Assembly: GCA_004564215.1 (NCBI GenBank)
Contig: CP024846.1
Coordinates: forward strand, 558,001-622,000
Direction: 5' to 3'
DNA: 64,000 nt
From: Beijerinckiaceae bacterium
Lineage (GTDB): Bacteria; Pseudomonadota; Alphaproteobacteria; Rhizobiales; Beijerinckiaceae
Of the stretch, positions 1 through 64,000 are shown one piece after another. The translations under genes were made by a program, and so were the position numbers. Under the pieces are notes generated by a model. That model did not search any database, was not told the DNA's origin, and saw only the letters and a list, made by a program, of their open reading frames with translations. How positions within the stretch are numbered: the first letter of the stretch is position 1; the number at the start of each line of letters is the position of its first letter.

Positions 1-989
1 TTGCGCAATAAATCATTGCGCGCCATGGCATAACCGATTTCCATCGCGCGCGCACTTCCCAAGGCGTCAGAACCGCCATGACTTTTGATGACGACTCCGT
101 TCAACCCTAGAAACACTCCGCCATTCACATTGCGCGGGTCCATCTTGGCCTTCAATGCCGCGAACGCATGCCTTGCAAAGAAATAGCCGAGCTTCGACCA
201 CAGATCGCGGCTGAGTTCCTCGCGCAGATATTGCGCCATTTGAACCGCCGTGCCTTCCGCTGTCTTTAAAGCGATATTGCCGGTAAAGCCGTCGGTCACC
301 ACGACATCGACCGTCCCCTTGCCGATATCGTCGCCCTCGACGAACCCCCGGTACTCAAGATTGGGTAAAACAGTCTCCCGAAGCAGACGGGAGGCCTTTT
401 TGACTTCCTCAATGCCTTTAACTTCCTCGACTCCAATATTCAGCAACCCCACCGAAGGGCGTTCGAGGGAAAGGACGATTCTCGCCATGGCGGAGCCCAT
501 GATGGCGAGATCAACTAGCTGATGCGCATCGGCGCCGATGGACGCACCGAGATCAAGCACAATCGACTGCCCGCGTGTGGTCGGCCAGGTGGCCGCAATG
601 GCCGGCCGATCGATTTGCGGCATCATGTGCAGGCAGGTCTTGGCCATCGCCATCAAGGCGCCCGTATTGCCAGCCGATAGGGCAACGTCCGCCTCGTCTT
701 TTTTGACCGCTTCGATGGCAAGCCACATCGAGGATACGCGCCTGCCCGCCCGCAAGGCCTGGCTCGGCTTGTCATCCATGCGAACGGCCACATCCGTGTG
801 ACGCACTTTTGAAACTTTCAAGAGCTGCGGCGCGGCTTCCAGAAGCGGCTGAATCCGGGCCGAATCGCCGAAAAAGATGAATTCCATGTCGGGCCGCTGC
901 CGCAGTGCAAGCGCGGCCCCCGGCACGATCACGTCGGGCCCGTGGTCGCCCCCCATGGCGTCGAGCGCGATTCGGACTGGCTTGAGCAT
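1..989 (-). CDS. plsX: Phosphate acyltransferase PlsX, C-terminus cut by window edge
   Basis: PlsX makes acyl-phosphate from acyl-ACP and phosphate, the first step of the PlsX/PlsY route to phosphatidic acid; it is peripheral to the inner membrane. Read on the minus strand from ATG at 989 the protein begins [19 protein letters not shown], the PlsX signature, and continues with [24 protein letters not shown] and [11 protein letters not shown] segments, all typical. About 329 codons are present without a stop, so only the last few residues are missing beyond base 1. It lies downstream of the YceD-like gene, separated by about 410 bases; fabH would be expected next, outside the window. The identification is secure from the N-terminal motif and the internal blocks. 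Confidence 0.95.
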
Positions 990-1401
990 GGATTACGCAA
1001 CTCCGGGTCGGCGCTGTAGGTTCTTGGCGGCGACCAAATCGCCATGGACGAATGAATTACACGAAAGTTTCTTGGCAAGCTGCGGAACGCGCCGGAAAAA
1101 CGCCGGGCACCCGCCAGCGGAATGATCAATCAATCGGTCGGCCTCGGTCATTTGGCTGCACTGAACTGGACACGTGCCCTCCCCAGAATGGTTGTTACTT
1201 TTCGGCCATAGCGCGTTCGCCGCGTTTTCTTTGTCTGGCCTGGACGGTAACACTGGAAAAATCTCTTTTGTTCAAGCCTTTTTTCAGGCGAGACCCTTCG
1301 CATGTGCGAGATCGGACCAGGATAGCCAATTGCAGAACAGACTCGGCCTAGGCTGTCCCACCCGCACGCTGGGCTAGCTTAACGGGGCAATGCACTTGTT
1401 C
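990..1401. other. Spacer without a recognisable gene, between plsX and the YceD-like gene
   Basis: About 410 bases with several short overlapping open frames on both strands, none with a recognisable product or conserved composition. No L32 (rpmF) gene, which accompanies yceD and plsX in many other bacteria, is visible here. The plsX promoter probably lies in this stretch; I see no clear hairpin terminator. Confidence 0.5.
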
Positions 1402-1992
1402 TCAGCCTTTGGGTTTGAGCTTCTGCAAGGCTGCGAAAGGCGAATCTTCTTCTTTTGGCGCATCTGAAAATTCGGCTCCCTGGAAGGAGACGCCGGGCTT
1501 ACGGGGGTAAAGATCGAGATTCAAAATCAGAAATTCCACGGCCAACGCGCCGAGATCGATGCGCCCGTCAATGATCGGGTCAGCACCGTCCAACTCCACC
1601 GCGGACTCGTCGCTTGCATCGCCGCGACGCTTGGCCAGAGCCTCCGCAGGCGCAAAATCGACCGCGAATTCAGCCCGTATTTCGGTGTCGAAAGGCTCGA
1701 GACTCACGACACAGGTCTGGGTCACCTGCGCCCGCAGGACCCCATTCACTCTATATCTCGACTGATCTTGCCTAAGCACCAGGAAATCGGCGGCAAGGCT
1801 GGCGATCGCCGCAACCCCGGCTTCCTGGGCAACCGCCGCGCATTCCTCTGGCCCGGCATTTATCGCCACTTCGATGCCCGTGTCCGGGACGGTCTCGACC
1901 GCGAGCGGACGCGTGAACCCTCCTTGCTCGCGCGGCTCGGCAGCCGCAACGCTCTTGCGGGAGTCTGCTTCGCTTGTTTTCCTCGTTGTCAT
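1402..1992 (-). CDS. YceD/DUF177 family protein
   Basis: A 196-residue member of the DUF177 (YceD) family. Relatives in other bacteria are linked to 23S rRNA accumulation and are encoded beside plsX; the biochemical role is not settled. Visible features are the block TQTCVVSLEPFDTEI, where family members carry a conserved Cys, an acidic middle region, and the C-terminal FLILNLDLYPRKPGV motif, which matches the family pattern LaLplyPrkpGv. I chose ATG at 1992 because an AGGGG sequence sits about 8 bases upstream; a GTG at 1998 is also in frame but lies too close to it. It follows the CBP3 gene by 28 bases and is probably co-transcribed with it. Confidence 0.85.
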   Translation of the reverse strand: MTTRKTSEADSRKSVAAAEPREQGGFTRPLAVETVPDTGIEVAINAGPEECAAVAQEAGVAAIASLAADFLVLRQDQSRYRVNGVLRAQVTQTCVVSLEPFDTEIRAEFAVDFAPAEALAKRRGDASDESAVELDGADPIIDGRIDLGALAVEFLILNLDLYPRKPGVSFQGAEFSDAPKEEDSPFAALQKLKPKG

Positions 1993-2020
1993 CGCCACCG
2001 CCCCTACGCGAAAGTTAATT

Positions 2021-2548
2021 CTAAGAAATGGCCGACGGGCGCGGAAAGAGAATCTCGCCCTCGGTGAATGCCTTCAGAGACACATTGGCCAGAGCCTGGT
2101 TCGCCGCTTCCACATAAAGGGAGAGCCTGCCCGCATCTTTCTGCCGTGCATAGACATTGCGCGCGAGTGTCGCGGCCAGATCCGGCGGCCCTGCGCGCAA
2201 GGCAAGATCATAGACGGCACCGCGCCCCAGAAAGGCTTCGGCAATAGTCTTCATGCGCTTTGGCACGCTTATGTCGCCCACCCCCGCCTCCCGCAACCCC
2301 ACCTCGAACGAATGAAACACGGCATCCGCCAAGTCCTGGGCGATTTCAGGCGCCGGCGGCGCCATCCGATTGAGCTGCCGCAAGACGAGCACGGCGTGCA
2401 AGGTCACCATCTCGAAACGCCCTTCAAAACTGTCCTCGACCCCATATTCCGTGAAAAATATCGGATCGCGGGCCACCGCCACGATCTCGCCGTGAAGCCG
2501 GTCGATCAGTTTGCGGTTGGCGGATCGACGAAACAGCCGAAATCCCAT
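2021..2548 (-). CDS. Ubiquinol-cytochrome c chaperone (CBP3/UQCC1-like) family protein
   Basis: A 175-residue protein of the ubiquinol-cytochrome c chaperone family, whose mitochondrial relatives (CBP3/UQCC1) assist cytochrome b and bc1 complex assembly; the bacterial role is inferred from this. The sequence begins MGFRLFRRSANRKLIDRLHG, then has YGVEDSFEGRFEMVTLHAVLVL, APPAPEIAQDLADAVFHSFE and LREAGVGDISVPKRMK, the usual family blocks. ATG at 2548 has a G-rich ribosome-binding sequence about 5 bases upstream. It is the first gene of a minus-strand unit with the DUF177 gene and perhaps plsX, and is divergent from bamE. The pairing CBP3-DUF177-plsX with bamE next door is common in Rhizobiales. 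Confidence 0.88.
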   Translation of the reverse strand: MGFRLFRRSANRKLIDRLHGEIVAVARDPIFFTEYGVEDSFEGRFEMVTLHAVLVLRQLNRMAPPAPEIAQDLADAVFHSFEVGLREAGVGDISVPKRMKTIAEAFLGRGAVYDLALRAGPPDLAATLARNVYARQKDAGRLSLYVEAANQALANVSLKAFTEGEILFPRPSAIS

Positions 2549-2839
2549 GCTACCCCCATAAAAGGCACGCTTACCCGGCACGGCCGATGCCTAAAGTCCG
2601 CACGGTCTTGCTTTTCGCTTCGACGGGAGGTAGGCATCGCGCGGCCTCGATGCAAGAGTTGCGACGGCGGAACGCCCCAGGGCAGGTCTCCTGCCAGCGT
2701 CGGAGCGATGAGGAGATCGCGCAAACAATTTATTCACGCAATTTGTGGAATGGTCTTGCGCCTCAGCATCTTGTCGGCCGAACAGAGGTCTGCGGCGCAC
2801 GGAATGCTCGACCAGAGGGCTCGGAGAATGGGGTTTGAG

Positions 2840-3289
2840 ATGATCGCACCACGCGAAGCACGGCGCCACATAAGATTTGCGTTGGCGGCGGCCCTTGCGC
2901 TGGGGCTGGGCGGTTGCCTTGGCTATGACGGTCAAGTCGTACATGGCTATCAGCTCAACCCGAAATTGATCGAACAGGTCAAGGTCGGCTCCTCTGCGGA
3001 GCAGATCCTGGTCTTGATGGGAACACCCACGACGACCTCCACCATCGGTGGCGACGCCTGGTACTATATTACTCAGGTCACCGATCGAAGCGTCCAGTTC
3101 ATGCAGCCGCGCCTGATCGACCAGCGGGTCTTTGCCGTGTATTTCACCAAGGACAAGAAAGTCGAGCGCGTCGCCAATTATGGCATGGAGGACGGCAAGC
3201 TGGTTGACTTCGTCTCCCGTACAACGCCGACCGCCGGTGCGGAATCGACCTTCCTCAAGGGCATGTTCATCAACCTGCTGCACTTCTAG
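2840..3289 (+). CDS. bamE: Outer membrane protein assembly factor BamE (SmpA/OmlA)
   Basis: BamE is the small lipoprotein of the BAM complex, which inserts beta-barrel proteins into the outer membrane. The protein has a basic start (REARRHIRF), a hydrophobic segment ending in a lipobox LGGC, then GYQLNPKLIEQVKVGSSAEQ and LMGTPTTTSTIGGDAWYYI, the SmpA/OmlA fold pattern. A hydrophobic C-terminal tail follows. ATG at 2840 gives 149 residues with a normal signal peptide; ATG at 2828 is an alternative adding four residues. An open frame reaches back to 1874 but runs antisense to two real genes and is not a start. The TAG stop is formed by the first bases of a dispersed repeat. Confidence 0.9.
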   Translation: MIAPREARRHIRFALAAALALGLGGCLGYDGQVVHGYQLNPKLIEQVKVGSSAEQILVLMGTPTTTSTIGGDAWYYITQVTDRSVQFMQPRLIDQRVFAVYFTKDKKVERVANYGMEDGKLVDFVSRTTPTAGAESTFLKGMFINLLHF

Positions 3290-3403
3290 AGCATGTTCCG
3301 AAAAAGTTGACCGACTTTTTCGATCAGAACATGCTCCAACCCGTTGAACTTGAGCGATTCCTTTTCGATCAATTGATTGCATCTGATCGGGAAGCGCTCT
3401 AGG
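3286..3403. repeat. 118-bp palindromic dispersed repeat, copy 1
   Basis: The stretch starts CTAGAGCATGTTCCG and ends GGGAAGCGCTCTAGG; the ends CTAGAGC and GCTCTAG are inverted repeats. Inside, GAGCATGTTC pairs with GAACATGCTC around a second dyad (AAAAAGT...ACTTTTT). The same 118 bases recur at 7381-7498 with six differences by my alignment. The repeat overlaps the bamE stop codon. Such GAGCATG-type intergenic palindromes are familiar in Rhizobiales genomes. The strong dyads could also end bamE and hppA transcripts, which converge here. Confidence 0.9.
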
Positions 3404-3533
3404 GATCGTGCCTCTCACTGCATTCGCATGAACCCTTGCGACTGCAATGATCGAACTCAGCGCCCGCGCCGCGCCTCGAGGTGAGCTCCAAACTGGAGCA
3501 TACTCAGCCGCGAACGCGAGATCGGTTGATCGC

Positions 3534-5672
3534 TCAATGAGCGAGGAAGGCAAGCAACAGAAGCGCGACGATGTTGGTGATCTTAATCGCCGGGTTCACG
3601 GCCGGACCCGCGGTGTCCTTATAGGGATCGCCGACAGTGTCGCCCGTCACCGAGGCCTTATGCGCTTCGCCGCCCTTAAAATGTTTCACGCCGTCCTTGT
3701 CGACAAAACCATCCTCGAAGCTCTTCTTGGCATTGTCCCAGGCGCCGCCGCCGGAGGTCATTGAAATGGCCACAAACAGGCCGTTGACGATCACACCGAG
3801 GAGCGAGGCCCCCAGCGCGGCGAAAGCGGACGCCTTGGAACCCGACACCAACAGCGCGCCAAAATAGACCACGAGCGGGGCGAGCACCGGCAACAGCGAC
3901 GGCACGATCATTTCCCGGATCGCCGCCTTTGTCAGCATGTCCACGGCCCGGCCGTAATCGGGGCGGTCGGTCCCCTGCATGATCCCCGGCTTCTCGCGGA
4001 ACTGGCGGCGCACTTCCTCGACCACCGAGCCGGCCGCCCGGCCGACCGCCGTCATCGCAATGCCGGCAAAGAGGTAAGGAATCATCCCGCCAAAAATCAG
4101 CCCCGCCACCACATAGGGATTCGAGATGTCGAAGGAGACCGTGCCCATCCCCTTAAAATAGGGAAACAGGTCGGAGTTGGCGGCAAAATAGTCAAGGTCG
4201 TGGCTGTAGGCGTTGAACAACACCAAGGCGCCGAGTCCGGCGGAGCCGATCGCATAGCCCTTGGTGACCGCCTTGGTGGTATTGCCGACAGCATCGAGCG
4301 CATCGGTGACGCGCCGAACGTCCTTGGGCAAGCCCGCCATCTCGGCAATGCCGCCGGCATTATCCGTCACGGGTCCAAACGCATCGAGCGCGACGATCAT
4401 TCCCGCGAGGCCCAACATCGTCGTCACGGCGATGGCGGTCCCGAACAGGCCGGCGAGCTGACTTGTCGCGATGATGCCGCCGATGATGACAAGCGCCGGC
4501 AGCGCCGTCGATTCGAGCGAGACGGCAAGGCCCTGGATGACATTGGTCCCATGTCCCGTGACCGAGGATTGTGCGATCGATACGACGGGGCGCTTTCCGG
4601 TGCCTGTGTAATATTCGGTGATAACCACGATAAGCCCGGTAACGAGAAGACCGACGAGGCCGCAGATAAACAGATGCGAGCCTTGAATGGCCGTGCCATT
4701 CGCCGTGCCGATCGTGCCCCAACCGACGGTGAGCCAGGTGGCGAGCGCAAGGCCCCCGATGGATAAGACACCGGCTGCGGTCAGGCCCTTGTAAAGGGCG
4801 CCCATGATTGAATTGCTGGCACCGAGCTTGACGAAATAGGTGCCGGCGATCGAAGTCACAATGCAAGCCGCGCAGATCGTCAAAGGATACAGCATCGCGG
4901 CATAAAGAACCGGCTGGCTGGCGAAGAAGATTGCCGCCAACACCATGGTCGCGACGACCGTCACCGCATAGGTCTCGAAAAGGTCGGCTGCCATACCGGC
5001 GCAATCGCCAACATTGTCACCGACATTGTCGGCGATTGTCGCCGGATTGCGAGGATCGTCCTCGGGGATCCCGGCTTCGACCTTGCCCACGAGGTCGGCG
5101 CCCACATCGGCGCCCTTGGTGAAAATACCGCCGCCAAGACGTGCGAAGATCGAGATCAACGAGGCGCCAAAACCGAGGGCAACAAGCGCGTCAATGGTTT
5201 CGCGGCTGTTGGGTGCGTGGCCGAGCGGACCGGTCAGAATATAGAAATAAACCGCGACTCCGAGAAGCGCGAGGCCGGCCACCAACATTCCCGTGACGGC
5301 ACCCGCCTTGAACGAAATATCGAGGCCGGCACCGAGCGAGGTCATGGAAGCCTGAGCCGTGCGTACATTGGCGCGGACCGAAACATTCATGCCGATGAAG
5401 CCGGCTGCGCCCGACAGAATGGCGCCGATCAAAAACCCGACCGCAATCGTCCAGGAAAGGAAAAAACCAAAGGCGACGAAAATCACCGCGCCGACAATTG
5501 CGATCGTGGCATATTGTCGTTTCAAATAGGCTTGGGCACCTTCCGCGATCGCTCCGGCGATTTCCTGCATCCGTGCCGAACCGGGATCAGCGGCCAAAAG
5601 CTTCAACGACGTCACCACGCCGTAGACGATCGACAGAAGCCCTGCCAAAATCACCAGCCAAATGGAATTCAT
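3534..5672 (-). CDS. hppA: Membrane-bound H+-translocating pyrophosphatase, K+-independent type
   Basis: A 712-residue integral membrane pyrophosphatase that hydrolyses pyrophosphate and pumps protons out of the cytoplasm, saving energy from biosynthetic pyrophosphate. Seen in sequence: about 15-16 hydrophobic helices, the substrate-binding run [19 protein letters not shown], a second [11 protein letters not shown] block, and [10 protein letters not shown]. The Lys in GNTTKA is the residue that replaces Ala in K+-independent family members, so this pump is predicted not to need potassium (established family knowledge). A C-terminal [21 protein letters not shown] block completes the signature. 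ATG at 5672 follows AAGGTGGG. It lies 140 bases downstream of thiL, an arrangement common in Rhizobiales. Confidence 0.96.
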
Positions 5673-5813
5673 GTTCCCACCTTACCTAATTGTTCGATTG
5701 TTCGAAGCTTTGACGAGACAGAGGGCGCGTCCCTTTATCCGGAGCTATACAGAAACCGCATCGCCATGCAATTGCCGCTTGCCAGCTCCCAACCCGCGAA
5801 TGGCGACTAACCG

Positions 5814-6809
5814 TTAAAAATGCCGGAAGGAAGGCTGTGCAAAGACGAGAGCCCGGCCTTCCTTGTCCCGGAAATTGGGCGGGGCAAGGCCCGGCTTGGC
5901 CACACCAATGGCGCGAACCGAGAGGCCCGCTGACGAGGCAAGGGCCTCGAAACCTCCACCTTGCAAAGGAGGAATTGAGCAAAGGATTTCATAGTCATCA
6001 CCGCCGGTCAGAATCGTCTCGACGAGAGAAGGCGTTTTTTCCAAAATATCCGCCGCCGCCGCCGACAGCGGAACGTCGGCGGTCATGACCTCGATCGTCA
6101 TTCCGGTCAAGCGCAGCATTTTCGAAAGATCGCCGACGAGACCGTCCGAGACATCCATGGCCGCGTGCGCATGGGCGCGAAGAGCCGAGCGCAAAGCGAG
6201 GCGAGGCTGCGGCAGAAGGTAGCGGCTCGCGAGATAGGCGGCCGCCTGCGGATCGACCGCGCGGGTCCATTCCGCGCCCGATGCTCCATCTTGGCGGAAT
6301 TTCAACCCCAGGGCGGCATCGCCGATCGTTCCGGTGACATAAATGAGATCGTCGGCGGCCACACCACCCCGCAAGATCATTCGATCTGCCGGCACCGTTC
6401 CGAAAGCGGTGATGGAAATGGCCAGCGGCCCGGGAATTCGTGTCGTGTCGCCCCCGAGCAGCGGACATTTGTAGCTGGCCGCATCCTCGCCGAGGCCTTG
6501 GGCAAAGCCGGCAAGCCAGTCCTCGGTCCAATCCTCGGGCAAGGCAAGGCAAAGGAGAAATCCGCAGGGCTCCGCTCCCTTGGCTGCGAGATCGGAGAGA
6601 TTTACCCGCAAAGCTTTGCGCGCCACGGCACCCGGCGGATCTTCGGGAAAGAAGTGGACCCCGGACACCACCATATCCTTGGTGACAACGATATCGACCC
6701 CCGGCTTTTGGACGAGCACGGCCGCATCGTCGCGCAAACCAAATGAGCCCGGCCCGGCCAGCGGCGCGAAATAGGTTGCGATCAATTCATCTTCGGAAGG
6801 GCGTCGCAT
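5814..6809 (-). CDS. thiL: Thiamine-monophosphate kinase
   Basis: ThiL phosphorylates thiamine phosphate with ATP to thiamine diphosphate, the last step of the cofactor's synthesis. The 331-residue protein starts MRRPSEDELIATYFAPLAG and carries GLRDDAAVL, the KALRVNLSDLAAKGAEP block, LLGGDTT, YVTGTIGDAALGL, AMDVSDGLVGDLSKML and LTGGDDYEIL, all in the order of the PurM/ThiL superfamily. ATG at 6809 begins 4 bases after the nusB stop, so translation is probably coupled; a longer frame reaching 6881 would overlap nusB and is unlikely. It forms a unit with nusB upstream. Confidence 0.95.
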   Translation of the reverse strand: MRRPSEDELIATYFAPLAGPGSFGLRDDAAVLVQKPGVDIVVTKDMVVSGVHFFPEDPPGAVARKALRVNLSDLAAKGAEPCGFLLCLALPEDWTEDWLAGFAQGLGEDAASYKCPLLGGDTTRIPGPLAISITAFGTVPADRMILRGGVAADDLIYVTGTIGDAALGLKFRQDGASGAEWTRAVDPQAAAYLASRYLLPQPRLALRSALRAHAHAAMDVSDGLVGDLSKMLRLTGMTIEVMTADVPLSAAAADILEKTPSLVETILTGGDDYEILCSIPPLQGGGFEALASSAGLSVRAIGVAKPGLAPPNFRDKEGRALVFAQPSFRHF

Positions 6810-6813
6810 GCGG

Positions 6814-7287
6814 CTAATTGGGGGAAGTTTGTTCAAATTCGTCCGCCCGCAGGCGGCGTGCCATGCCATCCAGCACGGCATTGATCATCCCGGCTTCTTC
6901 AGGGCCAAAAAAGGCGCCGGCAACATCGACATATTCCTTGATCGAAACGCGCGCCGGAATATCCTTTCGTTGCTGCAATTCATAGGCTCCGGCGCGTAAA
7001 ATGGCGCGCATGACCGCGTCGATCCGCGCCAGCGGCCAGCCTGTTGCGAGAGTCGTGTTGACCAGCCTGTCGATCGGACCCTGGCTTGAGATCACGCCCC
7101 TCAGAATATCGCGAAAGAACGCGATTTCCGCCTCCTTATATTGTTCGCCTTCGATTTCATTGCCGATCCAGAAGGATTCGAATTCGGCGCAAGTCTCCTT
7201 CAGGCCCTTTTCGGTGACCTCCATTTGATAAAGAGCCTGGACCGCGGCGAGGCGTGCGGCGGAACGTTGATCGACATTGGCCATCAA
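6814..7287 (-). CDS. nusB: Transcription antitermination factor NusB
   Basis: NusB binds boxA RNA with NusE (S10) and supports antitermination of rRNA transcription. The 157-residue all-helical protein shows RSAARLAAVQALYQMEVT at the N-terminus, then FFRDILRGVISSQGPIDRL, RIDAVMRAILRAGAYEL and VSIKEYVDVAGAFF, which are the conserved family blocks. The C-terminus MINAVLDGMARRLR is also typical. It is followed by thiL 4 bases later. Upstream lies ribH, but a 118-bp palindromic repeat fills most of the 206-base gap, so nusB may have its own promoter or be partly insulated from ribH. Confidence 0.95.
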   Translation of the reverse strand: MMANVDQRSAARLAAVQALYQMEVTEKGLKETCAEFESFWIGNEIEGEQYKEAEIAFFRDILRGVISSQGPIDRLVNTTLATGWPLARIDAVMRAILRAGAYELQQRKDIPARVSIKEYVDVAGAFFGPEEAGMINAVLDGMARRLRADEFEQTSPN

Positions 7288-7380
7288 AGCGCTTTCGGTT
7301 CGAGCGGCGGGAGCGCTCCATTGAGTGTCTTTTTCGCGTTTCTCAGCGCTGCGGGCACAGATCTCGGCAGAAGGATGGTT

Positions 7381-7498
7381 CTAGAGCATGTTCCGAAAAA
7401 GTTGACCGACTTTTTCGATTAGAACATGCTCCAACTCGTTGAACTTGAGCGTTTCCTTTTCGATCAGATGATTCCATCTGATCGGGAAGCGCTCTAGG
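7381..7498. repeat. 118-bp palindromic dispersed repeat, copy 2
   Basis: Second copy of the element at 3286-3403, in the same orientation, with six substitutions by my alignment. It keeps the CTAGAGC/GCTCTAG ends and the inner GAGCATGTTC...GAACATGCTC stem. It occupies the ribH-nusB gap, and its right end supplies the TAG stop of ribH on the minus strand (7494-7496). Confidence 0.9.
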
Positions 7499-7985
7499 CG
7501 CCGCCGATTTCAACCTTAAGCCGATGCAGCGAAAGCGCGGCCCGCGCCGCATCGCCACCTTTGTCACCCTGTTTGGAATCAGCCCGGATCAAAGCCTGCG
7601 CCTCGTTCTCAACCGTCAAGATGCCGTTGCCCAAGGCCAGTTTCCGCGCCATCGCAAGCTCTATAAGGGCGCGCGCGCTCTCACTTGCGACGATTTCGAA
7701 ATGATAGGTCTCGCCCCGGATGACGCACCCAAGGGCGATTGCTCCTTGATAGGCTCGATCCAACGCCTGCGCGCGGTCGAGCGCGATGGCCATGGCTAGG
7801 GGGATTTCGAGCGCGCCAGGGACGCTGATGATGTCAAAATTGGCCCCGGCCGAGGCAAATGCGGCTTTTGCACCTTCGAGCAGGAAAGCCGAAATATCTT
7901 GGTAAAAGCGTGCCTCGACAATCAGGAACCTCGCACCTTTCGCGAACGAGTCGGGAGAGGCCGAAGAACGGCGCGGCAATGCCAT
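7494..7985 (-). CDS. ribH: 6,7-dimethyl-8-ribityllumazine synthase
   Basis: RibH condenses the ribityl-pyrimidinedione with dihydroxybutanone phosphate to the lumazine precursor of riboflavin. The 163-residue protein has RFLIVEARFYQDISAFLLEGA, the substrate-binding VPGALEIPLAMAIAL segment and ALGCVIRGETYHFEIV, where the His acts in catalysis in characterised enzymes; LGNGILTVENEAQAL follows. ATG at 7985 (MALPRRSS) gives the usual family length; the frame continues upstream to 8060 without a reason to start there. The typical partner ribE is not in the window. The stop codon comes from the adjoining repeat, so the C-terminal residue count may be altered relative to relatives. Confidence 0.94.
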   Translation of the reverse strand: MALPRRSSASPDSFAKGARFLIVEARFYQDISAFLLEGAKAAFASAGANFDIISVPGALEIPLAMAIALDRAQALDRAYQGAIALGCVIRGETYHFEIVASESARALIELAMARKLALGNGILTVENEAQALIRADSKQGDKGGDAARAALSLHRLKVEIGGA

Positions 7986-8173
7986 GAAGTGCACTCGAGT
8001 GGGTGATGCGCGGAAGCGTAGCCTTCGAGTAACAACCAAATTCGCTTCCGGCAAGCCCACCTCCGCGGAGGACCAACCACGGCGATCTCAAATTGCGAGC
8101 GGTTTCGCGCGCGGCCCTTGTTTTCGCCTCGGAGCGAGGGTGCGCAAGGCTGCAAGCTCCACATTGCCTGCGC

Positions 8174-8205
8174 ACCAGCCGGGCCGCTCTGCTGGACCGG
8201 CTGGT
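8174..8205. terminator. Perfect 9-bp hairpin between the lipoprotein gene and ribH
   Basis: ACCAGCCGG at 8174-8182 pairs perfectly with CCGGCTGGT at 8197-8205 across a 14-base loop. It lies just past the 3' end of the minus-strand lipoprotein gene. There is no T-run on the minus strand, so its use as an intrinsic terminator is uncertain; it may be a transcript-stabilising stem. Confidence 0.4.
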
Positions 8206-8228
8206 CCTTTCAGCTATACCGGCCCGTG

Positions 8229-8603
8229 TCAGGCGCGATAGCCATGCTTAAGTTTGGTGGACCGAATAAGCGCGCGCGCCTCGCCGTCGCGGCCAGCCGC
8301 GCATGCATTGGCAGCGGCGACAAGCTCGGTCTCAATCTGATCATAGACGGACCGGTTGACGTTTCCGGTGCCCACATCGGCATCAAGCACCGTCTGATAG
8401 CGCGTGAGATCCGTGGTGCAGGCAGCACCATCGGGCAATTTCGGCCAGTCCGGGCGGGCCGGACCTTGAGGTGCCACCGCCGCTACAGGCGCGGAAGGAC
8501 TATTTGTTTGATTACAGCCGCACAGCAAGAGGGCGGTGATCAGAAGCCCTGTCGAAAGGGATGCGTTGCTGGACATGGATCCGAACCTGGACATTTTTCG
8601 CAT
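8229..8603 (-). CDS. Small conserved lipoprotein of unknown function
   Basis: A 124-residue protein with an N-terminal signal (MRKMSRFG..., hydrophobic TGLLITALLLCGC) and a lipobox LLCGC, followed by a Pro/Ala-rich linker, so probably an outer- or inner-membrane-anchored lipoprotein. The mature part has LPDGAACTTDLTRYQTVLDADV and VYDQIETELVAAANACAAGRDGEARALI, with two Cys that could form a disulfide, ending LKHGYRA. I recognise the general pattern of a Rhizobiales-restricted hypothetical but no named family. ATG at 8603 has GGAG seven bases upstream; the frame continues to 8693 without support. It is the first gene upstream of ribH on the same strand. Confidence 0.75.
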   Translation of the reverse strand: MRKMSRFGSMSSNASLSTGLLITALLLCGCNQTNSPSAPVAAVAPQGPARPDWPKLPDGAACTTDLTRYQTVLDADVGTGNVNRSVYDQIETELVAAANACAAGRDGEARALIRSTKLKHGYRA

Positions 8604-8776
8604 TGCAAACTCCGCGGGGAGCCACTGATCTGGATTTTCAGCGGCGCTGTCCGCATGTGTCAAGCACATCTGCAACGAAAGATCACCCATCAAATTGGTG
8701 AATTTTTCGCAGGCAAGACGAATATAAACAATGATTTTCGGCAGCGCTTGCCATCGATTGCGCGGGACCCGGCCGT

Positions 8777-9928
8777 TTAAGCCGCAACTCTTGGACGGTC
8801 GGTCGGCCGCAGGCGTGTGTCCGGATAGTCAAGCGGATTGAGAAGGCGCTTCGTCACGTCCGCCCAGCTAAGATACTCGGTTCCTTTATGTTTTCCCTGG
8901 CGCATGGCGGCCAGAATAGCCCTCCGGATCGACGCCTTGTCGCCGGGCTCATAACCAAATCGATAAGGCCGATCCCCCGCCACGAAACTCGGGCAGACGG
9001 CGGGCACTCCGAGGAAATCATATTGCAATAATTTCATCGAGGTATCCGCCAGATACTCGGCGTGGTCGTTGCGCCGGTAGGGAGCGATACAGAATTTCGC
9101 ATGCTTGATAAATTTCACGGTCTCGGCGTGTTTCATTTCCCCATAATTCTGGATATTCGCGCGCGCCAGGGCGCTGCCCGTCTTGCCCGCCCCGATGACG
9201 TGGAATTGCACTTCGGGAAACTGATCCGCCGCCAGCACGAAGAAGCTCTCATCGAACAGCATCGAGCCAACGGAAACCGCGTGGGTACCTCTTTCAAATG
9301 GCGATTCATGAACTTGGTCGCGGAGGCGGACGTCGACGCCGTGAGGGATGAAGTAAACCGGAACGTCCGAGCGAAATTTGCTGGCAAGCGCCCGGGAGGG
9401 AAGCCGCACCCAGTCAAGACATCCGGCGAGCCGGTCAAGTTCCGATTGCAAATAGGTGGAACAGCTGATCGCACTGAGGTCGTCCGAAGCGTTGTAAATC
9501 AAGCGGGCGAGCGGATTAATTTTTCGGATCAGTTCGATAAAAAGGACGCTCAGCCCCGATTCCAAAATGACGGTCCCCGCCTCACCGATCCACCGCAAGG
9601 CAACCTCGGGAAGGCGCGTGCGATAAAGATCGAAATGCGCGCGCTCCAGCCAGCGAAGCGAACGACTTCCTATGTTGCTAGGGTGAATGAAGGTTTTCCA
9701 TAAGAAACATTCGATGTCGCTTTCGCAGCACACGCGATTGGCCTCGGAAGCCAGCTCGCAGCGAGAATCCCCCTTGAGGAGCGAGAGATTGCTGAAGCCA
9801 ATGGAAAGAAAGCGAACCGACTGGGTGTTGGCCAATTCCTTGGCGATGAAATGAATATTAGCCTTGCGGCGGCTTCGAAAATCATGCCCGGAAATGATAA
9901 GGATTTTTCCGCCCATCGAGTCCTGCAA
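8777..9928 (-). CDS. GumK-like glucuronosyltransferase (GT70), exopolysaccharide biosynthesis
   Basis: A 383-residue cytosolic, membrane-associated glycosyltransferase resembling Xanthomonas GumK, which adds glucuronic acid from UDP-glucuronate to a lipid-linked mannosyl-cellobiose carrier in xanthan assembly. From memory of GumK the matching blocks are SGHDFRSRRKANIHFIAKEL, ESDIECFLWKTFIHPSN, LPSRALASKF, VYFIPHGVDV, GTHAVSVGSMLFD, FHVIGAG, KFIKHAKFCIAPYR, and DTSMKLLQYDFLGVPAVCPS. The two Rossmann halves are visible. It is transcribed away from the other transferases of the locus, across a 250-base divergent gap that must hold both promoters. The acceptor sugar here cannot be deduced. Confidence 0.85.
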   Translation of the reverse strand: MQDSMGGKILIISGHDFRSRRKANIHFIAKELANTQSVRFLSIGFSNLSLLKGDSRCELASEANRVCCESDIECFLWKTFIHPSNIGSRSLRWLERAHFDLYRTRLPEVALRWIGEAGTVILESGLSVLFIELIRKINPLARLIYNASDDLSAISCSTYLQSELDRLAGCLDWVRLPSRALASKFRSDVPVYFIPHGVDVRLRDQVHESPFERGTHAVSVGSMLFDESFFVLAADQFPEVQFHVIGAGKTGSALARANIQNYGEMKHAETVKFIKHAKFCIAPYRRNDHAEYLADTSMKLLQYDFLGVPAVCPSFVAGDRPYRFGYEPGDKASIRRAILAAMRQGKHKGTEYLSWADVTKRLLNPLDYPDTRLRPTDRPRVAA

Positions 9929-10178
9929 AAGTCGACTGACATCTGCTAAATATAATCATTTATTATAGCGTGGTCAACTGCTGCTGGTTCGGATACGTCT
10001 TAAGGTCTTCATAGTTGAATGGTTTCGTTGTGAGGACAGACACGGGTTTCCGTGTTGGGGGGCGAGCGAGGCCGGCTGGGGTTTCGTGGGACAGGACACG
10101 CCCTCGCTTGACAGCGAGTTTCCATCCAGTTACTCGACCCCCTAAGGGCGCACATCCATTGAGGAAGCAGGACTGATT

Positions 10179-11075
10179 TTGCAGCGATTCCCTTTGAAAA
10201 TCGCCGTAGGAATCGCAACCGCTGGCCGCCGCTCCATATTGGCGGAAACCCTGGTTGAATTGGCACGCCAGACGCGCCTTCCCGATATTTTGATTGTCTG
10301 TCCGGCGGCGGAAGCCGATTTCGACGCCACTTTGACGGCACAATTGCCCTACCCGCTTCGGGTGGTCGAAGGGCCGCGCGGCTTGCCCGCGCAGCGCAAT
10401 GCCATTTTGGGCGTCGCCCAGGACTTCGATGTCATCATGTTCTTTGACGACGATTTCCTGCCTCTGCCGTCTTACCTCGACGAGCTGGAACGCTGTTTTG
10501 CGGCGTATCCGACGATTGTCGCCGCAACGGGCCATGTCATCGCCGATGGAATCACGGGACCTGGAATCGATGTCGCCACCGCAAGGGAGGCTCTGGCATC
10601 GTTCAAGCCCGTAGCAGGAGATCAGCCGTTAACGGATCGCTATAGCGCCTATGGCTGCAACATGGCCTTGCGTCTCGCCCCAATCCACGCCCATGCTTTG
10701 CGCTTCGATGAGGATTTGCCGCTGTATGGCTGGGCCGAGGATGTGGATTTTTGCCGGCGGCTTGCCCCCTATGGCCGCATCGTCAAGAACCCACGGATGA
10801 TTGGCGTGCATCTTGGCGTCAAAGGCGGCCGCACATCTGGAGTGAGATTCGGCTATTCGCAAATCGCCAACCCCTATTATCTCTGGCGCAAGGGCACCGT
10901 CCGCCCCAGCGGCGCGTTAGGTCAGGCCACGCGCAACCTGCTTGCCAATTTCAGCAGATCCTTTCGGCCCGAGCCCTGGATCGACCGGCGCGGCCGCGCG
11001 CTTGGCAATGCGCTCGGCCTCCTGGATCTCATTCGTGGCCGCCTTCATCCAAGACGAATTTTCGACCTCAAATAG
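10179..11075 (+). CDS. Glycosyltransferase family 2
   Basis: A 298-residue GT-A fold transferase beginning FPLKIAVGIATAGRRSILAETLVELARQTRLP, then DVIMFFDDDFLPLPSYLDEL with the DDD metal- and nucleotide-sugar-binding motif, GYNMAL-like GCNMALRL and LPLYGWAEDVDFCRRLAPYG, the acceptor-site ED/DFCRR region of GT2 enzymes. The start is TTG at 10179 with AGGA seven bases upstream. It probably transfers a sugar in the exopolysaccharide locus; donor and acceptor are unknown. The next transferase gene starts about 37 bases after its stop, consistent with an operon. Confidence 0.85.
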   Translation: MQRFPLKIAVGIATAGRRSILAETLVELARQTRLPDILIVCPAAEADFDATLTAQLPYPLRVVEGPRGLPAQRNAILGVAQDFDVIMFFDDDFLPLPSYLDELERCFAAYPTIVAATGHVIADGITGPGIDVATAREALASFKPVAGDQPLTDRYSAYGCNMALRLAPIHAHALRFDEDLPLYGWAEDVDFCRRLAPYGRIVKNPRMIGVHLGVKGGRTSGVRFGYSQIANPYYLWRKGTVRPSGALGQATRNLLANFSRSFRPEPWIDRRGRALGNALGLLDLIRGRLHPRRIFDLK

Positions 11076-11112
11076 CGATCACGGAAAATATCCCGATCGA
11101 TTTGCCTAACCG

Positions 11113-12114
11113 ATGGCAAATTTCGTATGGTGCCAAGGTAGCAAGGTGGCGGGATGTCATCCAATCCGACCTTGCATCGATAGAAACAATCGTAGCGAGA
11201 CAGGTTTCCAATTGGTGGTCCCTTTGCAGGCCGACAACGCCATCGACCCGAACAATGGAAAAACCCTGGTCTCGCTTGTGGTGTCCACCTGTGGGCGCAC
11301 AACAACCCTCGAGGATCTGTTTAAGAGCCTCGACCTGCAAACCCATAAGAATTTTGAAGTGATCATCGTCGATCAAAACGACGATGATCGGCTGGACTCC
11401 CTTTTTAAGCGGAGCAAATGGCCATTCCCCTTATGGCACATCCATACGCCTGCCGAACGCGGCCTCAGTCGCGGACGCAATGTCGGCTGGAAAAAGGCGC
11501 AGGGGTCCGTTGTCCTTTTTCCTGACGACGATTGCTGGTATCCGTCCTGGTTCATTTCGCACGCTCTCGACCTTCTCGCGGCCACAGGCTCGGATCTCGT
11601 TTCGGGACGGGCCGCGGATCAGGATGGAAACAGCATTAACGGTCGTTATGAAACCAAAGCTCAGGCTATTGACCGGGCCAATGTCTGGACCACCGGAATC
11701 GAATGGACGATCGTCTTCAAGCGTTCGACCCTGGTCGCGGTCGACGGGTTCGATCCAGAAATCGGCATCGGTGCGTCAACCCCCTGGCAATCTTGCGAGG
11801 GGCAAGATATCGTCCTTCGAGCCTTGGCAAGGGGCCTAAAAGCCTATTTCGATCCGTCGCTTTATGGCTATCATGCCAAATTCGCCGTCGAAAAAGAAGC
11901 AAACAGCACGGGAAAGGGTCGCCGGTACGGTCGCGGGCTGGGTTATGTGCTTCGCCGACATGGGTACGGGCTTTGGTCTGCGCTGAATTGGATCGCTCGT
12001 CCCGCAGTCAAGTCCGCTTTGTCTTTGGCCGAGGGAAAACTTTCAGCTTTTCAATACTATCGAAATACAGCGATCGGGCGATTCGAAGGCTGGAGCGGCC
12101 GGCTCTTAGGGTGA
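11113..12114 (+). CDS. Glycosyltransferase family 2 (second)
   Basis: A GT-A fold family 2 transferase. The catalytic domain starts at KTLVSLVVSTCGRTTTLEDL, about residue 49, with VIIVDQNDDDRL and VLFPDDDCWYPSWF (the DDD motif), AERGLSRGRNVGWKKA, and SCEGQDIVLRALARGLKAYF near the acceptor site. The first 45 residues do not look like protein of the family, so the true start may be a TTG/GTG near 11211; the ATG at 11113 is kept because no ribosome-binding site settles it. A basic C-terminal stretch (GKGRRYGRGLGYVLRRHGYG) follows, seen in several rhizobial EPS transferases. Donor and acceptor unknown. Confidence 0.82.
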   Translation: MANFVWCQGSKVAGCHPIRPCIDRNNRSETGFQLVVPLQADNAIDPNNGKTLVSLVVSTCGRTTTLEDLFKSLDLQTHKNFEVIIVDQNDDDRLDSLFKRSKWPFPLWHIHTPAERGLSRGRNVGWKKAQGSVVLFPDDDCWYPSWFISHALDLLAATGSDLVSGRAADQDGNSINGRYETKAQAIDRANVWTTGIEWTIVFKRSTLVAVDGFDPEIGIGASTPWQSCEGQDIVLRALARGLKAYFDPSLYGYHAKFAVEKEANSTGKGRRYGRGLGYVLRRHGYGLWSALNWIARPAVKSALSLAEGKLSAFQYYRNTAIGRFEGWSGRLLG

Positions 12115-12187
12115 CTTTTAACACCCCGCAATCCTGCTATTTTTGGCTCCTGGCCTTAGTCCTCAAGCTCAAAAGCAGGGTTACGGC

Positions 12188-13285
12188 GTGCAACGCAACC
12201 TAACGATCGACGGCCGGTTCCTGACGCAGGCCCGTACCGGGGTGCAAAGATACGCCCGCGAGATCGTCGCTGAGCTGGATGCCCAGCTCCAAAACGAACC
12301 CCTGCGATCGTCGCTCTCCGCAAGACTCGTCAAACCCTCCGGGCCCGCGAACCCTCTCGAACTGGCTGTCATCGACACCCAGACATCAGGCGTGCCGATC
12401 GGGGGAGCTCTGTGGACGCAACTTGTCCTGCCGTGGCTGACGCGCGGCGTGCTGCTAAGCCTTGCCAACGTCGGGCCGCTGACCGTCGCCGAACAAATCC
12501 TGTGTATCCACGACGCCAACATTTGTCTGACGCCCGAAACTTACAGCGGTTTTTTCCGGCTCTATTACAAGACGGTCTTACCGATCCTCGCCAGACGAGC
12601 CGCTCATGTCGTGACGGTTTCGAATTTCTCGGCCCGCATGTTGGACGAATTTGGCCTTTGCCCTTTCGGAAAGATTACCGTCATTCCGAATGGACACGAA
12701 CACGTCAAGCGTTGGCGTCCTGAACGCTCTGCTTACGCTTCACCGTCGTCATATCGTCGTCCGTTTGTTTTTGTGCTGGGAAGCCAAGCCCGGCACAAAA
12801 ACGTGAAGATCCTTTTTTCCATCGCCAAGGAGCTTGACGATTTGGGCCTCGATCTTCTTGCCGCCGGGGGAACATACAAACATTTTTCCGCGATCGACGG
12901 GGAAAAAGTCCCGTCCAATGTGCGGATGCTGGGCTTTGTTTCGGATGACGATCTCGCGGCCCTTTATCAAAACGCGTTCTGTTTTGCCTTTCCCTCGCTG
13001 ACGGAAGGTTTTGGGCTGCCGGCCCTTGAAGCCCTGGCTTTCGGATGTCCGGTCCTCGCGTCCGGCTGCGCGAGTTTGCCGGAAGTCTGCGGCAATGCTG
13101 CGCTTTACGCCGATCCAAATGCGCCGCGCGCCTGGCTCGATCAGGTCCGGCGTCTGCACGCGGACCCGAACTTGGCCGCAACCTTGCGCGCCGAAGGACC
13201 GCCCCGAGCTAAGCAATTCTCCTGGAGCAAAAGCGCGGGGCTGTATCTCGATTTGATTCGGTCAACATTGCGGCAAACGGATTGA
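12188..13285 (+). CDS. Glycosyltransferase family 4 (GT-B)
   Basis: A 365-residue GT-B transferase. GTG at 12188 (MQRNLTIDGRFLTQARTGVQ) is preferred over the ATG at 12143 because GCAGGG lies upstream and the TGVQRYAREI block begins right after it, as in the family. The C-terminal Rossmann half has FVLGSQARHKN, VRMLGFVSDDDLAALYQNA and LTEGFGLPALEAL, the E-x7-E nucleotide-sugar motif, then GCASLPEVCGNAALYADP. Relatives include mannosyltransferases of O-antigen and EPS pathways. It ends the three-gene plus-strand transferase group; the BY-kinase gene follows after a 376-base gap. Confidence 0.88.
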   Translation: MQRNLTIDGRFLTQARTGVQRYAREIVAELDAQLQNEPLRSSLSARLVKPSGPANPLELAVIDTQTSGVPIGGALWTQLVLPWLTRGVLLSLANVGPLTVAEQILCIHDANICLTPETYSGFFRLYYKTVLPILARRAAHVVTVSNFSARMLDEFGLCPFGKITVIPNGHEHVKRWRPERSAYASPSSYRRPFVFVLGSQARHKNVKILFSIAKELDDLGLDLLAAGGTYKHFSAIDGEKVPSNVRMLGFVSDDDLAALYQNAFCFAFPSLTEGFGLPALEALAFGCPVLASGCASLPEVCGNAALYADPNAPRAWLDQVRRLHADPNLAATLRAEGPPRAKQFSWSKSAGLYLDLIRSTLRQTD

Positions 13286-13661
13286 TCGCATCGATTTGAA
13301 GGTGTCGGTTGGAGGAACCGCAGACTATAAAAAACCAAAGTGACGTGATATATATTTTCAGCTGTCAGAATAGAACAGCCCGTTTGGGGCATTGCTCCTT
13401 GAAGCGGGCGGCGGCATATCCAATTGAGGTGAATACTGGGCGGTCGCCAGACGTTCATCCAGTTTTGGCATTTTCAACCGCGAGCGAGGTGTCAACAGGG
13501 CCGGTAAGGCGGACTTTCAAACCTTTTTCGATAATGATTATGCGAGAACATGCAATAATACTTAAAAGTTTGACGTGAGCCTCCGCACGGATCCCTGTGT
13601 GCGCTTGACTATGCTGAACATCACTGTGGGGTTTGGCGAAACGAAAGTTTAAAGAGCGGCG
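13286..13661. other. Intergenic region with probable promoter of the BY-kinase gene
   Basis: About 376 bases with no supported gene. It is richer in A and T than its surroundings (for example GTGATATATATTTTCAG near 13346 and GATAATGATTATGCG near 13531), fitting a regulatory region for the polysaccharide co-polymerase/kinase gene. I cannot identify a specific operator. Confidence 0.45.
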
Positions 13662-15995
13662 ATGAACCGAATGTTGAAGGTGGATAAGCGTCTCCTTTCG
13701 AACGAAATGAGCCCAAATGCGGGGGGGCCTCCGGAATTGGGCCCGCGTAATTTCTATATGCGGATCATTCGCCACCAGCTTCCCATCATGCTGGTGTTTT
13801 TCATTTTGTGCATGTCCCTCGGCGTTATCTATCTATTCGTCACGAAGCCGACCTATGTCGCTACCGCCTCGATGATGATCGACACCAGAAAAGCGCAGTT
13901 GCTTGACCCGCAGGCCAAGGGCGGGGAGCCGACCGTGGACGTCGGGATGGTGCAGACCCAAATCGAACTGTTGAAATCCCAGAATGTCAGCCGTGCGGTC
14001 GTCAAGGAACTGCATCTGATGGACGATCCGGAATTTGCCGGCGGCCGTCCCGGATTTATCGGCTCTCTCACGGCCAAGTTTTGGGGCTTGTTCTCGACCC
14101 CCGGGCCACCGCCGACAGAATCGCAGCGCATGCTGAGCGTCCTCGCGGTATTCCAGGGCAAGCGGACCGTGACTCGCGTCGGACAAAGCTATGTCATGGA
14201 AATTAGCGTTCAGTCGACCAATGCCGAAAAGGCAGCGCGAATCGCCAACGCTATCGCGAACGCCTATATCGACGACCAGCTCGAGGCCAAATATGAAGCG
14301 ACGCGGCGCGCAAGCGTCTGGCTGCAGGACCGCTTGAAGGAACTCAGCGCCCAAGTCGCCGCTCAGCAACAGGCTGTTGTGAATTTCCGCGAGAAAAACA
14401 ACATCATCGATACCGGCGGCCGGCTGATGAATGATCAGCAGCTTTCGGAGGTCAACAGCCAGCTCATTCTGTCCCAAGCCGCAACCGCCGAAGCCAAAGC
14501 CCGCTATGACCGGATTCAGGAAGTTCTGAAACAGGAGGTGCCGGACGCGTCCATTGCGGATGCCCTGAACAATCAGATCATCATCAAATTGCGCGGCGAA
14601 TATCTGGAAATGGCCTCCCGTGTATCGATCTGGACGCAGAAATACGGCGCGGAACATTTATCGGTCTTGGCCCAGCGCACCCAGATGCGCGAGGTTCTCC
14701 GCTCGATCAGGGACGAAATGGGAAAGATCGAGCAAAGCTACAAAAGCGAATACCAGATCGCCCTTGCTCGCGAACAGAGCCTGCGCACCAGCCTCGGCAA
14801 GGCGGTATCGCAATCCCAGATTACCAATCAGGCGCAAGTTCAGCTCCGGGAGCTCGAAAGCAACGCTCAAACCTCGCGGTCTTTGCACGACAATTTCCTG
14901 CAGCGTTACATGGAAGCCGTTCAGCAGCAGTCCTTCCCGATCACCGAGGCTCGGCTGATCGGGCCTGCCGAAACGCCTTTGTCGAAAAGCTTTCCCAAGA
15001 CCTCGCTGATCCTTTTGATCACTGCGGCCGCCGGCTTGGCGGTGAGCTTCGGGATCGCGGCCGTGCGGGAGATGATGGACCGGGTTTTCCGTTCGAGCGA
15101 TCAGGTCGAGGAAGAACTGCAGCTCAACTGCCTGGCGATGCTGCCCCGGCTGAAGGCGCCGGCCATATCCGACGCCGAAGACCTCGATAGCCCGCCGCCA
15201 CCGCCCCTCCTCGGTCCTGGGCCATTGCGCATTCGGTCGCACCCTCTGCTCGATCAAGTTCTGGATGAACCTTTTTCGCAGTTCAGCGAAGCTTTGCGCA
15301 CTGTGAAGGTTGCGAGCGACATCAGTGGGATTTTGAAATCCAAACGCGTCATGGGGGTGATCTCCACCGTCCCTGGCGAAGGTAAAACCACGATCTGCGC
15401 CAATTATGCGCAACTCATCGCCCATGGGGGAAGCCGCGCGATCTTAATTGACGCCGACCTGCGCAATCCGAGCCTGTCGCGCCAATTGGCCTACGACGGA
15501 CCGGGGCTGATCGACGTTCTCGCGGGTTGGAAAACGGTTGACGAGGTGTTGTTGGTCAATCCGCGCAGCGGGTTGCGGATGCTCCCCTCGGGCCAAACGT
15601 CAAATCTGCCCCATACAAACGAGCTGCTTGCATCCGACGCGATGAAGAAGCTCATCATGACGCTGCAGGACACCTATGATTATATCATCGCCGACTTGCC
15701 GCCGCTTATTCCGGTCGTCGACGCGCGCGCTTCCACCAGCTTCGTCGACTCCTATCTTTATGTTGTGGAATGGGGCGCCACCAAGATCGATCTGGTCAAA
15801 CACGGTCTATCCGGCGCACCGGAGCTGTACGAACGTCTTCTCGGCGTCATCCTGAACAAGGTCGACATGACCTCGATCGGACGGTATGAGCGCTATCGAA
15901 ACAATTATTATTACGAAAAATATCACGCTCGATACACCAATCCGGACCGGCCGCAATCCAGTGTTCCAAAAAGCTCGGTAGGGGCGCAACGTTAG
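13662..15995 (+). CDS. Polysaccharide co-polymerase fused to BY-kinase (Wzz / tyrosine autokinase)
   Basis: A 777-residue inner-membrane protein controlling chain length and export of a Wzy-type polysaccharide, as ExoP and Wzc do. Domains: cytosolic N-terminus, first membrane helix near residues 43-63, Wzz periplasmic region with long coiled-coil helices (about 180-400), GNVR-like segment, second helix after PLSKSFPKT at about 445-465, then the cytosolic kinase. Kinase motifs: Walker A STVPGEGKTT, Walker A' ILIDADLRNP, Walker B YDYIIADLPP. The C-terminus is a tyrosine cluster (YERYRNNYYYEKYHARY), the usual autophosphorylation site. It is the last gene of the EPS locus. The flippase, polymerase and initiating transferase are not in the window. 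Confidence 0.93.
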   Translation: MNRMLKVDKRLLSNEMSPNAGGPPELGPRNFYMRIIRHQLPIMLVFFILCMSLGVIYLFVTKPTYVATASMMIDTRKAQLLDPQAKGGEPTVDVGMVQTQIELLKSQNVSRAVVKELHLMDDPEFAGGRPGFIGSLTAKFWGLFSTPGPPPTESQRMLSVLAVFQGKRTVTRVGQSYVMEISVQSTNAEKAARIANAIANAYIDDQLEAKYEATRRASVWLQDRLKELSAQVAAQQQAVVNFREKNNIIDTGGRLMNDQQLSEVNSQLILSQAATAEAKARYDRIQEVLKQEVPDASIADALNNQIIIKLRGEYLEMASRVSIWTQKYGAEHLSVLAQRTQMREVLRSIRDEMGKIEQSYKSEYQIALAREQSLRTSLGKAVSQSQITNQAQVQLRELESNAQTSRSLHDNFLQRYMEAVQQQSFPITEARLIGPAETPLSKSFPKTSLILLITAAAGLAVSFGIAAVREMMDRVFRSSDQVEEELQLNCLAMLPRLKAPAISDAEDLDSPPPPPLLGPGPLRIRSHPLLDQVLDEPFSQFSEALRTVKVASDISGILKSKRVMGVISTVPGEGKTTICANYAQLIAHGGSRAILIDADLRNPSLSRQLAYDGPGLIDVLAGWKTVDEVLLVNPRSGLRMLPSGQTSNLPHTNELLASDAMKKLIMTLQDTYDYIIADLPPLIPVVDARASTSFVDSYLYVVEWGATKIDLVKHGLSGAPELYERLLGVILNKVDMTSIGRYERYRNNYYYEKYHARYTNPDRPQSSVPKSSVGAQR

Positions 15996-16049
15996 GTCTT
16001 CAGGCGAAATCACAAACCGCCGCCCTTACCGAATGGAAAAATTCCCCCG

Positions 16050-16604
16050 ATGAGCTGCGCCAAGATCATGCTGATCCGCCACGGGGAGAGGCCCAGCGCG
16101 GATAAAACTGTCCGCGGCGTAAATCTGGAAGGCTTCAAGGATAAGGAAGAACTGACGGTGCGGGGTTGGCAACGCGCCGGCGCACTTGTTCGTTTTTTCG
16201 CGCCTTTTGAAGATCGCTTCGCGCACCCGGCCCTCGAACGGCCGACCAGTCTTTTTGCCTGCAAGGCAGGCCCCGAAGACCCGAGCTTGCGCCCCCAGCA
16301 TACTTTATTGCCGCTCGCGGAATTTCTCAAAAGCGAGCTGAATTGCGACTATTACGCGGGCGAAGAGGACAAACTTGTCCAAAAAGTTCTCCGGGTGCCC
16401 GGCCCTGTGCTGATCGTATGGAAGCACCTGACCATGCATGTCATCGCCAATTTAATTCTTGGCAACACAACGGACGCGCCACAATATTGGCCTTTCGAGC
16501 GTGTTGATCTCGTCTGGGTTTTCGAAAGGCAGGGGAAAACCTGGAGCTTCAGGCAGGTGCCGCAACTTCTCCTTGCGGGTGATCGGGCAGATGTGGTCGT
16601 CTGA
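16050..16604 (+). CDS. Histidine phosphatase superfamily protein
   Basis: A 184-residue protein of the phosphoglycerate-mutase-like fold. The catalytic motif is near the N-terminus as LIRHGERP, with the phosphorylated His and adjacent Arg. A second conserved region, PVLIVWKHLTMHVIANLIL, holds the second active-site His. The family includes phosphatases of small molecules and phosphoproteins; substrate cannot be deduced. It follows the BY-kinase gene by 54 bases on the same strand, so a link to the EPS locus is possible but unproven. nadK begins about 60 bases downstream. Confidence 0.72.
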   Translation: MSCAKIMLIRHGERPSADKTVRGVNLEGFKDKEELTVRGWQRAGALVRFFAPFEDRFAHPALERPTSLFACKAGPEDPSLRPQHTLLPLAEFLKSELNCDYYAGEEDKLVQKVLRVPGPVLIVWKHLTMHVIANLILGNTTDAPQYWPFERVDLVWVFERQGKTWSFRQVPQLLLAGDRADVVV

Positions 16605-16667
16605 GCGAAAGCTTTACTGCGAGCACAGCGAGCGGCTATGAGCATCATTGTCGCCGGAGCGAACAGC

Positions 16668-17459
16668 ATGCAGCCAAAGAAAAGCGTAAAACATCGCTTC
16701 GAGCGCATTGCCTTTCTTTCGTCCGGCACGCCGGAAGCAAATACCGCTCAGGCCCAATTCATCGCCCGATATGGAACGGTTGACCCCGAGGACGCCGATG
16801 TTGTGGTCGCGCTTGGCGGCGATGGTCTCATGCTGCAAACCTTGCATCGGTTCATGGGAAAAAACAAACCGATCTATGGAATGAAGCTCGGTTCCGTTGG
16901 TTTCCTCATGAATGAGTTTCACGGCCCCGACCTGCAAAAGCGACTCGACGAAGCCGAAGCTTCCATCGTGCATCCTCTCTTGATGGAAGCCACCGACATC
17001 CAGGGCGAAACCGTCACGGCAAGGGCGATCAACGAGGTCTCAATTTTGCGCCAGGCCTATCAGGCCGCAAAAATGCGGATCTCCATCGATGGCAAGGTCA
17101 GGCTCGATGAACTCGTCGCGGATGGGTTGCTGGTTGCCACCCCGGTCGGTTCGACGGCCTATAATCTCTCGGCCTACGGCCCGATTCTACCGCTCGACGC
17201 AACACTCATGCCCTTGACGCCGATCGCGGCGTTCCGGCCACGCCGCTGGCGTGGCGCGCTCTTACCCGACAAGGCACATGTCACGATCGATATTCTCGAA
17301 GCTGACAAGCGCCCCGTCGCCGCGGTTGCCGATCATTTCGAACGGAAAAATGTCGTGAAGGTCATTGTCGCGATGGATCATGCGACGGATCTCGTGCTTC
17401 TCCACGATCCGGGCCATTCGCTGTATGAACGGATCTTGCGCGAACAGTTCGGATATTGA
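16668..17459 (+). CDS. nadK: NAD kinase
   Basis: NadK phosphorylates NAD+ to NADP+, the only source of NADP(H). The protein (263 residues from ATG 16668) has RIAFLSSGTPEA, the catalytic VVALGGDGLMLQTLHRF with the GGDG motif, YGMKLGSVGFLMNEF, ARAINEVSILR, and LLVATPVGSTAYNLSAYGP. ATG at 16668 is preferred because GGAG stands about 8 bases upstream; ATG at 16638 is also open. The Nudix gene starts 4 bases after its stop, indicating an operon with likely translational coupling. Confidence 0.94.
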   Translation: MQPKKSVKHRFERIAFLSSGTPEANTAQAQFIARYGTVDPEDADVVVALGGDGLMLQTLHRFMGKNKPIYGMKLGSVGFLMNEFHGPDLQKRLDEAEASIVHPLLMEATDIQGETVTARAINEVSILRQAYQAAKMRISIDGKVRLDELVADGLLVATPVGSTAYNLSAYGPILPLDATLMPLTPIAAFRPRRWRGALLPDKAHVTIDILEADKRPVAAVADHFERKNVVKVIVAMDHATDLVLLHDPGHSLYERILREQFGY

Positions 17460-17463
17460 GCGG

Positions 17464-18042
17464 ATGAGCGACGATATTTTCATCCGCAGCCGCCAGATCG
17501 TGGCCCGGGGATTTGGAGTGCTGGAAAGAATGGTCGTCGAACGCAAGCGCTTCGACGGAGGCATGCAAACCAGCAATCTTGAAGTTTATGACTCCGGCGA
17601 TGGCGTCGCAATCTTGCTCTATGATCCGCAGCGCTCGCGGGTCGTCCTTGTTCGCCAGTTTCGCGGGCCGGCCTATTTGCGGGGACGGCATGAAAGCCTC
17701 ATCGAGGTATGCGCCGGCAGGCTCGAAGGCGAGGACCCCGAAAGCCGGATCGTCAAGGAAGTCGAAGAAGAAACCGGAATCATCGTGCGAAAGCCGGTCC
17801 GCCTTTTCGAGGCCTTTATGAGCCCAGGATGTTTTTGTGAGAAAATTATTTTCTTTGTTGCGCCCTACGCGTTGACGGATAAAACCGCCAAGGGCGGGGG
17901 CCTCGACGATGAAGATATCGAAATCTTGGAGCCAACCTTCGGCGAGGCGTTGGCAATGATCGACACGGGCATGATCATCGATGCCAAAACGATCATGCTC
18001 TTGCATTATGCCAAATTCGCTGGGCTCATGGCTGAGCGATAA
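17464..18042 (+). CDS. NudK-like Nudix hydrolase
   Basis: A 192-residue Nudix hydrolase most like NudK, which cleaves GDP-mannose and related nucleotide sugars to the sugar phosphate and GMP. Seen: RQIVARGFGVLERMVVERKR, RVVLVRQFRGPAYL, and a Nudix box written AGRLEGEDPESRIVKEVEEE followed by TGI. The box starts with Ala where most Nudix enzymes have Gly, as I recall for NudK, and keeps the metal-binding EEETG. LFEAFMSPGCFCEKIIFFVA follows. It starts 4 bases after nadK. The location beside a polysaccharide locus would fit turnover of nucleotide sugars, but the substrate is inference. Confidence 0.83.
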   Translation: MSDDIFIRSRQIVARGFGVLERMVVERKRFDGGMQTSNLEVYDSGDGVAILLYDPQRSRVVLVRQFRGPAYLRGRHESLIEVCAGRLEGEDPESRIVKEVEEETGIIVRKPVRLFEAFMSPGCFCEKIIFFVAPYALTDKTAKGGGLDDEDIEILEPTFGEALAMIDTGMIIDAKTIMLLHYAKFAGLMAER

Positions 18043-18067
18043 GAAAATCAAGGTGCAGGCGGGATCG

Positions 18068-18562
18068 ATGAGCGACAAAGTCCAAGCTGATCCGCAACGG
18101 CACCCACGGGGCGGCCTTTTCTACGAGGATTTTGTCGTAGGCATATTGGTCGAACATCGCCTGACGAAGACCGTCACGCAAATGGACAATATGCTGTTTT
18201 CCAACATGACCCTCAATCCGCAGCCGCTGCATATCGATGCCCATTTTTGCGCAACCGAAACCGAATGGAAGCGCCCCCTCATAAATTCTCTCTTCACGCT
18301 CGGTTTGATGATCGGAATTTCGGTCAATGACCTCTCGCTCGGCACCACCATTGCCAATCTCGGGATGACCGAGGTGAAATTCCCATCGCCCTTGTTCGAG
18401 GGCGATACTTTGCACGTTACCAGTGAAATCATGAGCAAGCGCTTGTCGAAATCGCGGCCCGACGCCGGGATTGTCGAATTCCTCCATCGAGCCTATCAGC
18501 AGGAGGGCAAGCTTGTCGCGGAATGCCGGCGTCAGGCCTTTATGAAAAAGCGGATTTCCTAA
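18068..18562 (+). CDS. MaoC-like (R)-specific enoyl-CoA hydratase family protein
   Basis: A 164-residue single hot-dog domain protein of the MaoC dehydratase family, adding water to or removing it from CoA thioesters. Typical blocks are YEDFVVGILVEHRLTKTVTQ, MTLNPQPLHIDAHFC with the N-x-x-x-x-H catalytic pair region, INSLFTLGLMIGISVNDL and VKFPSPLFEGDTLHVTSEI. It starts 25 bases after the Nudix gene, and 16 bases before the CoA ester lyase gene. Together they look like a two-step hydratase plus aldolase module for a short dicarboxylic acyl-CoA such as mesaconyl- or itaconyl-type CoA; the exact substrate is not shown by sequence. Confidence 0.85.
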   Translation: MSDKVQADPQRHPRGGLFYEDFVVGILVEHRLTKTVTQMDNMLFSNMTLNPQPLHIDAHFCATETEWKRPLINSLFTLGLMIGISVNDLSLGTTIANLGMTEVKFPSPLFEGDTLHVTSEIMSKRLSKSRPDAGIVEFLHRAYQQEGKLVAECRRQAFMKKRIS

Positions 18563-18578
18563 GTCAGCCGGGGGCTTC

Positions 18579-19451
18579 ATGCGGTCGCAGCTTTTCATTC
18601 CAGCCGACAGCGAGAAAAAGCTAGCCAAAGGTCTTGTGAGCGGCGCCGACTGTTTGATTCTCGATCTTGAGGATTCGGTTGCCCCCGAAGCGAAACATAA
18701 AGCCCGGGAACAGGCGTTTGTGTTTCTCGTCGATGCCTTGCCGAGATGCCCGCGCCCGCGCCTTTACGTGCGTGTGAATGGGCTGACGTCCGGCCAGACC
18801 GAGGCCGACCTCGAGGTCGTGATGCAAGCGCCGCCGGACGGGATTCTTTTGCCCAAATGCCTCAATGGCGCGGCAATTCAGCATCTTGGCGCGATGCTCG
18901 CGGTCAAGGAGGCGGAACATGATCTCGTCGATGGTACCACGCGAATCATGGCGATCATTACCGAGACACCGGCGTCGATCTTCAACATGGGCACCTATGC
19001 CGGCGCGAGCCAGCGCCTCGAAGGGCTCACGTGGGGCATAGAGGACCTCGCTGCTTCGCTCGGCGCGGAGACAAATCGAGACGGCGATGGCGGTTATACC
19101 TTTCCCTATAGGCTGGCGCGCAGCCTGGCCCTCTTTGCGGCAGCCTCCGCCGAAGTGCTGCCGATCGACGCGGTGTATGGAAATTTTCGCGACCTGACCA
19201 GACTACGCCTCGAATGCGAGGAAGCGAAACGCGACGGTTTTACCGGCAAAATGGCGATCCATCCGGCACAGATCGAGATCATCAACGAGGTTTTCACGCC
19301 CTCGCCGGAATCGATCGCCAAGGCGCGTGCGATCGTCGCGGCGTTCGAGGCCGAACCGCAGGCGGGCGTTATCGGTTTCGAGGGCGAGATGCTCGATGTG
19401 CCACATCTTGCAAAAGCGCGGCGGCTTTTGGCGAGCGTTGGAGAGAAGTAG
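18579..19451 (+). CDS. HpcH/HpaI aldolase, CoA ester lyase (CitE-like)
   Basis: A 290-residue TIM-barrel lyase of the CitE family cleaving malyl-, beta-methylmalyl- or citramalyl-CoA. Seen: MRSQLFIPADSEKKLAKGL, the metal-binding DCLILDLEDSVAPEAK, LYVRVNGL with the CoA-binding Arg, IMAIITETPASIFNMG, LTWGIEDLAASLGAETNR and KMAIHPAQIEIINEVF. The block order is that of the malyl-CoA lyase/thioesterase group. It is the last gene of the nadK-Nudix-MaoC-lyase run. In methylotrophic and other Rhizobiales such lyases serve the ethylmalonyl-CoA pathway or act as malyl-CoA thioesterase; which applies here is open. Confidence 0.87.
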   Translation: MRSQLFIPADSEKKLAKGLVSGADCLILDLEDSVAPEAKHKAREQAFVFLVDALPRCPRPRLYVRVNGLTSGQTEADLEVVMQAPPDGILLPKCLNGAAIQHLGAMLAVKEAEHDLVDGTTRIMAIITETPASIFNMGTYAGASQRLEGLTWGIEDLAASLGAETNRDGDGGYTFPYRLARSLALFAAASAEVLPIDAVYGNFRDLTRLRLECEEAKRDGFTGKMAIHPAQIEIINEVFTPSPESIAKARAIVAAFEAEPQAGVIGFEGEMLDVPHLAKARRLLASVGEK

Positions 19452-19557
19452 TCAACCCGAGGCTGCGAGCACCTGCTCGTTTCCGACGCTACAAACTTAC
19501 CACGGCACCCGTTTTTTCCGATTTGCGCTTAATTTTTTTTTAAGCGTTTTGAGAAAT

Positions 19558-19591
19558 AGTTTCCAAACTCCCACGCGAACGATTGGAAACC
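19558..19591. promoter_or_regulatory. Inverted repeat and duplicated word before paralogue A
   Basis: GTTTCCAA at 19559-19566 and TTGGAAAC at 19583-19590 form an 8-base inverted repeat immediately upstream of the ATG at 19594. The right arm is part of CGAACGATTGGAAACC, repeated exactly inside the gene at 19778-19793. The arrangement would suit an autoregulatory binding site for the HTH protein; this is inference. Confidence 0.4.
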
Positions 19592-19593
19592 AC

Positions 19594-20103
19594 ATGTATT
19601 TCTCACTCGGACAGGCCGCCAAGGAGGCGGGGGTCGCCAAATCCACAATCTCGAAGGCCTTATCTTCCGGCAAGTTGTCTTACCGGGAAAAAAATCCGGA
19701 GGGGTACAAGATCGATCCGGCCGAACTTTTCCGCGTGTTTCCAAGAACGACCAAAACCGATGCGGACGAAACCTCGTCGAACGATTGGAAACCGGGCAAA
19801 AATGGCAGCGAAACCATCCCCTATTCGGCGAAATTCGAAATTCAGCTCGCTGGGTTGAAAAGCCTTCTCGAGGAAAAGGATCGCCGCATCTCCGATCTCG
19901 AAGCCGACCGCGTGCATCTACGCGAAGACCGCCACCGGCTGACTCAGAATTGGCAGGAGGAACGTGTCCGGCTTTTAAAACTGCTCGAGGATCAATCTGG
20001 CACCGTAAAACTTCTGACCGACGAACGCGCCAAAGAGGAGACCGAAGCGGCCCGTACGTTCTGGCAAAAGGTTTTTGGCCGCAAGGCCGCGGTAGCTGCG
20101 TAA
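19594..20103 (+). CDS. HTH DNA-binding protein with coiled coil (plasmid-type), paralogue A
   Basis: A 169-residue protein with an N-terminal helix-turn-helix (LGQAAKEAGVAKSTISKAL) and a following KLSYREKNPEGYKIDPAELFRVFP wing-like block. A linker and a long charged coiled coil (about residues 85-150, many Glu, Arg and Leu) follow, ending in FWQKVFGRKA. The build resembles small regulators found on alphaproteobacterial plasmids near replication genes; no precise function is known to me. A second protein of the same type lies at 32616-33050. Two identical 16-base CGAACGATTGGAAACC words occur, one just before the start (19576-19591) and one inside the gene (19778-19793), possibly operators. Confidence 0.75.
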   Translation: MYFSLGQAAKEAGVAKSTISKALSSGKLSYREKNPEGYKIDPAELFRVFPRTTKTDADETSSNDWKPGKNGSETIPYSAKFEIQLAGLKSLLEEKDRRISDLEADRVHLREDRHRLTQNWQEERVRLLKLLEDQSGTVKLLTDERAKEETEAARTFWQKVFGRKAAVAA

Positions 20104-20139
20104 GGCTCACGAGGCCTTGAGATTAAAACGATTTTTTTG

Positions 20140-20170
20140 GGAGCATGCCCCGCGCAACGGGTCATGCTCC
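20140..20170 (+). terminator. Hairpin after paralogue A
   Basis: GGAGCATG at 20140-20147 pairs with CATGCTCC at 20163-20170, with an inner CCCG/CGGG extension, followed by AATCTTTGTTTTCC. A plausible terminator for the plus-strand gene; it also shares the GAGCATG...CATGCTC core of the 118-bp repeats and could be a remnant of that family. Confidence 0.55.
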
Positions 20171-20226
20171 AATCTTTGTTTTCCATAAACAGGTCGGGAA
20201 GCCGGTTTCCGGCTCCGCGAATAAAT

Positions 20227-20790
20227 TTAGTACCGGGTCACGATATCGGCGAGCATGGGCCGCGCCCGGTCCTCCCGCGGATCATCGGCCCGACCGATGT
20301 AAATAAAACCAGCGATTTTTTCGTTGTCCCGGACGCCCAACCGGCCAAGAACCGCGCGGTCATAAGCATACCATTCGGTGAGCCAGATCGAGGCAAAGCC
20401 CTGCGCATTGGCCGCGACCATCAGATTCATGCACACCGCGCCGGCCGACAGGACTTGTTCCCACTCCGGGATTTTTTGGTGCGGCGCAGTACAAGAAATT
20501 ACACCTATGACGAGCGGCGCCAGGCAGAAGCGCTTTTTCTCCACCTCAATGCGCTGTGCGTCCTCGCCGGGATGGGCCTCGGCATAAACATCTGCGAGAA
20601 CCTCGCCGGCGCGCGCGCGGGCCTCGCCCTCGAAGACAATGAAACGCCAAGGGATAAGTTTACCGTGATCGGGGACACGGGCAGCCAGCCCCAGGAGAAT
20701 TTCTAATTCCTGCGGGGAAGGACCGGGGCCGGACATCATGGCCGGAGGCGCCGAGCGCCTTGTCCGGAGAAGTGTGATTGTGTCATTCAT
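20227..20790 (-). CDS. Nitroreductase family protein (YdjA-like)
   Basis: A 187-residue FMN-dependent oxidoreductase of the compact YdjA subgroup. It begins LLRTRRSAPPAMMSGPGPSP, the RRS phosphate-binding motif of FMN, then LLGLAARVPDHGKLIPWRFI, VLSAGAVCMNLMVAANAQGF, SIWLTEWYAYD and IAGFIYIGRADDP, all typical. The physiological substrate of this group is unclear; it reduces nitro or quinone compounds with NAD(P)H in characterised members. It stands alone on the minus strand, convergent with the HTH gene and divergent from the YfhO-like gene. Confidence 0.88.
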   Translation of the reverse strand: MNDTITLLRTRRSAPPAMMSGPGPSPQELEILLGLAARVPDHGKLIPWRFIVFEGEARARAGEVLADVYAEAHPGEDAQRIEVEKKRFCLAPLVIGVISCTAPHQKIPEWEQVLSAGAVCMNLMVAANAQGFASIWLTEWYAYDRAVLGRLGVRDNEKIAGFIYIGRADDPREDRARPMLADIVTRY

Positions 20791-21220
20791 GGAAGGTTCA
20801 TGCTTTCCTGTTTAAGGACGACCTTGCCCGGCATGTTCGATGTCCATCAGATGGCAAAATTTAAGTCGTTTCGCAACAATAGACCTCATGGCCACGCGGC
20901 TCACCCGTCATGCACGCAAGGAAAAAGCCGGCTCGGAACTCTTGGTGTTTCTTGCCACGAAAACGTCAATTTACAGCCCGATCACATTCCTGTACGCCGT
21001 AACGTGGCGATCTCTACCTTGACTATTTCCATCCAAGCCTTTCAAGCCGATAGGGCCGCCTTGCTTCACAGGACAATTCCCCGGTTTCCATTGGGCCTTG
21101 CCACGGACTGGCCCGCTAGCCGACAGGCTTGGCGTGCCACATCGCCTGCGATCGATTCGAGCCTGCCGAGCTAGCCCGCATCGAAACCTCCGCCGCAAAC
21201 CTCGCCACCCGGATCTTTTA
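20791..21220. other. Divergent intergenic region without a recognised gene
   Basis: About 430 bases between the divergent nitroreductase and YfhO-like genes. Short open frames on both strands have no recognisable product. It must contain two promoters, but I cannot point to clear elements. Confidence 0.4.
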
Positions 21221-23746
21221 ATGTCGCTTTTGGACACATCTTCCGCACCGCCCAGCATCGGTCTTGCGCGACGCGGGTTTAGTCCATTCGAGGCGACCCA
21301 CACAATTTCCACCCCTGCTTGGACAAGGGGCGCAAATTTTCTTGCTATCTTGAGCGTTATTATCTTTTTTGGCCTCGCCATTGGTTCATGGCTCCACATC
21401 AACGCCGTCGTGCCATGGGATTCGAAAAATCATTTTTATGCGATGTTCCGTTTCCTTGGTGATGCTTTGCACAATGGCGAGATTCCGCTTTGGAATCCCT
21501 ATCATTTCGCCGGCCACCCCGCGATCGCTGATCCGCAGTCCCTGATTTTCACGCCGACCATGCTGCTATTCGCGCTCGTCGCGCCGAATGCCTCGATGCA
21601 GCTGTTCGATACAGTCATTCTCGCGCATCTTTTTGCCGGCGGCCTTTGTGTTCTTGGTCTGTTGCGCCGCTGGCGCTGGCATCCCGCCGGCGCGGTTCTC
21701 GCGGCCATTCTCTTCATGCTAGGGGGCGCCGCGTCTTCGCGGCTTCAGCATACCGGCATCATTATTTCCTATTCCTTTTTTCCAGCGGCCTTGTGGTGCC
21801 TCGATATTGCACTTGAGCGGCGGTCCTACCGATTTGCTATGGCGTTCGGCATTTTCGGATCCCTGATGGCGCTTGGGCGCGATCAGGTGGCCTTTCTGCT
21901 GTGTACGGTTCTGATCGGTTATCTAGTCTTTGCCGCGATCCAATCCGGAAGCCCGTGGATCTATCTGCGGGCACGCATCGGGATTCTCTTGACAAGCGCC
22001 GCCGTCGTCCTTGCGATCTTGATCGTCCCGGCGCTTCTCACCATGCAATTTCTGGCCGATTCCAACCGCCCGGGCTTTCCGTTTGGGGTCGCGGCGGTGG
22101 GGTCTCTGGCGCCGGTCAATCTCATCACGCTATTTGCTCCAAATTTCTTCGGCTCGCTCGATCATCTCTATGATTATTGGGGACCGGACTACGACACCAT
22201 GCCGCGCGCCGACTGGACCGACCGCGCCGTCAATTATCTGTTCATCGGCACTCTGCCGTTTCTGCTCGTCGCTTGGCATGGGCTCGGAGCCGGCCGTTTG
22301 TTGGCGCGACGCGGCCGGTTCTTTCTCATTTTGCTCGCTCTTTCGCTTGCTTACGCGCTGGGGCGCTACACGCCGTTTTTTGCTCTGGCCTTTGACCGGA
22401 TCCCCGGCGTTTCGCTTTATCGCAGGCCCGCGGACGCGACTTTTCTCGTCAATATCGCGCTTGCCTTTTTGGTTGGCTTCCTGATCCATCGCTATGTCGA
22501 GGAGGGGTTGCCGAAGCCGTTTGCCACGCTGCCGAAATGGCTTGCCTTCACGCTTGCCGCCGCAACAACGTTCGCCCTCGCTTTGCTGATCGGGAGCGGT
22601 CTTGCGTTTTCCTGGCGGGAAGGTCAGCTCGTGAATTCCCTCATCGAGTTGGGCGTCGCTGCCGCGCTTGCGATTGTCGGAACCCTGATTTTATACGGAC
22701 TTGGATCGCCACGAAGGCGGGCTTTAGCGGCAAGCTTGTTCGTGCTTTTGAGCGGCGGTGAAATTCTTTGGCGCAACGCCGCCTCACCGCTGAACGCCGA
22801 GCCCATCGACCGCTACAGCCTCTATGCGGGCACAAAGCCGAGCGAAGCCGCCGGTATCGAGCTTTTGCGCCATGAAGTCGCGGCGCGGATGCAAGAGGGA
22901 GATCGGCCCCGCATCGAAATCCTGGGCCTCAAAGGGCCCTGGCAGAATGCGTCGATGGTGCTGAAGCTGGAAGATTCCCTGGGCTACAATCCGTTACGCA
23001 TAGACGATTATGAACGCGCGGTGGGGCCCGGCCAAGATGCCGAAGATTTCACCTTGCGCCGCTATCCAGACACGTTTCGCGGCTATAATTGCCGACTGGC
23101 GCGTTTGCTCGGCCTTGAATATCTGATCCTCGATCGCCCTTTGCGAAAGCTGCCGCGCCACATTCCAGTACCAAGGGCCCGGGCCATCTATTCAAGTGAA
23201 TCAATGTACATCTACAAACTCGGCAAACCTGCGCCGAGGGCCTATTTCGCGTCGACGGTGAAGCCGATCGACAATGAAGAGGTTCTCGATGAGCATGTCA
23301 TGCCGGAGTTCGATTGGTCGAAGGAGGTTTTGATCGACAAGTCAAGCATGGCCGATCTGCATGCCGGTCCTTATCCGCAAGCCGATCGGAAAGCGACTGA
23401 GGGCATCAGCCAAGACAATGAGAAGAGCGTGGCCCCCGGTGCCGACACTATGCCAAGCGTCGCACAAAGCGCCTCGAAGGCCGCGATCGTCAGATATTCC
23501 GATAGCGCGGTTGACATCGATGTCGACTCTGAGAATCCAGGCATCGTCGTGCTCCACGATCTTTTCTATCCGGGCTGGGAAGTGCGCGTCGACGGGCGCG
23601 CGGAGCCGGTCCTTCGGGCCAATATTCTCTTTCGAGGTGTCGAGGTTCCGGCCGGACATCACCACGTCGAATTCTCATTCCATCCGCTGTCATGGAGTAA
23701 TCTTTCGGTGGCGATGCACAATGTCTTGCATCGGAAGGGGGACTGA
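21221..23746 (+). CDS. YfhO-like polytopic membrane protein (GT-C type)
   Basis: An 841-residue inner-membrane protein with a hydrophobic N-terminal two-thirds (about 11-13 helices) and a soluble C-terminal domain. The first loop has [20 protein letters not shown] and [15 protein letters not shown], with the conserved acidic D and the P-W-N-P block of YfhO/GT-C proteins, followed by GDPQSL-like [10 protein letters not shown]. The C-terminus has [17 protein letters not shown] and [17 protein letters not shown], the classic YfhO end. Bacillus YfhO is implicated in glycosylation of lipoteichoic acid; here the role is unknown. ATG 21221 avoids a non-conserved N-terminal extension. The secreted-protein gene starts 3 bases after its stop. 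Confidence 0.85.
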
Positions 23747-23749
23747 GGT

Positions 23750-24760
23750 TTGAAGCGTAGCCCATTCGCGCAGGAGATAATCCAGCCCGCCTCCCGGAGG
23801 GGCAGCTTGCGGGCGCGCTATGTGGCATTGGCTCTTTGCCTTCTGTCCTGCCCGGCATGGGCGCAATCGCCCGAAACCGGAAGCTCCGGCCTTCCTCCCT
23901 TACGTTTGCCGGGAAACCACGCGGCTCCGCCCGCGCCGCCAGCCGAGACGGCGCATGGTGCCCTCCAGCTGACCGCGCTTTTTGTGGCCTCCGACCCGCA
24001 GCCGGTCCGCGAGGGCTTGCAATGGCGGGTATTCGAAGACGCCGCGGGACAGGACGGAAAACATAGGCTGGTTGCGCAATCTTCGGACGCAATGGCCAAT
24101 CTGCCGCTACCCGATGGGAATTTTATCGTTCATGCCGCCTTGGGCCTCGCAGGCGCGACCAAGCGCGTGACCATCAATGGCGCGTTGTTGCACGAAACCC
24201 TGGTGCTCAATGCCGGTGCCTTGCGGATCGCCGGGCAGCTTGGCGAGACGCCGATCAATCCAGCCAAGCAATCCATCTCAATCTATGTGCCGGAGACCGG
24301 CAATTCGGAAGCAAAATTGGTCGTGGCAAATGCCAAGGCCGGCGACACGATCGGTCTGCCCGAAGGAAATTATCATATCGTATCGACATTGCTCGATGCG
24401 GCGAGCAACGGATCGTCAAGCCCGACGAATTCGGTCATCAGCGCCGACCTCCGCGTTCAGGCCGGCAAGTTGACGGACGCAACCCTGCGCCATCGCGCCG
24501 CCACCATGACCCTGAAACTGGTGAATGGCCTGGGCGGCGAGGCCCTCGCCAACACGGCGTTCACGGTCCTGACCCCCGGTGGCGACGTCATCCGCGAAAT
24601 GATCGGCGCGTTCCCGTCGGCGACCCTCGCGGAAGGCGAATATGTCGCCATTGCGCGGCACGACAACAAAACCTATCAAACGACTTTTAAGGTCGTCTCG
24701 GCACTCGACCGGGACGTCGAAGTCGTTGCCCAGGAAGCTCCGTCAAGCGCAACACCGTAA
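23750..24760 (+). CDS. Secreted or periplasmic protein of unknown function
   Basis: A 336-residue protein with a signal peptide (hydrophobic YVALALCLLSCPAWA, cleavage near AWAQS) and a Pro-rich region, then repeated beta-rich segments such as LPDGNFIVHAALGLAGATKR, LPEGNYHIVSTLLDAASN and LAEGEYVAIARHDNKTY. The three P/AxGxY/F units suggest tandem carboxypeptidase-regulatory-like (beta-sandwich) repeats, roughly 90 residues apart. I recognise the type as a Rhizobiales hypothetical but not a function. The start is TTG at 23750, three bases after the YfhO-like gene, so the two are almost surely one operon. Confidence 0.78.
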   Translation: MKRSPFAQEIIQPASRRGSLRARYVALALCLLSCPAWAQSPETGSSGLPPLRLPGNHAAPPAPPAETAHGALQLTALFVASDPQPVREGLQWRVFEDAAGQDGKHRLVAQSSDAMANLPLPDGNFIVHAALGLAGATKRVTINGALLHETLVLNAGALRIAGQLGETPINPAKQSISIYVPETGNSEAKLVVANAKAGDTIGLPEGNYHIVSTLLDAASNGSSSPTNSVISADLRVQAGKLTDATLRHRAATMTLKLVNGLGGEALANTAFTVLTPGGDVIREMIGAFPSATLAEGEYVAIARHDNKTYQTTFKVVSALDRDVEVVAQEAPSSATP

Positions 24761-24781
24761 GCGCGCGGGTTGGCGTCCAAT

Positions 24782-25537
24782 CTAACGCGACTTGCCAAGG
24801 AACGCAGTGAAGGCCGCGCGAGCTTCCTCGGAACGAACCGCGAGGTAAAATAGCCGCACTTCTTCTTCGATCCTCTCTTCTATGTCCTTGAGGTCGCCGC
24901 GCAAGAGGCGGCGCGTGGCAGCAAGCGCCGCGCGAGGTTTGGCGGCCAGTTGCCCTGCCCTCTTGATCGCAAAGGCCCGCAGCTCACTCGCGGGGACGAT
25001 AGCGTTGACAAGCCCCAGCCGCAGCGCATCTTCCGCGCCGTAGGGCTCGCAAAGAGCCAGGAATTCGGCCGCCTTTGCCATGCCGACCCTGCGAGGAAGG
25101 AGCAATGAGGACGCCGCTTCCGGCACAACGCCCAGATCGACGAAAGGCATCCGAAACACAGCCGCCGGGGCGGCATAAACAAGATCGCAATGCAGGGTCA
25201 TGGTGGCGCCAATGCCGATCGCCAGACCTTCGATCGCCGCGATCAGCGGAGTTTCACAAGCGGCGAGCACCTTGATGAAGGTGAAGGCGGGAAATTCTTC
25301 CGATCCGCCGGTTGCGTCAAGAAAATCGCCAATATCATTGCCGGCCGTGAACATTCCGCCGGCGCCCGAAAATACCACGGCTCCGATCGATGGATCGGAT
25401 TGGGCTTGGCGCAAGGCCTCGGTCGCAGCCTTGTACATCGCTCCGGTCAGCGCGTTCTTTTTTTCCGGCCGGTCGAAGATCACGCACAAGACTGCGCCTT
25501 CGCGTTCGATCTTGAGATGAGTGGTTTCCGGTGGCAA
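24782..25537 (-). CDS. Enoyl-CoA hydratase/isomerase family protein
   Basis: A 251-residue crotonase-fold protein. Seen: VLCVIFDRPEKKNALTGAMY, the oxyanion-hole loop AVVFSGAGGMFTAGNDIGDF, PLIAAIEGLAIGIGATMTLH with the second oxyanion Gly, and FVDLGVVPEAASSLLLPRRV, where hydratases often have a catalytic Glu (PE present). It matches non-specific enoyl-CoA hydratases or isomerases. TTG at 25537 is the apparent start; a nearby ATG is not seen. It is followed upstream on the same strand by an acyl-CoA dehydrogenase gene (70-base gap), which supports a role in acyl-CoA breakdown. Confidence 0.88.
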   Translation of the reverse strand: MPPETTHLKIEREGAVLCVIFDRPEKKNALTGAMYKAATEALRQAQSDPSIGAVVFSGAGGMFTAGNDIGDFLDATGGSEEFPAFTFIKVLAACETPLIAAIEGLAIGIGATMTLHCDLVYAAPAAVFRMPFVDLGVVPEAASSLLLPRRVGMAKAAEFLALCEPYGAEDALRLGLVNAIVPASELRAFAIKRAGQLAAKPRAALAATRRLLRGDLKDIEERIEEEVRLFYLAVRSEEARAAFTAFLGKSR

Positions 25538-25607
25538 TCGCGGCTCCCGTTCGCAAGCGCGTGAACTGAATAGAGACTACCGGTTTGGGCTCGATGGCCG
25601 GCGGCCC

Positions 25608-27401
25608 TTATTGGCGAAGCAAGAGCCCGCCTGCGTGAACAGAGCTCGCGCCCCGGGTCACGTCGCGTTCGAGGCCGCCCGCACCGATCGCGATGTTCTC
25701 GGCAAAGAAGCGTGCGGTGGCGATTCGCGCTGCCAAGGCGGGATCGCTGTTGCCCGATTGAGCCAGCCGATGCGCGGCAAGCGCGCCTTTCGCCAGCGCC
25801 GTGCCGCCGCGCGCGTAAGCGAACAGCCGCAGATAGGGCGTGGCGCCGGCCAGCGCATCGTTGGGACGCGTCTTGGCCGCATCCTGCATGAACGTCGTGG
25901 CGCGCTCGAGGGCCTCCACGGCGTCGGCCAGGCATGGTTCCATTTCACCGATGCTGTCGGCATTGGTGTTTCGCAGGAGATCGAGAGCCGCATGCATGTC
26001 GGCGATCTCGCGGGCAACGGCGGCGCCCCCCGAAAGACCCAATTTCCGCTGCACCAGGTCGATCGCTTGAATGCCATTGGTGCCTTCGTAAATGGCGGCA
26101 ATCCTTGCATCGCGCAGATATTGCGCGGCGCCCGTCTCCTCAATGAAGCCCATGCCGCCGTGAACTTGAATCCCGAGCGAGGCGACTTCGCTGCCAATGT
26201 CGGTCGAAAAAGCCTTGGCGACCGGCGTGAGCAGCGAAGCCCGCTCGGCTGCTTGGGCACGGGCGGTGTCGTTGTGCTCCCGCTTGGAGCGATCGATCGC
26301 ATCGGCCGTCATGAGGCAGATCGTACGCGCGGCCGCAGTCAGGGCCTTCATCGTCATCAGCATGCGGGCGACATCGGGATGATGGACAATCGGGCTCATC
26401 GCCTCGGTTCTGTCCCCATCGGCGTGCCCTTGGCGTCTCTCTTTTGCGTAAGCCAGGGCCTGTTGGAAAGCTCGCTCGGCGATCCCGACGCCTTGCACCC
26501 CGACATTCAATCTGGCGCTGTTCATCATCGTGAACATGCAGGCGAGTCCCTTATGCTCTTCTCCGACGAGAAAGCCTCTTGCGCCGCCATGATCGCCATA
26601 GACCATGGTGCAGGTTGGCGATGCATGAATGCCAAGCTTGTGTTCCAACGAAGTGCAATAGACGTCGTTGCGCTCGCCCAGCGAACCATCGGGATTGGCA
26701 AAAAATTTAGGGACAAGAAAAAGCGAAATGCCCCGCGTACCGGCGGGCGCATCCGGCAAGCGCGCGAGCACGAAATGAAGGATGTTTTCCGTCATGTCGT
26801 GCTCGCCATAGGTAATGTAAATCTTGGAGCCGAACAGTTTATAAGTTCCGTCCGCCTGCCGTTCCGCCCTGGCGCGCAGCGCGCTAAGGTCGGAGCCAGC
26901 CTGCGGCTCGGTGAGATTCATCGTGCCGGTCCATTCCCCCGAGACGAGCTTTTCAAGATAAAGCTGCTTCAACGCCTCGGTCGCGTGCGATTGCAGCGCC
27001 TCGATGGCGCCAAGGGTGAGCAGCGGGCAAAGGCTGAATGCCATGTTCGCGGCATTCCAAATTTCATTGCAGGCCGTATTGAGAAGCAGCGGCAGCCCCA
27101 TGCCGCCATATTCGGTGGGAGCGGTGATCGCATTCCATCCGCCCGCCGCCCATTGCCGGTAGGCGTCGGCGAAGCCCGGCGCCGCGACAACTTTGCCGGC
27201 ATCAAACTTGGCTCCCTGGACGTCCCCAGTCCGGTTCAGCGGCGCAAGGATGTTTTCGGCGAATTTGGCGGCTTCCGCCAGGGTTGCCTCGGCAAACCCA
27301 TCGCCAAGATCGGCATGAACGGAATCTTCGAAGCCCTTTCCCGACCCGGCCTCGTGGTTCATGGCAAAAAGAATGTCGGCAACCGGCGCACGATAGCTCA
27401 T
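25608..27401 (-). CDS. Acyl-CoA dehydrogenase, DmdC-like with C-terminal extension
   Basis: A 597-residue flavoprotein of the large acyl-CoA dehydrogenase group (DmdC/FadE5 type) that oxidises acyl-CoA to enoyl-CoA with FAD. Domain order: N-terminal helical domain, beta domain with MNLTEPQAGSDLSALRARAE and YKLFGSKIYITYGEHDMTEN, the FAD-binding C-terminal helical domain with QVHGGMGFIEETGAAQYLRD and IYEGTNGIQAIDL, and the extra C-terminal acyl-dehydrogenase domain typical of the 590-600 residue enzymes. Substrate unknown; relatives act on 3-methylmercaptopropionyl-CoA or medium acyl-CoA. It probably passes electrons through ETF to the ETF-QO encoded nearby. Confidence 0.93.
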   Translation of the reverse strand: MSYRAPVADILFAMNHEAGSGKGFEDSVHADLGDGFAEATLAEAAKFAENILAPLNRTGDVQGAKFDAGKVVAAPGFADAYRQWAAGGWNAITAPTEYGGMGLPLLLNTACNEIWNAANMAFSLCPLLTLGAIEALQSHATEALKQLYLEKLVSGEWTGTMNLTEPQAGSDLSALRARAERQADGTYKLFGSKIYITYGEHDMTENILHFVLARLPDAPAGTRGISLFLVPKFFANPDGSLGERNDVYCTSLEHKLGIHASPTCTMVYGDHGGARGFLVGEEHKGLACMFTMMNSARLNVGVQGVGIAERAFQQALAYAKERRQGHADGDRTEAMSPIVHHPDVARMLMTMKALTAAARTICLMTADAIDRSKREHNDTARAQAAERASLLTPVAKAFSTDIGSEVASLGIQVHGGMGFIEETGAAQYLRDARIAAIYEGTNGIQAIDLVQRKLGLSGGAAVAREIADMHAALDLLRNTNADSIGEMEPCLADAVEALERATTFMQDAAKTRPNDALAGATPYLRLFAYARGGTALAKGALAAHRLAQSGNSDPALAARIATARFFAENIAIGAGGLERDVTRGASSVHAGGLLLRQ

Positions 27402-27523
27402 CGACCAAGCTCCACAAATGATCTTGCCGCTGCGAACGACGCCATTGCCCAGGGATGCGCCAGCCCACGGATTGAATTATAAGCCATCAGCGCTTCTTAT
27501 GTCGTCCAGGATGATATATACGG

Positions 27524-28522
27524 ATGAAGAGTGATTTTGTTGCACAAGGTTCGGCACAAGCCGCACAAAAAATAATGGCGGCGGATGCAGCGGGAATTGC
27601 GGAGGCGGCCCGCCTGCTGCGCTGCGGCGGCCTTGTCGCCTTCCCGACCGAGACGGTCTATGGTTTAGGCGCCGACGCGACCTCGGCGGCGGCCGTTGCC
27701 CGCATCTATGCGGCAAAAGCGCGGCCGGAGTTCAATCCGCTCATCGCCCATGTTGCCAATCTTGAAGCCGCGCAGGAACAGGGTATTTTTTCCTCCGAGG
27801 CATTAGGGCTCGCCAAGGCGTTTTGGCCGGGGCCGCTGACACTGGTCGTTCCCCTCGCACCGCAAGCGACCGTTTGCGCCGCCGCGCGCGCGGGCCAACA
27901 AAACATCGCCTTGCGGGTTCCCGCGCATTCGGTTGCGCTTGCGGTTATTTCAGCGGCCGGGCGACCATTGGCTGCGCCGTCCGCCAATCGCTCCGGCCGG
28001 GTGAGCCCAGTGACCGCAGCCCATGTCGCCGAGGATCTCGCCGGTGAGATCGATCTTATCCTGGATGGCGGCCGCTGCCCCATGGGGCTTGAATCGACGG
28101 TTGTGGACTGTCTCGAAACGCCCCCGCGCCTGCTGCGGCCAGGGGGAATTTCGCGCGCGGAGATCGAGGCCGTCCTGGGCTTTCAGCTTGGAAAGTCCGA
28201 AGCGTCAAAAGAATTGCGTTCGCCTGGATTGCTACAGTCCCATTACGCGCCCCGCGCAAAACTCCGTCTCGACGCGGATAGCCTCGCGGAGGGCGAAGCG
28301 GGTCTCGATTTCGGCGGCGTTTTTGCGGGGGAAAAAAATGTGCTGGATCTTTCGCCGCGTCGGGACCTTGCGGAAGCAGCGGCGAATTTCTTCAGCTTTC
28401 TGCGGGAACTGGATGCCCGCGCACCGCGTCGGATCGCCGTCGCGCCGATCCCCCACGAGGGATTGGGCGAAGCGATCAACGACCGGCTTGTCCGCGCCGC
28501 CGCGCCCCGCGAAAATCGCTGA
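27524..28522 (+). CDS. L-threonylcarbamoyladenylate synthase (Sua5-type)
   Basis: This enzyme makes threonylcarbamoyl-AMP from Thr, bicarbonate and ATP, the first step of the t6A modification of tRNA. The 332-residue protein has the YrdC domain with LRCGGLVAFPTETVYGLGAD, KARPEFNPLIAHV, FWPGPLTLVVPL, APSANRSGRVSPVTA and GGRCPMGLESTVVD, then the linker LLRPGGISRAEIEAVLG and a Sua5 C-terminal domain starting SPGLLQSHYAPRAKLRL. The length therefore matches the two-domain Sua5 form rather than the short TsaC. It is transcribed divergently from the acyl-CoA dehydrogenase gene and converges with the ETF-QO gene with 5 bases between stops. Confidence 0.94.
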   Translation: MKSDFVAQGSAQAAQKIMAADAAGIAEAARLLRCGGLVAFPTETVYGLGADATSAAAVARIYAAKARPEFNPLIAHVANLEAAQEQGIFSSEALGLAKAFWPGPLTLVVPLAPQATVCAAARAGQQNIALRVPAHSVALAVISAAGRPLAAPSANRSGRVSPVTAAHVAEDLAGEIDLILDGGRCPMGLESTVVDCLETPPRLLRPGGISRAEIEAVLGFQLGKSEASKELRSPGLLQSHYAPRAKLRLDADSLAEGEAGLDFGGVFAGEKNVLDLSPRRDLAEAAANFFSFLRELDARAPRRIAVAPIPHEGLGEAINDRLVRAAAPRENR

Positions 28523-28527
28523 AGCCT

Positions 28528-30207
28528 TCACATATTCGGATAGTTCGGACCGCCACCGCCTTCGGGCGGCGCCCAATCGATGTTTTGCGCCGGATCCTTG
28601 ATGTCACAGGTTTTGCAATGGACGCAATTCTGCGCATTGATGACAAAGCGCGGATCTTTCTTGGTCTCCTCGTCGCGGTAGACCACTTCATACACGGCCG
28701 CGGGGCAGTAGAGCCGTGCCGGTTCGCCATATTCCGGCAGATTTTTTGCAATCGGAATCGACAGATCCTTCAGGTGAAGATGACACGGCTGGTCCTCCTC
28801 GTGATTGGTGTTTGAAACGAACACCGAGGACAGTCGATCGAAGGTCAGTTTGCCATCCGGCTTGGCATAGCGGATGGGCGTCACTTCGGCGAGGGGCTTG
28901 AGGCTCGAGTAATCGGGTTTGCCATGCGGAAGAGTCCCCAGCGGCGAAGCGCCGAAAATTTCATTGAGCCACATATCGAAGCCGCCAATCGCAATGCCGG
29001 CCCTCGTGCCATATCGTGACCAGAGCGGCTTTGCGTTGCGGACCTTGTAGAGATCGCGGCCGATGGGCGAGCGACGCCATGCGTCCTCATAGCCGCTAAG
29101 CTCATCCTGAGCGCGCCCCTCCTTGATCGCGGTCACAGCATGTTCGGCGGCCAGCATTCCGGAATAAATCGCATTGTGCGAACCCTTTATGCGGGGAAGA
29201 TTCACAAAACCAGCCGCGCAGCCGACCAGCGCACCGCCAGGAAAGACGAGCTTCGGCACCGATTGCCAGCCGCCTTCCGTGATCGCCCTTGCCCCAAACG
29301 ACAAACGTTGCCCGTCCCGGAACAAGGGCGCGATCGACGGATGCGTTTTGAAGCGCTGAAATTCATCGAAGGGAGACAGCGTCGGATTTGCATAATTGAG
29401 ATGAACCACAAAACCGACGGATACGAGATTGTCCTCGAAATGATAGAGAAACGACCCGCCGCCGGTATGGTCGTCGAGCGGCCAGCCGAAGGAATGCTGT
29501 ACGAGACCGGGCTTGTGCAAAGCCGGATCGACTCGCCAAAGCTCCTTTAGACCGATGCCGAATTTCTGCGGTTCACGATCCGCGTCGAGGTGGAACTTGG
29601 CGATGATTTCCTTGGCGAGAGACCCCCGTGCCCCTTCCGCAATCAAGGTATATTTTCCGCGCAGCTCAATGCCACGGGTAAAGCCGCTTTTGAGATGGCC
29701 ATCGCGCCCGACTCCCATATCTCCGGTGGCAATGCCCAAAACCTCTCCCGCATCCCCATACAGCACTTCGGCGCCCGCAAAGCCCGGAAAAATATCGACG
29801 CCCAAAGCCTCGGCCTGCTTGCCCAAATAGCGCACAACATTGCCGAGCGAGCCGATGAAATTGCCATGATTGCTCATAAGGCGGGGCATGAAAAAATTGG
29901 GCAGGCGGATCGCGCGGCGCGGTCCCAGCACGTAGAACCGGTCCGAACTTACCTTGGTCGTCAAAGGCCGGTCTTCGTCCTGTCGCCATGCGGGTATCAG
30001 CTGGTCGAGCGCATGGGGATCGATCACCGCACCAGACAAGATATGGGCGCCAAGTTCGGCGCCTTTTTCCACAACGACCACCGAGAGTTCCGGGTCGAGC
30101 TGCTTGATGCGGATCGCAGCCGCAAGGCCCGCAGGGCCGGCGCCGACGATAACGACATCGAAATCCATGCTTTCGCGCGACGGCAAGGGGGGGACGGCCT
30201 CGGTCAT
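28528..30207 (-). CDS. Electron transfer flavoprotein-ubiquinone oxidoreductase
   Basis: ETF-QO takes electrons from reduced ETF and passes them to ubiquinone through FAD and a 4Fe-4S cluster, coupling acyl-CoA dehydrogenation to respiration; it is a monotopic inner-membrane protein. The 559-residue chain starts with the FAD site DVVIVGAGPAGLAAAIRI, then EKGAELGAHILSGAVIDPHA, GDMGVGRDG, GCAAGFVNLPRIKGSHNA, and ends with the ferredoxin-like iron-sulfur domain: ARLYCPAAVYEV and VINAQNCVHCKTCDIKDPAQ, which give the four cluster Cys. Placement near the acyl-CoA dehydrogenase and enoyl-CoA hydratase supports a shared function. Confidence 0.95.
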   Translation of the reverse strand: MTEAVPPLPSRESMDFDVVIVGAGPAGLAAAIRIKQLDPELSVVVVEKGAELGAHILSGAVIDPHALDQLIPAWRQDEDRPLTTKVSSDRFYVLGPRRAIRLPNFFMPRLMSNHGNFIGSLGNVVRYLGKQAEALGVDIFPGFAGAEVLYGDAGEVLGIATGDMGVGRDGHLKSGFTRGIELRGKYTLIAEGARGSLAKEIIAKFHLDADREPQKFGIGLKELWRVDPALHKPGLVQHSFGWPLDDHTGGGSFLYHFEDNLVSVGFVVHLNYANPTLSPFDEFQRFKTHPSIAPLFRDGQRLSFGARAITEGGWQSVPKLVFPGGALVGCAAGFVNLPRIKGSHNAIYSGMLAAEHAVTAIKEGRAQDELSGYEDAWRRSPIGRDLYKVRNAKPLWSRYGTRAGIAIGGFDMWLNEIFGASPLGTLPHGKPDYSSLKPLAEVTPIRYAKPDGKLTFDRLSSVFVSNTNHEEDQPCHLHLKDLSIPIAKNLPEYGEPARLYCPAAVYEVVYRDEETKKDPRFVINAQNCVHCKTCDIKDPAQNIDWAPPEGGGGPNYPNM

Positions 30208-30413
30208 GATTTATTTCGATCCTGGAATGCCGAATTAATCTGGACTCGTCTTCGTCGGCTGGATGCCCACAAGACGCTGCGCGTGTGGCAAAGGGGAGAA
30301 GAACGGCTCAAATACTAAAAGCGAGGGAGTATCGTATTTCCTGGCCCCAAAGCGTACAAAAATACCTATGCCTTTGCCAAGAGGCGTTGAAATGCGACGG
30401 AACGGCCGAGATC

Positions 30414-31235
30414 ATGAACAAAAATCTGATTGAGCTGCTGCGCTGGTACACGGAGATGGGGGTCGATATCGCCGTCGACGAGGCTCCGCACGACCGCATC
30501 GCGGAAAGCCTGGCCAGCGTCGCCACCCGCGTGGAAAAGCCCGATCCCCTCCCCGCGCCGATGCCGCAGCCCGCGGACGCCGGGCGCCGAGCGATGTCCG
30601 AACCGGCGGCAGCGCTTCCGGCCGAGGCTATCGAAGAAACCGCGCGGGAAAGCGCCGCTGCCGCCCAGACCCTCGACGAACTCCGCGAACGGCTCTCGCA
30701 ATTCGAAGGCTGCGGCCTGAAGGCAACGGCGACCAGGCTGGTGTTTGGCGACGGCAATCCAAATGCAAGCATCATGATCGTCGGTGAGGCGCCGGGCGCT
30801 GACGAGGACCGCCAGGGAGTGCCGTTTGTCGGCCGCGCTGGTCAATTACTGGACAAGATGCTGGCTTCGATCGGGCTCGACCGCACAAAGGTTTTTATCG
30901 CAAATGTGGTGCCCTGGCGGCCGCCCGGGAACCGCACGCCGACTCCCCTCGAGACGGCGGCCTGTCTTCCCTTCACGCGACGGCAGATCGAACTCGTCGA
31001 TCCGAAGATTCTGGTCTGCCTCGGCGCTGCGGCAGCCCATACTCTTCTTGGCAGCAAAGATGGGATCATGCGGATGCGGGGACGCTGGTTCAGCTATATG
31101 ATGGGCACTAAAGAAATCCGAGCGATAGCCATGCTGCATCCTGCTTATCTCCTTCGCCAACCCGGTCAAAAGAAATTGGCATGGCAAGATTTGCGCATGC
31201 TCGCCAAGGAAATCGAACGCCTACAATCGATGTGA
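30414..31235 (+). CDS. Type 4 uracil-DNA glycosylase, 4Fe-4S
   Basis: A 273-residue family 4 uracil-DNA glycosylase that removes deaminated cytosine from DNA and carries an iron-sulfur cluster. The N-terminal 90 residues ([18 protein letters not shown], then Pro/Ala-rich) are an accessory extension common in Alphaproteobacteria. The catalytic part has [20 protein letters not shown], the uracil-binding [20 protein letters not shown], a [10 protein letters not shown] loop, a second pair of Cys ([10 protein letters not shown] and [13 protein letters not shown]) and the C-terminal [12 protein letters not shown] motif. ATG at 30414 fits the family; a longer frame to 30285 lacks support. It is divergent from ETF-QO. 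Confidence 0.92.
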
Positions 31236-31333
31236 ACTTTTTGAGGAACGAGGATGGCCGGGGACATAGATGATGGCCCGCCGTTGGGCCGATAAACCAC
31301 GCGGCGAGCCGAGGTCCGCGCCTTTCGAGGAAG

Positions 31334-31711
31334 CTAGATCCGTAGGCCGCCCAAGTTGAGTTGCTCGCGGAGCTCGGCGAGCTTGTCCTCGCGCCGCTGC
31401 GTGACAAGGATCAAGACGACCATATAGAGCGATGTCAGCGAGACGCCGGCTTCCATCCATGGAAAGGGAGGCGAATCGAAAGGCCGGAATCCAAGCGCGC
31501 CCGCGACCAGATTTAGGCTGATCCAGCTGCCCAACATAATGGTCAGAATTCCGATGAAACGGGGACGGCCGAGGAAAGCCGTCACGCGATCCACGGTTCG
31601 TTGAAGGGGCGTTGCCTTCTGATGGTGCTCGGCATGGAGCCGGGCCAGAGATCGAATCGTCTCTTCGATATGGGACGGAATTATCGGTAGGGAGAGTTTC
31701 TCGTCGACCAT
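31334..31711 (-). CDS. DUF1003 family membrane protein
   Basis: A 125-residue protein of the DUF1003 family with two membrane helices (FIGILTIMLGSWISLNLVAG and MEAGVSLTSLYMVVLILVTQ), separated by the conserved FRPFDSPPFPW loop, and a charged coiled-coil end RREDKLAELREQLNLGGL. The N-terminal region contains TPLQRTVDRVTAFLGRPRFI, as in the family. The function of DUF1003 is unknown. It stands alone, with a small secreted-protein gene in the opposite orientation upstream. Confidence 0.85.
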   Translation of the reverse strand: MVDEKLSLPIIPSHIEETIRSLARLHAEHHQKATPLQRTVDRVTAFLGRPRFIGILTIMLGSWISLNLVAGALGFRPFDSPPFPWMEAGVSLTSLYMVVLILVTQRREDKLAELREQLNLGGLRI

Positions 31712-31867
31712 ATGATCCTCGCCCGTCTGCGCCCGAACGCCAGCTTTGTCGCTGCGTCCATCGAAGAGATGCGCCGCGTTTGGACGTCAGCATCGGAACG
31801 GCTTGGCGGAAGCCGAAGTTCCCCGCTGCTGTTGTCAACGCTCCCACCACGATGAAAGGAACAACTC

Positions 31868-32119
31868 ATGCCTTTGGTGCTCGCACTCGCCGCCATCCTA
31901 TTTTTGTTGGTTGGTGCACCCGCAAAGGCACTCCAACCGCTCACCGATGTGGAAAGAGCTGAACTCCGGCCCGCGATTGCCGCGCATGGATGCACAGGTG
32001 GCAAGATCGAAGTGGAGAAGGAAAAATACAGGGTCGAAGGAGCCAAGTGCGGCGACGGGCGAAGATATGTTTTGGAGTTCAATGCCGGGTTCGTGCTGAC
32101 GAACAAGGAATTGGAGTAG
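31868..32119 (+). CDS. Small exported protein of unknown function
   Basis: An 83-residue protein with a clear signal peptide (PLVLALAAILFLLVGAPAKA, cleavage near AKA) and a 60-residue mature part with two Cys (HGCTGGKIE and GAKCGDGRR), probably forming a disulfide. The end LEFNAGFVLTNKELE is compact and beta-like; a PepSY-type fold is possible but cannot be shown. I do not recognise a named family. Its ATG is preceded by AAAGGAAC, a good ribosome-binding site. Confidence 0.68.
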   Translation: MPLVLALAAILFLLVGAPAKALQPLTDVERAELRPAIAAHGCTGGKIEVEKEKYRVEGAKCGDGRRYVLEFNAGFVLTNKELE

Positions 32120-32200
32120 TCGATAAGACGGCGAGCTTGAGCTGGCTTGAGAAACGCGGTCCCAGCACCGCCCCGCTGCGGCTCAGGAGCACAATGAAAA

Positions 32201-32222
32201 GGCGACGCATTTGCGCGTCGCC
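32201..32222 (-). terminator. Intrinsic terminator reading on the minus strand
   Basis: GGCGACGC and GCGTCGCC form a perfect 8-bp stem with a 6-base loop. On the minus strand it is followed by TTTTCATT, so it is a probable terminator for tRNA-Asp, whose 3' end is about 140 bases upstream on that strand. Confidence 0.6.
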
Positions 32223-32362
32223 AAGGTGCCAGAGCTGGGAGGACAGATGCTCTGTGTCCCTCTTGGTAACCCTAAAAGCTTAACAAGGGCGTACGGAATC
32301 GCACACCCTGACTCCAGCTTGCGCCTCAAAGCCATGAAATTTGAATAAAATGTTGATTTTGC

Positions 32363-32439
<77 letters not shown>

Positions 32440-32517
32440 GCGGAGGCGGCAACGAGGGCCGCACCGGAGACTTGCCGGATAGGATAGGCGCGAGGCCAAG
32501 TCAAGCAAAACAAGTTC

Positions 32518-32601
32518 ACGCAAACCAGGCCATCCCGCCCTAGAAACCTCCGTCGGGCTTCCCTAAAGCTGAAGAAGCGACTTCGGCGACCTGGTTTGCG
32601 T
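32518..32601. repeat. 12-bp perfect inverted repeat beside tRNA-Asp
   Basis: ACGCAAACCAGG at 32518-32529 and CCTGGTTTGCGT at 32590-32601 are perfect inverted copies 60 bases apart, lying between tRNA-Asp and the 3' end of HTH paralogue B. They could be a long-range transcript stem (terminator of paralogue B) or ends of a small lost element; neither can be shown. Confidence 0.55.
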
Positions 32602-32615
32602 TGGATTTCCCTGGA

Positions 32616-33050
32616 TCAGACTCCGATCAAACTATGCAGGAACGCCAGGATGCCTTTCCGTGGGGGTGCGGGAGGTGGCTCCGGCTCTCTTTGCTGCCAA
32701 TTGATCATTGAAAGAGCCAACTTCCGTTGCTCTTCAACCTCTGCGAGACTTTGACGGAGGCTGGCAATGACGCTGTCTTTTTGAAGCAGCTGTTCGCGCA
32801 GAAGTTTAATTTCACTGCGTAATGACAGATTCTGAAGAATCAAATTTGTCCCGTCCGGATCGCTCGATTGAGGGTCGGACGAGCTGCTCACTGTTCCAAC
32901 GGGCGGAAACACACTGTGGAGATCCGCTGGGTCGATGGAATAGGAACTGTCTTCATTTCTTTTGGCTGCGATAGCTCCCTTTTTTACGTAGGCGGAAATC
33001 GTTGACTTGGATTTCCCGGTTGCCTTCGCAGCCTGTCCAATGGTGTACAT
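32616..33050 (-). CDS. HTH DNA-binding protein with coiled coil (plasmid-type), paralogue B
   Basis: A 144-residue relative of the protein at 19594-20103. The HTH reads YTIGQAAKATGKSKSTISAY, followed by SSYSIDPADLHSVFPP, which aligns with the YKIDPAELFRVFP block of paralogue A. A Ser-rich linker and a coiled coil follow (about residues 65-115, LRSEIKLLREQLLQKD). The end is a Pro-rich stretch and GILAFLHSLIGV. I start at ATG 33050 (MYTIGQ), which aligns with MYFSLGQ of paralogue A; ATG-like start at 33083 is possible. The gene lies between tRNA-Asp and tRNA-Val, a setting typical of integrated elements, though no integrase is present. Confidence 0.75.
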   Translation of the reverse strand: MYTIGQAAKATGKSKSTISAYVKKGAIAAKRNEDSSYSIDPADLHSVFPPVGTVSSSSDPQSSDPDGTNLILQNLSLRSEIKLLREQLLQKDSVIASLRQSLAEVEEQRKLALSMINWQQREPEPPPAPPRKGILAFLHSLIGV

Positions 33051-33347
33051 GACGGAACCTGCACCGATCGGATTGACAGTCACTGGACCTTAGCACCGAA
33101 CAGCCTAGGGCGGAACCATCTTCATGTCATCCGTCTTGCGCTCCTGCAGCAACTAGGGCCGCTCGCTTTGCTATTTTTTCAACCGGAACAAGGGGCTGCA
33201 TGGGACGTTGCTGATTTTCCAAAAAGAGTCTTTTGGCTGAACCTTGAGGAGAATCAAATGCGTCAAGGCCTCGGCTGGGGTGGCGGCCCAGGTTGGCATG
33301 GCTGGCGGAGAGCGGGCGACTGGAAAACTCTGATTTCAAAAGCTGGA

Positions 33348-33423
33348 TGGTGGGCGGTGACGGTCTCGAACCGCCGACCCTCTCGGTGTAAACGAGATGC
33401 TCTACCAACTGAGCTAACCGCCC
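33348..33423 (-). tRNA. tRNA-Val (TAC)
   Basis: Minus-strand cloverleaf: acceptor GGGCGGT, TAGCTCAG, anticodon loop TTTACAC between TCTCG and CGAGA (anticodon TAC), GGTTCGAGA T-loop, ACCGCCC closing the acceptor, A73 and encoded CCA. Length 76 bases. Confidence 0.96.
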
Positions 33424-33497
33424 TTAAATCTTCCAACCGTGCCGTGGCTGCCGGGACCGCCTCCCCACGGTCGCCTTGAGGCCCTCGCTTGGCGAGA

Positions 33498-33545
33498 CAA
33501 GAACGGGATGCGGAAAAGTGGAAACCGGTTTTCCGCCCCCATTCC
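33498..33545. repeat. GGAAAA...TTTTCC palindromic repeat, probable relative of the intergenic repeat family
   Basis: CGGAAAA at 33511-33517 pairs with TTTTCCG at 33529-33535 around GTGGAAACCGG, then CCCCATTCCGCTCT. The core GGAAAAGTGGAAACCGGTTTTCC is the pattern of a very common rhizobial intergenic repeat (recalled family knowledge). It lies between tRNA-Val and the RND permease gene. Confidence 0.55.
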
Positions 33546-33648
33546 GCTCTTAGCATTTGGAATCGATCACGTTCATGATTTAGGTCGCATACTGGGTCTG
33601 GAGCGTCAATCCGGTCACGGGGGTCGCGGCGAGCGGCCCGATTTCCAA

Positions 33649-36600
33649 TCAAACCTGGCCGACGCCGGCCTTCGCCTTTTCCGCGGCTTTCTTCCCCAGC
33701 CTCCGCTCGTCGAAGCGCTGCAAAACGGTGAAAAATGACGGGACAAATAAAACCGCCAGAAGAGTCGAGGCCAGCATTCCGCTGAAGACCGCAATCCCGA
33801 TCGATTTGCGCGCCGAAGCGCCGGCGCCGCTTGCAAGAACCAGCGGCACCACACCAAGAATGAAGGCAAAGGACGTCATCAGGATGGGCCGGAAACGCAG
33901 CCGCGCCGCTTCAATCGCCGCAGCCATGATTTCCATGCCCTCCGCGCGTTTTTCGCGCGCATATTCGACAATCAGGATCGCGTTTTTGCTCGAAAGGGCA
34001 ATGAGCAGGATGAGGCCAATCTGCGTATAAAGATTATTGGCGACCCCGAGCCCCATCAGCGCGCCGACGGTGCCGAGCAAAGCAAGCGGCACCGCAAGCA
34101 GTACGGCGAGCGGCAGGATCCAGCTTTCATATTGTCCGGCGAGGACAAAATAGACGAGCAGAATCGCAAAGGCGAAAACGTAATAGATCTGTTTGCCGAC
34201 AGCCTTCTCCTGATAGGACATGGCCGACCATTCATATCCGGCGCTCGGAGGCAAGGTTTTTTGCGCGATCTGTTCCATCAGCGCGAGCGAGTCGCCGGAA
34301 CTGAATCCCTCCGACGGCGTACCGATGATCGTTGCCGTCGGGTAAAGATTGTAGAGGCTGATCAGTCCAGGCCCCACCACGGTTCGGACATCGACAATGG
34401 TGCCAAGCGGCACCATCGTTCCATTGCCAGCTCGCACTTTGAAATTGCGGATGTCGTCGGGCCTGACGCGATATTGTCCCTCGGATTGGATATAGACCTG
34501 AAACACGCGGCCGAACTTGTTGAATTGCGTGACATAGTTGGAGCCGATGAAATCCGACAGGGCGGAAAAGACCTGGCCGACAGTGACGCCGAGCGTGGCC
34601 GCCTTGACCCGGTCGACCGAGACATAAAGCTGCGGCTCACCGGCACGAAACGAGGTGGTGAGATGGCTGAGGGAGGATTGTGTTTCGCCGTCCTGGACAA
34701 TGGCGCGCGTTATGTTTTCCAGCATCGCGTAGTCGAAATTTCCGTCCTTCAGTTCAACCTGCATTGTGAAGCCGCTCGCATTGCCGATGCCCTGGATTGG
34801 CGGCGGCACGATAACGAAGGTGCTGGCGTCTTCAATTTGATGCAGCGCGCCGTTCAGACCGTTGAAGATGCTGCGCAAATCCTGACCCTTGGCCTTGCTG
34901 CGGCTATCCCAATCCTTCAGCATGACATAGGCGACGCCGCCGTTCGATAGGCTGGCGTTATTGTCGAGAACAGACACGCCATTGATCGCCAACACCTGAT
35001 CGACGCCCGGAAAACCTTGCGCAATGGTGGTGACTTTTTGCATCACCGCCGTGGTGCGTTCCAGCGAAGCGCCGTCCGGAAGCTGCGCCCCGATCAGAAC
35101 ATAGCCCTGATCCTCGATCGGCAAGAATGCGGTCGGAAGCCGGGTTAAGCCCCAGGCCGCGATCCCAATCAAAACGAGCGACACGAACACCATGGCGCCA
35201 CTTACATGGACCATGCGGCTGATCAAGGCGGCGTAGCCGCGTTCGCAAGCGTCATAGACCCGATTGAATCCGCGATAGAAGATATTGCGCTGTTCTGGCG
35301 GCACCGCGGGGCGAAGCCAGAGCGCGCATTGCGTCGGCTTGAGAGTCACCGCATTGATCGCGCTGATGAAGGCGGTGGCCGCGATGACGAGCGCAAATTG
35401 CTGATAGAGCTGACCCGTCAGGCCCGGCAAAAAGGCGGCGGGAATGAACACCGCCATCAGAACCAAGGTAATACCTACAATCGGCCCGAACAATTCATCC
35501 ATGGCCTTTTCAGCCGCGGCCTGCCCGTCCATGCCATCGTCGATATGGCGGGCCACCCCCTCGACAATGACGATCGCATCGTCGACGACGATGCCGATGG
35601 CGAGGACGATCGCAAACAGCGTCGACAGGTTGACGGTGAAGCCAAGCGCCCACATTGCCGCGAAAGCCGCGATGAGGGTCACGGGCACGGTCGTCGCCGG
35701 TACTAAGGTCGCACGCCAATCCTGCAAGAAAACCAGAATGACGATCAGCACCAGGATCGCGGCCTCGAACAGGGTTTTGTAGACTTCGTGGATCGAGGCC
35801 TCGACAAAGACCGTCGTGTCGAACGGAATCGAATAGACAAGCCCCGGCGGGAACCTCTTGGAAAGCTCTTCCATCTTGGCGCGGACTTCCTTCGCGACGT
35901 CGATCGCATTCGCCTCCGGCAATTGATAAATACCGATGCCTGCCGCGGGATGGCCGTTGAAGGTGAAGGATTGGCTGTAGGTCTGCGCGCCAAGTTCGAC
36001 GTGACCGATATCGCCGACGCGGGTGATTTGCCCGCCATTGGCCGCGTCGACTTTTACAATGATCTTCTCATATTCTTTTGGATCGTTGAGGCGGCCGTTG
36101 ATATTGACCACATATTGGAAATCAACGCCGGCCTGAACCGGGGGCATGCCGATCGCGCCGGCGGTGACCTCTTGGCTTTGCTGTTGGATCGCGGTGACGA
36201 CGTCGCTCGGCGTCAAGCCGCGCGCCTGAAGAGTCATTGGATCCATCCAGACCCGCATCGCGTACTGGCCCGTGCCGAACACATTGACATTGCCGACTCC
36301 CGGCAAACGCGCCAATTCGTTTTGCAGATTGATGACGCCGTAATTTGAGAGAAAAAGACTGTCGAACCGCTCGTCCGGAGAAGACAGAGTCACGAATTGC
36401 AGAATCGATGTCGCTCTCTTCTGGGTGATCACGCCCTGAATTTGCACGGCTTGCGGCAATTGCGCCATGGCTCTCGCCACCCGATTCTGGACAAGGACCT
36501 GCATGAAGTCGGCATCGCTGCCGATGGCAAAGGTGATCGTGAGCGTGTAGGTGCCATCGCTCGCGCTCGTCGATTGCATGTAAAGCATATGCTCGACGCC

Positions 36601-36813
36601 GTTCACCTGCTGCTCGATCGGCAGAGCCACAGTGTCGACGACGGTCTTCGCACTGGCGCCGGGATAGCGGGCCGTAACCTGGACAGTCGGCGGCACGACA
36701 TTTGGATATTGCGCGACCGGCAGCTTGAGGAGCGCCACCCCGCCGATCAGCATCATCACGAACGCCAGAACATTGGCGAGGATCGGCCGCTCGATGAAGA
36801 AACGCGACATCAT
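33649..36813 (-). CDS. RND multidrug efflux permease (AcrB/MexB family)
   Basis: A 1054-residue inner-membrane proton antiporter, the trimeric pump of a tripartite efflux system. Start MMSRFFIERPILANVLAFVMM matches the family; the two large periplasmic loops are present after TM1 and TM7. TM4 carries GIVVDDAIVIVEGV, the Asp pair of the proton relay, and TM10 has SSKNAILIVEYAR with the relay Lys. GYTVNL-like LGFTVNLSTLFAIVLAIG and TRLPTAFLPIEDQGYVLIGA are also typical. It belongs to the HAE1 (drug) rather than the metal group. The adaptor gene lies 171 bases upstream on the same strand; no outer-membrane channel or regulator gene is adjacent. Confidence 0.95.
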   Translation of the reverse strand: MMSRFFIERPILANVLAFVMMLIGGVALLKLPVAQYPNVVPPTVQVTARYPGASAKTVVDTVALPIEQQVNGVEHMLYMQSTSASDGTYTLTITFAIGSDADFMQVLVQNRVARAMAQLPQAVQIQGVITQKRATSILQFVTLSSPDERFDSLFLSNYGVINLQNELARLPGVGNVNVFGTGQYAMRVWMDPMTLQARGLTPSDVVTAIQQQSQEVTAGAIGMPPVQAGVDFQYVVNINGRLNDPKEYEKIIVKVDAANGGQITRVGDIGHVELGAQTYSQSFTFNGHPAAGIGIYQLPEANAIDVAKEVRAKMEELSKRFPPGLVYSIPFDTTVFVEASIHEVYKTLFEAAILVLIVILVFLQDWRATLVPATTVPVTLIAAFAAMWALGFTVNLSTLFAIVLAIGIVVDDAIVIVEGVARHIDDGMDGQAAAEKAMDELFGPIVGITLVLMAVFIPAAFLPGLTGQLYQQFALVIAATAFISAINAVTLKPTQCALWLRPAVPPEQRNIFYRGFNRVYDACERGYAALISRMVHVSGAMVFVSLVLIGIAAWGLTRLPTAFLPIEDQGYVLIGAQLPDGASLERTTAVMQKVTTIAQGFPGVDQVLAINGVSVLDNNASLSNGGVAYVMLKDWDSRSKAKGQDLRSIFNGLNGALHQIEDASTFVIVPPPIQGIGNASGFTMQVELKDGNFDYAMLENITRAIVQDGETQSSLSHLTTSFRAGEPQLYVSVDRVKAATLGVTVGQVFSALSDFIGSNYVTQFNKFGRVFQVYIQSEGQYRVRPDDIRNFKVRAGNGTMVPLGTIVDVRTVVGPGLISLYNLYPTATIIGTPSEGFSSGDSLALMEQIAQKTLPPSAGYEWSAMSYQEKAVGKQIYYVFAFAILLVYFVLAGQYESWILPLAVLLAVPLALLGTVGALMGLGVANNLYTQIGLILLIALSSKNAILIVEYAREKRAEGMEIMAAAIEAARLRFRPILMTSFAFILGVVPLVLASGAGASARKSIGIAVFSGMLASTLLAVLFVPSFFTVLQRFDERRLGKKAAEKAKAGVGQV

Positions 36814-36984
36814 GAGGGCAGCCTCAGCACCGGGCGTTTGGCCGGCCAGCAGGAAAGCAACTCATAATGCAGGGCGGGTCGCCCCGGTTGTTCTGCGTGC
36901 GTCGGGCCCGTATCCATGTTCTGGCATATTCCTCAGGCGCGAGATGAATGAAATGGATTTGGCTTTGCGATAAGCAAGAACGAT

Positions 36985-38187
36985 CTAAAGGTTGGAGGCT
37001 CCGCTTTTGCCGGCGCCCTGCCCCCCGGTCTCTGCTGCATTGACCTGCCGCGGTGAGACTTTTTGGCCGGGAACGGCACGTTGCGTTCCGCCGACGACGA
37101 TCAAATCGCCGGGGGCGATCCCGCTGTCTATGGCCCGCAAGCCATCGTCCTGCAAGGGCCCGGTTTTCACCTGCCGCTGCTCCACGATGTCGTCCTGTCC
37201 GACCACCAACAGATAGCTGCCCTGCTGCGAGGTGCCGATCGCCGTGTCGGCGACAAACAGCGCCTTGTCCCTTTGGTCGATCGGCACGCGGATGCGCACA
37301 AACAGGCCGGGGAGCAACAGATCGTCTTTGTTGTTGAAAATCCCGCGGACCATCAAAGTGCCGGTCGCCGGATCGACTTGCGGGGATACGTAATCGAGAT
37401 GACCCTTGTGGGGATAGCCGGTTTCCGACTGCAGTCCCAGCTCCACCGGCACCTCGGTGATGTCGATGGCTTTGCCGCCTTCCTCGCGCCGCCTCTCCTT
37501 GACGGTAAGGACCTGTGCCTCGCTGACATTGAAATAGGCGTAGATCGGGTCGACTTGAACAATCATCGCAAGCGGCGTCGGCCCGCTGACGCCGACCAGC
37601 GCTCCCACATCGACCAAATGATTGGTCACGACGCCATCGAACGGTGCGGTCACTTCCGTGTAACCGAAGTTGATGCTGGCCGTCTCCACCCCCGCTTTCG
37701 CGCCGTCGACTCCCGCCAGCGCCTGATCAAGTTTTGCCTTGGCGTCTTCGACCGCGGACACCGAGGCCACAGCCTGTTTTCCCAGCGCGGATTTCCGCCC
37801 AAATTCCTGTTGCGCCTGGAGCAGAATGGCCTGCTGGGCGGCGAGCGTGGCCTTCGCCTGATCAAGAGCTGCGGCATAAGTATCGCGTTCAATGCCGAAC
37901 AGCCTTTGCCCTTTGCTGACCTTGGCGCCGTCTTTGTAGGTTTGCTCGGTGAGGAAGCCCTGGATACGTGCGTTAAGGGTGACCGATTTGAAGGCTTGGG
38001 TGTTGCCGGTCAGTTCGAAATAAAGCGTCAGCGGCCGCTCGACCGGCGGAGCGACGGTGACCTTGGCGGGCGGTGGCGGAACATAGGCGTTATGCTTGTC
38101 GCATCCGGCGACGCCGAGAGCCAGACCACAGGCAAGAGCTCCCGCGGCGGCGGTCCAGGTCTGCGATAAGAGTCTTGGCCGCTGCAT
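36985..38187 (-). CDS. RND efflux periplasmic adaptor (AcrA/MexA family)
   Basis: A 400-residue membrane-fusion protein linking the permease to an outer-membrane channel. It has a lipoprotein signal (ALACGLALGVAGC, lipobox VAGC), the lipoyl half RIQGFLTEQTYKDGAKVSKG, a coiled-coil hairpin (ALDQAKATLAAQQAILLQAQ onward), VTAPFDGVVTNHLVDVGALV, and the beta-barrel YPHKGHLDYVSPQVDPATGT. ATG at 38187 has GGGAG five bases upstream; an in-frame TTG at 38199 is less likely. It forms an operon with the permease and sits downstream of a terminator that closes lon. Confidence 0.93.
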   Translation of the reverse strand: MQRPRLLSQTWTAAAGALACGLALGVAGCDKHNAYVPPPPAKVTVAPPVERPLTLYFELTGNTQAFKSVTLNARIQGFLTEQTYKDGAKVSKGQRLFGIERDTYAAALDQAKATLAAQQAILLQAQQEFGRKSALGKQAVASVSAVEDAKAKLDQALAGVDGAKAGVETASINFGYTEVTAPFDGVVTNHLVDVGALVGVSGPTPLAMIVQVDPIYAYFNVSEAQVLTVKERRREEGGKAIDITEVPVELGLQSETGYPHKGHLDYVSPQVDPATGTLMVRGIFNNKDDLLLPGLFVRIRVPIDQRDKALFVADTAIGTSQQGSYLLVVGQDDIVEQRQVKTGPLQDDGLRAIDSGIAPGDLIVVGGTQRAVPGQKVSPRQVNAAETGGQGAGKSGASNL

Positions 38188-38366
38188 GAACGCTCCCAAA
38201 TCCGCTCTGTTGGCGGAGCCGATCCGCGGCGTGTCCGACGGCTCGCCGACAAGAGCTTCTACCGAATCAGATGAAATCTTTGCGAATCGATAAGACAGAG
38301 TTGACGGAAACGTCGCCCGCTATTTAACGCCTTCAAAAATTGCATAAGCCGAAAATAGCGCAAGGA

Positions 38367-38397
38367 AAAGGCCGCGTACCTTTCGGCCGCGGCCTTT
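38367..38397. terminator. Bidirectional intrinsic terminator after lon
   Basis: AAAGGCCGCG (38367-38376) and CGCGGCCTTT (38388-38397) make a 10-bp stem; both strands have T-rich 3' tails (TTTTCC on the minus strand). It lies 28 bases after the lon stop on the minus strand and separates lon from the efflux operon. Confidence 0.8.
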
Positions 38398-38424
38398 ATC
38401 TCTGACTAGGCTGGTTGTCCTCGA

Positions 38425-40842
38425 CTAATGGGCGATCGCGCCGGGAGTTTCCTCCTCCGTAGCAAGCGGCGCCACGGCCTTTGCGTCCTCTTCCCAGACG
38501 ATCGGCTTCGGTTGACGTATCAAGGCGTAACGCAAGACTTCATCCATACGGGCTACCGGGACGATTTCCAGCGCATTCTTCACCGAGTTCGGAATCTCAG
38601 CGAGATCCTTGGCGTTTTCCTCAGGGATCAGGACCATCTTCAGGCCACCGCGCAAAGCGGCCAAAAGCTTCTCCTTCAACCCGCCAATCGGAAGGACCCG
38701 ACCGCGCAAGGTGATCTCGCCGGTCATCGCGATATCCCGCCTGATCGGAATGCCCGTCATGATCGACACGATGGCGGTTGCCATGGCGACGCCGGCCGAG
38801 GGACCGTCCTTGGGAGTAGCGCCCTCGGGAACGTGGACATGGATGTCACGCCGGTCGAAGACCGGAGGCTCGATGCCAAAATCGACGGCCCGCGAGCGGA
38901 CATAGGACGCCGCCGCCGAGATCGATTCCTTCATGACATCGCGCAGATTTCCGGTCACCGTCATGCGGCCCTTGCCGGGCATCATCACGCCTTCGATGGT
39001 CAGCAACTCGCCGCCGACTTCCGTCCAGGCCAGACCGGTCACGACACCAACCTGATCCTCGGTTTCGGCCTCGCCGTAGCGGAACTTCGGCACGCCGAGG
39101 AAATCGGGCAGATTCTGCTCGGTAACCGCGACTTGCTTCGTCTCGCCCGTGAGGATCTGCTTGACCGCCTTCCGCGCCAGCTTGGACAGTTCGCGCTCGA
39201 GGTTGCGGACCCCCGCCTCACGTGTGTAGCGCCGGATCAGCAGGATCAGGCCGGCATCGTCGATCGACCACTCCTTGAGCGCGAGACCGTGTTTCTTGAG
39301 CCCCGCCGGGATCAAATGGCGACGCGCGATCTCGACCTTTTCGTCCTCGGTGTATCCGGCGATGCGGATAATCTCCATACGATCCATCAACGGCGCCGGA
39401 ATATTCAACGTATTCGCGGTCGTGACGAACATCACGTTCGACAGATCATAGTCGACTTCGAGATAGTGATCGTTGAAGCAGTGATTCTGCTCCGGATCGA
39501 GAACTTCAAGAAGCGCCGACGAAGGATCGCCCCGGAAATCCATTCCCATCTTATCGATCTCATCGAGCAAGAAGAGCGGATTGGAGCTCTTGGCCTTGCG
39601 CATCGACTGAATGATCTTGCCGGGCATGGAGCCAATATAGGTGCGCCGATGCCCGCGGATTTCAGCCTCGTCGCGCACGCCGCCGAGCGACATCCGGACG
39701 AATTCACGTCCGGTCGCCTTGGCGATCGATTTACCGAGCGAAGTCTTGCCGACGCCGGGAGGACCGACGAGGCAGAGGATGGGCCCGGTCAACTTATTGG
39801 CCCGGCTTTGAACCGCAAGATATTCGACGATCCGTTCCTTGACCTTTTCGAGACCAAAATGCTCGCTATCGAGCACGTTCTCGGCAATCGTCAGATCTTT
39901 CTTGATCTTCGAGCGCTTGTTCCACGGAATCGTCAGCAGCCAGTCGAGGTAATTGCGCACGACGGTGGCTTCCGCCGACATCGGCGACATCTGGCGCAGC
40001 TTCTTCAGTTCCGCGGTCGCCTTGTCGCGCGCTTCCTTCGAAAGCTTGGTCGTCTTGATCCGTTCCTCGATTTCGGCAAGATCGTCCTTGCCGTCCTCAT
40101 CGCCGAGTTCCTTCTGAATAGCCTTCATCTGCTCATTCAGATAATACTCGCGCTGGGTCTTCTCCATCTGCCGCTTGACACGGGTGCGGATGCGTTTTTC
40201 GACCTGCAGAACCGAGATCTCGCTCTCCATGAGGGCCAGACATTTTTCGAGTCTCTTGGCGATCGAAATGGTCTCGAGCACAGCCTGCTTGTCATTGATC
40301 TTGACCGCCAGATGGGAAGCGATGGTGTCGGCGAGCTTGGAATAATCGTCGATCTGGGTGACCGCGGCCACGACTTCCGGCGAGATCTTCTTGTTGAGCT
40401 TCACATAGCCTTCGAATTCGGCGACGACGGAACGCGCAAGCGCTTCGACCTCGACTTTGTCGACCGGCTCCTCAAGGACCGCTTCCGCATCGGCTTCGTA
40501 GAAATCATCCGTGCGGGTATAGCCCTGCACCTTGGCGCGCACCTGTCCTTCGACAAGCACCTTGACGGTCCCGTCAGGCAATTTCAAAAGCTGCAACACC
40601 GAAGCCAGCGTTCCGGTTGTGAAAATCGCTTCTGTCGCTGGATCGTCGTCGGCGGCCGTCATCTGCGTCGCGAGCAGAATAAGCTTGTCGGTTTTCATCA
40701 CCTCTTCGAGCGCGCGAATCGATTTCTCGCGGCCCACGAACAGCGGCACGATCATATGCGGAAACACCACAATGTCGCGCAACGGAAGCACGGGATAGCT
40801 TTCGGTCGTACCGGGGCGAACAGGTTCGCGTTTCTGGGTCAT
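38425..40842 (-). CDS. lon: ATP-dependent protease Lon
   Basis: Lon degrades misfolded and regulatory proteins in the cytosol as a hexamer. The 805-residue chain has the N-terminal substrate domain ([20 protein letters not shown]), a long coiled coil ([15 protein letters not shown]), the AAA+ module with Walker [13 protein letters not shown] and Walker [13 protein letters not shown], and the protease domain with the catalytic Ser in [17 protein letters not shown] and the Lys in [11 protein letters not shown]. It follows clpX by 143 bases on the same strand, a usual alphaproteobacterial order. hupB, which often follows lon, is absent here; a strong terminator comes next. Confidence 0.97.
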
Positions 40843-40985
40843 TTCATCGTCCTATTCGTCGAGACTACGGAGCAATATTGCTGAGATGGCAGCGCGGCTC
40901 TTGAGTTTCAAGAAGTCCTTGTCAGGACCGCGTTGCCTTTTATGACGCAGACGGCTTACAGCTCGTAGAGATCGCGGACCAAGGC

Positions 40986-42251
40986 TCAAGCGCTCGTGCC
41001 ACTCTTTTCGCTTCGTTCCGCATAGATGTAGAGTGGGCGGGATTTGCCCTCGACCACGTCGGGGCCGATAACAACTTGTTCGACGCTGTCGAGGCCGGGA
41101 AGATCGAACATGGTGTCGAGCAGAATGCCTTCCATGATGGAGCGCAAGCCGCGGGCGCCGGTGCGCCGCTCGATGGCCTTTTTGGCGACGACGTTGAGGG
41201 CCTCGTCCTGGAAAGTAAGCTCGGTGTTCTCCATTTCGAACAAGCGCTGATATTGCTTGACGAGCGCGTTCTTGGGCTCGGTGAGGATTTTCTTCAGGGC
41301 GTCCTCATCGAGATCCTCAAGCGTCGCGATGACCGGCAATCTGCCCACGAATTCGGGGATCAGCCCGAATTTCAGCAAATCCTCCGGTTCAACTCTCCGC
41401 AGGATCTCGCCGGTTCTGCGATCGTCGGGTGACTGCACGATCGCGCCAAAACCGATCGAAGTGCTTTTTCCGCGTGTCGAAATGATTTTCTCGAGCCCGG
41501 CGAAGGCGCCGCCGCAGATGAACAGAATATTTGTCGTATCGACCTGCAAGAATTCCTGCTGCGGGTGTTTGCGCCCACCCTGCGGCGGCACCGACGCGAC
41601 CGTGCCTTCCATGATCTTCAAAAGCGCCTGCTGGACGCCTTCGCCGGACACGTCGCGGGTGATCGAAGGATTGTCGGACTTGCGGGAAATCTTGTCGATT
41701 TCATCGATGTAGACGATCCCGCGCTGCGCCCGCTCGACGTTATAATCGGAGGCCTGAAGCAGTTTCAAAATGATGTTTTCAACATCCTCACCCACATAGC
41801 CGGCTTCGGTGAGCGTCGTGGCGTCCGCCATGGTGAAGGGCACGTCGAGAATCCGCGCCAAGGTCTGCGCGAGCAGGGTCTTGCCCGACCCGGTCGGCCC
41901 GATCAGAAGAATATTCGATTTCGCCAGCTCGACGTCATTGTGTTTGGTCGCGTGGTTGAGGCGCTTGTAGTGATTATGTACGGCGACCGACAAGACACGC
42001 TTGGCCTGCGGCTGGCCGATCACATAATCGTCCAGGACTTTGCAGATTTCCTTGGGTGTCGGAATGCCGTCCCGGCTCTTCACCAGGGAGGACTTGTTTT
42101 CCTCCCGGATGATGTCCATGCATAGTTCGACGCATTCGTCGCAGATAAACACGGTCGGCCCGGCAATGAGCTTGCGGACCTCATGCTGGCTCTTGCCGCA
42201 AAATGAGCAATAGAGCGTGTTTTTCGAGTCGCTGCCGCCGACCTTAGTCAT
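40986..42251 (-). CDS. clpX: ClpX, ATP-dependent Clp protease ATP-binding subunit
   Basis: ClpX unfolds tagged proteins and feeds them to ClpP. The 421-residue protein has the N-terminal zinc-binding domain ([18 protein letters not shown], then [11 protein letters not shown]), Walker [15 protein letters not shown], pore loop GYVGEDVEN, Walker [11 protein letters not shown], the sensor/IGF region and GFGAIVQ, where ClpX has the ClpP-binding IGF-type loop. It is followed by lon and preceded by clpP after a 472-base gap. Start ATG at 42251. Confidence 0.97.
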
Positions 42252-42723
42252 GGAAAGTCTCCGTATTGGCCGAAGCCATGTGCTGCTAACTCCGGTCGGT
42301 GTCGTTGGCTGAAGTATGCTGCTTCCGCCACAGGCTGGCGGAGACGCATGAACCCGCCAAGAATGCCCACCGCAAACTCTATCCTAGTCCTGCTTTCCTT
42401 CAAACCATGCCCCGACCGCAGGCCGTTACTTTCCAATGTGTTGTTTCGCTTGCCGCCACTCGACTTGTTAAGTCCGGTGCCATTCATCACCGGCTTTCGC
42501 CGCGAGTCTAGCATCAACCTAACCATACGTTCCCACATTGGTTGCGCCAAATCGCACACGAAAGAAAATATAAGCAATTTACGTACCAATACAATCCTTC
42601 GTTCTTTGTCCGTTTCCTGACTTGGCCTACGCCGCTGCCCTTAAGCCTTCAGCCCGTTAAAGACCGATTCTCGATGCTGCCCGCTGTCCATTAATAAACA
42701 GGCAAAAACCCGCTTCGATAGAC
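42252..42723. other. Long clpP-clpX spacer, no gene recognised
   Basis: About 470 bases, longer than usual between clpP and clpX. Short overlapping open frames on both strands look random. It probably holds a clpX promoter; I see no perfect hairpin. Confidence 0.4.
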
Positions 42724-43368
42724 CTATTTGCTCTCCGGCAGCGGAAGGTCGTCCGGCCGCTTGACGATGACATGGTCGACGATGCCGAACTCCTTTGCAT
42801 CGTCGGCGGACATGAAATGGTCGCGGTCGAGGGTTTTCTCGATCGTTTCGTAATCGCGGCCGGTGTGTTTCACGTAGATCTCGTTCAGCCGCTTCTTGAT
42901 TTTCATAATGTCTTCGGCGTGCCGAAGAATATCGGAAGCCTGACCTTGGAATCCGCCGGACGGCTGATGCACCATGATCCGTGCATTCGGCAAGGCGTAG
43001 CGCATGTTCTCCGCGCCGGCGCACAACAGAAGCGAGCCCATCGAGGCAGCCTGGCCGACGCAAAGGGTCGACACCTTCGGCCGAATGAATTGAATCGTAT
43101 CGTAGATCGCAAGGCCCGCCGTCACGACGCCGCCCGGCGAGTTGATATACATCGAGATTTCCTTCTTGGGGTTTTCCGCCTCCAGGAACAAAAGCTCGGC
43201 GATAATCACGGAGGCCATATGGTCCTCGACGGGTCCCGTCAGGAAAATCAGCCTTTCGCGCAGCAGCCGCGAATAGATATCGAAACCCCGCTCGCCGCGG
43301 CTGGTGTTCTCGATGACCTGGGGAATCAGGTAATTGTCATAGATTTCAATCGGATCGCGATCGCGCAT
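42724..43368 (-). CDS. clpP: ClpP, ATP-dependent Clp protease proteolytic subunit
   Basis: ClpP is the serine peptidase barrel of the Clp system. The 214-residue protein from ATG 43368 ([20 protein letters not shown]) has [38 protein letters not shown], the nucleophile Ser in [15 protein letters not shown], the His in [17 protein letters not shown] and the Asp in [15 protein letters not shown]. The triad is complete. A 171-base gap separates it from tig upstream; it is followed by clpX. Other in-frame ATG at 43401 would add 11 residues without conserved sequence. Confidence 0.97.
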
Positions 43369-43542
43369 GGCGCAGTCTTTCCTGGTAAGGATCTCGTCCA
43401 AGACGGGCCGGCATCACCTGGCAGGCCCAGCGGGCGAGATGTCTGAGGTACCCCTTGGTTTGAAAAGATAGCATATTGCAGGTGGCGGGCCAGAAAACCT
43501 TACCCACTGGTAAACTTGGTGGAGCGCGGTCGCCTCGGCGGC

Positions 43543-44925
43543 TCATTTTTCGCTGTCGACCGCGGCCTCCTCATCTTCCTCCGCGCTGGCCGCCTTCAGG
43601 AGCTCCTCCTTGGAGACCTTTTTATCGGTCACCTTGACCTGAGCGATAATGTGATCGACGACTTTTTCCTCAAACAAGGGAGCCCTGATTTCGGCCAAAG
43701 CCTGGGGGTTCTTTCGGTAATAGTCCCAAACGACCTGTTCCTGACCGGGGAAAGCCCGCGCCCGCTGAGCCAGAGCCTGGCTGACTTCCTCGTCCGAGAC
43801 TTTGATCTCCGCCTTGTCGCCGACTTCGGCCAATAGCAAACCAAGCCGCACCCGGCGTTCGGCTATTTTTTGATATTCAGCCCGCGCCGCTACTTCGGTC
43901 GTGCCCTCGTCTTCATAGCTGCGCCCGCTCCGGCGTTGTTCGGCTTCAACCTTCCGCCAGACCGTTTCGAACTCCTGGGTGACCAATCCCTCGGGCACTT
44001 CGAATACATATTTGTTGTCGAGAGCATCGAGGAGATCGCGCTTCCATTTGCCGCGCGAGGCCGCAAGGTGGTCGCGTTCGATGTTTGCGCGAACGGTCTC
44101 CTTCAACTTGCCTAGATCTTCCAAGCCGAAGCCTTTGGCGAAGGCATCATCGATCGTAATTTCGCCGGGTGCCGCCGCCGCCTTGAGCGTCACATCGAAG
44201 GTCGCCTCCTTGCCCGCGAGCTTGGCGGCGCTGTAATCCTCCGGAAAAGTCACGGCAATCGTCCGGCTTTCGCCGATCTTCATGCCTTCGACTTGCGATT
44301 CGAAGCCGGGAAGAAAGCTGCCCGAACCCAGCACGACATCGATATTTTCGCCGGCACCCCCCTCGAAGGCTTCACCGTCGATCTTGCCGACAAAGTCCAA
44401 TGTGACCTTGTCCCCGTTTTCTGCAAGGGCTTCCCCCTCTTTGGGCGTGTAGGCCCGATTTTGTTCGGCAAGCCGGTTCATGACCAGATCGACCTCGCTG
44501 TCGGGAACATCGACGATCAGCCGTTCGATGGCGATCTCTTCGAACCCGCCCAACTCGATCTTCGGCAAGACTTCGAGCGCGACCGTGAAGGCGAAATCGG
44601 CCTGCGCTTCAAACACTTTTTCGATTTCGTCCTTGTCGCCGCCCAAATCGATCTTGGGCTCCGTGGCGAGCCGCAGCTGATTGTCTTCGACAATCTTGCG
44701 ATTGGCTTCGTTGACGGCGTCCTGGACAACTTCCGCCATGATCGAGCGGCCGTAGAGCCGCTTCAAATGCGAAACCGGAACTTTGCCCGGCCGAAACCCA
44801 TCGATCCGAGCCTTGGCCCTGACCTCGGCGAGCTGACCTTCGACGCGCTCCGCCAGATCGGTGGCGGGAATCACCACCTTGAATTCCCGCTTGAGGCCCT
44901 GCGAGAGGGTTTCCGTAACCTGCAT
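43543..44925 (-). CDS. tig: Trigger factor
   Basis: Trigger factor binds the ribosome exit tunnel and holds nascent chains; it also has peptidyl-prolyl isomerase activity. The 460-residue chain shows the N-terminal ribosome-binding domain with [17 protein letters not shown], the FKBP domain [20 protein letters not shown] to [20 protein letters not shown], and the helical C-terminal arms with [20 protein letters not shown]. The acidic end [12 protein letters not shown] is typical. It opens the tig-clpP-clpX-lon run. Upstream lies a degenerate repeat copy. Confidence 0.97.
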
Positions 44926-44952
44926 CTTACTAAACCTTTTTTGACTGCGTCG

Positions 44953-45046
44953 CCTTAGAGCAGGTCCTTAAAAAAGTTACCAGACTTTTCGACAAGAACC
45001 CGCCGCAACTGTTTGATTTCAACCGAGTCCTTGAACCTCAAATGAG
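44953..45046. repeat. Degenerate copy of the 118-bp repeat
   Basis: TTAGAGCAGGTCCTTAAAAA, AGTTACCAGACTTTTCGACA and AACCGAGTCCTTGAACCT run parallel to the repeats at 3286 and 7381 but with many changes and without the CTAG ends. Probably an old, decayed member upstream of tig. Confidence 0.45.
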
Positions 45047-45165
45047 GCCATCCGACCGCGATATACAAGACCTAACTTTCACTTTGAGAGGGGCTCGGCT
45101 GGCGAGGCGCGGCCGTTTTGCCGGTTGATCGTCGACCCCACGCTCCCGGAGACCGCTCAAAGATT

Positions 45166-45250
45166 TGGTGCGGGCGGAGGGACTCGAACCCCCACGATTT
45201 TCACCACCGGAACCTAAATCCGGCGCGTCTACCAGTTCCGCCACGCCCGC
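45166..45250 (-). tRNA. tRNA-Leu (TAG)
   Basis: Minus-strand class II tRNA: acceptor GCGGGCG, TGGCGGAACTGGTAGACGC D-arm, anticodon stem-loop CCGGATTTAGGTTCCGG with anticodon TAG, a variable arm GGTGGTGAAAATCGTG, GGTTCGAGT T-loop, CGCCCGC, A73 and encoded CCA. 85 bases. Confidence 0.95.
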
Positions 45251-45680
45251 CACATATTTCAAAGGCTTAAGGTTCAAGCCGCGCCTCCCGCAGCCAGGTC
45301 GCGGAGCTAACGCTCCTCCAGCGGCGCTCTCAACCACCCCAAGGCACGCTACGAAGTTAATTTTGGATGACGGCTGTATATCGGTCTGCTCTCGATACCT
45401 CAAGCTCTCCTGAGCAGGTATTTTCCAAGATCATCCGATGGGGTCTGGGCGATAAATCTGACACGACAAAGCCGCTCGGAGAAATGAGCGGTGGCCGCCT
45501 GCTGATGAAGTTGCGAGACGAGAGACTTCAGGGCGAGGGAAGCCTTGTCGAAGGGATGACCGGCAGCCACCGCTTTTACGGCTTCCGGGCAAACTACCCC
45601 CAGACTTCCTGGCGGTATTTGCCGTAGTTGGATTGGCCTCCGGACTACACGTTCCGGGTGCCGCTTGGCCGTCGGTGCAA
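45251..45680. other. Spacer with an unsupported 86-codon plus-strand frame
   Basis: About 430 bases after tRNA-Leu. An open frame at 45367-45627 on the plus strand encodes a chain with GEMSGGRLLMKLRDERLQGE and YGFRANYPQTSWRYLP, compositionally plausible but with no family I recognise; it could be a gene fragment. Treated as unassigned. Confidence 0.3.
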
Positions 45681-46151
45681 TTAAGACGACGAAACGCTGA
45701 TATGGCTCGACTCGTTCTGGCTCAAGCTGGAGGCGGAAGTTCCGACGGGTTCTATCGAAACGACTTCAAAAATATGGAACTCGCTTTCCTCCCGGATCGA
45801 AACATGGTCTCCCAAAATGAACCGGTCGGTAATGAAGTCGTGGCTGGTCGCGTTTTCGGAATGATCGCCCTCGAATTGGAAGGCCCAGCTGCGACCGGAT
45901 TTCCTCAGCAAATGGGCAGTTTCGACCGCCGCGGCCGGCCTAAGGCGAATAATCCCACAAAACTCATGATAAAGGCGCCACAAAACGCTATCGATTCTTC
46001 CGTTGCCATCGATGGGCGCGATAAGAATGTATCCAATGGATTGAGCGCGCTGCCGCCGGCCTCTGTCGCTTGCAGGCTCCAGCCGAATGCGCAGAAAACT
46101 TGCAGGAAGTTCTGCCCAGGTGATTTTTGCGATTTGGGCCAATCGTTGCAT
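45681..46151 (-). CDS. Hypothetical protein
   Basis: A 156-residue protein with no family I recognise. The N-terminal half is basic and helical (MQRLAQIAKITWAELPASFL, then GRRQRAQSI), the middle has GNGRIDSVLWRLYHEFCGII, and the C-terminal part FILGDHVSIREESEFHIFEV is beta-like and reads as real protein rather than a shadow. No signal peptide or membrane helix is visible. An overlapping plus-strand frame at 45633-46169 has a poorer composition, so the minus strand is preferred. Neighbours give no functional hint. Confidence 0.5.
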   Translation of the reverse strand: MQRLAQIAKITWAELPASFLRIRLEPASDRGRRQRAQSIGYILIAPIDGNGRIDSVLWRLYHEFCGIIRLRPAAAVETAHLLRKSGRSWAFQFEGDHSENATSHDFITDRFILGDHVSIREESEFHIFEVVSIEPVGTSASSLSQNESSHISVSSS

Positions 46152-46328
46152 GTCGCCCTAGCTTGCTGAGAAATTAAAGACAAAATTCCGGTCGACGTTG
46201 AAGCTGATCTTAGAGCGATAAGTTTGAGCGCGCTGTGCGTTGAAACAGCGACCCAGCCCGCGAACGGAATAGGAGCTAAATTGCAGCAAGCGGCGACAGA
46301 TGAACAAAGTCTCGCTTTGCGTGCTCAG

Positions 46329-46751
46329 TCAGACCGGAGGTTCCCCACCCGACGATTTCCGAAGTTCTTGCGCCATCTCGCGCGCAAAAGAAGCGCAGCG
46401 ATGGTCGAATTTTTGAACAAAATCGGACCAGGGCGAGGCGTTTTCAAAGAACGCAGCGTAGGCCTGCAATTGCGCAGCCGCGATATCCTGTGGCTTAGCG
46501 CTTTGGTTGAGTCCAGCCAGCGAATGCCCTAATTCCCTCATCGCGGCGACATAGGGGACGGCCTGGCGGCTCAGGGCGTCGGCGTAGGCCTTCTGAATAT
46601 CCAACGCGAAATGTTGAAAACGCTTCACATTCTCATCGAGACCGTTGGTGCCCGGCGCCGGGAAGCCCGGCCACATCAGGAAGGTTAAGGACCGGTCCGA
46701 TCCTAATGGAGACGTGTGATCATTTGGATTTATCACGCTCATGGTTCCCAT
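46329..46751 (-). CDS. Helical hypothetical protein, possibly phasin-like
   Basis: A 140-residue protein. After a loop with a Trp-Pro turn (FLMWPGFPAPGTNGL), it is almost wholly helical: ENVKRFQHFALDIQKAYADA, LSRQAVPYVAAMRELGHSL, AKPQDIAAAQLQAYAAFFEN, then WSDFVQKFDHRCASFAREMA. The KPQDI-A-Q-A pattern and amphipathic helices resemble phasins, which coat polyhydroxyalkanoate granules, but the match is weak and no PHA gene is nearby. The start may be ATG at 46742 instead (MSVINPND). No neighbouring gene forms an obvious operon. Confidence 0.5.
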   Translation of the reverse strand: MGTMSVINPNDHTSPLGSDRSLTFLMWPGFPAPGTNGLDENVKRFQHFALDIQKAYADALSRQAVPYVAAMRELGHSLAGLNQSAKPQDIAAAQLQAYAAFFENASPWSDFVQKFDHRCASFAREMAQELRKSSGGEPPV

Positions 46752-46946
46752 CCAGAGGTTTCCGACGGGCCAAGTCGGATGTACCGCACCCGCTAATAGC
46801 CAAAGCCGATGTCAAACGTCATTGACGCAGATCAACAGGGCCGTTGATGGAGCGGTCTGTTGCCTTGCGCGGGGACAATAGACGCCCAAGATAGGGATAA
46901 GCCGTCTGGCTATAGGCGGCATGACATTCGCGGAGATCAGCAGACA

Positions 46947-47417
46947 ATGCAGGAAAATTTCCCTGACAAACCAGGTGTCATCGCCCTGCCCCCGGTGATC
47001 CTAGGCGGAGCCGTCGCGCTCGGATTAATTCTTAATTTTATTTGGCCGGCGAATTTCTTGCCCCGCGAGCTTGCCATTCCGCTCGGCATACTCATTGCCC
47101 TCGGCGCCGTTGGCCTCGCTTTTTTGGCGGTTCGAGAAATGCACGCCGCGAACACGCCCCTGGACGTCCGCAAAGCCTCGAAGGACATCGTATCATCCGG
47201 CATCTTTCGCTTCACTCGCAATCCGATTTATCTGGGAATGGTTGTTCTGTGCGTGGGCATTGCCTTTCTCATAAATTCCCTGTGGATACTTTGCCTTGCG
47301 GTGCCGCTTGCGTTTATTCTCCAAAAGGGTGTCATCGAACGGGAAGAGGCCTATCTCGAGCGAAAGTTCGGTGAAAAATATTTGCGCTATAAGGCGAGTG
47401 TCCGCCGTTGGCTATGA
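46947..47417 (+). CDS. Isoprenylcysteine carboxyl methyltransferase-like (ICMT/PEMT) membrane protein
   Basis: A 156-residue integral membrane protein of the ICMT/phospholipid methyltransferase family. Two membrane helices are followed by a REMHAANTPLDVRKASKDIV segment and the cofactor-binding SGIFRFTRNPIYLGMVVLCV motif (R-NP-Y-G), a further hydrophobic stretch and EREEAYLERKFGEKYLRYKA with the conserved E-E-L-F-Y pattern. The substrate of bacterial members is unknown. The multicopper-oxidase-like gene starts 45 bases downstream on the same strand, so they may be co-transcribed. Confidence 0.85.
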   Translation: MQENFPDKPGVIALPPVILGGAVALGLILNFIWPANFLPRELAIPLGILIALGAVGLAFLAVREMHAANTPLDVRKASKDIVSSGIFRFTRNPIYLGMVVLCVGIAFLINSLWILCLAVPLAFILQKGVIEREEAYLERKFGEKYLRYKASVRRWL

Positions 47418-47462
47418 CAGAGTCAGCGTGACCGCGACCTCCTGTTCACTTAAGGATTTTTG

Positions 47463-48863
47463 ATGCCGCCCTCGTGTGCGACCCTCAGTCGTCGGCTTTT
47501 TCTTGGGCAGACGATCGCCAGCGTGCTGACCCTGCCGGCTAGGGCGGACTCCTCTCCCCATGCTGCGGACAATTTTCATATCCTCGAAGCAAGACCCGGC
47601 AGCCTTCGCCTTGTACCGGTGCCCGGCGTTGCAACCGACGTCTGGGGATATAATGGAGAAGTCCCTGGGCCGCTCCTGCGTTTTAAGAAAGGCGAGGAGG
47701 TTAAGGTCCGGCTCATCAACAAGCTCGAACAGGACACAACTCTGACTTGGCATGGCGTGCGGATTATCAACGCCATGGATGGTGTGGCCGGCCTCACTCA
47801 AAAGCCGGTGCCGCCGGGCGAATCCTTCGATTATCGCTTCATCCCCCCGGACAGCGGGCTTTACTGGTACCATCCGCACCTCTTGTCCTCGATTCGCGAA
47901 CAGATCGATCGCGGCCTTTATGGCGTCATGATTGTTGACGAGCCGGAACCACCTCCAGCCGATCGCAACATGCTCGTCGTGATTGCTGATTGGAAGCTCG
48001 ACGAAAAAAACCAAATCACCGGCGGGCGCGACACTCAAGCCGATCGCGGCGGCGAGCGGAACGCTGCGCGGGTCACCGTCAATTCACGGATTGCCCCTAT
48101 CGCTGAAACGCTGCCGCCCTGTTCGCGATTGCGGCTGCGTATTTTGAGCGCCGTGGACACAAGGCTGATCCAGATCCGCTTTACCGGGGTGAAACCTCTG
48201 ATCCTGGCGCTTGACGGTCAACCTTGCGAAGCCTTCGAACCGGCGGGGCAGACACTACCCCTTGGACCTGGTGCGCGTTTCGATGTCATGCTCGATCTTC
48301 CGGCGGAGGCCGGACAAGAGGCGCATGTCATGCTGCTCGGCGAGGATGAGCCGGACAGCGTTCTGCTTTCCTTCAAAACGATGGGCGAAAAGCGGGCGCC
48401 GCTGTCCCCCATTGTCTCGCTGGCACCAAATCCGCTCCTGCCCACGCAAATCAAGCTGCAGGCCGCCCGCAGGATTACGATCACGATGGAGGCGGTCCTC
48501 GGTGCCGCGCCGGCAATGGCCAACGCATCGGATCGGTCGTTAAATTGGAAGCTCAATGGTGTCGCCCGGGACGGGTTTGCCCCCGCTCCGCTGTTCTCGG
48601 TCAAACGCGGAACCCCGGTCACTCTGGCGTTCATCAATCAGACGGCCGTCGTCCAGCAAATGCATGTGCATGGGCATGTGATGCGCCTGCTGCATGATCT
48701 CGACGATGGCTGGGAGCCCTATTGGCGAGACGCCGTTCTCGTTCCGGAAGGAAAAACCAAGCACGTCGCCTTTGTTGCGGACAATCCCGGCAAATGGGCG
48801 ATCGATTGCCTGTTAGCCGGGCGGCTGGCACATGGGATGGCCACATGGTTCGAGGTGACCTGA
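47463..48863 (+). CDS. Multicopper-oxidase-fold protein lacking most copper ligands, Tat-exported
   Basis: A 466-residue three-cupredoxin protein. The N-terminus has a Tat signal (SRRLFLG then a hydrophobic stretch to ARA). The fold blocks are present: WGYNGEVPGPLLRFKKGEEV, NAMDGVAGLTQ, LYWYHPHLLSS and GLYGVMIVDEP. However the usual copper ligands are mostly missing: HWH is TWH (only His97), the C-terminal HPxHLHGH is QQMHVHGH (His401, His403 kept, Gln398 at the type 1 His), and HCHxxxH is DCLLAGR (Asp448, Cys449, Leu450, Arg454). HPH at 137-139 is intact. It is therefore probably not an oxidase but a structural relative like FtsP/SufI. ATG 47463 has AGGA six bases upstream. Confidence 0.85.
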   Translation: MPPSCATLSRRLFLGQTIASVLTLPARADSSPHAADNFHILEARPGSLRLVPVPGVATDVWGYNGEVPGPLLRFKKGEEVKVRLINKLEQDTTLTWHGVRIINAMDGVAGLTQKPVPPGESFDYRFIPPDSGLYWYHPHLLSSIREQIDRGLYGVMIVDEPEPPPADRNMLVVIADWKLDEKNQITGGRDTQADRGGERNAARVTVNSRIAPIAETLPPCSRLRLRILSAVDTRLIQIRFTGVKPLILALDGQPCEAFEPAGQTLPLGPGARFDVMLDLPAEAGQEAHVMLLGEDEPDSVLLSFKTMGEKRAPLSPIVSLAPNPLLPTQIKLQAARRITITMEAVLGAAPAMANASDRSLNWKLNGVARDGFAPAPLFSVKRGTPVTLAFINQTAVVQQMHVHGHVMRLLHDLDDGWEPYWRDAVLVPEGKTKHVAFVADNPGKWAIDCLLAGRLAHGMATWFEVT

Positions 48864-49100
48864 AGCAACCCTTGGCCGACAAGCGCTAGAGGCTTGCTGT
48901 CAATTGTGCGCCGGGCGCATTTTCTTGACAAAGAGGCTGACGATCAAAGCATGCGCGCCAACACGACATAAAGCGGCAGAATGCGCGCATGGTCTGTTTG
49001 GAAACTCTCCGCCGCCATGGCAATGCCGCGCCTTCTTGGGTTCGCGTAATAACGTCGCTCGCGGGCTTAAGTTCGGCTTTAGAGGATTTTCAAAGCCTAT

Positions 49101-50717
49101 TCAGGCGTGGCCTTGGGGTACTATCCCCGACGCGAACAGCGCGCGTAAAACGGGCGGCAGATTTTCCGGAATGTCCTCCGCAATGAGGCCCGGTCCAAAA
49201 TGCCGGGCGGCGGCGCCATGCAGCCAAACGCCTGCCGACGCCGCTTCAAAGGCCGGCATCGATTGAGCGAGCAGCCCGCCGATGATTCCAGCCAGAACAT
49301 CGCCCGAACCCGCAGTGGCCAGCCAGGGCGGCAAATCCTCTGCCACGCTCGCAAATCCTGCCGGATCGGCGACCACCGTATCGGCGCCTTTCAACACCAC
49401 GACAGCTCCGCTCAGAGCGGCGGCGGCACGCGCCCGGCTGAGCTTCGACTCCGAATGCAGACCCGCCAAATGCAATGGCGCTTGGCCCGCCGGAAGAAGC
49501 CTCGCCCAGCGAGGTTCGTCCTCCGGAACCAGGCCGCCGAAAAGCCGCGCGAATTCGCCGTCATGGGGCGTAAGCACCGCGCGGGCATGGGCCGCTCCGA
49601 TCGCTTGCGCGAGACCGTAGGCATCGTTTTCAAAACTCGTCAGGGCGTCGGCATCGAGAACCATGGCACGGCCGGGAGCGCCTCCTTCCACATCGAATGC
49701 GGCCTGGGCAAACGCACGGGTTTTTTCCCCGACGCCAAGTCCCGGTCCCATCACCAGCACATTTTTCCGCCGGTCGGAGAGGAGGCCCTTAAGCTCCTCG
49801 GGCCCGTCGCAAACGCGCGTCATGACCGCGGTCAGCGCCATGGCATGAACGCAAAGCGCTTCCTGCGGCGTTGCGACGGTCACGAGGCCGGCGCCGGCGC
49901 GGAGGGCGCCACGCGCGGCCAGCCGCGCCGCCCCTGTGTAGGCGAGCCCGCCGGAAAGGACGAGCGCGTGACCCCGCGAATATTTATGGCCGTCGACTTG
50001 CGGGACTGGGAACGATTGCCGCCAGACGGCCGGACAGTTCACCCGCGTCCTGGGGGCGATCCCGGTCAGCACGTCATAGGAGATTCCAATATCGGCGACG
50101 ACCGTATCGCCACAATGCAAACGGCCCGGCAGCAGCACATGCCCCGGCTTGCGGCGAAAAAAAGTGACGGTGCGCGCGGCCTTGATCGCAACACCGCGGA
50201 TTTGTCCACTTGAACCATCGATTCCGGAAGGAATATCGACGGCGAGGATCTGCTTCTTCGTCCCCTTGGTCCATTCATTGAGGCGCAGCACCAAATCCTT
50301 GGCCGCACCTTCGAGATCGCGGGCTAGGCCGGCACCAAAGAGGGCGTCGATGACAAGGTCGGCCGCCTCGAGATCGAGCTCCCCGATGGTGTGGATTTTC
50401 CCAGTCCAGCACCGCGCCGCAAGCGCCGCATCGCCGCGCAAAGCGTCGCGCGAACCCAAGAGGCCGAGGTCGACCGCAAAATCCTGCGCCGCCAGGAGAC
50501 GCGCGGCAACAAATCCATCGCCGCCATTATTGCCCGGTCCGCAGCAGACCAGGATGCGGCCATGCGGTGGAACAAGTTGCGCGGCCTCGCGGGCCACCGC
50601 CGCGCCAGCCTGTCCCATGAGCGTGGATCCGGGCGTCCCCCCGGCGATGGTCAGGCGGTCGGCCTCCGCCATTTCGGCGTTCGACAGGAGCTCGGGGGAA
50701 AGATTTTCATTCGACAT
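49101..50717 (-). CDS. nnr: Bifunctional NAD(P)H-hydrate epimerase/dehydratase (Nnr)
   Basis: Repairs NAD(P)H hydrates: the N-terminal half epimerises R-NADHX to the S form, the C-terminal half dehydrates it with ADP or ATP. The N-terminal YjeF domain has MAEADRLTIAGGTPGSTLMG, ILVCCGPGNNGGDGFVAARL and ADLVIDALFGAGLARDLEG. The kinase-like half begins around SRGHALVLSGGLAYTGAARL, with VMGPGLGVGEKT, VLDADALTSF, LTPHDGEFARLFG and TAGSGDVLAGIIGGLLAQS, which carry the catalytic Asp and nucleotide site. The 538-residue length fits a two-domain enzyme. It stands alone on the minus strand, divergent from hspQ. Confidence 0.94.
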   Translation of the reverse strand: MSNENLSPELLSNAEMAEADRLTIAGGTPGSTLMGQAGAAVAREAAQLVPPHGRILVCCGPGNNGGDGFVAARLLAAQDFAVDLGLLGSRDALRGDAALAARCWTGKIHTIGELDLEAADLVIDALFGAGLARDLEGAAKDLVLRLNEWTKGTKKQILAVDIPSGIDGSSGQIRGVAIKAARTVTFFRRKPGHVLLPGRLHCGDTVVADIGISYDVLTGIAPRTRVNCPAVWRQSFPVPQVDGHKYSRGHALVLSGGLAYTGAARLAARGALRAGAGLVTVATPQEALCVHAMALTAVMTRVCDGPEELKGLLSDRRKNVLVMGPGLGVGEKTRAFAQAAFDVEGGAPGRAMVLDADALTSFENDAYGLAQAIGAAHARAVLTPHDGEFARLFGGLVPEDEPRWARLLPAGQAPLHLAGLHSESKLSRARAAAALSGAVVVLKGADTVVADPAGFASVAEDLPPWLATAGSGDVLAGIIGGLLAQSMPAFEAASAGVWLHGAAARHFGPGLIAEDIPENLPPVLRALFASGIVPQGHA

Positions 50718-50915
50718 TCAAAAAACCGTAGCGAAAAATGTTAACCGAGCCCGAAGCGCAGCCGCGGGATCTTCTCTGCCGGCGCCATTAAGTTGACAAG
50801 GGAGCACGCGGCAGCTAACCACCCTGTCCCTGTAAGGTCCGCCTTCTTGCCATCCGCGCCGCCCCGTCGTCGCCCATTTTGGCGGCTAACCAATTTGAGC
50901 GGCGACGTCCATGTC

Positions 50916-51245
50916 ATGAAACCCCTTATCGCGAAATTCGCCATAGGTCAGGTGGTGAGGCACCGGAAATATCCATTCCGGGGAATCATCTACGACGTGG
51001 ATCCGGTCTTCGCGAATACCGAGGAATGGTGGCAGTCGATCCCCGAAGAGGTCCGCCCCCACAAGGATCAGCCTTTTTATCATCTTTTTGCTGAAAACGC
51101 CGACACTGAATATGTCGCCTATGTCTCGGAACAAAATCTCATGGCCGATACCTCGGGCGATCCCATTCGCCACCCTCAGGTCGACGAGATGTTCGTGCGG
51201 GCGCAGGACGGCGTCTACAAAATCAGAACAGCCCGCTTAAACTAG
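50916..51245 (+). CDS. hspQ: Heat shock protein HspQ
   Basis: A 109-residue protein of the HspQ/YccV family, which in E. coli binds hemimethylated DNA and acts as a Lon specificity factor. It starts MKPLIAKFAIGQVVRHRKYP, then RGIIYDVDPVFANTEEWWQS, DQPFYHLFAENADTEYVAYV and VSEQNLMADTSGDPIRHPQV, the conserved blocks. ATG 50916 is chosen by alignment to the family; a longer frame to 50793 includes nonsense sequence. It is divergent from nnr and convergent with the ion-channel gene (5 bases between stops). Whether it acts on the Lon encoded here is inference. Confidence 0.93.
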   Translation: MKPLIAKFAIGQVVRHRKYPFRGIIYDVDPVFANTEEWWQSIPEEVRPHKDQPFYHLFAENADTEYVAYVSEQNLMADTSGDPIRHPQVDEMFVRAQDGVYKIRTARLN

Positions 51246-51249
51246 CCCC

Positions 51250-52017
51250 TCACTTGCGGCGGCGGTCTTCGAGCTCGAGCGTTACCAGCCGTGCCAGCAA
51301 TGTCGCAGGATAGAGCTGCCCGATGATCCCTTCGAGATTGCACAGGCTACGCGCAAAAGGGTGGACCGGCACAATATCCCCATAACCGGTCGAGGTCAGG
51401 GTCACGAAGCTGAAATAGATCAGATTGCTTGCGAGCGATGAGCTGTCGGTAAAATTCAGGCCCGAGAAGGCATGCGGCGTCAGCAAAGCGACAAAAGTGA
51501 AGAGCGCCACGAACGTCAAGCCGATGGTCATGTAAAGCAAGACGGCGCCGTTGATGCGATGATAGGTCACCCGTCCGGGCGCAAAAACCGCGCGGGCGAT
51601 CACCCAGATCAGCATCGCTCCGATGGTGACACATGCGCCGGCCTCAAGATAAATGTCGAGAACCGACGCGAGTTGCAGGCGAAGTACTGTGGCCGTGGCG
51701 GCGACGCCGATCGCCCCCAAGAGGATCATGATCACCAACAAGGTCCGCGATTGGACGAGGACACAGCTGGCGAGCAAGAGCGCGATGACGAAGCCGTACC
51801 CCTGCGCCGAAATAATGCCGGACGCATGGAGGGGCACGATGACAAAGACCAGCACCATGAGCAGGACGGTCAGAACCGTCAGAAGCGGATCGTGCAGCTG
51901 GTCGCGGACGTGACCGAGCCGCTTCTGCACGTGGCCGTTGAGCGTGTGCACACGCTGGCCTACGCCGACCCGCGGACGCTGCGCCAAGCCGCCGGCATCT
52001 GGCCCCATGCTCTCCAT
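51250..52017 (-). CDS. Potassium-channel-like membrane protein
   Basis: A 255-residue membrane protein with about seven hydrophobic segments and a pore loop in FVTLTSTGYGDIVPVHPFAR, which contains the TxTGYGD selectivity filter of K+ channels. A cytosolic N-terminus with basic residues (LAQRPRVGVGQRVHTLNGHV) precedes the first helix (VLTVLLMVLVFVIVPLHA). A last helix and charged tail (LVTLELEDRRRK) follow the pore. The build of several helices before one pore domain resembles an ion_trans_2 type potassium channel of Proteobacteria. gyrA lies upstream on the same strand with a 68-base gap. Confidence 0.85.
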   Translation of the reverse strand: MESMGPDAGGLAQRPRVGVGQRVHTLNGHVQKRLGHVRDQLHDPLLTVLTVLLMVLVFVIVPLHASGIISAQGYGFVIALLLASCVLVQSRTLLVIMILLGAIGVAATATVLRLQLASVLDIYLEAGACVTIGAMLIWVIARAVFAPGRVTYHRINGAVLLYMTIGLTFVALFTFVALLTPHAFSGLNFTDSSSLASNLIYFSFVTLTSTGYGDIVPVHPFARSLCNLEGIIGQLYPATLLARLVTLELEDRRRK

Positions 52018-52085
52018 CTACACTCCCAAGCCTCGTTCGCCTTAGGAGACCGCTAACAACCAATTAAGGCGCATTTTTGCCGCAT

Positions 52086-54854
52086 TCAGGAGGCGCTTTC
52101 TTCGCCGCCGTCGTCTCCGTGGGTTTCCTCCTCCTCCGCGCGCGGCGTATCCTCGTCGCTGATCCGTTCGACCGCGACCACCTGCTCATCATCGGCGGTG
52201 TTGAAGACGATCACGCCTTGGGTTCCACGGCCGGCAACCCGGATGCCATCGACCGGGCAGCGGATCAATTGGCCGCCGTTGGTCACCAGCACGATCTCGT
52301 CGCCATCCTCGACCGGCATCGAGGCCACCAGTTTGCCGTTTCTCTGATTGACCGCCATCGCGACGATGCCTTTGCCGCCGCGTCCGGTAATGCGATATTC
52401 GAAAGATGATGTCCGCTTGCCATAACCATTCGACGAAACCGTCAGAATGATCTGCTCGGCGGCCGACATTTCGGCATAGCGCTCCGAACCGAGGTTCGAG
52501 GCGACCGGGGTTTCCATAACTCCAGTATCCTCGCCAACCGGCTCGTTGGCCTCGGGCGAAGCGTCACCGGCAATCGCGCGCCGCATTTTGAGATAGGCGA
52601 GACGTTCGCCGCTATCGGCCTCGATGTGGCGCAAAATGGCGAGCGAGATCACCCGGTCCCCCTCCCCGAGCGCGATGCCGCGCACACCCATGGAATCGCG
52701 GCCCTTGAAGACTCGCACATCGGTCACCGGAAACCGGATGCATTGGCCATCGGCCGTCGTCAAAAGGACATCCTCGGTCTCTCGGCAAATCTGCACATCG
52801 ACAATGTCCTCGCCAGGATCGAGCCGCATCGCTATTTTGCCGGCGCGGTTGACCTGAGCGAAATCCGAAAGCTTGTTGCGCCTGACGCTGCCCCGCGTCG
52901 TCGCGAACATGACGTCGAGATGCTCCCACGCGGCCTCGTCTTCGGGAAGCGGCATGATCGTGGTGATCCGTTCGCCGGTTTCGAGCGGCAATATATTGAC
53001 GAGCGCTTTTCCGCGCGCCTGCGGCGCCGACAGGGGAAGCCGCCAGACTTTTTCCTTATAAACTTGGCCCTGCGAAGAAAAGAACAGCACAGGCGCGTGC
53101 GTCGAGGCGACAAACAGCCTTGCGACGAAATCCTCGTCGCGAGTCTGCATTCCCGCGCGGCCTTTGCCGCCGCGTCTTTGCGCGCGGTAGGCCGCGAGTG
53201 GAACCCTTTTGACATAGCCGAGATGCGAAACGGTGACGACCATGTCCTCGCGCTGGATGAGGTCCTCGTCCTCGACGCCGGGGGCATCGTCGAGAATGAT
53301 GGTGCGCCGGGGCGTCGCATGCGCGGCCCTGACTGCGAGCAACTCCTCCTTGACGATCGAAAACAGCCGGGCGCGCGAGCGCAGAATGTCGAGATAGTCA
53401 GCGATTTCGACGCTGAGCTTATTCAAAGCCTCGGCAATTTCCTCGCGGCCGAGGGCCGTCAGCCGCTGCAGCCGGAGTTCAAGAATGGCCCGCGCTTGCG
53501 TCTCGGACAGGCGGCAAGCGCCGTCCTCGCTGAGGACGTGGCGCGGATCGGCAATCAGCGTAATCAGCGGCGCCATATCATGCGCGGGCCAAGAGCGTTC
53601 CATGAGGGCCATGCGGGCGGCGGCCGGATCCGGAGCAGTCCGGATCAGATGGATGAATTCGTCGATATTGGCGAGCGCGATCGCCAGACCCACCTGCACA
53701 TGCGCGGCGTCGCGGGCCTTGGTCAAAAGATGCTTGGTACGCCTTGTGACGACCTCTTCGCGGAAATCGATGAAGGCGGTCAAGAAATCCCGGAGCATGA
53801 GGACTTCCGGGCGGCCGCCGTTGAGGGCTATCATGTTGCAGGCGAAGCTCGATTGAAGCGCAGTAAAGCGCCAGAGCTGATTCAGCACGACATCGGCGAG
53901 CGCGTCCCGCTTGAGCTCAATGACGATCCGCATGCCGTCGCGATCGGACTCGTCGCGGAGATCGGAAATGCCTTCAACGCGCTTGTCGCGCACAAGCTCG
54001 GCGATCTTCTCGATCAAAGTGGCTTTGTTGATCTGATAGGGAATCTCGGTGACGATGAGCGCTTCGCGTTCCTTGCGGATCTCCTCGACTTCCACCTTCG
54101 CGCGCGTCAACACCGAACCGCGCCCGGACATATAGGCGGTTCGGATGCCGGCCCGACCCAAAATACTTCCGCCGGTCGGAAAATCGGGACCGGGAACGAT
54201 GGCGATCAAATCCTCGATGGTCATTTCCGGGCGGTCGATCAGGGCTATCACCGCATCGATCACCTCGCCGAGATTGTGCGGCGGAATATTCGTCGCCATG
54301 CCGACCGCGATGCCGCCAGCGCCATTGACCAGGAGATTTGGGAACCGTGCCGGGAGAACGGTCGGTTCATGTTCCTTGCCGTCGTAGTTCGGCTGAAAAT
54401 TGACCGTGTCGGAATCGATATCTTCGAGCAGCGCCATGGCCGGACGGGCGAGCCTCGATTCCGTATACCGCATGGCGGCCGGGGGATCGCCATCAACCGA
54501 GCCGAAATTGCCCTGCCCGTCGATCAAAGGCAGACGCATCGAGAAAGGCTGCGCCATCCGCACCAGCGCGTCATAAATCGCGCTGTCGCCATGCGGATGA
54601 TATTTACCCATCACATCGCCGACGATGCGGGCGCATTTCACATAAGGCCGGTCCGGCGTGTGGTTATTCTCGTGCATCGAAAACAAAATCCGACGATGCA
54701 CCGGTTTCAGCCCGTCGCGCACATCGGGAAGTGCCCGGCTCACGATGACGCTCATCGCATAGTCGAGATAACTCCGGCGCATTTCGTCGGAAATAGAAAC
54801 CGGCCGCACGTTGGAAGCGTGCGGCGGTGAAGTGTTGTCGTCAGTGTCGGCCAA
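52086..54854 (-). CDS. gyrA: DNA gyrase subunit A
   Basis: GyrA cuts and rejoins DNA in negative supercoiling. The 922-residue protein has [38 protein letters not shown], the catalytic Tyr in [16 protein letters not shown], and the breakage-reunion core [20 protein letters not shown]. The beta-pinwheel C-terminal domain has the GyrA box QRRGGKG near residue 570 and repeats such as [39 protein letters not shown] and [20 protein letters not shown]. The quinolone-resistance region is DSAIYD (Ser and Asp present, the sensitive form in E. coli numbering 83 and 87). It begins at TTG 54854, about 165 bases from the ssb stop. Confidence 0.97.
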
Positions 54855-55018
54855 GTGGAGCTAATCCAGAGCGAGAGAAATATGCCAAATTCTACCCTGC
54901 CCGGCCCTGAAACAGCAACTCCGGAATTCCAAGAGTCTCAATAAAAACAGATTTTTAATGGGAATTTTCAGCAGCCGCGAAAAGCTCAGGCGCGGGCTCG
55001 AAGAGGAACACCTGAACA

Positions 55019-55513
55019 TTAGAAAGGGATGTCGTCGTCAATGATATCGGCGGTCCGCCCAGCGGTCGCGGGACGCCGCTCCGGCGCGCGTGCCATCGGC
55101 GACGATTGGCCAAACCCCGCGCCGGTTGAAGCCTCGAAACTGGAGTCGGCATCGCCGCGGCCACGGCTGTCGAGCAGGGTCAGTTCGCCGCGAAAGCGTT
55201 GCAGCACCACCTCGGTCGCCTTGCGCTGATTGCCGTCGCGATCGGTGTATTCGCGGGTCTGCAATTGCCCCTCGAGATAGACCTTCGTGCCCTTCTTGCA
55301 ATATTGCTCCGCGATCTTGCCGAGGTTCTCATTGAAGATCACGACATTGTGCCATTCGGTGCGTTCCTTGCGCTCGCCCGAGGCCTTGTCGCGCCATGTC
55401 TCGGACGTGGCGACCGAGAAGCTCACGACAGGGTCGCCGGCGCCAGTGCGCCGCACTTCAGGATCGCGGCCAAGATTGCCGACCAGAATGACCTTGTTGA
55501 CGCTCCCAGCCAT
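55019..55513 (-). CDS. ssb: Single-stranded DNA-binding protein
   Basis: SSB coats single-stranded DNA in replication, repair and recombination. The 164-residue protein begins AGSVNKVILVGNLGRDPEVR, continues SFSVATSETWRDKASGERKE, TEWHNVVIFNENLGKIAEQY and KGTKVYLEGQLQTREYTDRD, forming the OB fold. A Gly/Arg/Pro/Ala-rich linker leads to the DDDIPF tip that binds partner proteins. ATG at 55513 is favoured over TTG at 55516. An exact GTTC-N7-GTTC site about 135 bases upstream (55648-55662) suggests LexA control. gyrA follows on the same strand. Confidence 0.96.
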   Translation of the reverse strand: MAGSVNKVILVGNLGRDPEVRRTGAGDPVVSFSVATSETWRDKASGERKERTEWHNVVIFNENLGKIAEQYCKKGTKVYLEGQLQTREYTDRDGNQRKATEVVLQRFRGELTLLDSRGRGDADSSFEASTGAGFGQSSPMARAPERRPATAGRTADIIDDDIPF

Positions 55514-55647
55514 CAACCCGCTCCCTTAACTTGTAAGACCACGAATACGCGCAAACCGATCGAACCGCGTGCCGCCTATCCTTACCCTATCGGCATGGCC
55601 GCGGGCCCCAACAAATGGGTTATCCACGATAATCCCGCAAGCTCAAT

Positions 55648-55662
55648 GTTCTTTTTTTGTTC
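55648..55662. promoter_or_regulatory. LexA (SOS) box upstream of ssb
   Basis: GTTC at 55648-55651, seven T's, GTTC at 55659-55662: a perfect GTTC-N7-GTTC, the direct-repeat consensus of Rhizobiales LexA (GAAC-N7-GAAC on the other strand). It lies about 135 bases before the ssb start. Binding is inferred from motif and position only. Confidence 0.7.
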
Positions 55663-55748
55663 TAGCAGCCTAGACACGCGCATGCAAGCCGGTCCGGCGC
55701 GAAATCTTCTCGATTGACAAAGCTTGGCCGCAAGGCGATCCTCACATC

Positions 55749-55925
55749 ATTGGTGGTTCCCGCAAGGGATCAAAAGGGAACGCGGTGCGCGCTTCAGGCG
55801 CAACGCCGCGGCTGCCCCCGCAACTGTAAGCAGCGAGCCTGCAACCAACAACGCCACTTGGGGCTTCGGCTCCTGGGAAGGCGGTTGGAGGCCTTGACCT
55901 GCGAGCCAGGAGACCTGCCCCCAAG
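55749..55925 (+). promoter_or_regulatory. Cobalamin (adenosylcobalamin) riboswitch
   Basis: The region contains the conserved aptamer words GCTGCCCCCGCAACTGTAAG (55809-55828) and GCGAGCCAGGAGACCTGCC (55902-55920), with the peripheral pairing GGTTCCC...GGGAAC at the start. These are the hallmarks of B12 riboswitches. It lies upstream of the btuB gene by about 130 bases, so it would turn off B12 uptake when cobalamin is plentiful. Confidence 0.93.
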
Positions 55926-56053
55926 CCGTGGTCACGTGCGAAAGCGTCGGGCGGGGTGCACCGAGGTGGATGAAGCATTCATGGCATACTCGCGCGCCAT
56001 GAGAGCCAAATTCAATTCGCAGTGACGGTCCACGTTCGCTGCGAGGTTTCTTC

Positions 56054-58042
56054 GTGCACATTTCCTATCTTCAAGCCGCCAAATGCGGCTCCAATCCCGC
56101 TTGCTCCCGCCGTCTCGGGGTGCCCCTTCGCTGTCTGCTGCTGGCGTTGGCGCCCGCGGGCTTTATCCCCGTTCCTCTGAGCGCGCAGGAGGCTTCGCCC
56201 GCGTCTGAGACCGCGAGCCTTCCCGAGGTCACTATCAGCGCCACCGCAACTCCCGAGCCGATCGCCGACGTCGGCAGTTCGGTCACGGTGATCGATTCGG
56301 CGCAGATCGAGCGCGAGCAACGCCGCACCGTGCCCGACGCATTGAACGTTACGCCGGGCCTCAATGTCGTTCAGACCGGCGGACCGGGCGGAACCACTTC
56401 GGTATTCATCCGGGGGACCAATTCCAACCAGGTCAAAGTTCTGATCGACGGCATCGACGCGAGCGATCCAAGCAATCCCAACGGCAGTTTCGATTTCGGC
56501 CAATTGCTGACCTATGACATCGACCGCATCGAGGTTTTGCGCGGTCCCCAAAGTGGCCTTTATGGCGCCGACGCGATTGGCGGAGTCATCTCCATCACGA
56601 CCAAGGGCGGCGAAGGGCCGCCCAAGGCCAAGGCGCTCATCGAAGGCGGCTCCTTCGGCACGTTGAACGAAACGATGGGCTTCAGCGGCTCGACGCCGGT
56701 TTTCAGCTATTACATGAACCTCGCGCATTTCAATGTGGCGCACACCCAGGTGACGCCTCCCGAACTGCTGCCGCCCGGGCGTCAGGGCATTGGCAATGCC
56801 AATGAGAATTGGACGCTCTCGACCAAATTCGAGGCGCATCTTGCCGATCATTTGGATGTCAGCCTTGTCGCTCGCTATATCGATTCGACGCTTCGCTTTA
56901 CCGGCGATGATTTTTCCACTTTTCCGGCGACCCCCGCCGCATCCCAAAGCATCCAGCGCGACAATCAGCTCTATACGCGCGGCGAAGCCAATTGGGTCAC
57001 TTTCGACGGAGTCCTGAAAAATCGTTTCGGCGTGGGCTACACGCAATCCTATATGTCGGAAAAAGATCCCGACACTGGTTTCGGGTTTACCGTGCCGGCC
57101 AGCAATCTGGGGCAAAGACTCCAATACGACTGGCAAGGCGAGGTCGCCCTTTCCAAGGATTGGACATTGATTGCGGGATTCGAAAACAAAGCCGATCAAT
57201 TGTACAGCGCGCCGACTTTCGCCCGCAATGCCAACCGGGCCGGCTACGTCCAGCTTTTGACCCGCTACGATGACCGGTTTTTCATGGCCTCGAACATTCG
57301 CTACGACGACAATGCTCAATTCGGCGGCCATCCGACCTACCGCTTCGCGCCAAGCTTTCACGTTCCAGTCACTGAAACGATCTTGAAGGGCAGTGTCGGC
57401 ACCGGCTTCAAGCCACCGTCGCTGAGCCAGCTCTATGTCGATTTTCCGGCCTTCGGCTTCTTCGGCAATCCGAATCTGAAGCCTGAGGAAAGTATCGGAT
57501 TTGATATCGGGTTTGAGCAGCCGCTCATGAATGAGATGATCCGTTTCGGCGCCACCTATTATCAGAACAATCTCACCAATCTCATCGACATCAACGCGAC
57601 CGGCAACTCCTACACCAACATCGGTCGGGCGAAGACCTTTGGCTGCGAGGCGTTCTCCTCATTCGCGATTACCCCGCAGCTTAATTTGCGTGCCGATTAT
57701 ACCTTCACCATTGCCAAGGATGAGACAACGGGGCTCGAACTGCTGAGGCGGCCGCGAAACAAGCTCAGCTTCCAAGCGGCATGGAAGCCGATCGACAGGC
57801 TCTCGCTTTCGACGACGCTTGTGTTCGTCGGCAGCTTTGTCGATGGCAATCGCGATTTCTCGATTCAGCGGCTGACCGCACCCGGCTATACGCTGGTCAA
57901 TGTCGCGGCGAACTACCAGGTCGACGAAAATTTCCTGGCCTTTGGTCGGATCGATAATTTGTTCAATGTGCGGTATCAAAACCCCACGGGGTTTTTGACG
58001 CCCGGGCTCGGTGCCTATGCCGGGCTTCGCATGACCTATTAA
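56054..58042 (+). CDS. btuB: TonB-dependent vitamin B12 receptor
   Basis: A 662-residue outer-membrane transporter for cobalamin, downstream of a B12 riboswitch. After a signal peptide (LLLALAPAGFIPVPLSA, cleavage near SAQ) there is a TonB-box-like LPEVTISATA, the plug with VPDALNVTPGLNVVQTGGPG, SVFIRGTNSNQVKVLIDGID, YDIDRIEVLRGPQSGLYGAD and IGGVISITTKGG, then 22 beta-strands with a C-terminal Tyr (MTY), not the usual Phe. ATG is absent; GTG at 56054 has GAGG about eight bases upstream. No TonB-ExbBD or BtuFCD genes are nearby, so import across the inner membrane is encoded elsewhere. Confidence 0.93.
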   Translation: MHISYLQAAKCGSNPACSRRLGVPLRCLLLALAPAGFIPVPLSAQEASPASETASLPEVTISATATPEPIADVGSSVTVIDSAQIEREQRRTVPDALNVTPGLNVVQTGGPGGTTSVFIRGTNSNQVKVLIDGIDASDPSNPNGSFDFGQLLTYDIDRIEVLRGPQSGLYGADAIGGVISITTKGGEGPPKAKALIEGGSFGTLNETMGFSGSTPVFSYYMNLAHFNVAHTQVTPPELLPPGRQGIGNANENWTLSTKFEAHLADHLDVSLVARYIDSTLRFTGDDFSTFPATPAASQSIQRDNQLYTRGEANWVTFDGVLKNRFGVGYTQSYMSEKDPDTGFGFTVPASNLGQRLQYDWQGEVALSKDWTLIAGFENKADQLYSAPTFARNANRAGYVQLLTRYDDRFFMASNIRYDDNAQFGGHPTYRFAPSFHVPVTETILKGSVGTGFKPPSLSQLYVDFPAFGFFGNPNLKPEESIGFDIGFEQPLMNEMIRFGATYYQNNLTNLIDINATGNSYTNIGRAKTFGCEAFSSFAITPQLNLRADYTFTIAKDETTGLELLRRPRNKLSFQAAWKPIDRLSLSTTLVFVGSFVDGNRDFSIQRLTAPGYTLVNVAANYQVDENFLAFGRIDNLFNVRYQNPTGFLTPGLGAYAGLRMTY

Positions 58043-58079
58043 TCTGGAGCTTACGCGATGCGGTCGGCGGTCAACTTGG

Positions 58080-58105
58080 CCGCCCCGCATCTGCGGGCGG
58101 TTTTT
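58080..58105 (+). terminator. Intrinsic terminator of btuB
   Basis: CCGCCCCGCA pairs with TGCGGGCGG (one C bulged) in a GC-rich stem followed by TTTTT, 38 bases after the btuB stop. The MerR gene ends at 58117 on the opposite strand. Confidence 0.75.
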
Positions 58106-58116
58106 CCCAGAGTTAG

Positions 58117-58578
58117 TCAGTGATCCCAGGGCGGTTCAATGAGAGTCCGCAGAGCGCCGATCTCCTTGTCAATCTTGGCTCGCTGGCGTTCGAGATGGCT
58201 GATCCGAGCGGAGATCTGTTCGGGTAAGAGTCCCATTTCAGGGCCCGCCATGGCTTCTGCGGAAGATAGAATCTCCTTGATTTCGGCCAGGCTTAATCCG
58301 AGCTTCTTGCCCTTCTGGATCATCTGCAGATGCAGCTTGTCGCGTGCATCGTACTTTGGGAAGCCCGCGCCGTCTTTGGGTCGAATAAGACCCCAGTCCT
58401 CGTAGAAGCGAAGCATCCGAATTTTCAGCCCCAAATCCTTGGCCAATTCGCGCAACGAACTCAAATTGGAAACGCTCGTCGGCGGCTCCGTAGACCATCC
58501 CTCATGAATTTCCGCATCCGGAGGGGGAATGAACGGAGGAAGTTTTTGCTTCGACTCCTTATTTCTCGTTAGGGTCAT
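58117..58578 (-). CDS. MerR family transcriptional regulator
   Basis: A 153-residue MerR-type regulator. The HTH reads SSLRELAKDLGLKIRMLRFY, then EDWGLIRPKDGAGFPKYDA with the second-helix and wing pattern (R-x-Y-E-x-x-G-L-I), and a dimerisation coiled coil LEIREI-like LSLAEIKEILSSAEAM and ISARISHLERQRAKIDKEIG. The effector-binding domain is short, and no Cys for metals is present. The first 35 residues are a basic/Pro-rich extension. ATG at 58578 is chosen because GAGG lies upstream, and because the frame to 58686 reads straight through an intrinsic terminator. Its targets are unknown. Confidence 0.82.
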   Translation of the reverse strand: MTLTRNKESKQKLPPFIPPPDAEIHEGWSTEPPTSVSNLSSLRELAKDLGLKIRMLRFYEDWGLIRPKDGAGFPKYDARDKLHLQMIQKGKKLGLSLAEIKEILSSAEAMAGPEMGLLPEQISARISHLERQRAKIDKEIGALRTLIEPPWDH

Positions 58579-58648
58579 GTGAGACCTCATCTCTTGAGCC
58601 TTGCATCGGCCAAACCAAATAAACATAGAAACCGAAGTGAACGGCTTT

Positions 58649-58685
58649 AAAAAAATGCGCCCGCCGGGGAGGGTCGACGGGCGCA
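58649..58685 (-). terminator. Intrinsic terminator reading on the minus strand, after the Crp/Fnr gene
   Basis: TGCGCCCG and CGGGCGCA form an 8-bp GC-rich stem; on the minus strand seven T's follow. It closes the transcript of the Crp/Fnr gene (stop at 58849) about 160 bases later, and separates it from the MerR gene. Confidence 0.8.
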
Positions 58686-58848
58686 AGCGGCTATAGGCGC
58701 TTAGGAGCAGCCATTAGCCCCCATCGGTTACCTAAACCTCAACTACTTAAGCGTGACAACAATCGAATAAGGTTAAGCCTAATTTCGTACCAAAACTGTA
58801 CAAAATTGGTCACATCCAAAAATTGGCGGTGTTATCCACATCAACGTA

Positions 58849-59535
58849 TCAGGACGAGGTATTTTCAGTATTTATTTTTGGCTCATCGTGCAGAACGACA
58901 TTCAGCAAGGAACTATGAACCTCGATGCCGTCATCGTAGTCAATAAAGCCGAGTTTGCGGAATTTGTTCATAAAAAAGCTTACCCGGGATCGGGTCGTCC
59001 CGATCATATCCGCAAGTGTCTCCTGGCTGATTTTTGTGATCATCGGCTCCGGCTTGCCCTCCTTGCCGAAGTTCGCCAACAGCAGAAGCAGCCGGGCAAG
59101 ACGCTTCTCGCTCGAATTGAAGAGCTGATCGACGAGATCCGCTTCGACCCGGAGGGTGCGACCCACTAGATGGGCGATAAACATTTCGGAGAAAGCCGGT
59201 TCCTGATGGATCGCATGAAGAATCGCCGCTTTTTCCAATCGCATGATGACCGATTCCGTCATCGACGTCACCGTCGAGATGCGCTGCATTTGTCCGGCGA
59301 GGCATCCTTCCCCGAAAAATTCGTGGGTCCCAAGAATGGCCACGACTGCTTCCTTGCCTTGCTCCGAAACAACGGTGACCTTCCCCTTGCCTTTCTGAAT
59401 GTAGAAAACCGCATCCGCCGGCTCGCCCTGAGCGAAGATGACCTGCCCCTTGCCGTACTTGCTGATACTCCGGCCCTCGCCGACTTTGCTGAGAAATGAT
59501 TTAGGATCAAATAGACTTTTCGGTTTAATCGCCAT
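58849..59535 (-). CDS. Crp/Fnr family transcriptional regulator
   Basis: A 228-residue regulator with a cyclic-nucleotide-binding-like sensor domain (SISKYGKGQVIFAQGEPADA, VFYIQKGKGKVTVVSEQGKE, THEFFGEGCLAGQMQR), a dimer helix, and a Crp-type HTH (TKISQETLADMIGTTRSRVS, then FFMNKFRKLGFI). It lacks the N-terminal Cys cluster of true Fnr, so an oxygen iron-sulfur sensor is unlikely. ATG 59535 is chosen because AAGG precedes it by 7 bases; the frame upstream to 59688 lacks support. It is divergent from the RuBisCO-like gene (210-base gap), so it may regulate that gene, but no site was proven. Confidence 0.87.
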   Translation of the reverse strand: MAIKPKSLFDPKSFLSKVGEGRSISKYGKGQVIFAQGEPADAVFYIQKGKGKVTVVSEQGKEAVVAILGTHEFFGEGCLAGQMQRISTVTSMTESVIMRLEKAAILHAIHQEPAFSEMFIAHLVGRTLRVEADLVDQLFNSSEKRLARLLLLLANFGKEGKPEPMITKISQETLADMIGTTRSRVSFFMNKFRKLGFIDYDDGIEVHSSLLNVVLHDEPKINTENTSS

Positions 59536-59745
59536 GACAAGACCTTCTTTACTGCGTCTAGGAACAGCGAGCTGATTCTTTAGCATAGTCGAGTTTCGCT
59601 GATCCACTGTCGTGATCGACACCGAGTCCCTTCGCAGGCTTGGCCGTTCGGCCAACTCCAAAACCAGATGCAATGAAGGTTTCGTCATAGGTTTTCAGGT
59701 GATAGCGTCCGATGCCCTATTCCTCGAACGAGCAAAGGTAAGGCT

Positions 59746-60849
59746 GTGCGCACCCGCCTCCAGGCGTTTTATAAAATCCGCAGCGACGCTGCTTCAATCG
59801 AGGAGCGTGCGCACTCCATTGCGATCGAACAAAGCGTGGAGACACCGCTCGCCGCGATCCGCGATTCCCGCATCTTGTCCGAAATTGTCGGACAGGTGGC
59901 GGCGATCGAGGATGGCGGCGACGGCTGGTTCGACGTGCGCGTTGATCTTGCCGCCGCCACCGTCGGCGAGGATGCCGGCCAGCTTCTCAACATGCTGTTC
60001 GGCAATACTTCCCTTTACGAGGACGTCATTCTCGATGACGTCATCTTGCCAGACGATCTAGCGGCGGCTTTCCGCGGTCCAAACCACGGCATTGAGGGAA
60101 TTTTCGCGCGCGCAAAGGCCAAGCGGCGGGCCCTCACCTGTTCGGCTCTGAAACCCCAAGGCCTCGGCGCAGAAGAATTGGCCGAGCTCGCGTTCAAGCT
60201 GGCGCTCGGCGGGGTCGATTTCATCAAGGACGATCACGGGATAGCCAACCAAGCGTTTAGTCCTTTTGAACCTCGCGTGCGGGCCTGCGCCGCCGCCACG
60301 CGCAAGGCTGCCTCAATCACCGGCCGGCAAACGCACTATGTTCCAAATCTTACCGGTCACTTTGATCAAATCGAACAGCAATTAACCATTGCCCGCTCGG
60401 AGGCACTCGATACGGCGATGATTGCGCCGATGATTGCCGGTGTCTCGAACGTGCAGGCGCTCCGCCAAGCCTATCCGGATTTTGCGTTGATCGCGCATCC
60501 GGCGATGACCGGCGTCAGCCGCATGTCGCCCTATGTTTTCGCCAAGCTGTTTCGCCTGTTTGGCGCCGATGCCTATATCTTTCCAAACCCTGGCGGCCGG
60601 TTCGGTTATACCGTTGCTTGCTGCAAGAAAATTGCGCACGCATTGCGAGCCCCCTGGAATGACTTGCTGCCAAGCCTGCCGGTGCCGGCCGGCGGCATGA
60701 GTCTTCAGCGGGTGCCGGAAGTGCTCGACTTTTACGGCCGCGATGCAATGCTGCTGATCGGCGGTGCCCTTCTATCGGCGCCTCCCGACGAGATCGTTAC
60801 GGAAACCGCCGCTTTTGTGCGCGCGGTCGTTGACCATCATTATGGGTGA
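59746..60849 (+). CDS. RuBisCO-like protein (form IV)
   Basis: A 367-residue RuBisCO-fold protein. It keeps CSALKPQGL (Lys136, equivalent to RuBisCO Lys175), GGVDFIKDDHGIANQAF (Lys161, Asp162, Asp163, and His164 in place of Glu204), IAHPAM (His251) and PVPAGGM in place of the SGG phosphate loop. Loop 6 is changed. Fixation of CO2 is thus not expected. Its partner cupin matches the Rhodospirillum rubrum pair in which an RLP isomerises 5-methylthioribulose-1-phosphate in methylthioadenosine salvage. That assignment is by context and family; a different RLP activity remains possible. GTG at 59746 has AAAGG about eight bases upstream. Its stop overlaps the cupin start. Confidence 0.88.
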   Translation: MRTRLQAFYKIRSDAASIEERAHSIAIEQSVETPLAAIRDSRILSEIVGQVAAIEDGGDGWFDVRVDLAAATVGEDAGQLLNMLFGNTSLYEDVILDDVILPDDLAAAFRGPNHGIEGIFARAKAKRRALTCSALKPQGLGAEELAELAFKLALGGVDFIKDDHGIANQAFSPFEPRVRACAAATRKAASITGRQTHYVPNLTGHFDQIEQQLTIARSEALDTAMIAPMIAGVSNVQALRQAYPDFALIAHPAMTGVSRMSPYVFAKLFRLFGADAYIFPNPGGRFGYTVACCKKIAHALRAPWNDLLPSLPVPAGGMSLQRVPEVLDFYGRDAMLLIGGALLSAPPDEIVTETAAFVRAVVDHHYG

Positions 60850-61318
60850 TCCCATGCCCCATGCGAAAGCCGCTTCAATACCTTTGCGCAAGGCCGGACC
60901 GGATTTCGACTGGGAGGGGATCGAACGCCTCGCCTATAAAGAAGCCGATGCAGCGCCGTTCAAGGCGATCTCCCGACAGACATTGTTTTCAGATCCCCGT
61001 CTTCAAGGCGAATTGCGCTATTTCGAGATCGAGGCCGGCGGGTTTTCAACCCTTGAGCGGCATGATCATATGCACGCGGTCGTCATTCTGCGCGGCAATG
61101 GCCAATGTCTGATCGGCGAGTCCGTCCATCCGCTGAACCCGCACGATCTCGTCACCATCGAGCCATGGACCTGGCATCAATTCCGGGCAGCGAAGACTGA
61201 GCCTTTGGGATTTCTATGCCTCGTCAACAGCGCGCGCGACAAGCCACAATTGCCCAATGCGCGGGAGCTTGCGGAGCTGAAAGCGATCGCCGCGGTCGCC
61301 GCGTTTCTTGAGGGGTAG
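60842..61318 (+). CDS. Cupin domain protein paired with the RuBisCO-like protein
   Basis: A 158-residue cupin. The metal-binding motif is ERHDHMHAVVILRGNG (His74, His76, and His78 with Glu72), and the second cupin motif PWTWHQFRAA includes His112. The N-terminal helical region and RQTLFSDPRL segment are outside the barrel. In Rhodospirillum rubrum a cupin is the methylthioxylulose-5-phosphate methylsulfurylase, releasing methanethiol and giving DXP; this is the natural candidate role here. ATG at 60842 overlaps the end of the RLP gene by 8 bases (ATGGGTGA), implying translational coupling; an internal ATG at 60854 is possible. Confidence 0.82.
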   Translation: MGDPMPHAKAASIPLRKAGPDFDWEGIERLAYKEADAAPFKAISRQTLFSDPRLQGELRYFEIEAGGFSTLERHDHMHAVVILRGNGQCLIGESVHPLNPHDLVTIEPWTWHQFRAAKTEPLGFLCLVNSARDKPQLPNARELAELKAIAAVAAFLEG

Positions 61319-61368
61319 CAAGCCGCTCTGCCTGGGAGCGGCGGCGAAGATACGCGCTTCAAAAAAGC

Positions 61369-62664
61369 TCATGTCCGGTCGGACAGGCGTTCGATCACCG
61401 CACCGCAGGCGCCGAGCTTTTTTTCGATATGTTCGAAACCGCGGTCGAGATGATAGACACGATTGACCATGGTCTCGCCCTCAGCCGCAAGCGCCGCGAT
61501 CACCAGCGACATCGAGGCGCGAAGATCGGTCGCCATCACCGGCGCGCCTTGCAAATCCTCGACGCCCTCGACCACCGCGACATCGCCATCGAGCTTGATA
61601 TGGGCGCCGAGCCGGGCCAATTCCTGAACATGCATGAAACGATTTTCGAAGATCGTTTCGGTAATCCGCGAGGAACCCTTCGCCTTGGTCATCAAGGCCA
61701 TGAACTGGGCCTGCAAATCCGTCGGAAAGCCGGGAAACGGCGCGGTTGTGATATCGACGGGCGACAGGCCCGCGCCATTGCGCTGAACCCGCAAACCTTC
61801 GTTGGTCGCGGATATTTGGGCGCCGCTCCGCTCGATCGCTTCAATCGCGCTTTCCAGCAGGTTTTGGGTCGCGCCCTCCAGCATGACATCGCCGCCGGCC
61901 ATCGCAACGGCCATTGCATAGGTGCCGGCTTCGATACGGTCGGGCAGGACCGTGTGGCGGGCGCCGGATAGACTGCAGACACCCTCGATCTCAATGCGGG
62001 ATTGCCCCGCCCCTTTGATCCTCGCGCCCATCTTGATGAGGCAATCGGCGAGATCGACGATCTCCGGTTCGCGCGCGGCATTGACAAGGAGCGTATGGCC
62101 CTTGGCCAGCGAAGCGGCCATGAGCGCGGTATGCGTGCCGCCGACCGTCACCTTGGGGAAATGGATCTCGGCGCCGGACAGGCCCTTGGGCGCCTTGGCA
62201 TGAACATAACCGGCCTCGATCTCGACGCTGGCGCCGAGCTTTTCGAGGACCATGATCAAAAGATCGACCGGCCGCGTGCCGATCGCGCAGCCGCCCGGCA
62301 AGGAAACCTTGGCCTCCCCCATCCGTGCGAGCAACGGGGCGATGACCCAAAAACTCGCCCGCATCCGGGAGACAAGCTCATAAGGGGCCAGAATATCGAC
62401 GATCTGGCGGGCGCTGAGGTGGATGGCCCGGCTCGCATGGGCGGGCGCGCCCGGACGGCGGCCATCGACCGAATGATCGACGCCATGATGGCCGAGGATG
62501 CGCAACAGCATCGCCACATCCGCGAGATTGGGGATGTTTTCAAGCGTCAGAGTCTCGGTGGTCAGAAGCGAGGCGATCATCAGCGGCAGCGCCGCGTTTT
62601 TGGCGCCGGATATTCTGATGACGCCATTCAGTTTCTGACCGCCGACGATACGAATTCGATCCAA
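61369..62664 (-). CDS. murA: UDP-N-acetylglucosamine 1-carboxyvinyltransferase
   Basis: MurA transfers enolpyruvate from PEP to UDP-GlcNAc, committing it to peptidoglycan. The 431-residue two-domain protein has [20 protein letters not shown] (with the Lys of the KN motif), [20 protein letters not shown], the catalytic Cys in [36 protein letters not shown], and [20 protein letters not shown], plus [19 protein letters not shown] at the end. The Cys means fosfomycin could alkylate it. It lies on the minus strand with a small protein gene upstream (62699-62917), and convergent with the cupin gene. Confidence 0.96.
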
Positions 62665-62698
62665 TGAAGCCCCCGCTTTGTCCTATGAGCCCGGTTTT

Positions 62699-62917
62699 CT
62701 ATTTCCTGGCGACCCCGCCCTGCATGGTGCTCGCTTCGCCGTCGTCTCCCGCCTGCTTTCCCCGATCGAGCTTTTGCGCCTTCCGGCGTCGAAGATTGGC
62801 CCGCAACGCCTCCGCCAAACGCGCGCGCTCGGCGGTTTTGCGCGAATCTGCGGCGCTTTGCGCTTCCGAATCTGTGGCCTTGGGCGCCGATCGATTATTA
62901 TTGCCGGAAATGCTCAT
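62699..62917 (-). CDS. Small hypothetical protein upstream of murA
   Basis: A 72-residue charged protein (MSISGNNNRSAPKATDSEAQ start, then ERARLAEALRANLRRRKAQK and a short variable end). The LRANLRRRKAQ run is typical of a small conserved protein found next to murA in Rhizobiales (recalled). It has no signal or membrane helix and looks disordered or helical; function unknown. ATG 62917 has AAGGA four to five bases upstream, better than ATG 62929. The murA start is 34 bases beyond its stop, so the two are probably co-transcribed. Confidence 0.72.
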   Translation of the reverse strand: MSISGNNNRSAPKATDSEAQSAADSRKTAERARLAEALRANLRRRKAQKLDRGKQAGDDGEASTMQGGVARK

Positions 62918-63103
62918 AATTTCCTTCATAAAGGCTTAGAAATTTGAGATGCTGCCGGCCGGGACCGGTTTTTGCTGCAACTCTAAGCACTTAGAAGTCT
63001 TGTAAAACGTCAAGACGGCCAAGACAAGGCAGCGTGCTTGCCTAAGCACGAGCGCTATGCCACATACGCCGGCGCCTCGAAGTTTCAAGCCGCTCAGGCC
63101 AGC

Positions 63104-63178
<75 letters not shown>

Positions 63179-63805
63179 TCTAGGTCGTTTTCAAATCGAG
63201 ACGATCTTCGATCCGGAAGTTTCGGACGCACTTGAGAGTGGGAGCGCGGCCGTGTCAGCTTTAATTTCCAGGTGATCTATTGATCCAGGCCAGCCGACGC
63301 GCTGAGACTGGCTGCGCGAGGCGAGAAGACCGAGGAAGCGATAAGCAAATTGTATCACATTAAATAGATAGAATGCTAATTGTACGCTATACGCCGACAT
63401 AAATCGACAGTGATTTTTTCTTGTTTTTATGGCCGCGTTGCCGGTATATGGAGCGGCCTCATTGGTTTCCCGCAGAGGCTCGCGACATCTCGCGTCCGCA
63501 GTCCTGATTATGTCGGGATCATGTCACAAATATTTTGATCAGCTGACATTTCAGCGCGATTCGCCGCGCTCGCGTTCTCCTTCCTCCTAGCCATTTCGAG
63601 AGTTATCCAACCTTATCCACAGGAACATTTGACACCCGCGCGGTTGTACTCTATTTGTTCTCTATATGATCCCGGAACATTCAGAGCCCAGAAAATAGCC
63701 CGCTATAATGCTCGCAAGACGCGAAAGCGGCAGAAATTGGGCGCTGATTTGACGGCAATGCGACCAAATGTCAGGTCGGACGCCGGCCCTGACGGAAACT
63801 CAACC
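63179..63805. other. Intergenic region before the radical SAM gene; DnaA-box-like and LexA-like words
   Basis: About 630 bases without a supported gene; short frames have no recognised product. Two words stand out: TTATCCACA at 63613-63621, a perfect DnaA-box consensus, and GTAC-N7-GTTC at 63646-63660, one base from the GTTC-N7-GTTC LexA consensus. A T-rich run follows the tRNA at about 63411-63430, possibly a terminator without a clear stem. Confidence 0.45.
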
Positions 63806-64000
63806 ATGAGAGCACCGCAAAGCCAAGATCTATTCGCCGTTCCAAAAGCCTCGCGGCAAGCGGGTGCGAATCTATGGCGCGGCGCCGCAAAGCTCGGTTC
63901 GGCCGAGGCCGATCCGGCTCGCGGGGAGACCTCTTATGCAGGGCGGCAACGCCAGCGTGGCCGGGGCGCCCTGTCCAATGCGACCGGACGGTTCGAGCCC
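63806..64000 (+). CDS. PA0069 family radical SAM protein, N-terminus only
   Basis: The last 65 codons are open to the window end and contain RGRGALSNATGRFEP, which resembles the (G)RGA-x-x-N-P-x-x-RFE motif at the start of PA0069-type radical SAM proteins. The radical SAM core lies beyond the window. I use ATG at 63806; an in-frame ATG at 63758 is also possible and would add 16 residues. In several alphaproteobacteria this gene is close to SOS or mutasome genes (recollection), which would fit the LexA-like word upstream. Assignment rests on a short motif. Confidence 0.7.
   Translation, partial: MRAPQSQDLFAVPKASRQAGANLWRGAAKLGSAEADPARGETSYAGRQRQRGRGALSNATGRFEP

Follow-up and report, generated by a model that had tools for sequence, protein, structure and literature searches.

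Two adjacent genes, encoding a RubisCO-like protein (RLP) and a cupin, lie on the forward strand of the window, the 64,000-nucleotide stretch of Beijerinckiaceae bacterium DNA that was analysed and that forms part of a single 3,326,434-base contig. The pair is best read as a 5′-methylthioadenosine (MTA)–isoprenoid shunt, to which we assign a probability of about 0.88. This shunt had been proposed in a preliminary description of the DNA, and it is supported by the clade of the RLP, by the likeness of the cupin to Rru_A2000 and by the presence of mtnA and mtnP. We infer the chemistry of every step, and what becomes of the methanethiol, from characterised relatives. MtnP would convert MTA to adenine and methylthioribose-1-phosphate, MtnA would turn the latter into 5-methylthioribulose-1-phosphate, and the RLP would convert this to 1-methylthioxylulose-5-phosphate, from which the cupin would remove methanethiol to leave 1-deoxyxylulose-5-phosphate (DXP). 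DXP would then enter the MEP pathway, adenine would pass to Apt, and methanethiol would either be returned to methionine via O-acetylhomoserine sulfhydrylase or be oxidised by MtoX.

The genes, families, clade, conserved residues and co-occurrence described here are direct observations of the analysis. In the window, the pair and its immediate surroundings comprise the following features.

58849–59688, minus strand: Crp/Fnr-family regulator (Pfam cNMP_binding and HTH_Crp_2), divergent from the RLP gene; a shorter start at 59535 is possible.
59746–60849, plus strand: RLP gene, an open reading frame with a GTG start and 367 amino acids; Pfam RuBisCO_large; predicted 5-methylthioribulose-1-phosphate 1,3-isomerase, DeepYkr-type.
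60226–60237, plus strand: K161-D162-D163-H164 of the RLP, from column counts over 87 relatives.
60842–60849, plus strand: RLP/cupin overlap ATGGGTGA, 8 bases, if ATG 60842 is the cupin start.
60842 (or 60854) to 61318, plus strand: cupin gene, from either ATG to the stop; Cupin_2; predicted 1-methylthioxylulose-5-phosphate methylsulfurylase.
61369–62664, minus strand: murA, downstream of the cupin gene on the opposite strand.

Both open reading frames are as originally claimed, and their overlap depends on the choice of cupin start: were translation to begin at the alternative in-frame ATG, 60854, the genes would not overlap, and the sequence favours neither ATG. Provided that the first is used, the overlap suggests translational coupling. 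Among the best 80 of 548 relatives, 78 loci bear a cupin, and 13 of these likewise offer an ATG at −7. Just 5′ of the RLP GTG lies a possible ribosome site, AAGGTAAGG, recognised by eye.

The RLP scores 88.5 bits with RuBisCO_large and the cupin 41.9 bits with Cupin_2, both over the Pfam cut-offs; neither protein matches an NCBIfam model over that model's own cut-off. A search of the PDB with the RLP gave 3qfw as the top match at 349.7 bits, the second reaching 124.7 bits. Over its aligned stretch, 3qfw shows 100% identity with a protein that bears the name Rhodopseudomonas palustris; this species and the query are in the same bacterial class but in different families. The two RLPs share 178 of 361 aligned residues (49.3%) and agree at 29 of 31 inspected positions, the exceptions being 282 and 318.

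A tree of 104 rows was built from the query, 80 loci of named genomes, 4 PDB chains and, from the family genomes, 10 RLPs and 9 further members of the superfamily. One side, 92 rows set off by a branch with SH-aLRT 100, holds the query and 3qfw together with 87 close relatives and 3 more divergent ones; the search was quick, with a midpoint root, no bootstrap and long-branch warnings, one divergent row being among those concerned. The opposite side holds MtnW (2oek), 4nas, four OiaX-like proteins, one unassigned RLP and RuBisCOs of forms I, II and III; family members were classed by the best NCBIfam model on the matched stretch, and the four OiaX-like proteins fall short of the cut-off of their model. 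The query thus groups with the R. palustris protein and apart from clades with other known activities, and so passes the refuting check that had been proposed for the phylogeny. The clade is anchored on 3qfw because the R. rubrum RLP sequence is absent from the tree. Neither Rru_A1998 nor RPA2169 is in it under those names, and 3qfw is treated as an R. palustris RLP, not equated with RPA2169.

The active-site columns agree with this placement. The query and 3qfw carry every one of the clade residues K136, K161, D163, H164, H251, R285 and G339-G340, as do 87 of 87 close relatives. K161-D162-D163-H164 is the stretch equivalent to RuBisCO K201-x-D203-E204. This KDDH motif occurs in all 87 close relatives and in 3qfw, with His at position 164 where RuBisCO and MtnW have Glu; the inspected MtnW and RuBisCO rows read KDDE or KNDE. 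Elsewhere in the alignment the query has A220, departing from the Gly of all 87 relatives, and F120, where 81 of the 87 have Arg. By clade and conserved residues, the RLP is predicted to be an isomerase of the DeepYkr type.

Two other identities for the RLP were rejected. As a RuBisCO carboxylase it scores 140.5 bits with the type III model (cut-off 497.45) and 127.8 bits with the large-subunit model (cut-off 438), and the tree and the His at 164, in place of the metal-binding Glu of the KxDE motif, also speak against it. It is barely credible that the RLP is instead an MtnW-type enolase acting in the universal methionine salvage pathway. Weak matches to the MtnW models do exist (151.1 bits against a cut-off of 409, and 107.4 against 513.6), but both scores fall far under their cut-offs, the SH-aLRT 100 branch parts the RLP from 2oek, position 164 is His and not Glu, and mtnD, which serves a later step of that pathway, was not found in the genome.

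The partner protein points to the same chemistry. In a PDB search the top match of the cupin was 3jzv, labelled Rru_A2000, with 81 of 145 residues identical (55.9%). His 74, 76, 78 and 112 (numbered from ATG 60842), which would bind the metal as in other cupins, do not vary among the 86 rows that have a letter at these columns, in an alignment of 88 relatives, and their equivalents are carried by 3jzv and 3kgz; the retention of these residues, claimed at the outset, is borne out. According to PMC4958253, Rru_A2000 is the MTXu-5P sulfurylase of R. rubrum and Rru_A1998 its RLP.

It is very unlikely that the pair acts on a related phosphosugar, for example 5-deoxyribulose-1-phosphate from 5′-deoxyadenosine, with the cupin catalysing another elimination. 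Related salvage enzymes take both by-products, of the MTA type and of the 5′-deoxyadenosine type, which counts in favour of such a substrate; however, a methylsulfurylase requires a substrate with a methylthio group, the cupin shows 56% identity with the enzyme that carries out this removal, and the active-site columns of the RLP match those of the R. palustris RLP.

The association of the two genes extends well beyond this genome. In a neighbourhood sample of 80 loci from named genomes, taken as the best 80 of 548 RLP relatives, a cupin gene lies downstream of the RLP gene on the same strand in 78 loci, and within 0.4 kb in 77, so that adjacency of RLP and cupin is more than chance. One of the two remaining loci (L085) belongs to a contig that stops 287 bases past the RLP gene. 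The other (L082) carries an RLP of the same clade at 7200–8219 and no cupin despite 6 kb of room; the next gene there, on the other strand, is for cysteine synthase A (544.6 bits against a cut-off of 387). In Methylocapsa aurea (L022) the RLP–cupin gap is about 1.4 kb and the pair is split by an opposite-strand frame of 323 amino acids at 7116–8087. Neither mtnA nor mtnP was seen in the flanks of the related RLPs at any of these 80 loci (best 80 of 548).

A third conserved operon gene was sought among the same 80 loci together with the window. Loose clustering of the 3712 frames of these 81 loci gave groups present in up to 81 loci, but mixed true genes with antisense and out-of-frame readings, and not all groups could be assigned. 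Under strict clustering of the 2398 frames that do not overlap the RLP or cupin genes, no group occurred in more than 12 of the 81 loci, and the ten largest groups contained no member from the window; the candidate third gene was rejected.

Within the family the two genes also travel together. The sample consisted of 99 genomes, 96 of which reach a completeness of 90% or more and a contamination of 5% or less. An RLP match at E ≤ 1e-10 occurs in 34 of the 99, and an RLP of the query's kind (36–100% identity, E ≤ 1.1e-57) in 11, this cut having been placed post hoc at a gap, with the next genome at 2.6e-23. A cupin match (E ≤ 1e-10) was found in exactly the same 11 of 99 genomes, which supports a shared function. 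Cupin and RLP share contig and strand in 10 of the 11, lying within 0.13 kb of each other in nine and about 1.2 kb apart in G038. In the remaining genome (G091; L118, L119) the RLP is divergent, at 36% identity, with mtnA about 7 kb off and the cupin on a different contig. One RLP match (G017:C3:85751-86794, L115) contains a single in-frame TGA, either a decaying gene or a sequencing error, and the cupin is kept. All 11 pair-bearing genomes have mtnA, against 50 of the 88 others (Fisher p 0.003, kinship ignored); because the genomes that carry the pair are related to one another, these counts cannot be treated as independent. ARD matches were absent from all 11 pair-bearing genomes and present in 11 other genomes of the family, over the cut-off in two.

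The remaining steps of the proposed route are encoded at other places of the genome. These features, on the same contig, are as follows.

1328490–1329206: mtnP, 504.9 bits against a cut-off of 437.
2802220–2803212: mtnA, 417.9 bits against a cut-off of 279.
G000:C1:2065781-2066950 (L129): methanethiol oxidase MtoX, 701.6 bits against a curated cut-off of 650.
L011:7287-12075 (G000:C1, about 669.3–674.1 kb): class II aldolase/eda/edd/zwf cluster; the aldolase gene overlaps eda by 4 bases.

Placement of mtnP and mtnA outside the window had been noted from the start; both are present elsewhere in the genome, over curated cut-offs, so that the shunt also passes the refuting check proposed for mtnA. 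The genes mtnA and mtnP and the RLP–cupin pair occupy three separate places. The apt gene adjoins mtnP with a 4-base overlap. A single O-acetylhomoserine sulfhydrylase is over its cut-off (601.3 against 495.1 bits), with weaker relatives under it, and together with MtoX it provides two predicted exits for methanethiol. On the isoprenoid side, dxs (809.4 bits, cut-off 465.95) and ispH (473.6 bits, cut-off 420) are present, and HpnG, squalene-hopene cyclase and ispH all fall within 5 kb, marking a hopanoid cluster. The proposal that MTA is routed to isoprenoids should not be taken to mean that Dxs is replaced: with dxs present, the shunt would be a salvage side-route that supplements DXP, and not the sole source of isoprenoids. 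The pair probably serves to detoxify MTA and to salvage sulfur, DXP being a by-product.

An expected absence of mtnB to mtnD was borne out in part. A model search of the genome did not find mtnD (ARD family), the same model giving matches in 5 of 14 control genomes and scores over the cut-off in two of them. For mtnB, the one class II aldolase found in the genome scores 69.4 bits with the MtnB model, against a cut-off of 137.05. This aldolase is FucA-like (263.3 bits with PRK08087, cut-off 264; 234.2 bits with PDB 1fua) and bears on another account, in which MTA is salvaged mainly by an Ald2-type DHAP shunt of MtnP, MtnA and a class II aldolase, with the RLP–cupin pair minor or parallel. We regard this as somewhat unlikely. 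The single aldolase is close to L-fuculose-phosphate aldolase, and PMC5893883 describes R. palustris as running both routes aerobically; but the gene overlaps eda and lies beside edd and zwf, which suggests a role in sugar metabolism. A FucA-like aldolase is, in our judgement, an odd partner for an Entner–Doudoroff cluster. An Ald2-type route, even if true, would leave the function of the RLP–cupin pair unchanged.

A regulatory role had been suggested for the Crp/Fnr gene, which does diverge from the pair as described and is followed, on the upstream side of the pair, by a MerR-family gene. The analysis found no support for control of the pair by this regulator. No Crp/Fnr homologue (E ≤ 1e-5) was detected near the related RLPs at any of the 80 loci (best 80 of 548), 68 of which have at least 2 kb upstream of the RLP. 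The DNA upstream of the RLP gene showed no clear conservation with L020, L021 and L023, and the best CRP or FNR box there has 3 mismatches of 10. A promoter scan gave one promoter-like site (0.7 expected), on the other strand, and a terminator scan five terminator-like sites (2.7 expected); neither yielded anything useful for the RLP–cupin pair.

The closest comparison among related genomes is with seven Beijerinckiaceae loci, L020–L026 (four Methylocapsa records, Methylocella tundrae and two Beijerinckiaceae MAGs), whose RLPs are 61–75% identical to that of the query. The cupin is downstream in all seven, as in the query; unlike the query, none has a Crp/Fnr neighbour in the flanks examined.

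The best-characterised counterpart is in R. palustris, where RLP1 and the cupin run the shunt, on the evidence of deletion strains and labelled metabolites given in PMC5893883, which also reports a kcat of 1.3 per second for RLP1 and at least 25 species holding the shunt gene set. In that account RLP1 and the cupin (RPA2169–RPA2170) are neighbours by locus number, as are the two genes here, and mtnP and mtnA lie away from them in both organisms; mtnP and mtnA adjoin in R. palustris (RPA4821–RPA4820), whereas here they are apart, and the Ald2 route is demonstrated there, whereas here it is a possibility. At the protein level, the query RLP is 49% identical to the R. palustris RLP 3qfw and falls in the same clade. 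Relative to the R. rubrum pair Rru_A1998/Rru_A2000 (PMC4958253), the cupin is 56% identical to Rru_A2000 and the chemistry would be the same; by locus number one gene may separate RLP and cupin in R. rubrum, whereas the two genes here touch or overlap.

The MTA–isoprenoid route is described in a review (PMC6302742), and RLP and cupin have already been used as searchable orthologues (PMC10663253). The shunt has been published and shown in two purple bacteria, and the pair adds a further example to this known pathway without defining another. Consumption of methanethiol by a methanotroph is likewise known (PMC9003020). Searches of the open-access literature found no account of a RubisCO-like protein in Methylocella silvestris, nothing on methylthioadenosine in Beijerinckiaceae, nothing related on methionine salvage in Methylocapsa and nothing related on 3QFW; methylthioadenosine, methanotroph and methanethiol together returned only archaeal methylthiotransferases.

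The genome probably belongs to the Methylocella genus group, protein names pointing to Methylocella and Methylocapsa. The shunt may also feed C1 metabolism, in what is probably a methane or methanol user, through oxidation of methanethiol by MtoX, an extension that we consider unlikely. The products of MtoX are formaldehyde, sulfide and peroxide. If this extension is true, the cell would recover the methyl group of S-adenosylmethionine through its own methylotrophic pathways, and the ribose carbons would pass to DXP and hopanoids. More generally, a shunt proven in two purple non-sulfur bacteria would now extend, as judged by sequence, to a single-contig genome of the Methylocella group, in which its distinguishing genes and upstream steps are present. 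With MtoX encoded in addition to the sulfhydrylase, the fate of methanethiol becomes a clear question for experiment in a group with methane oxidisers among its members.
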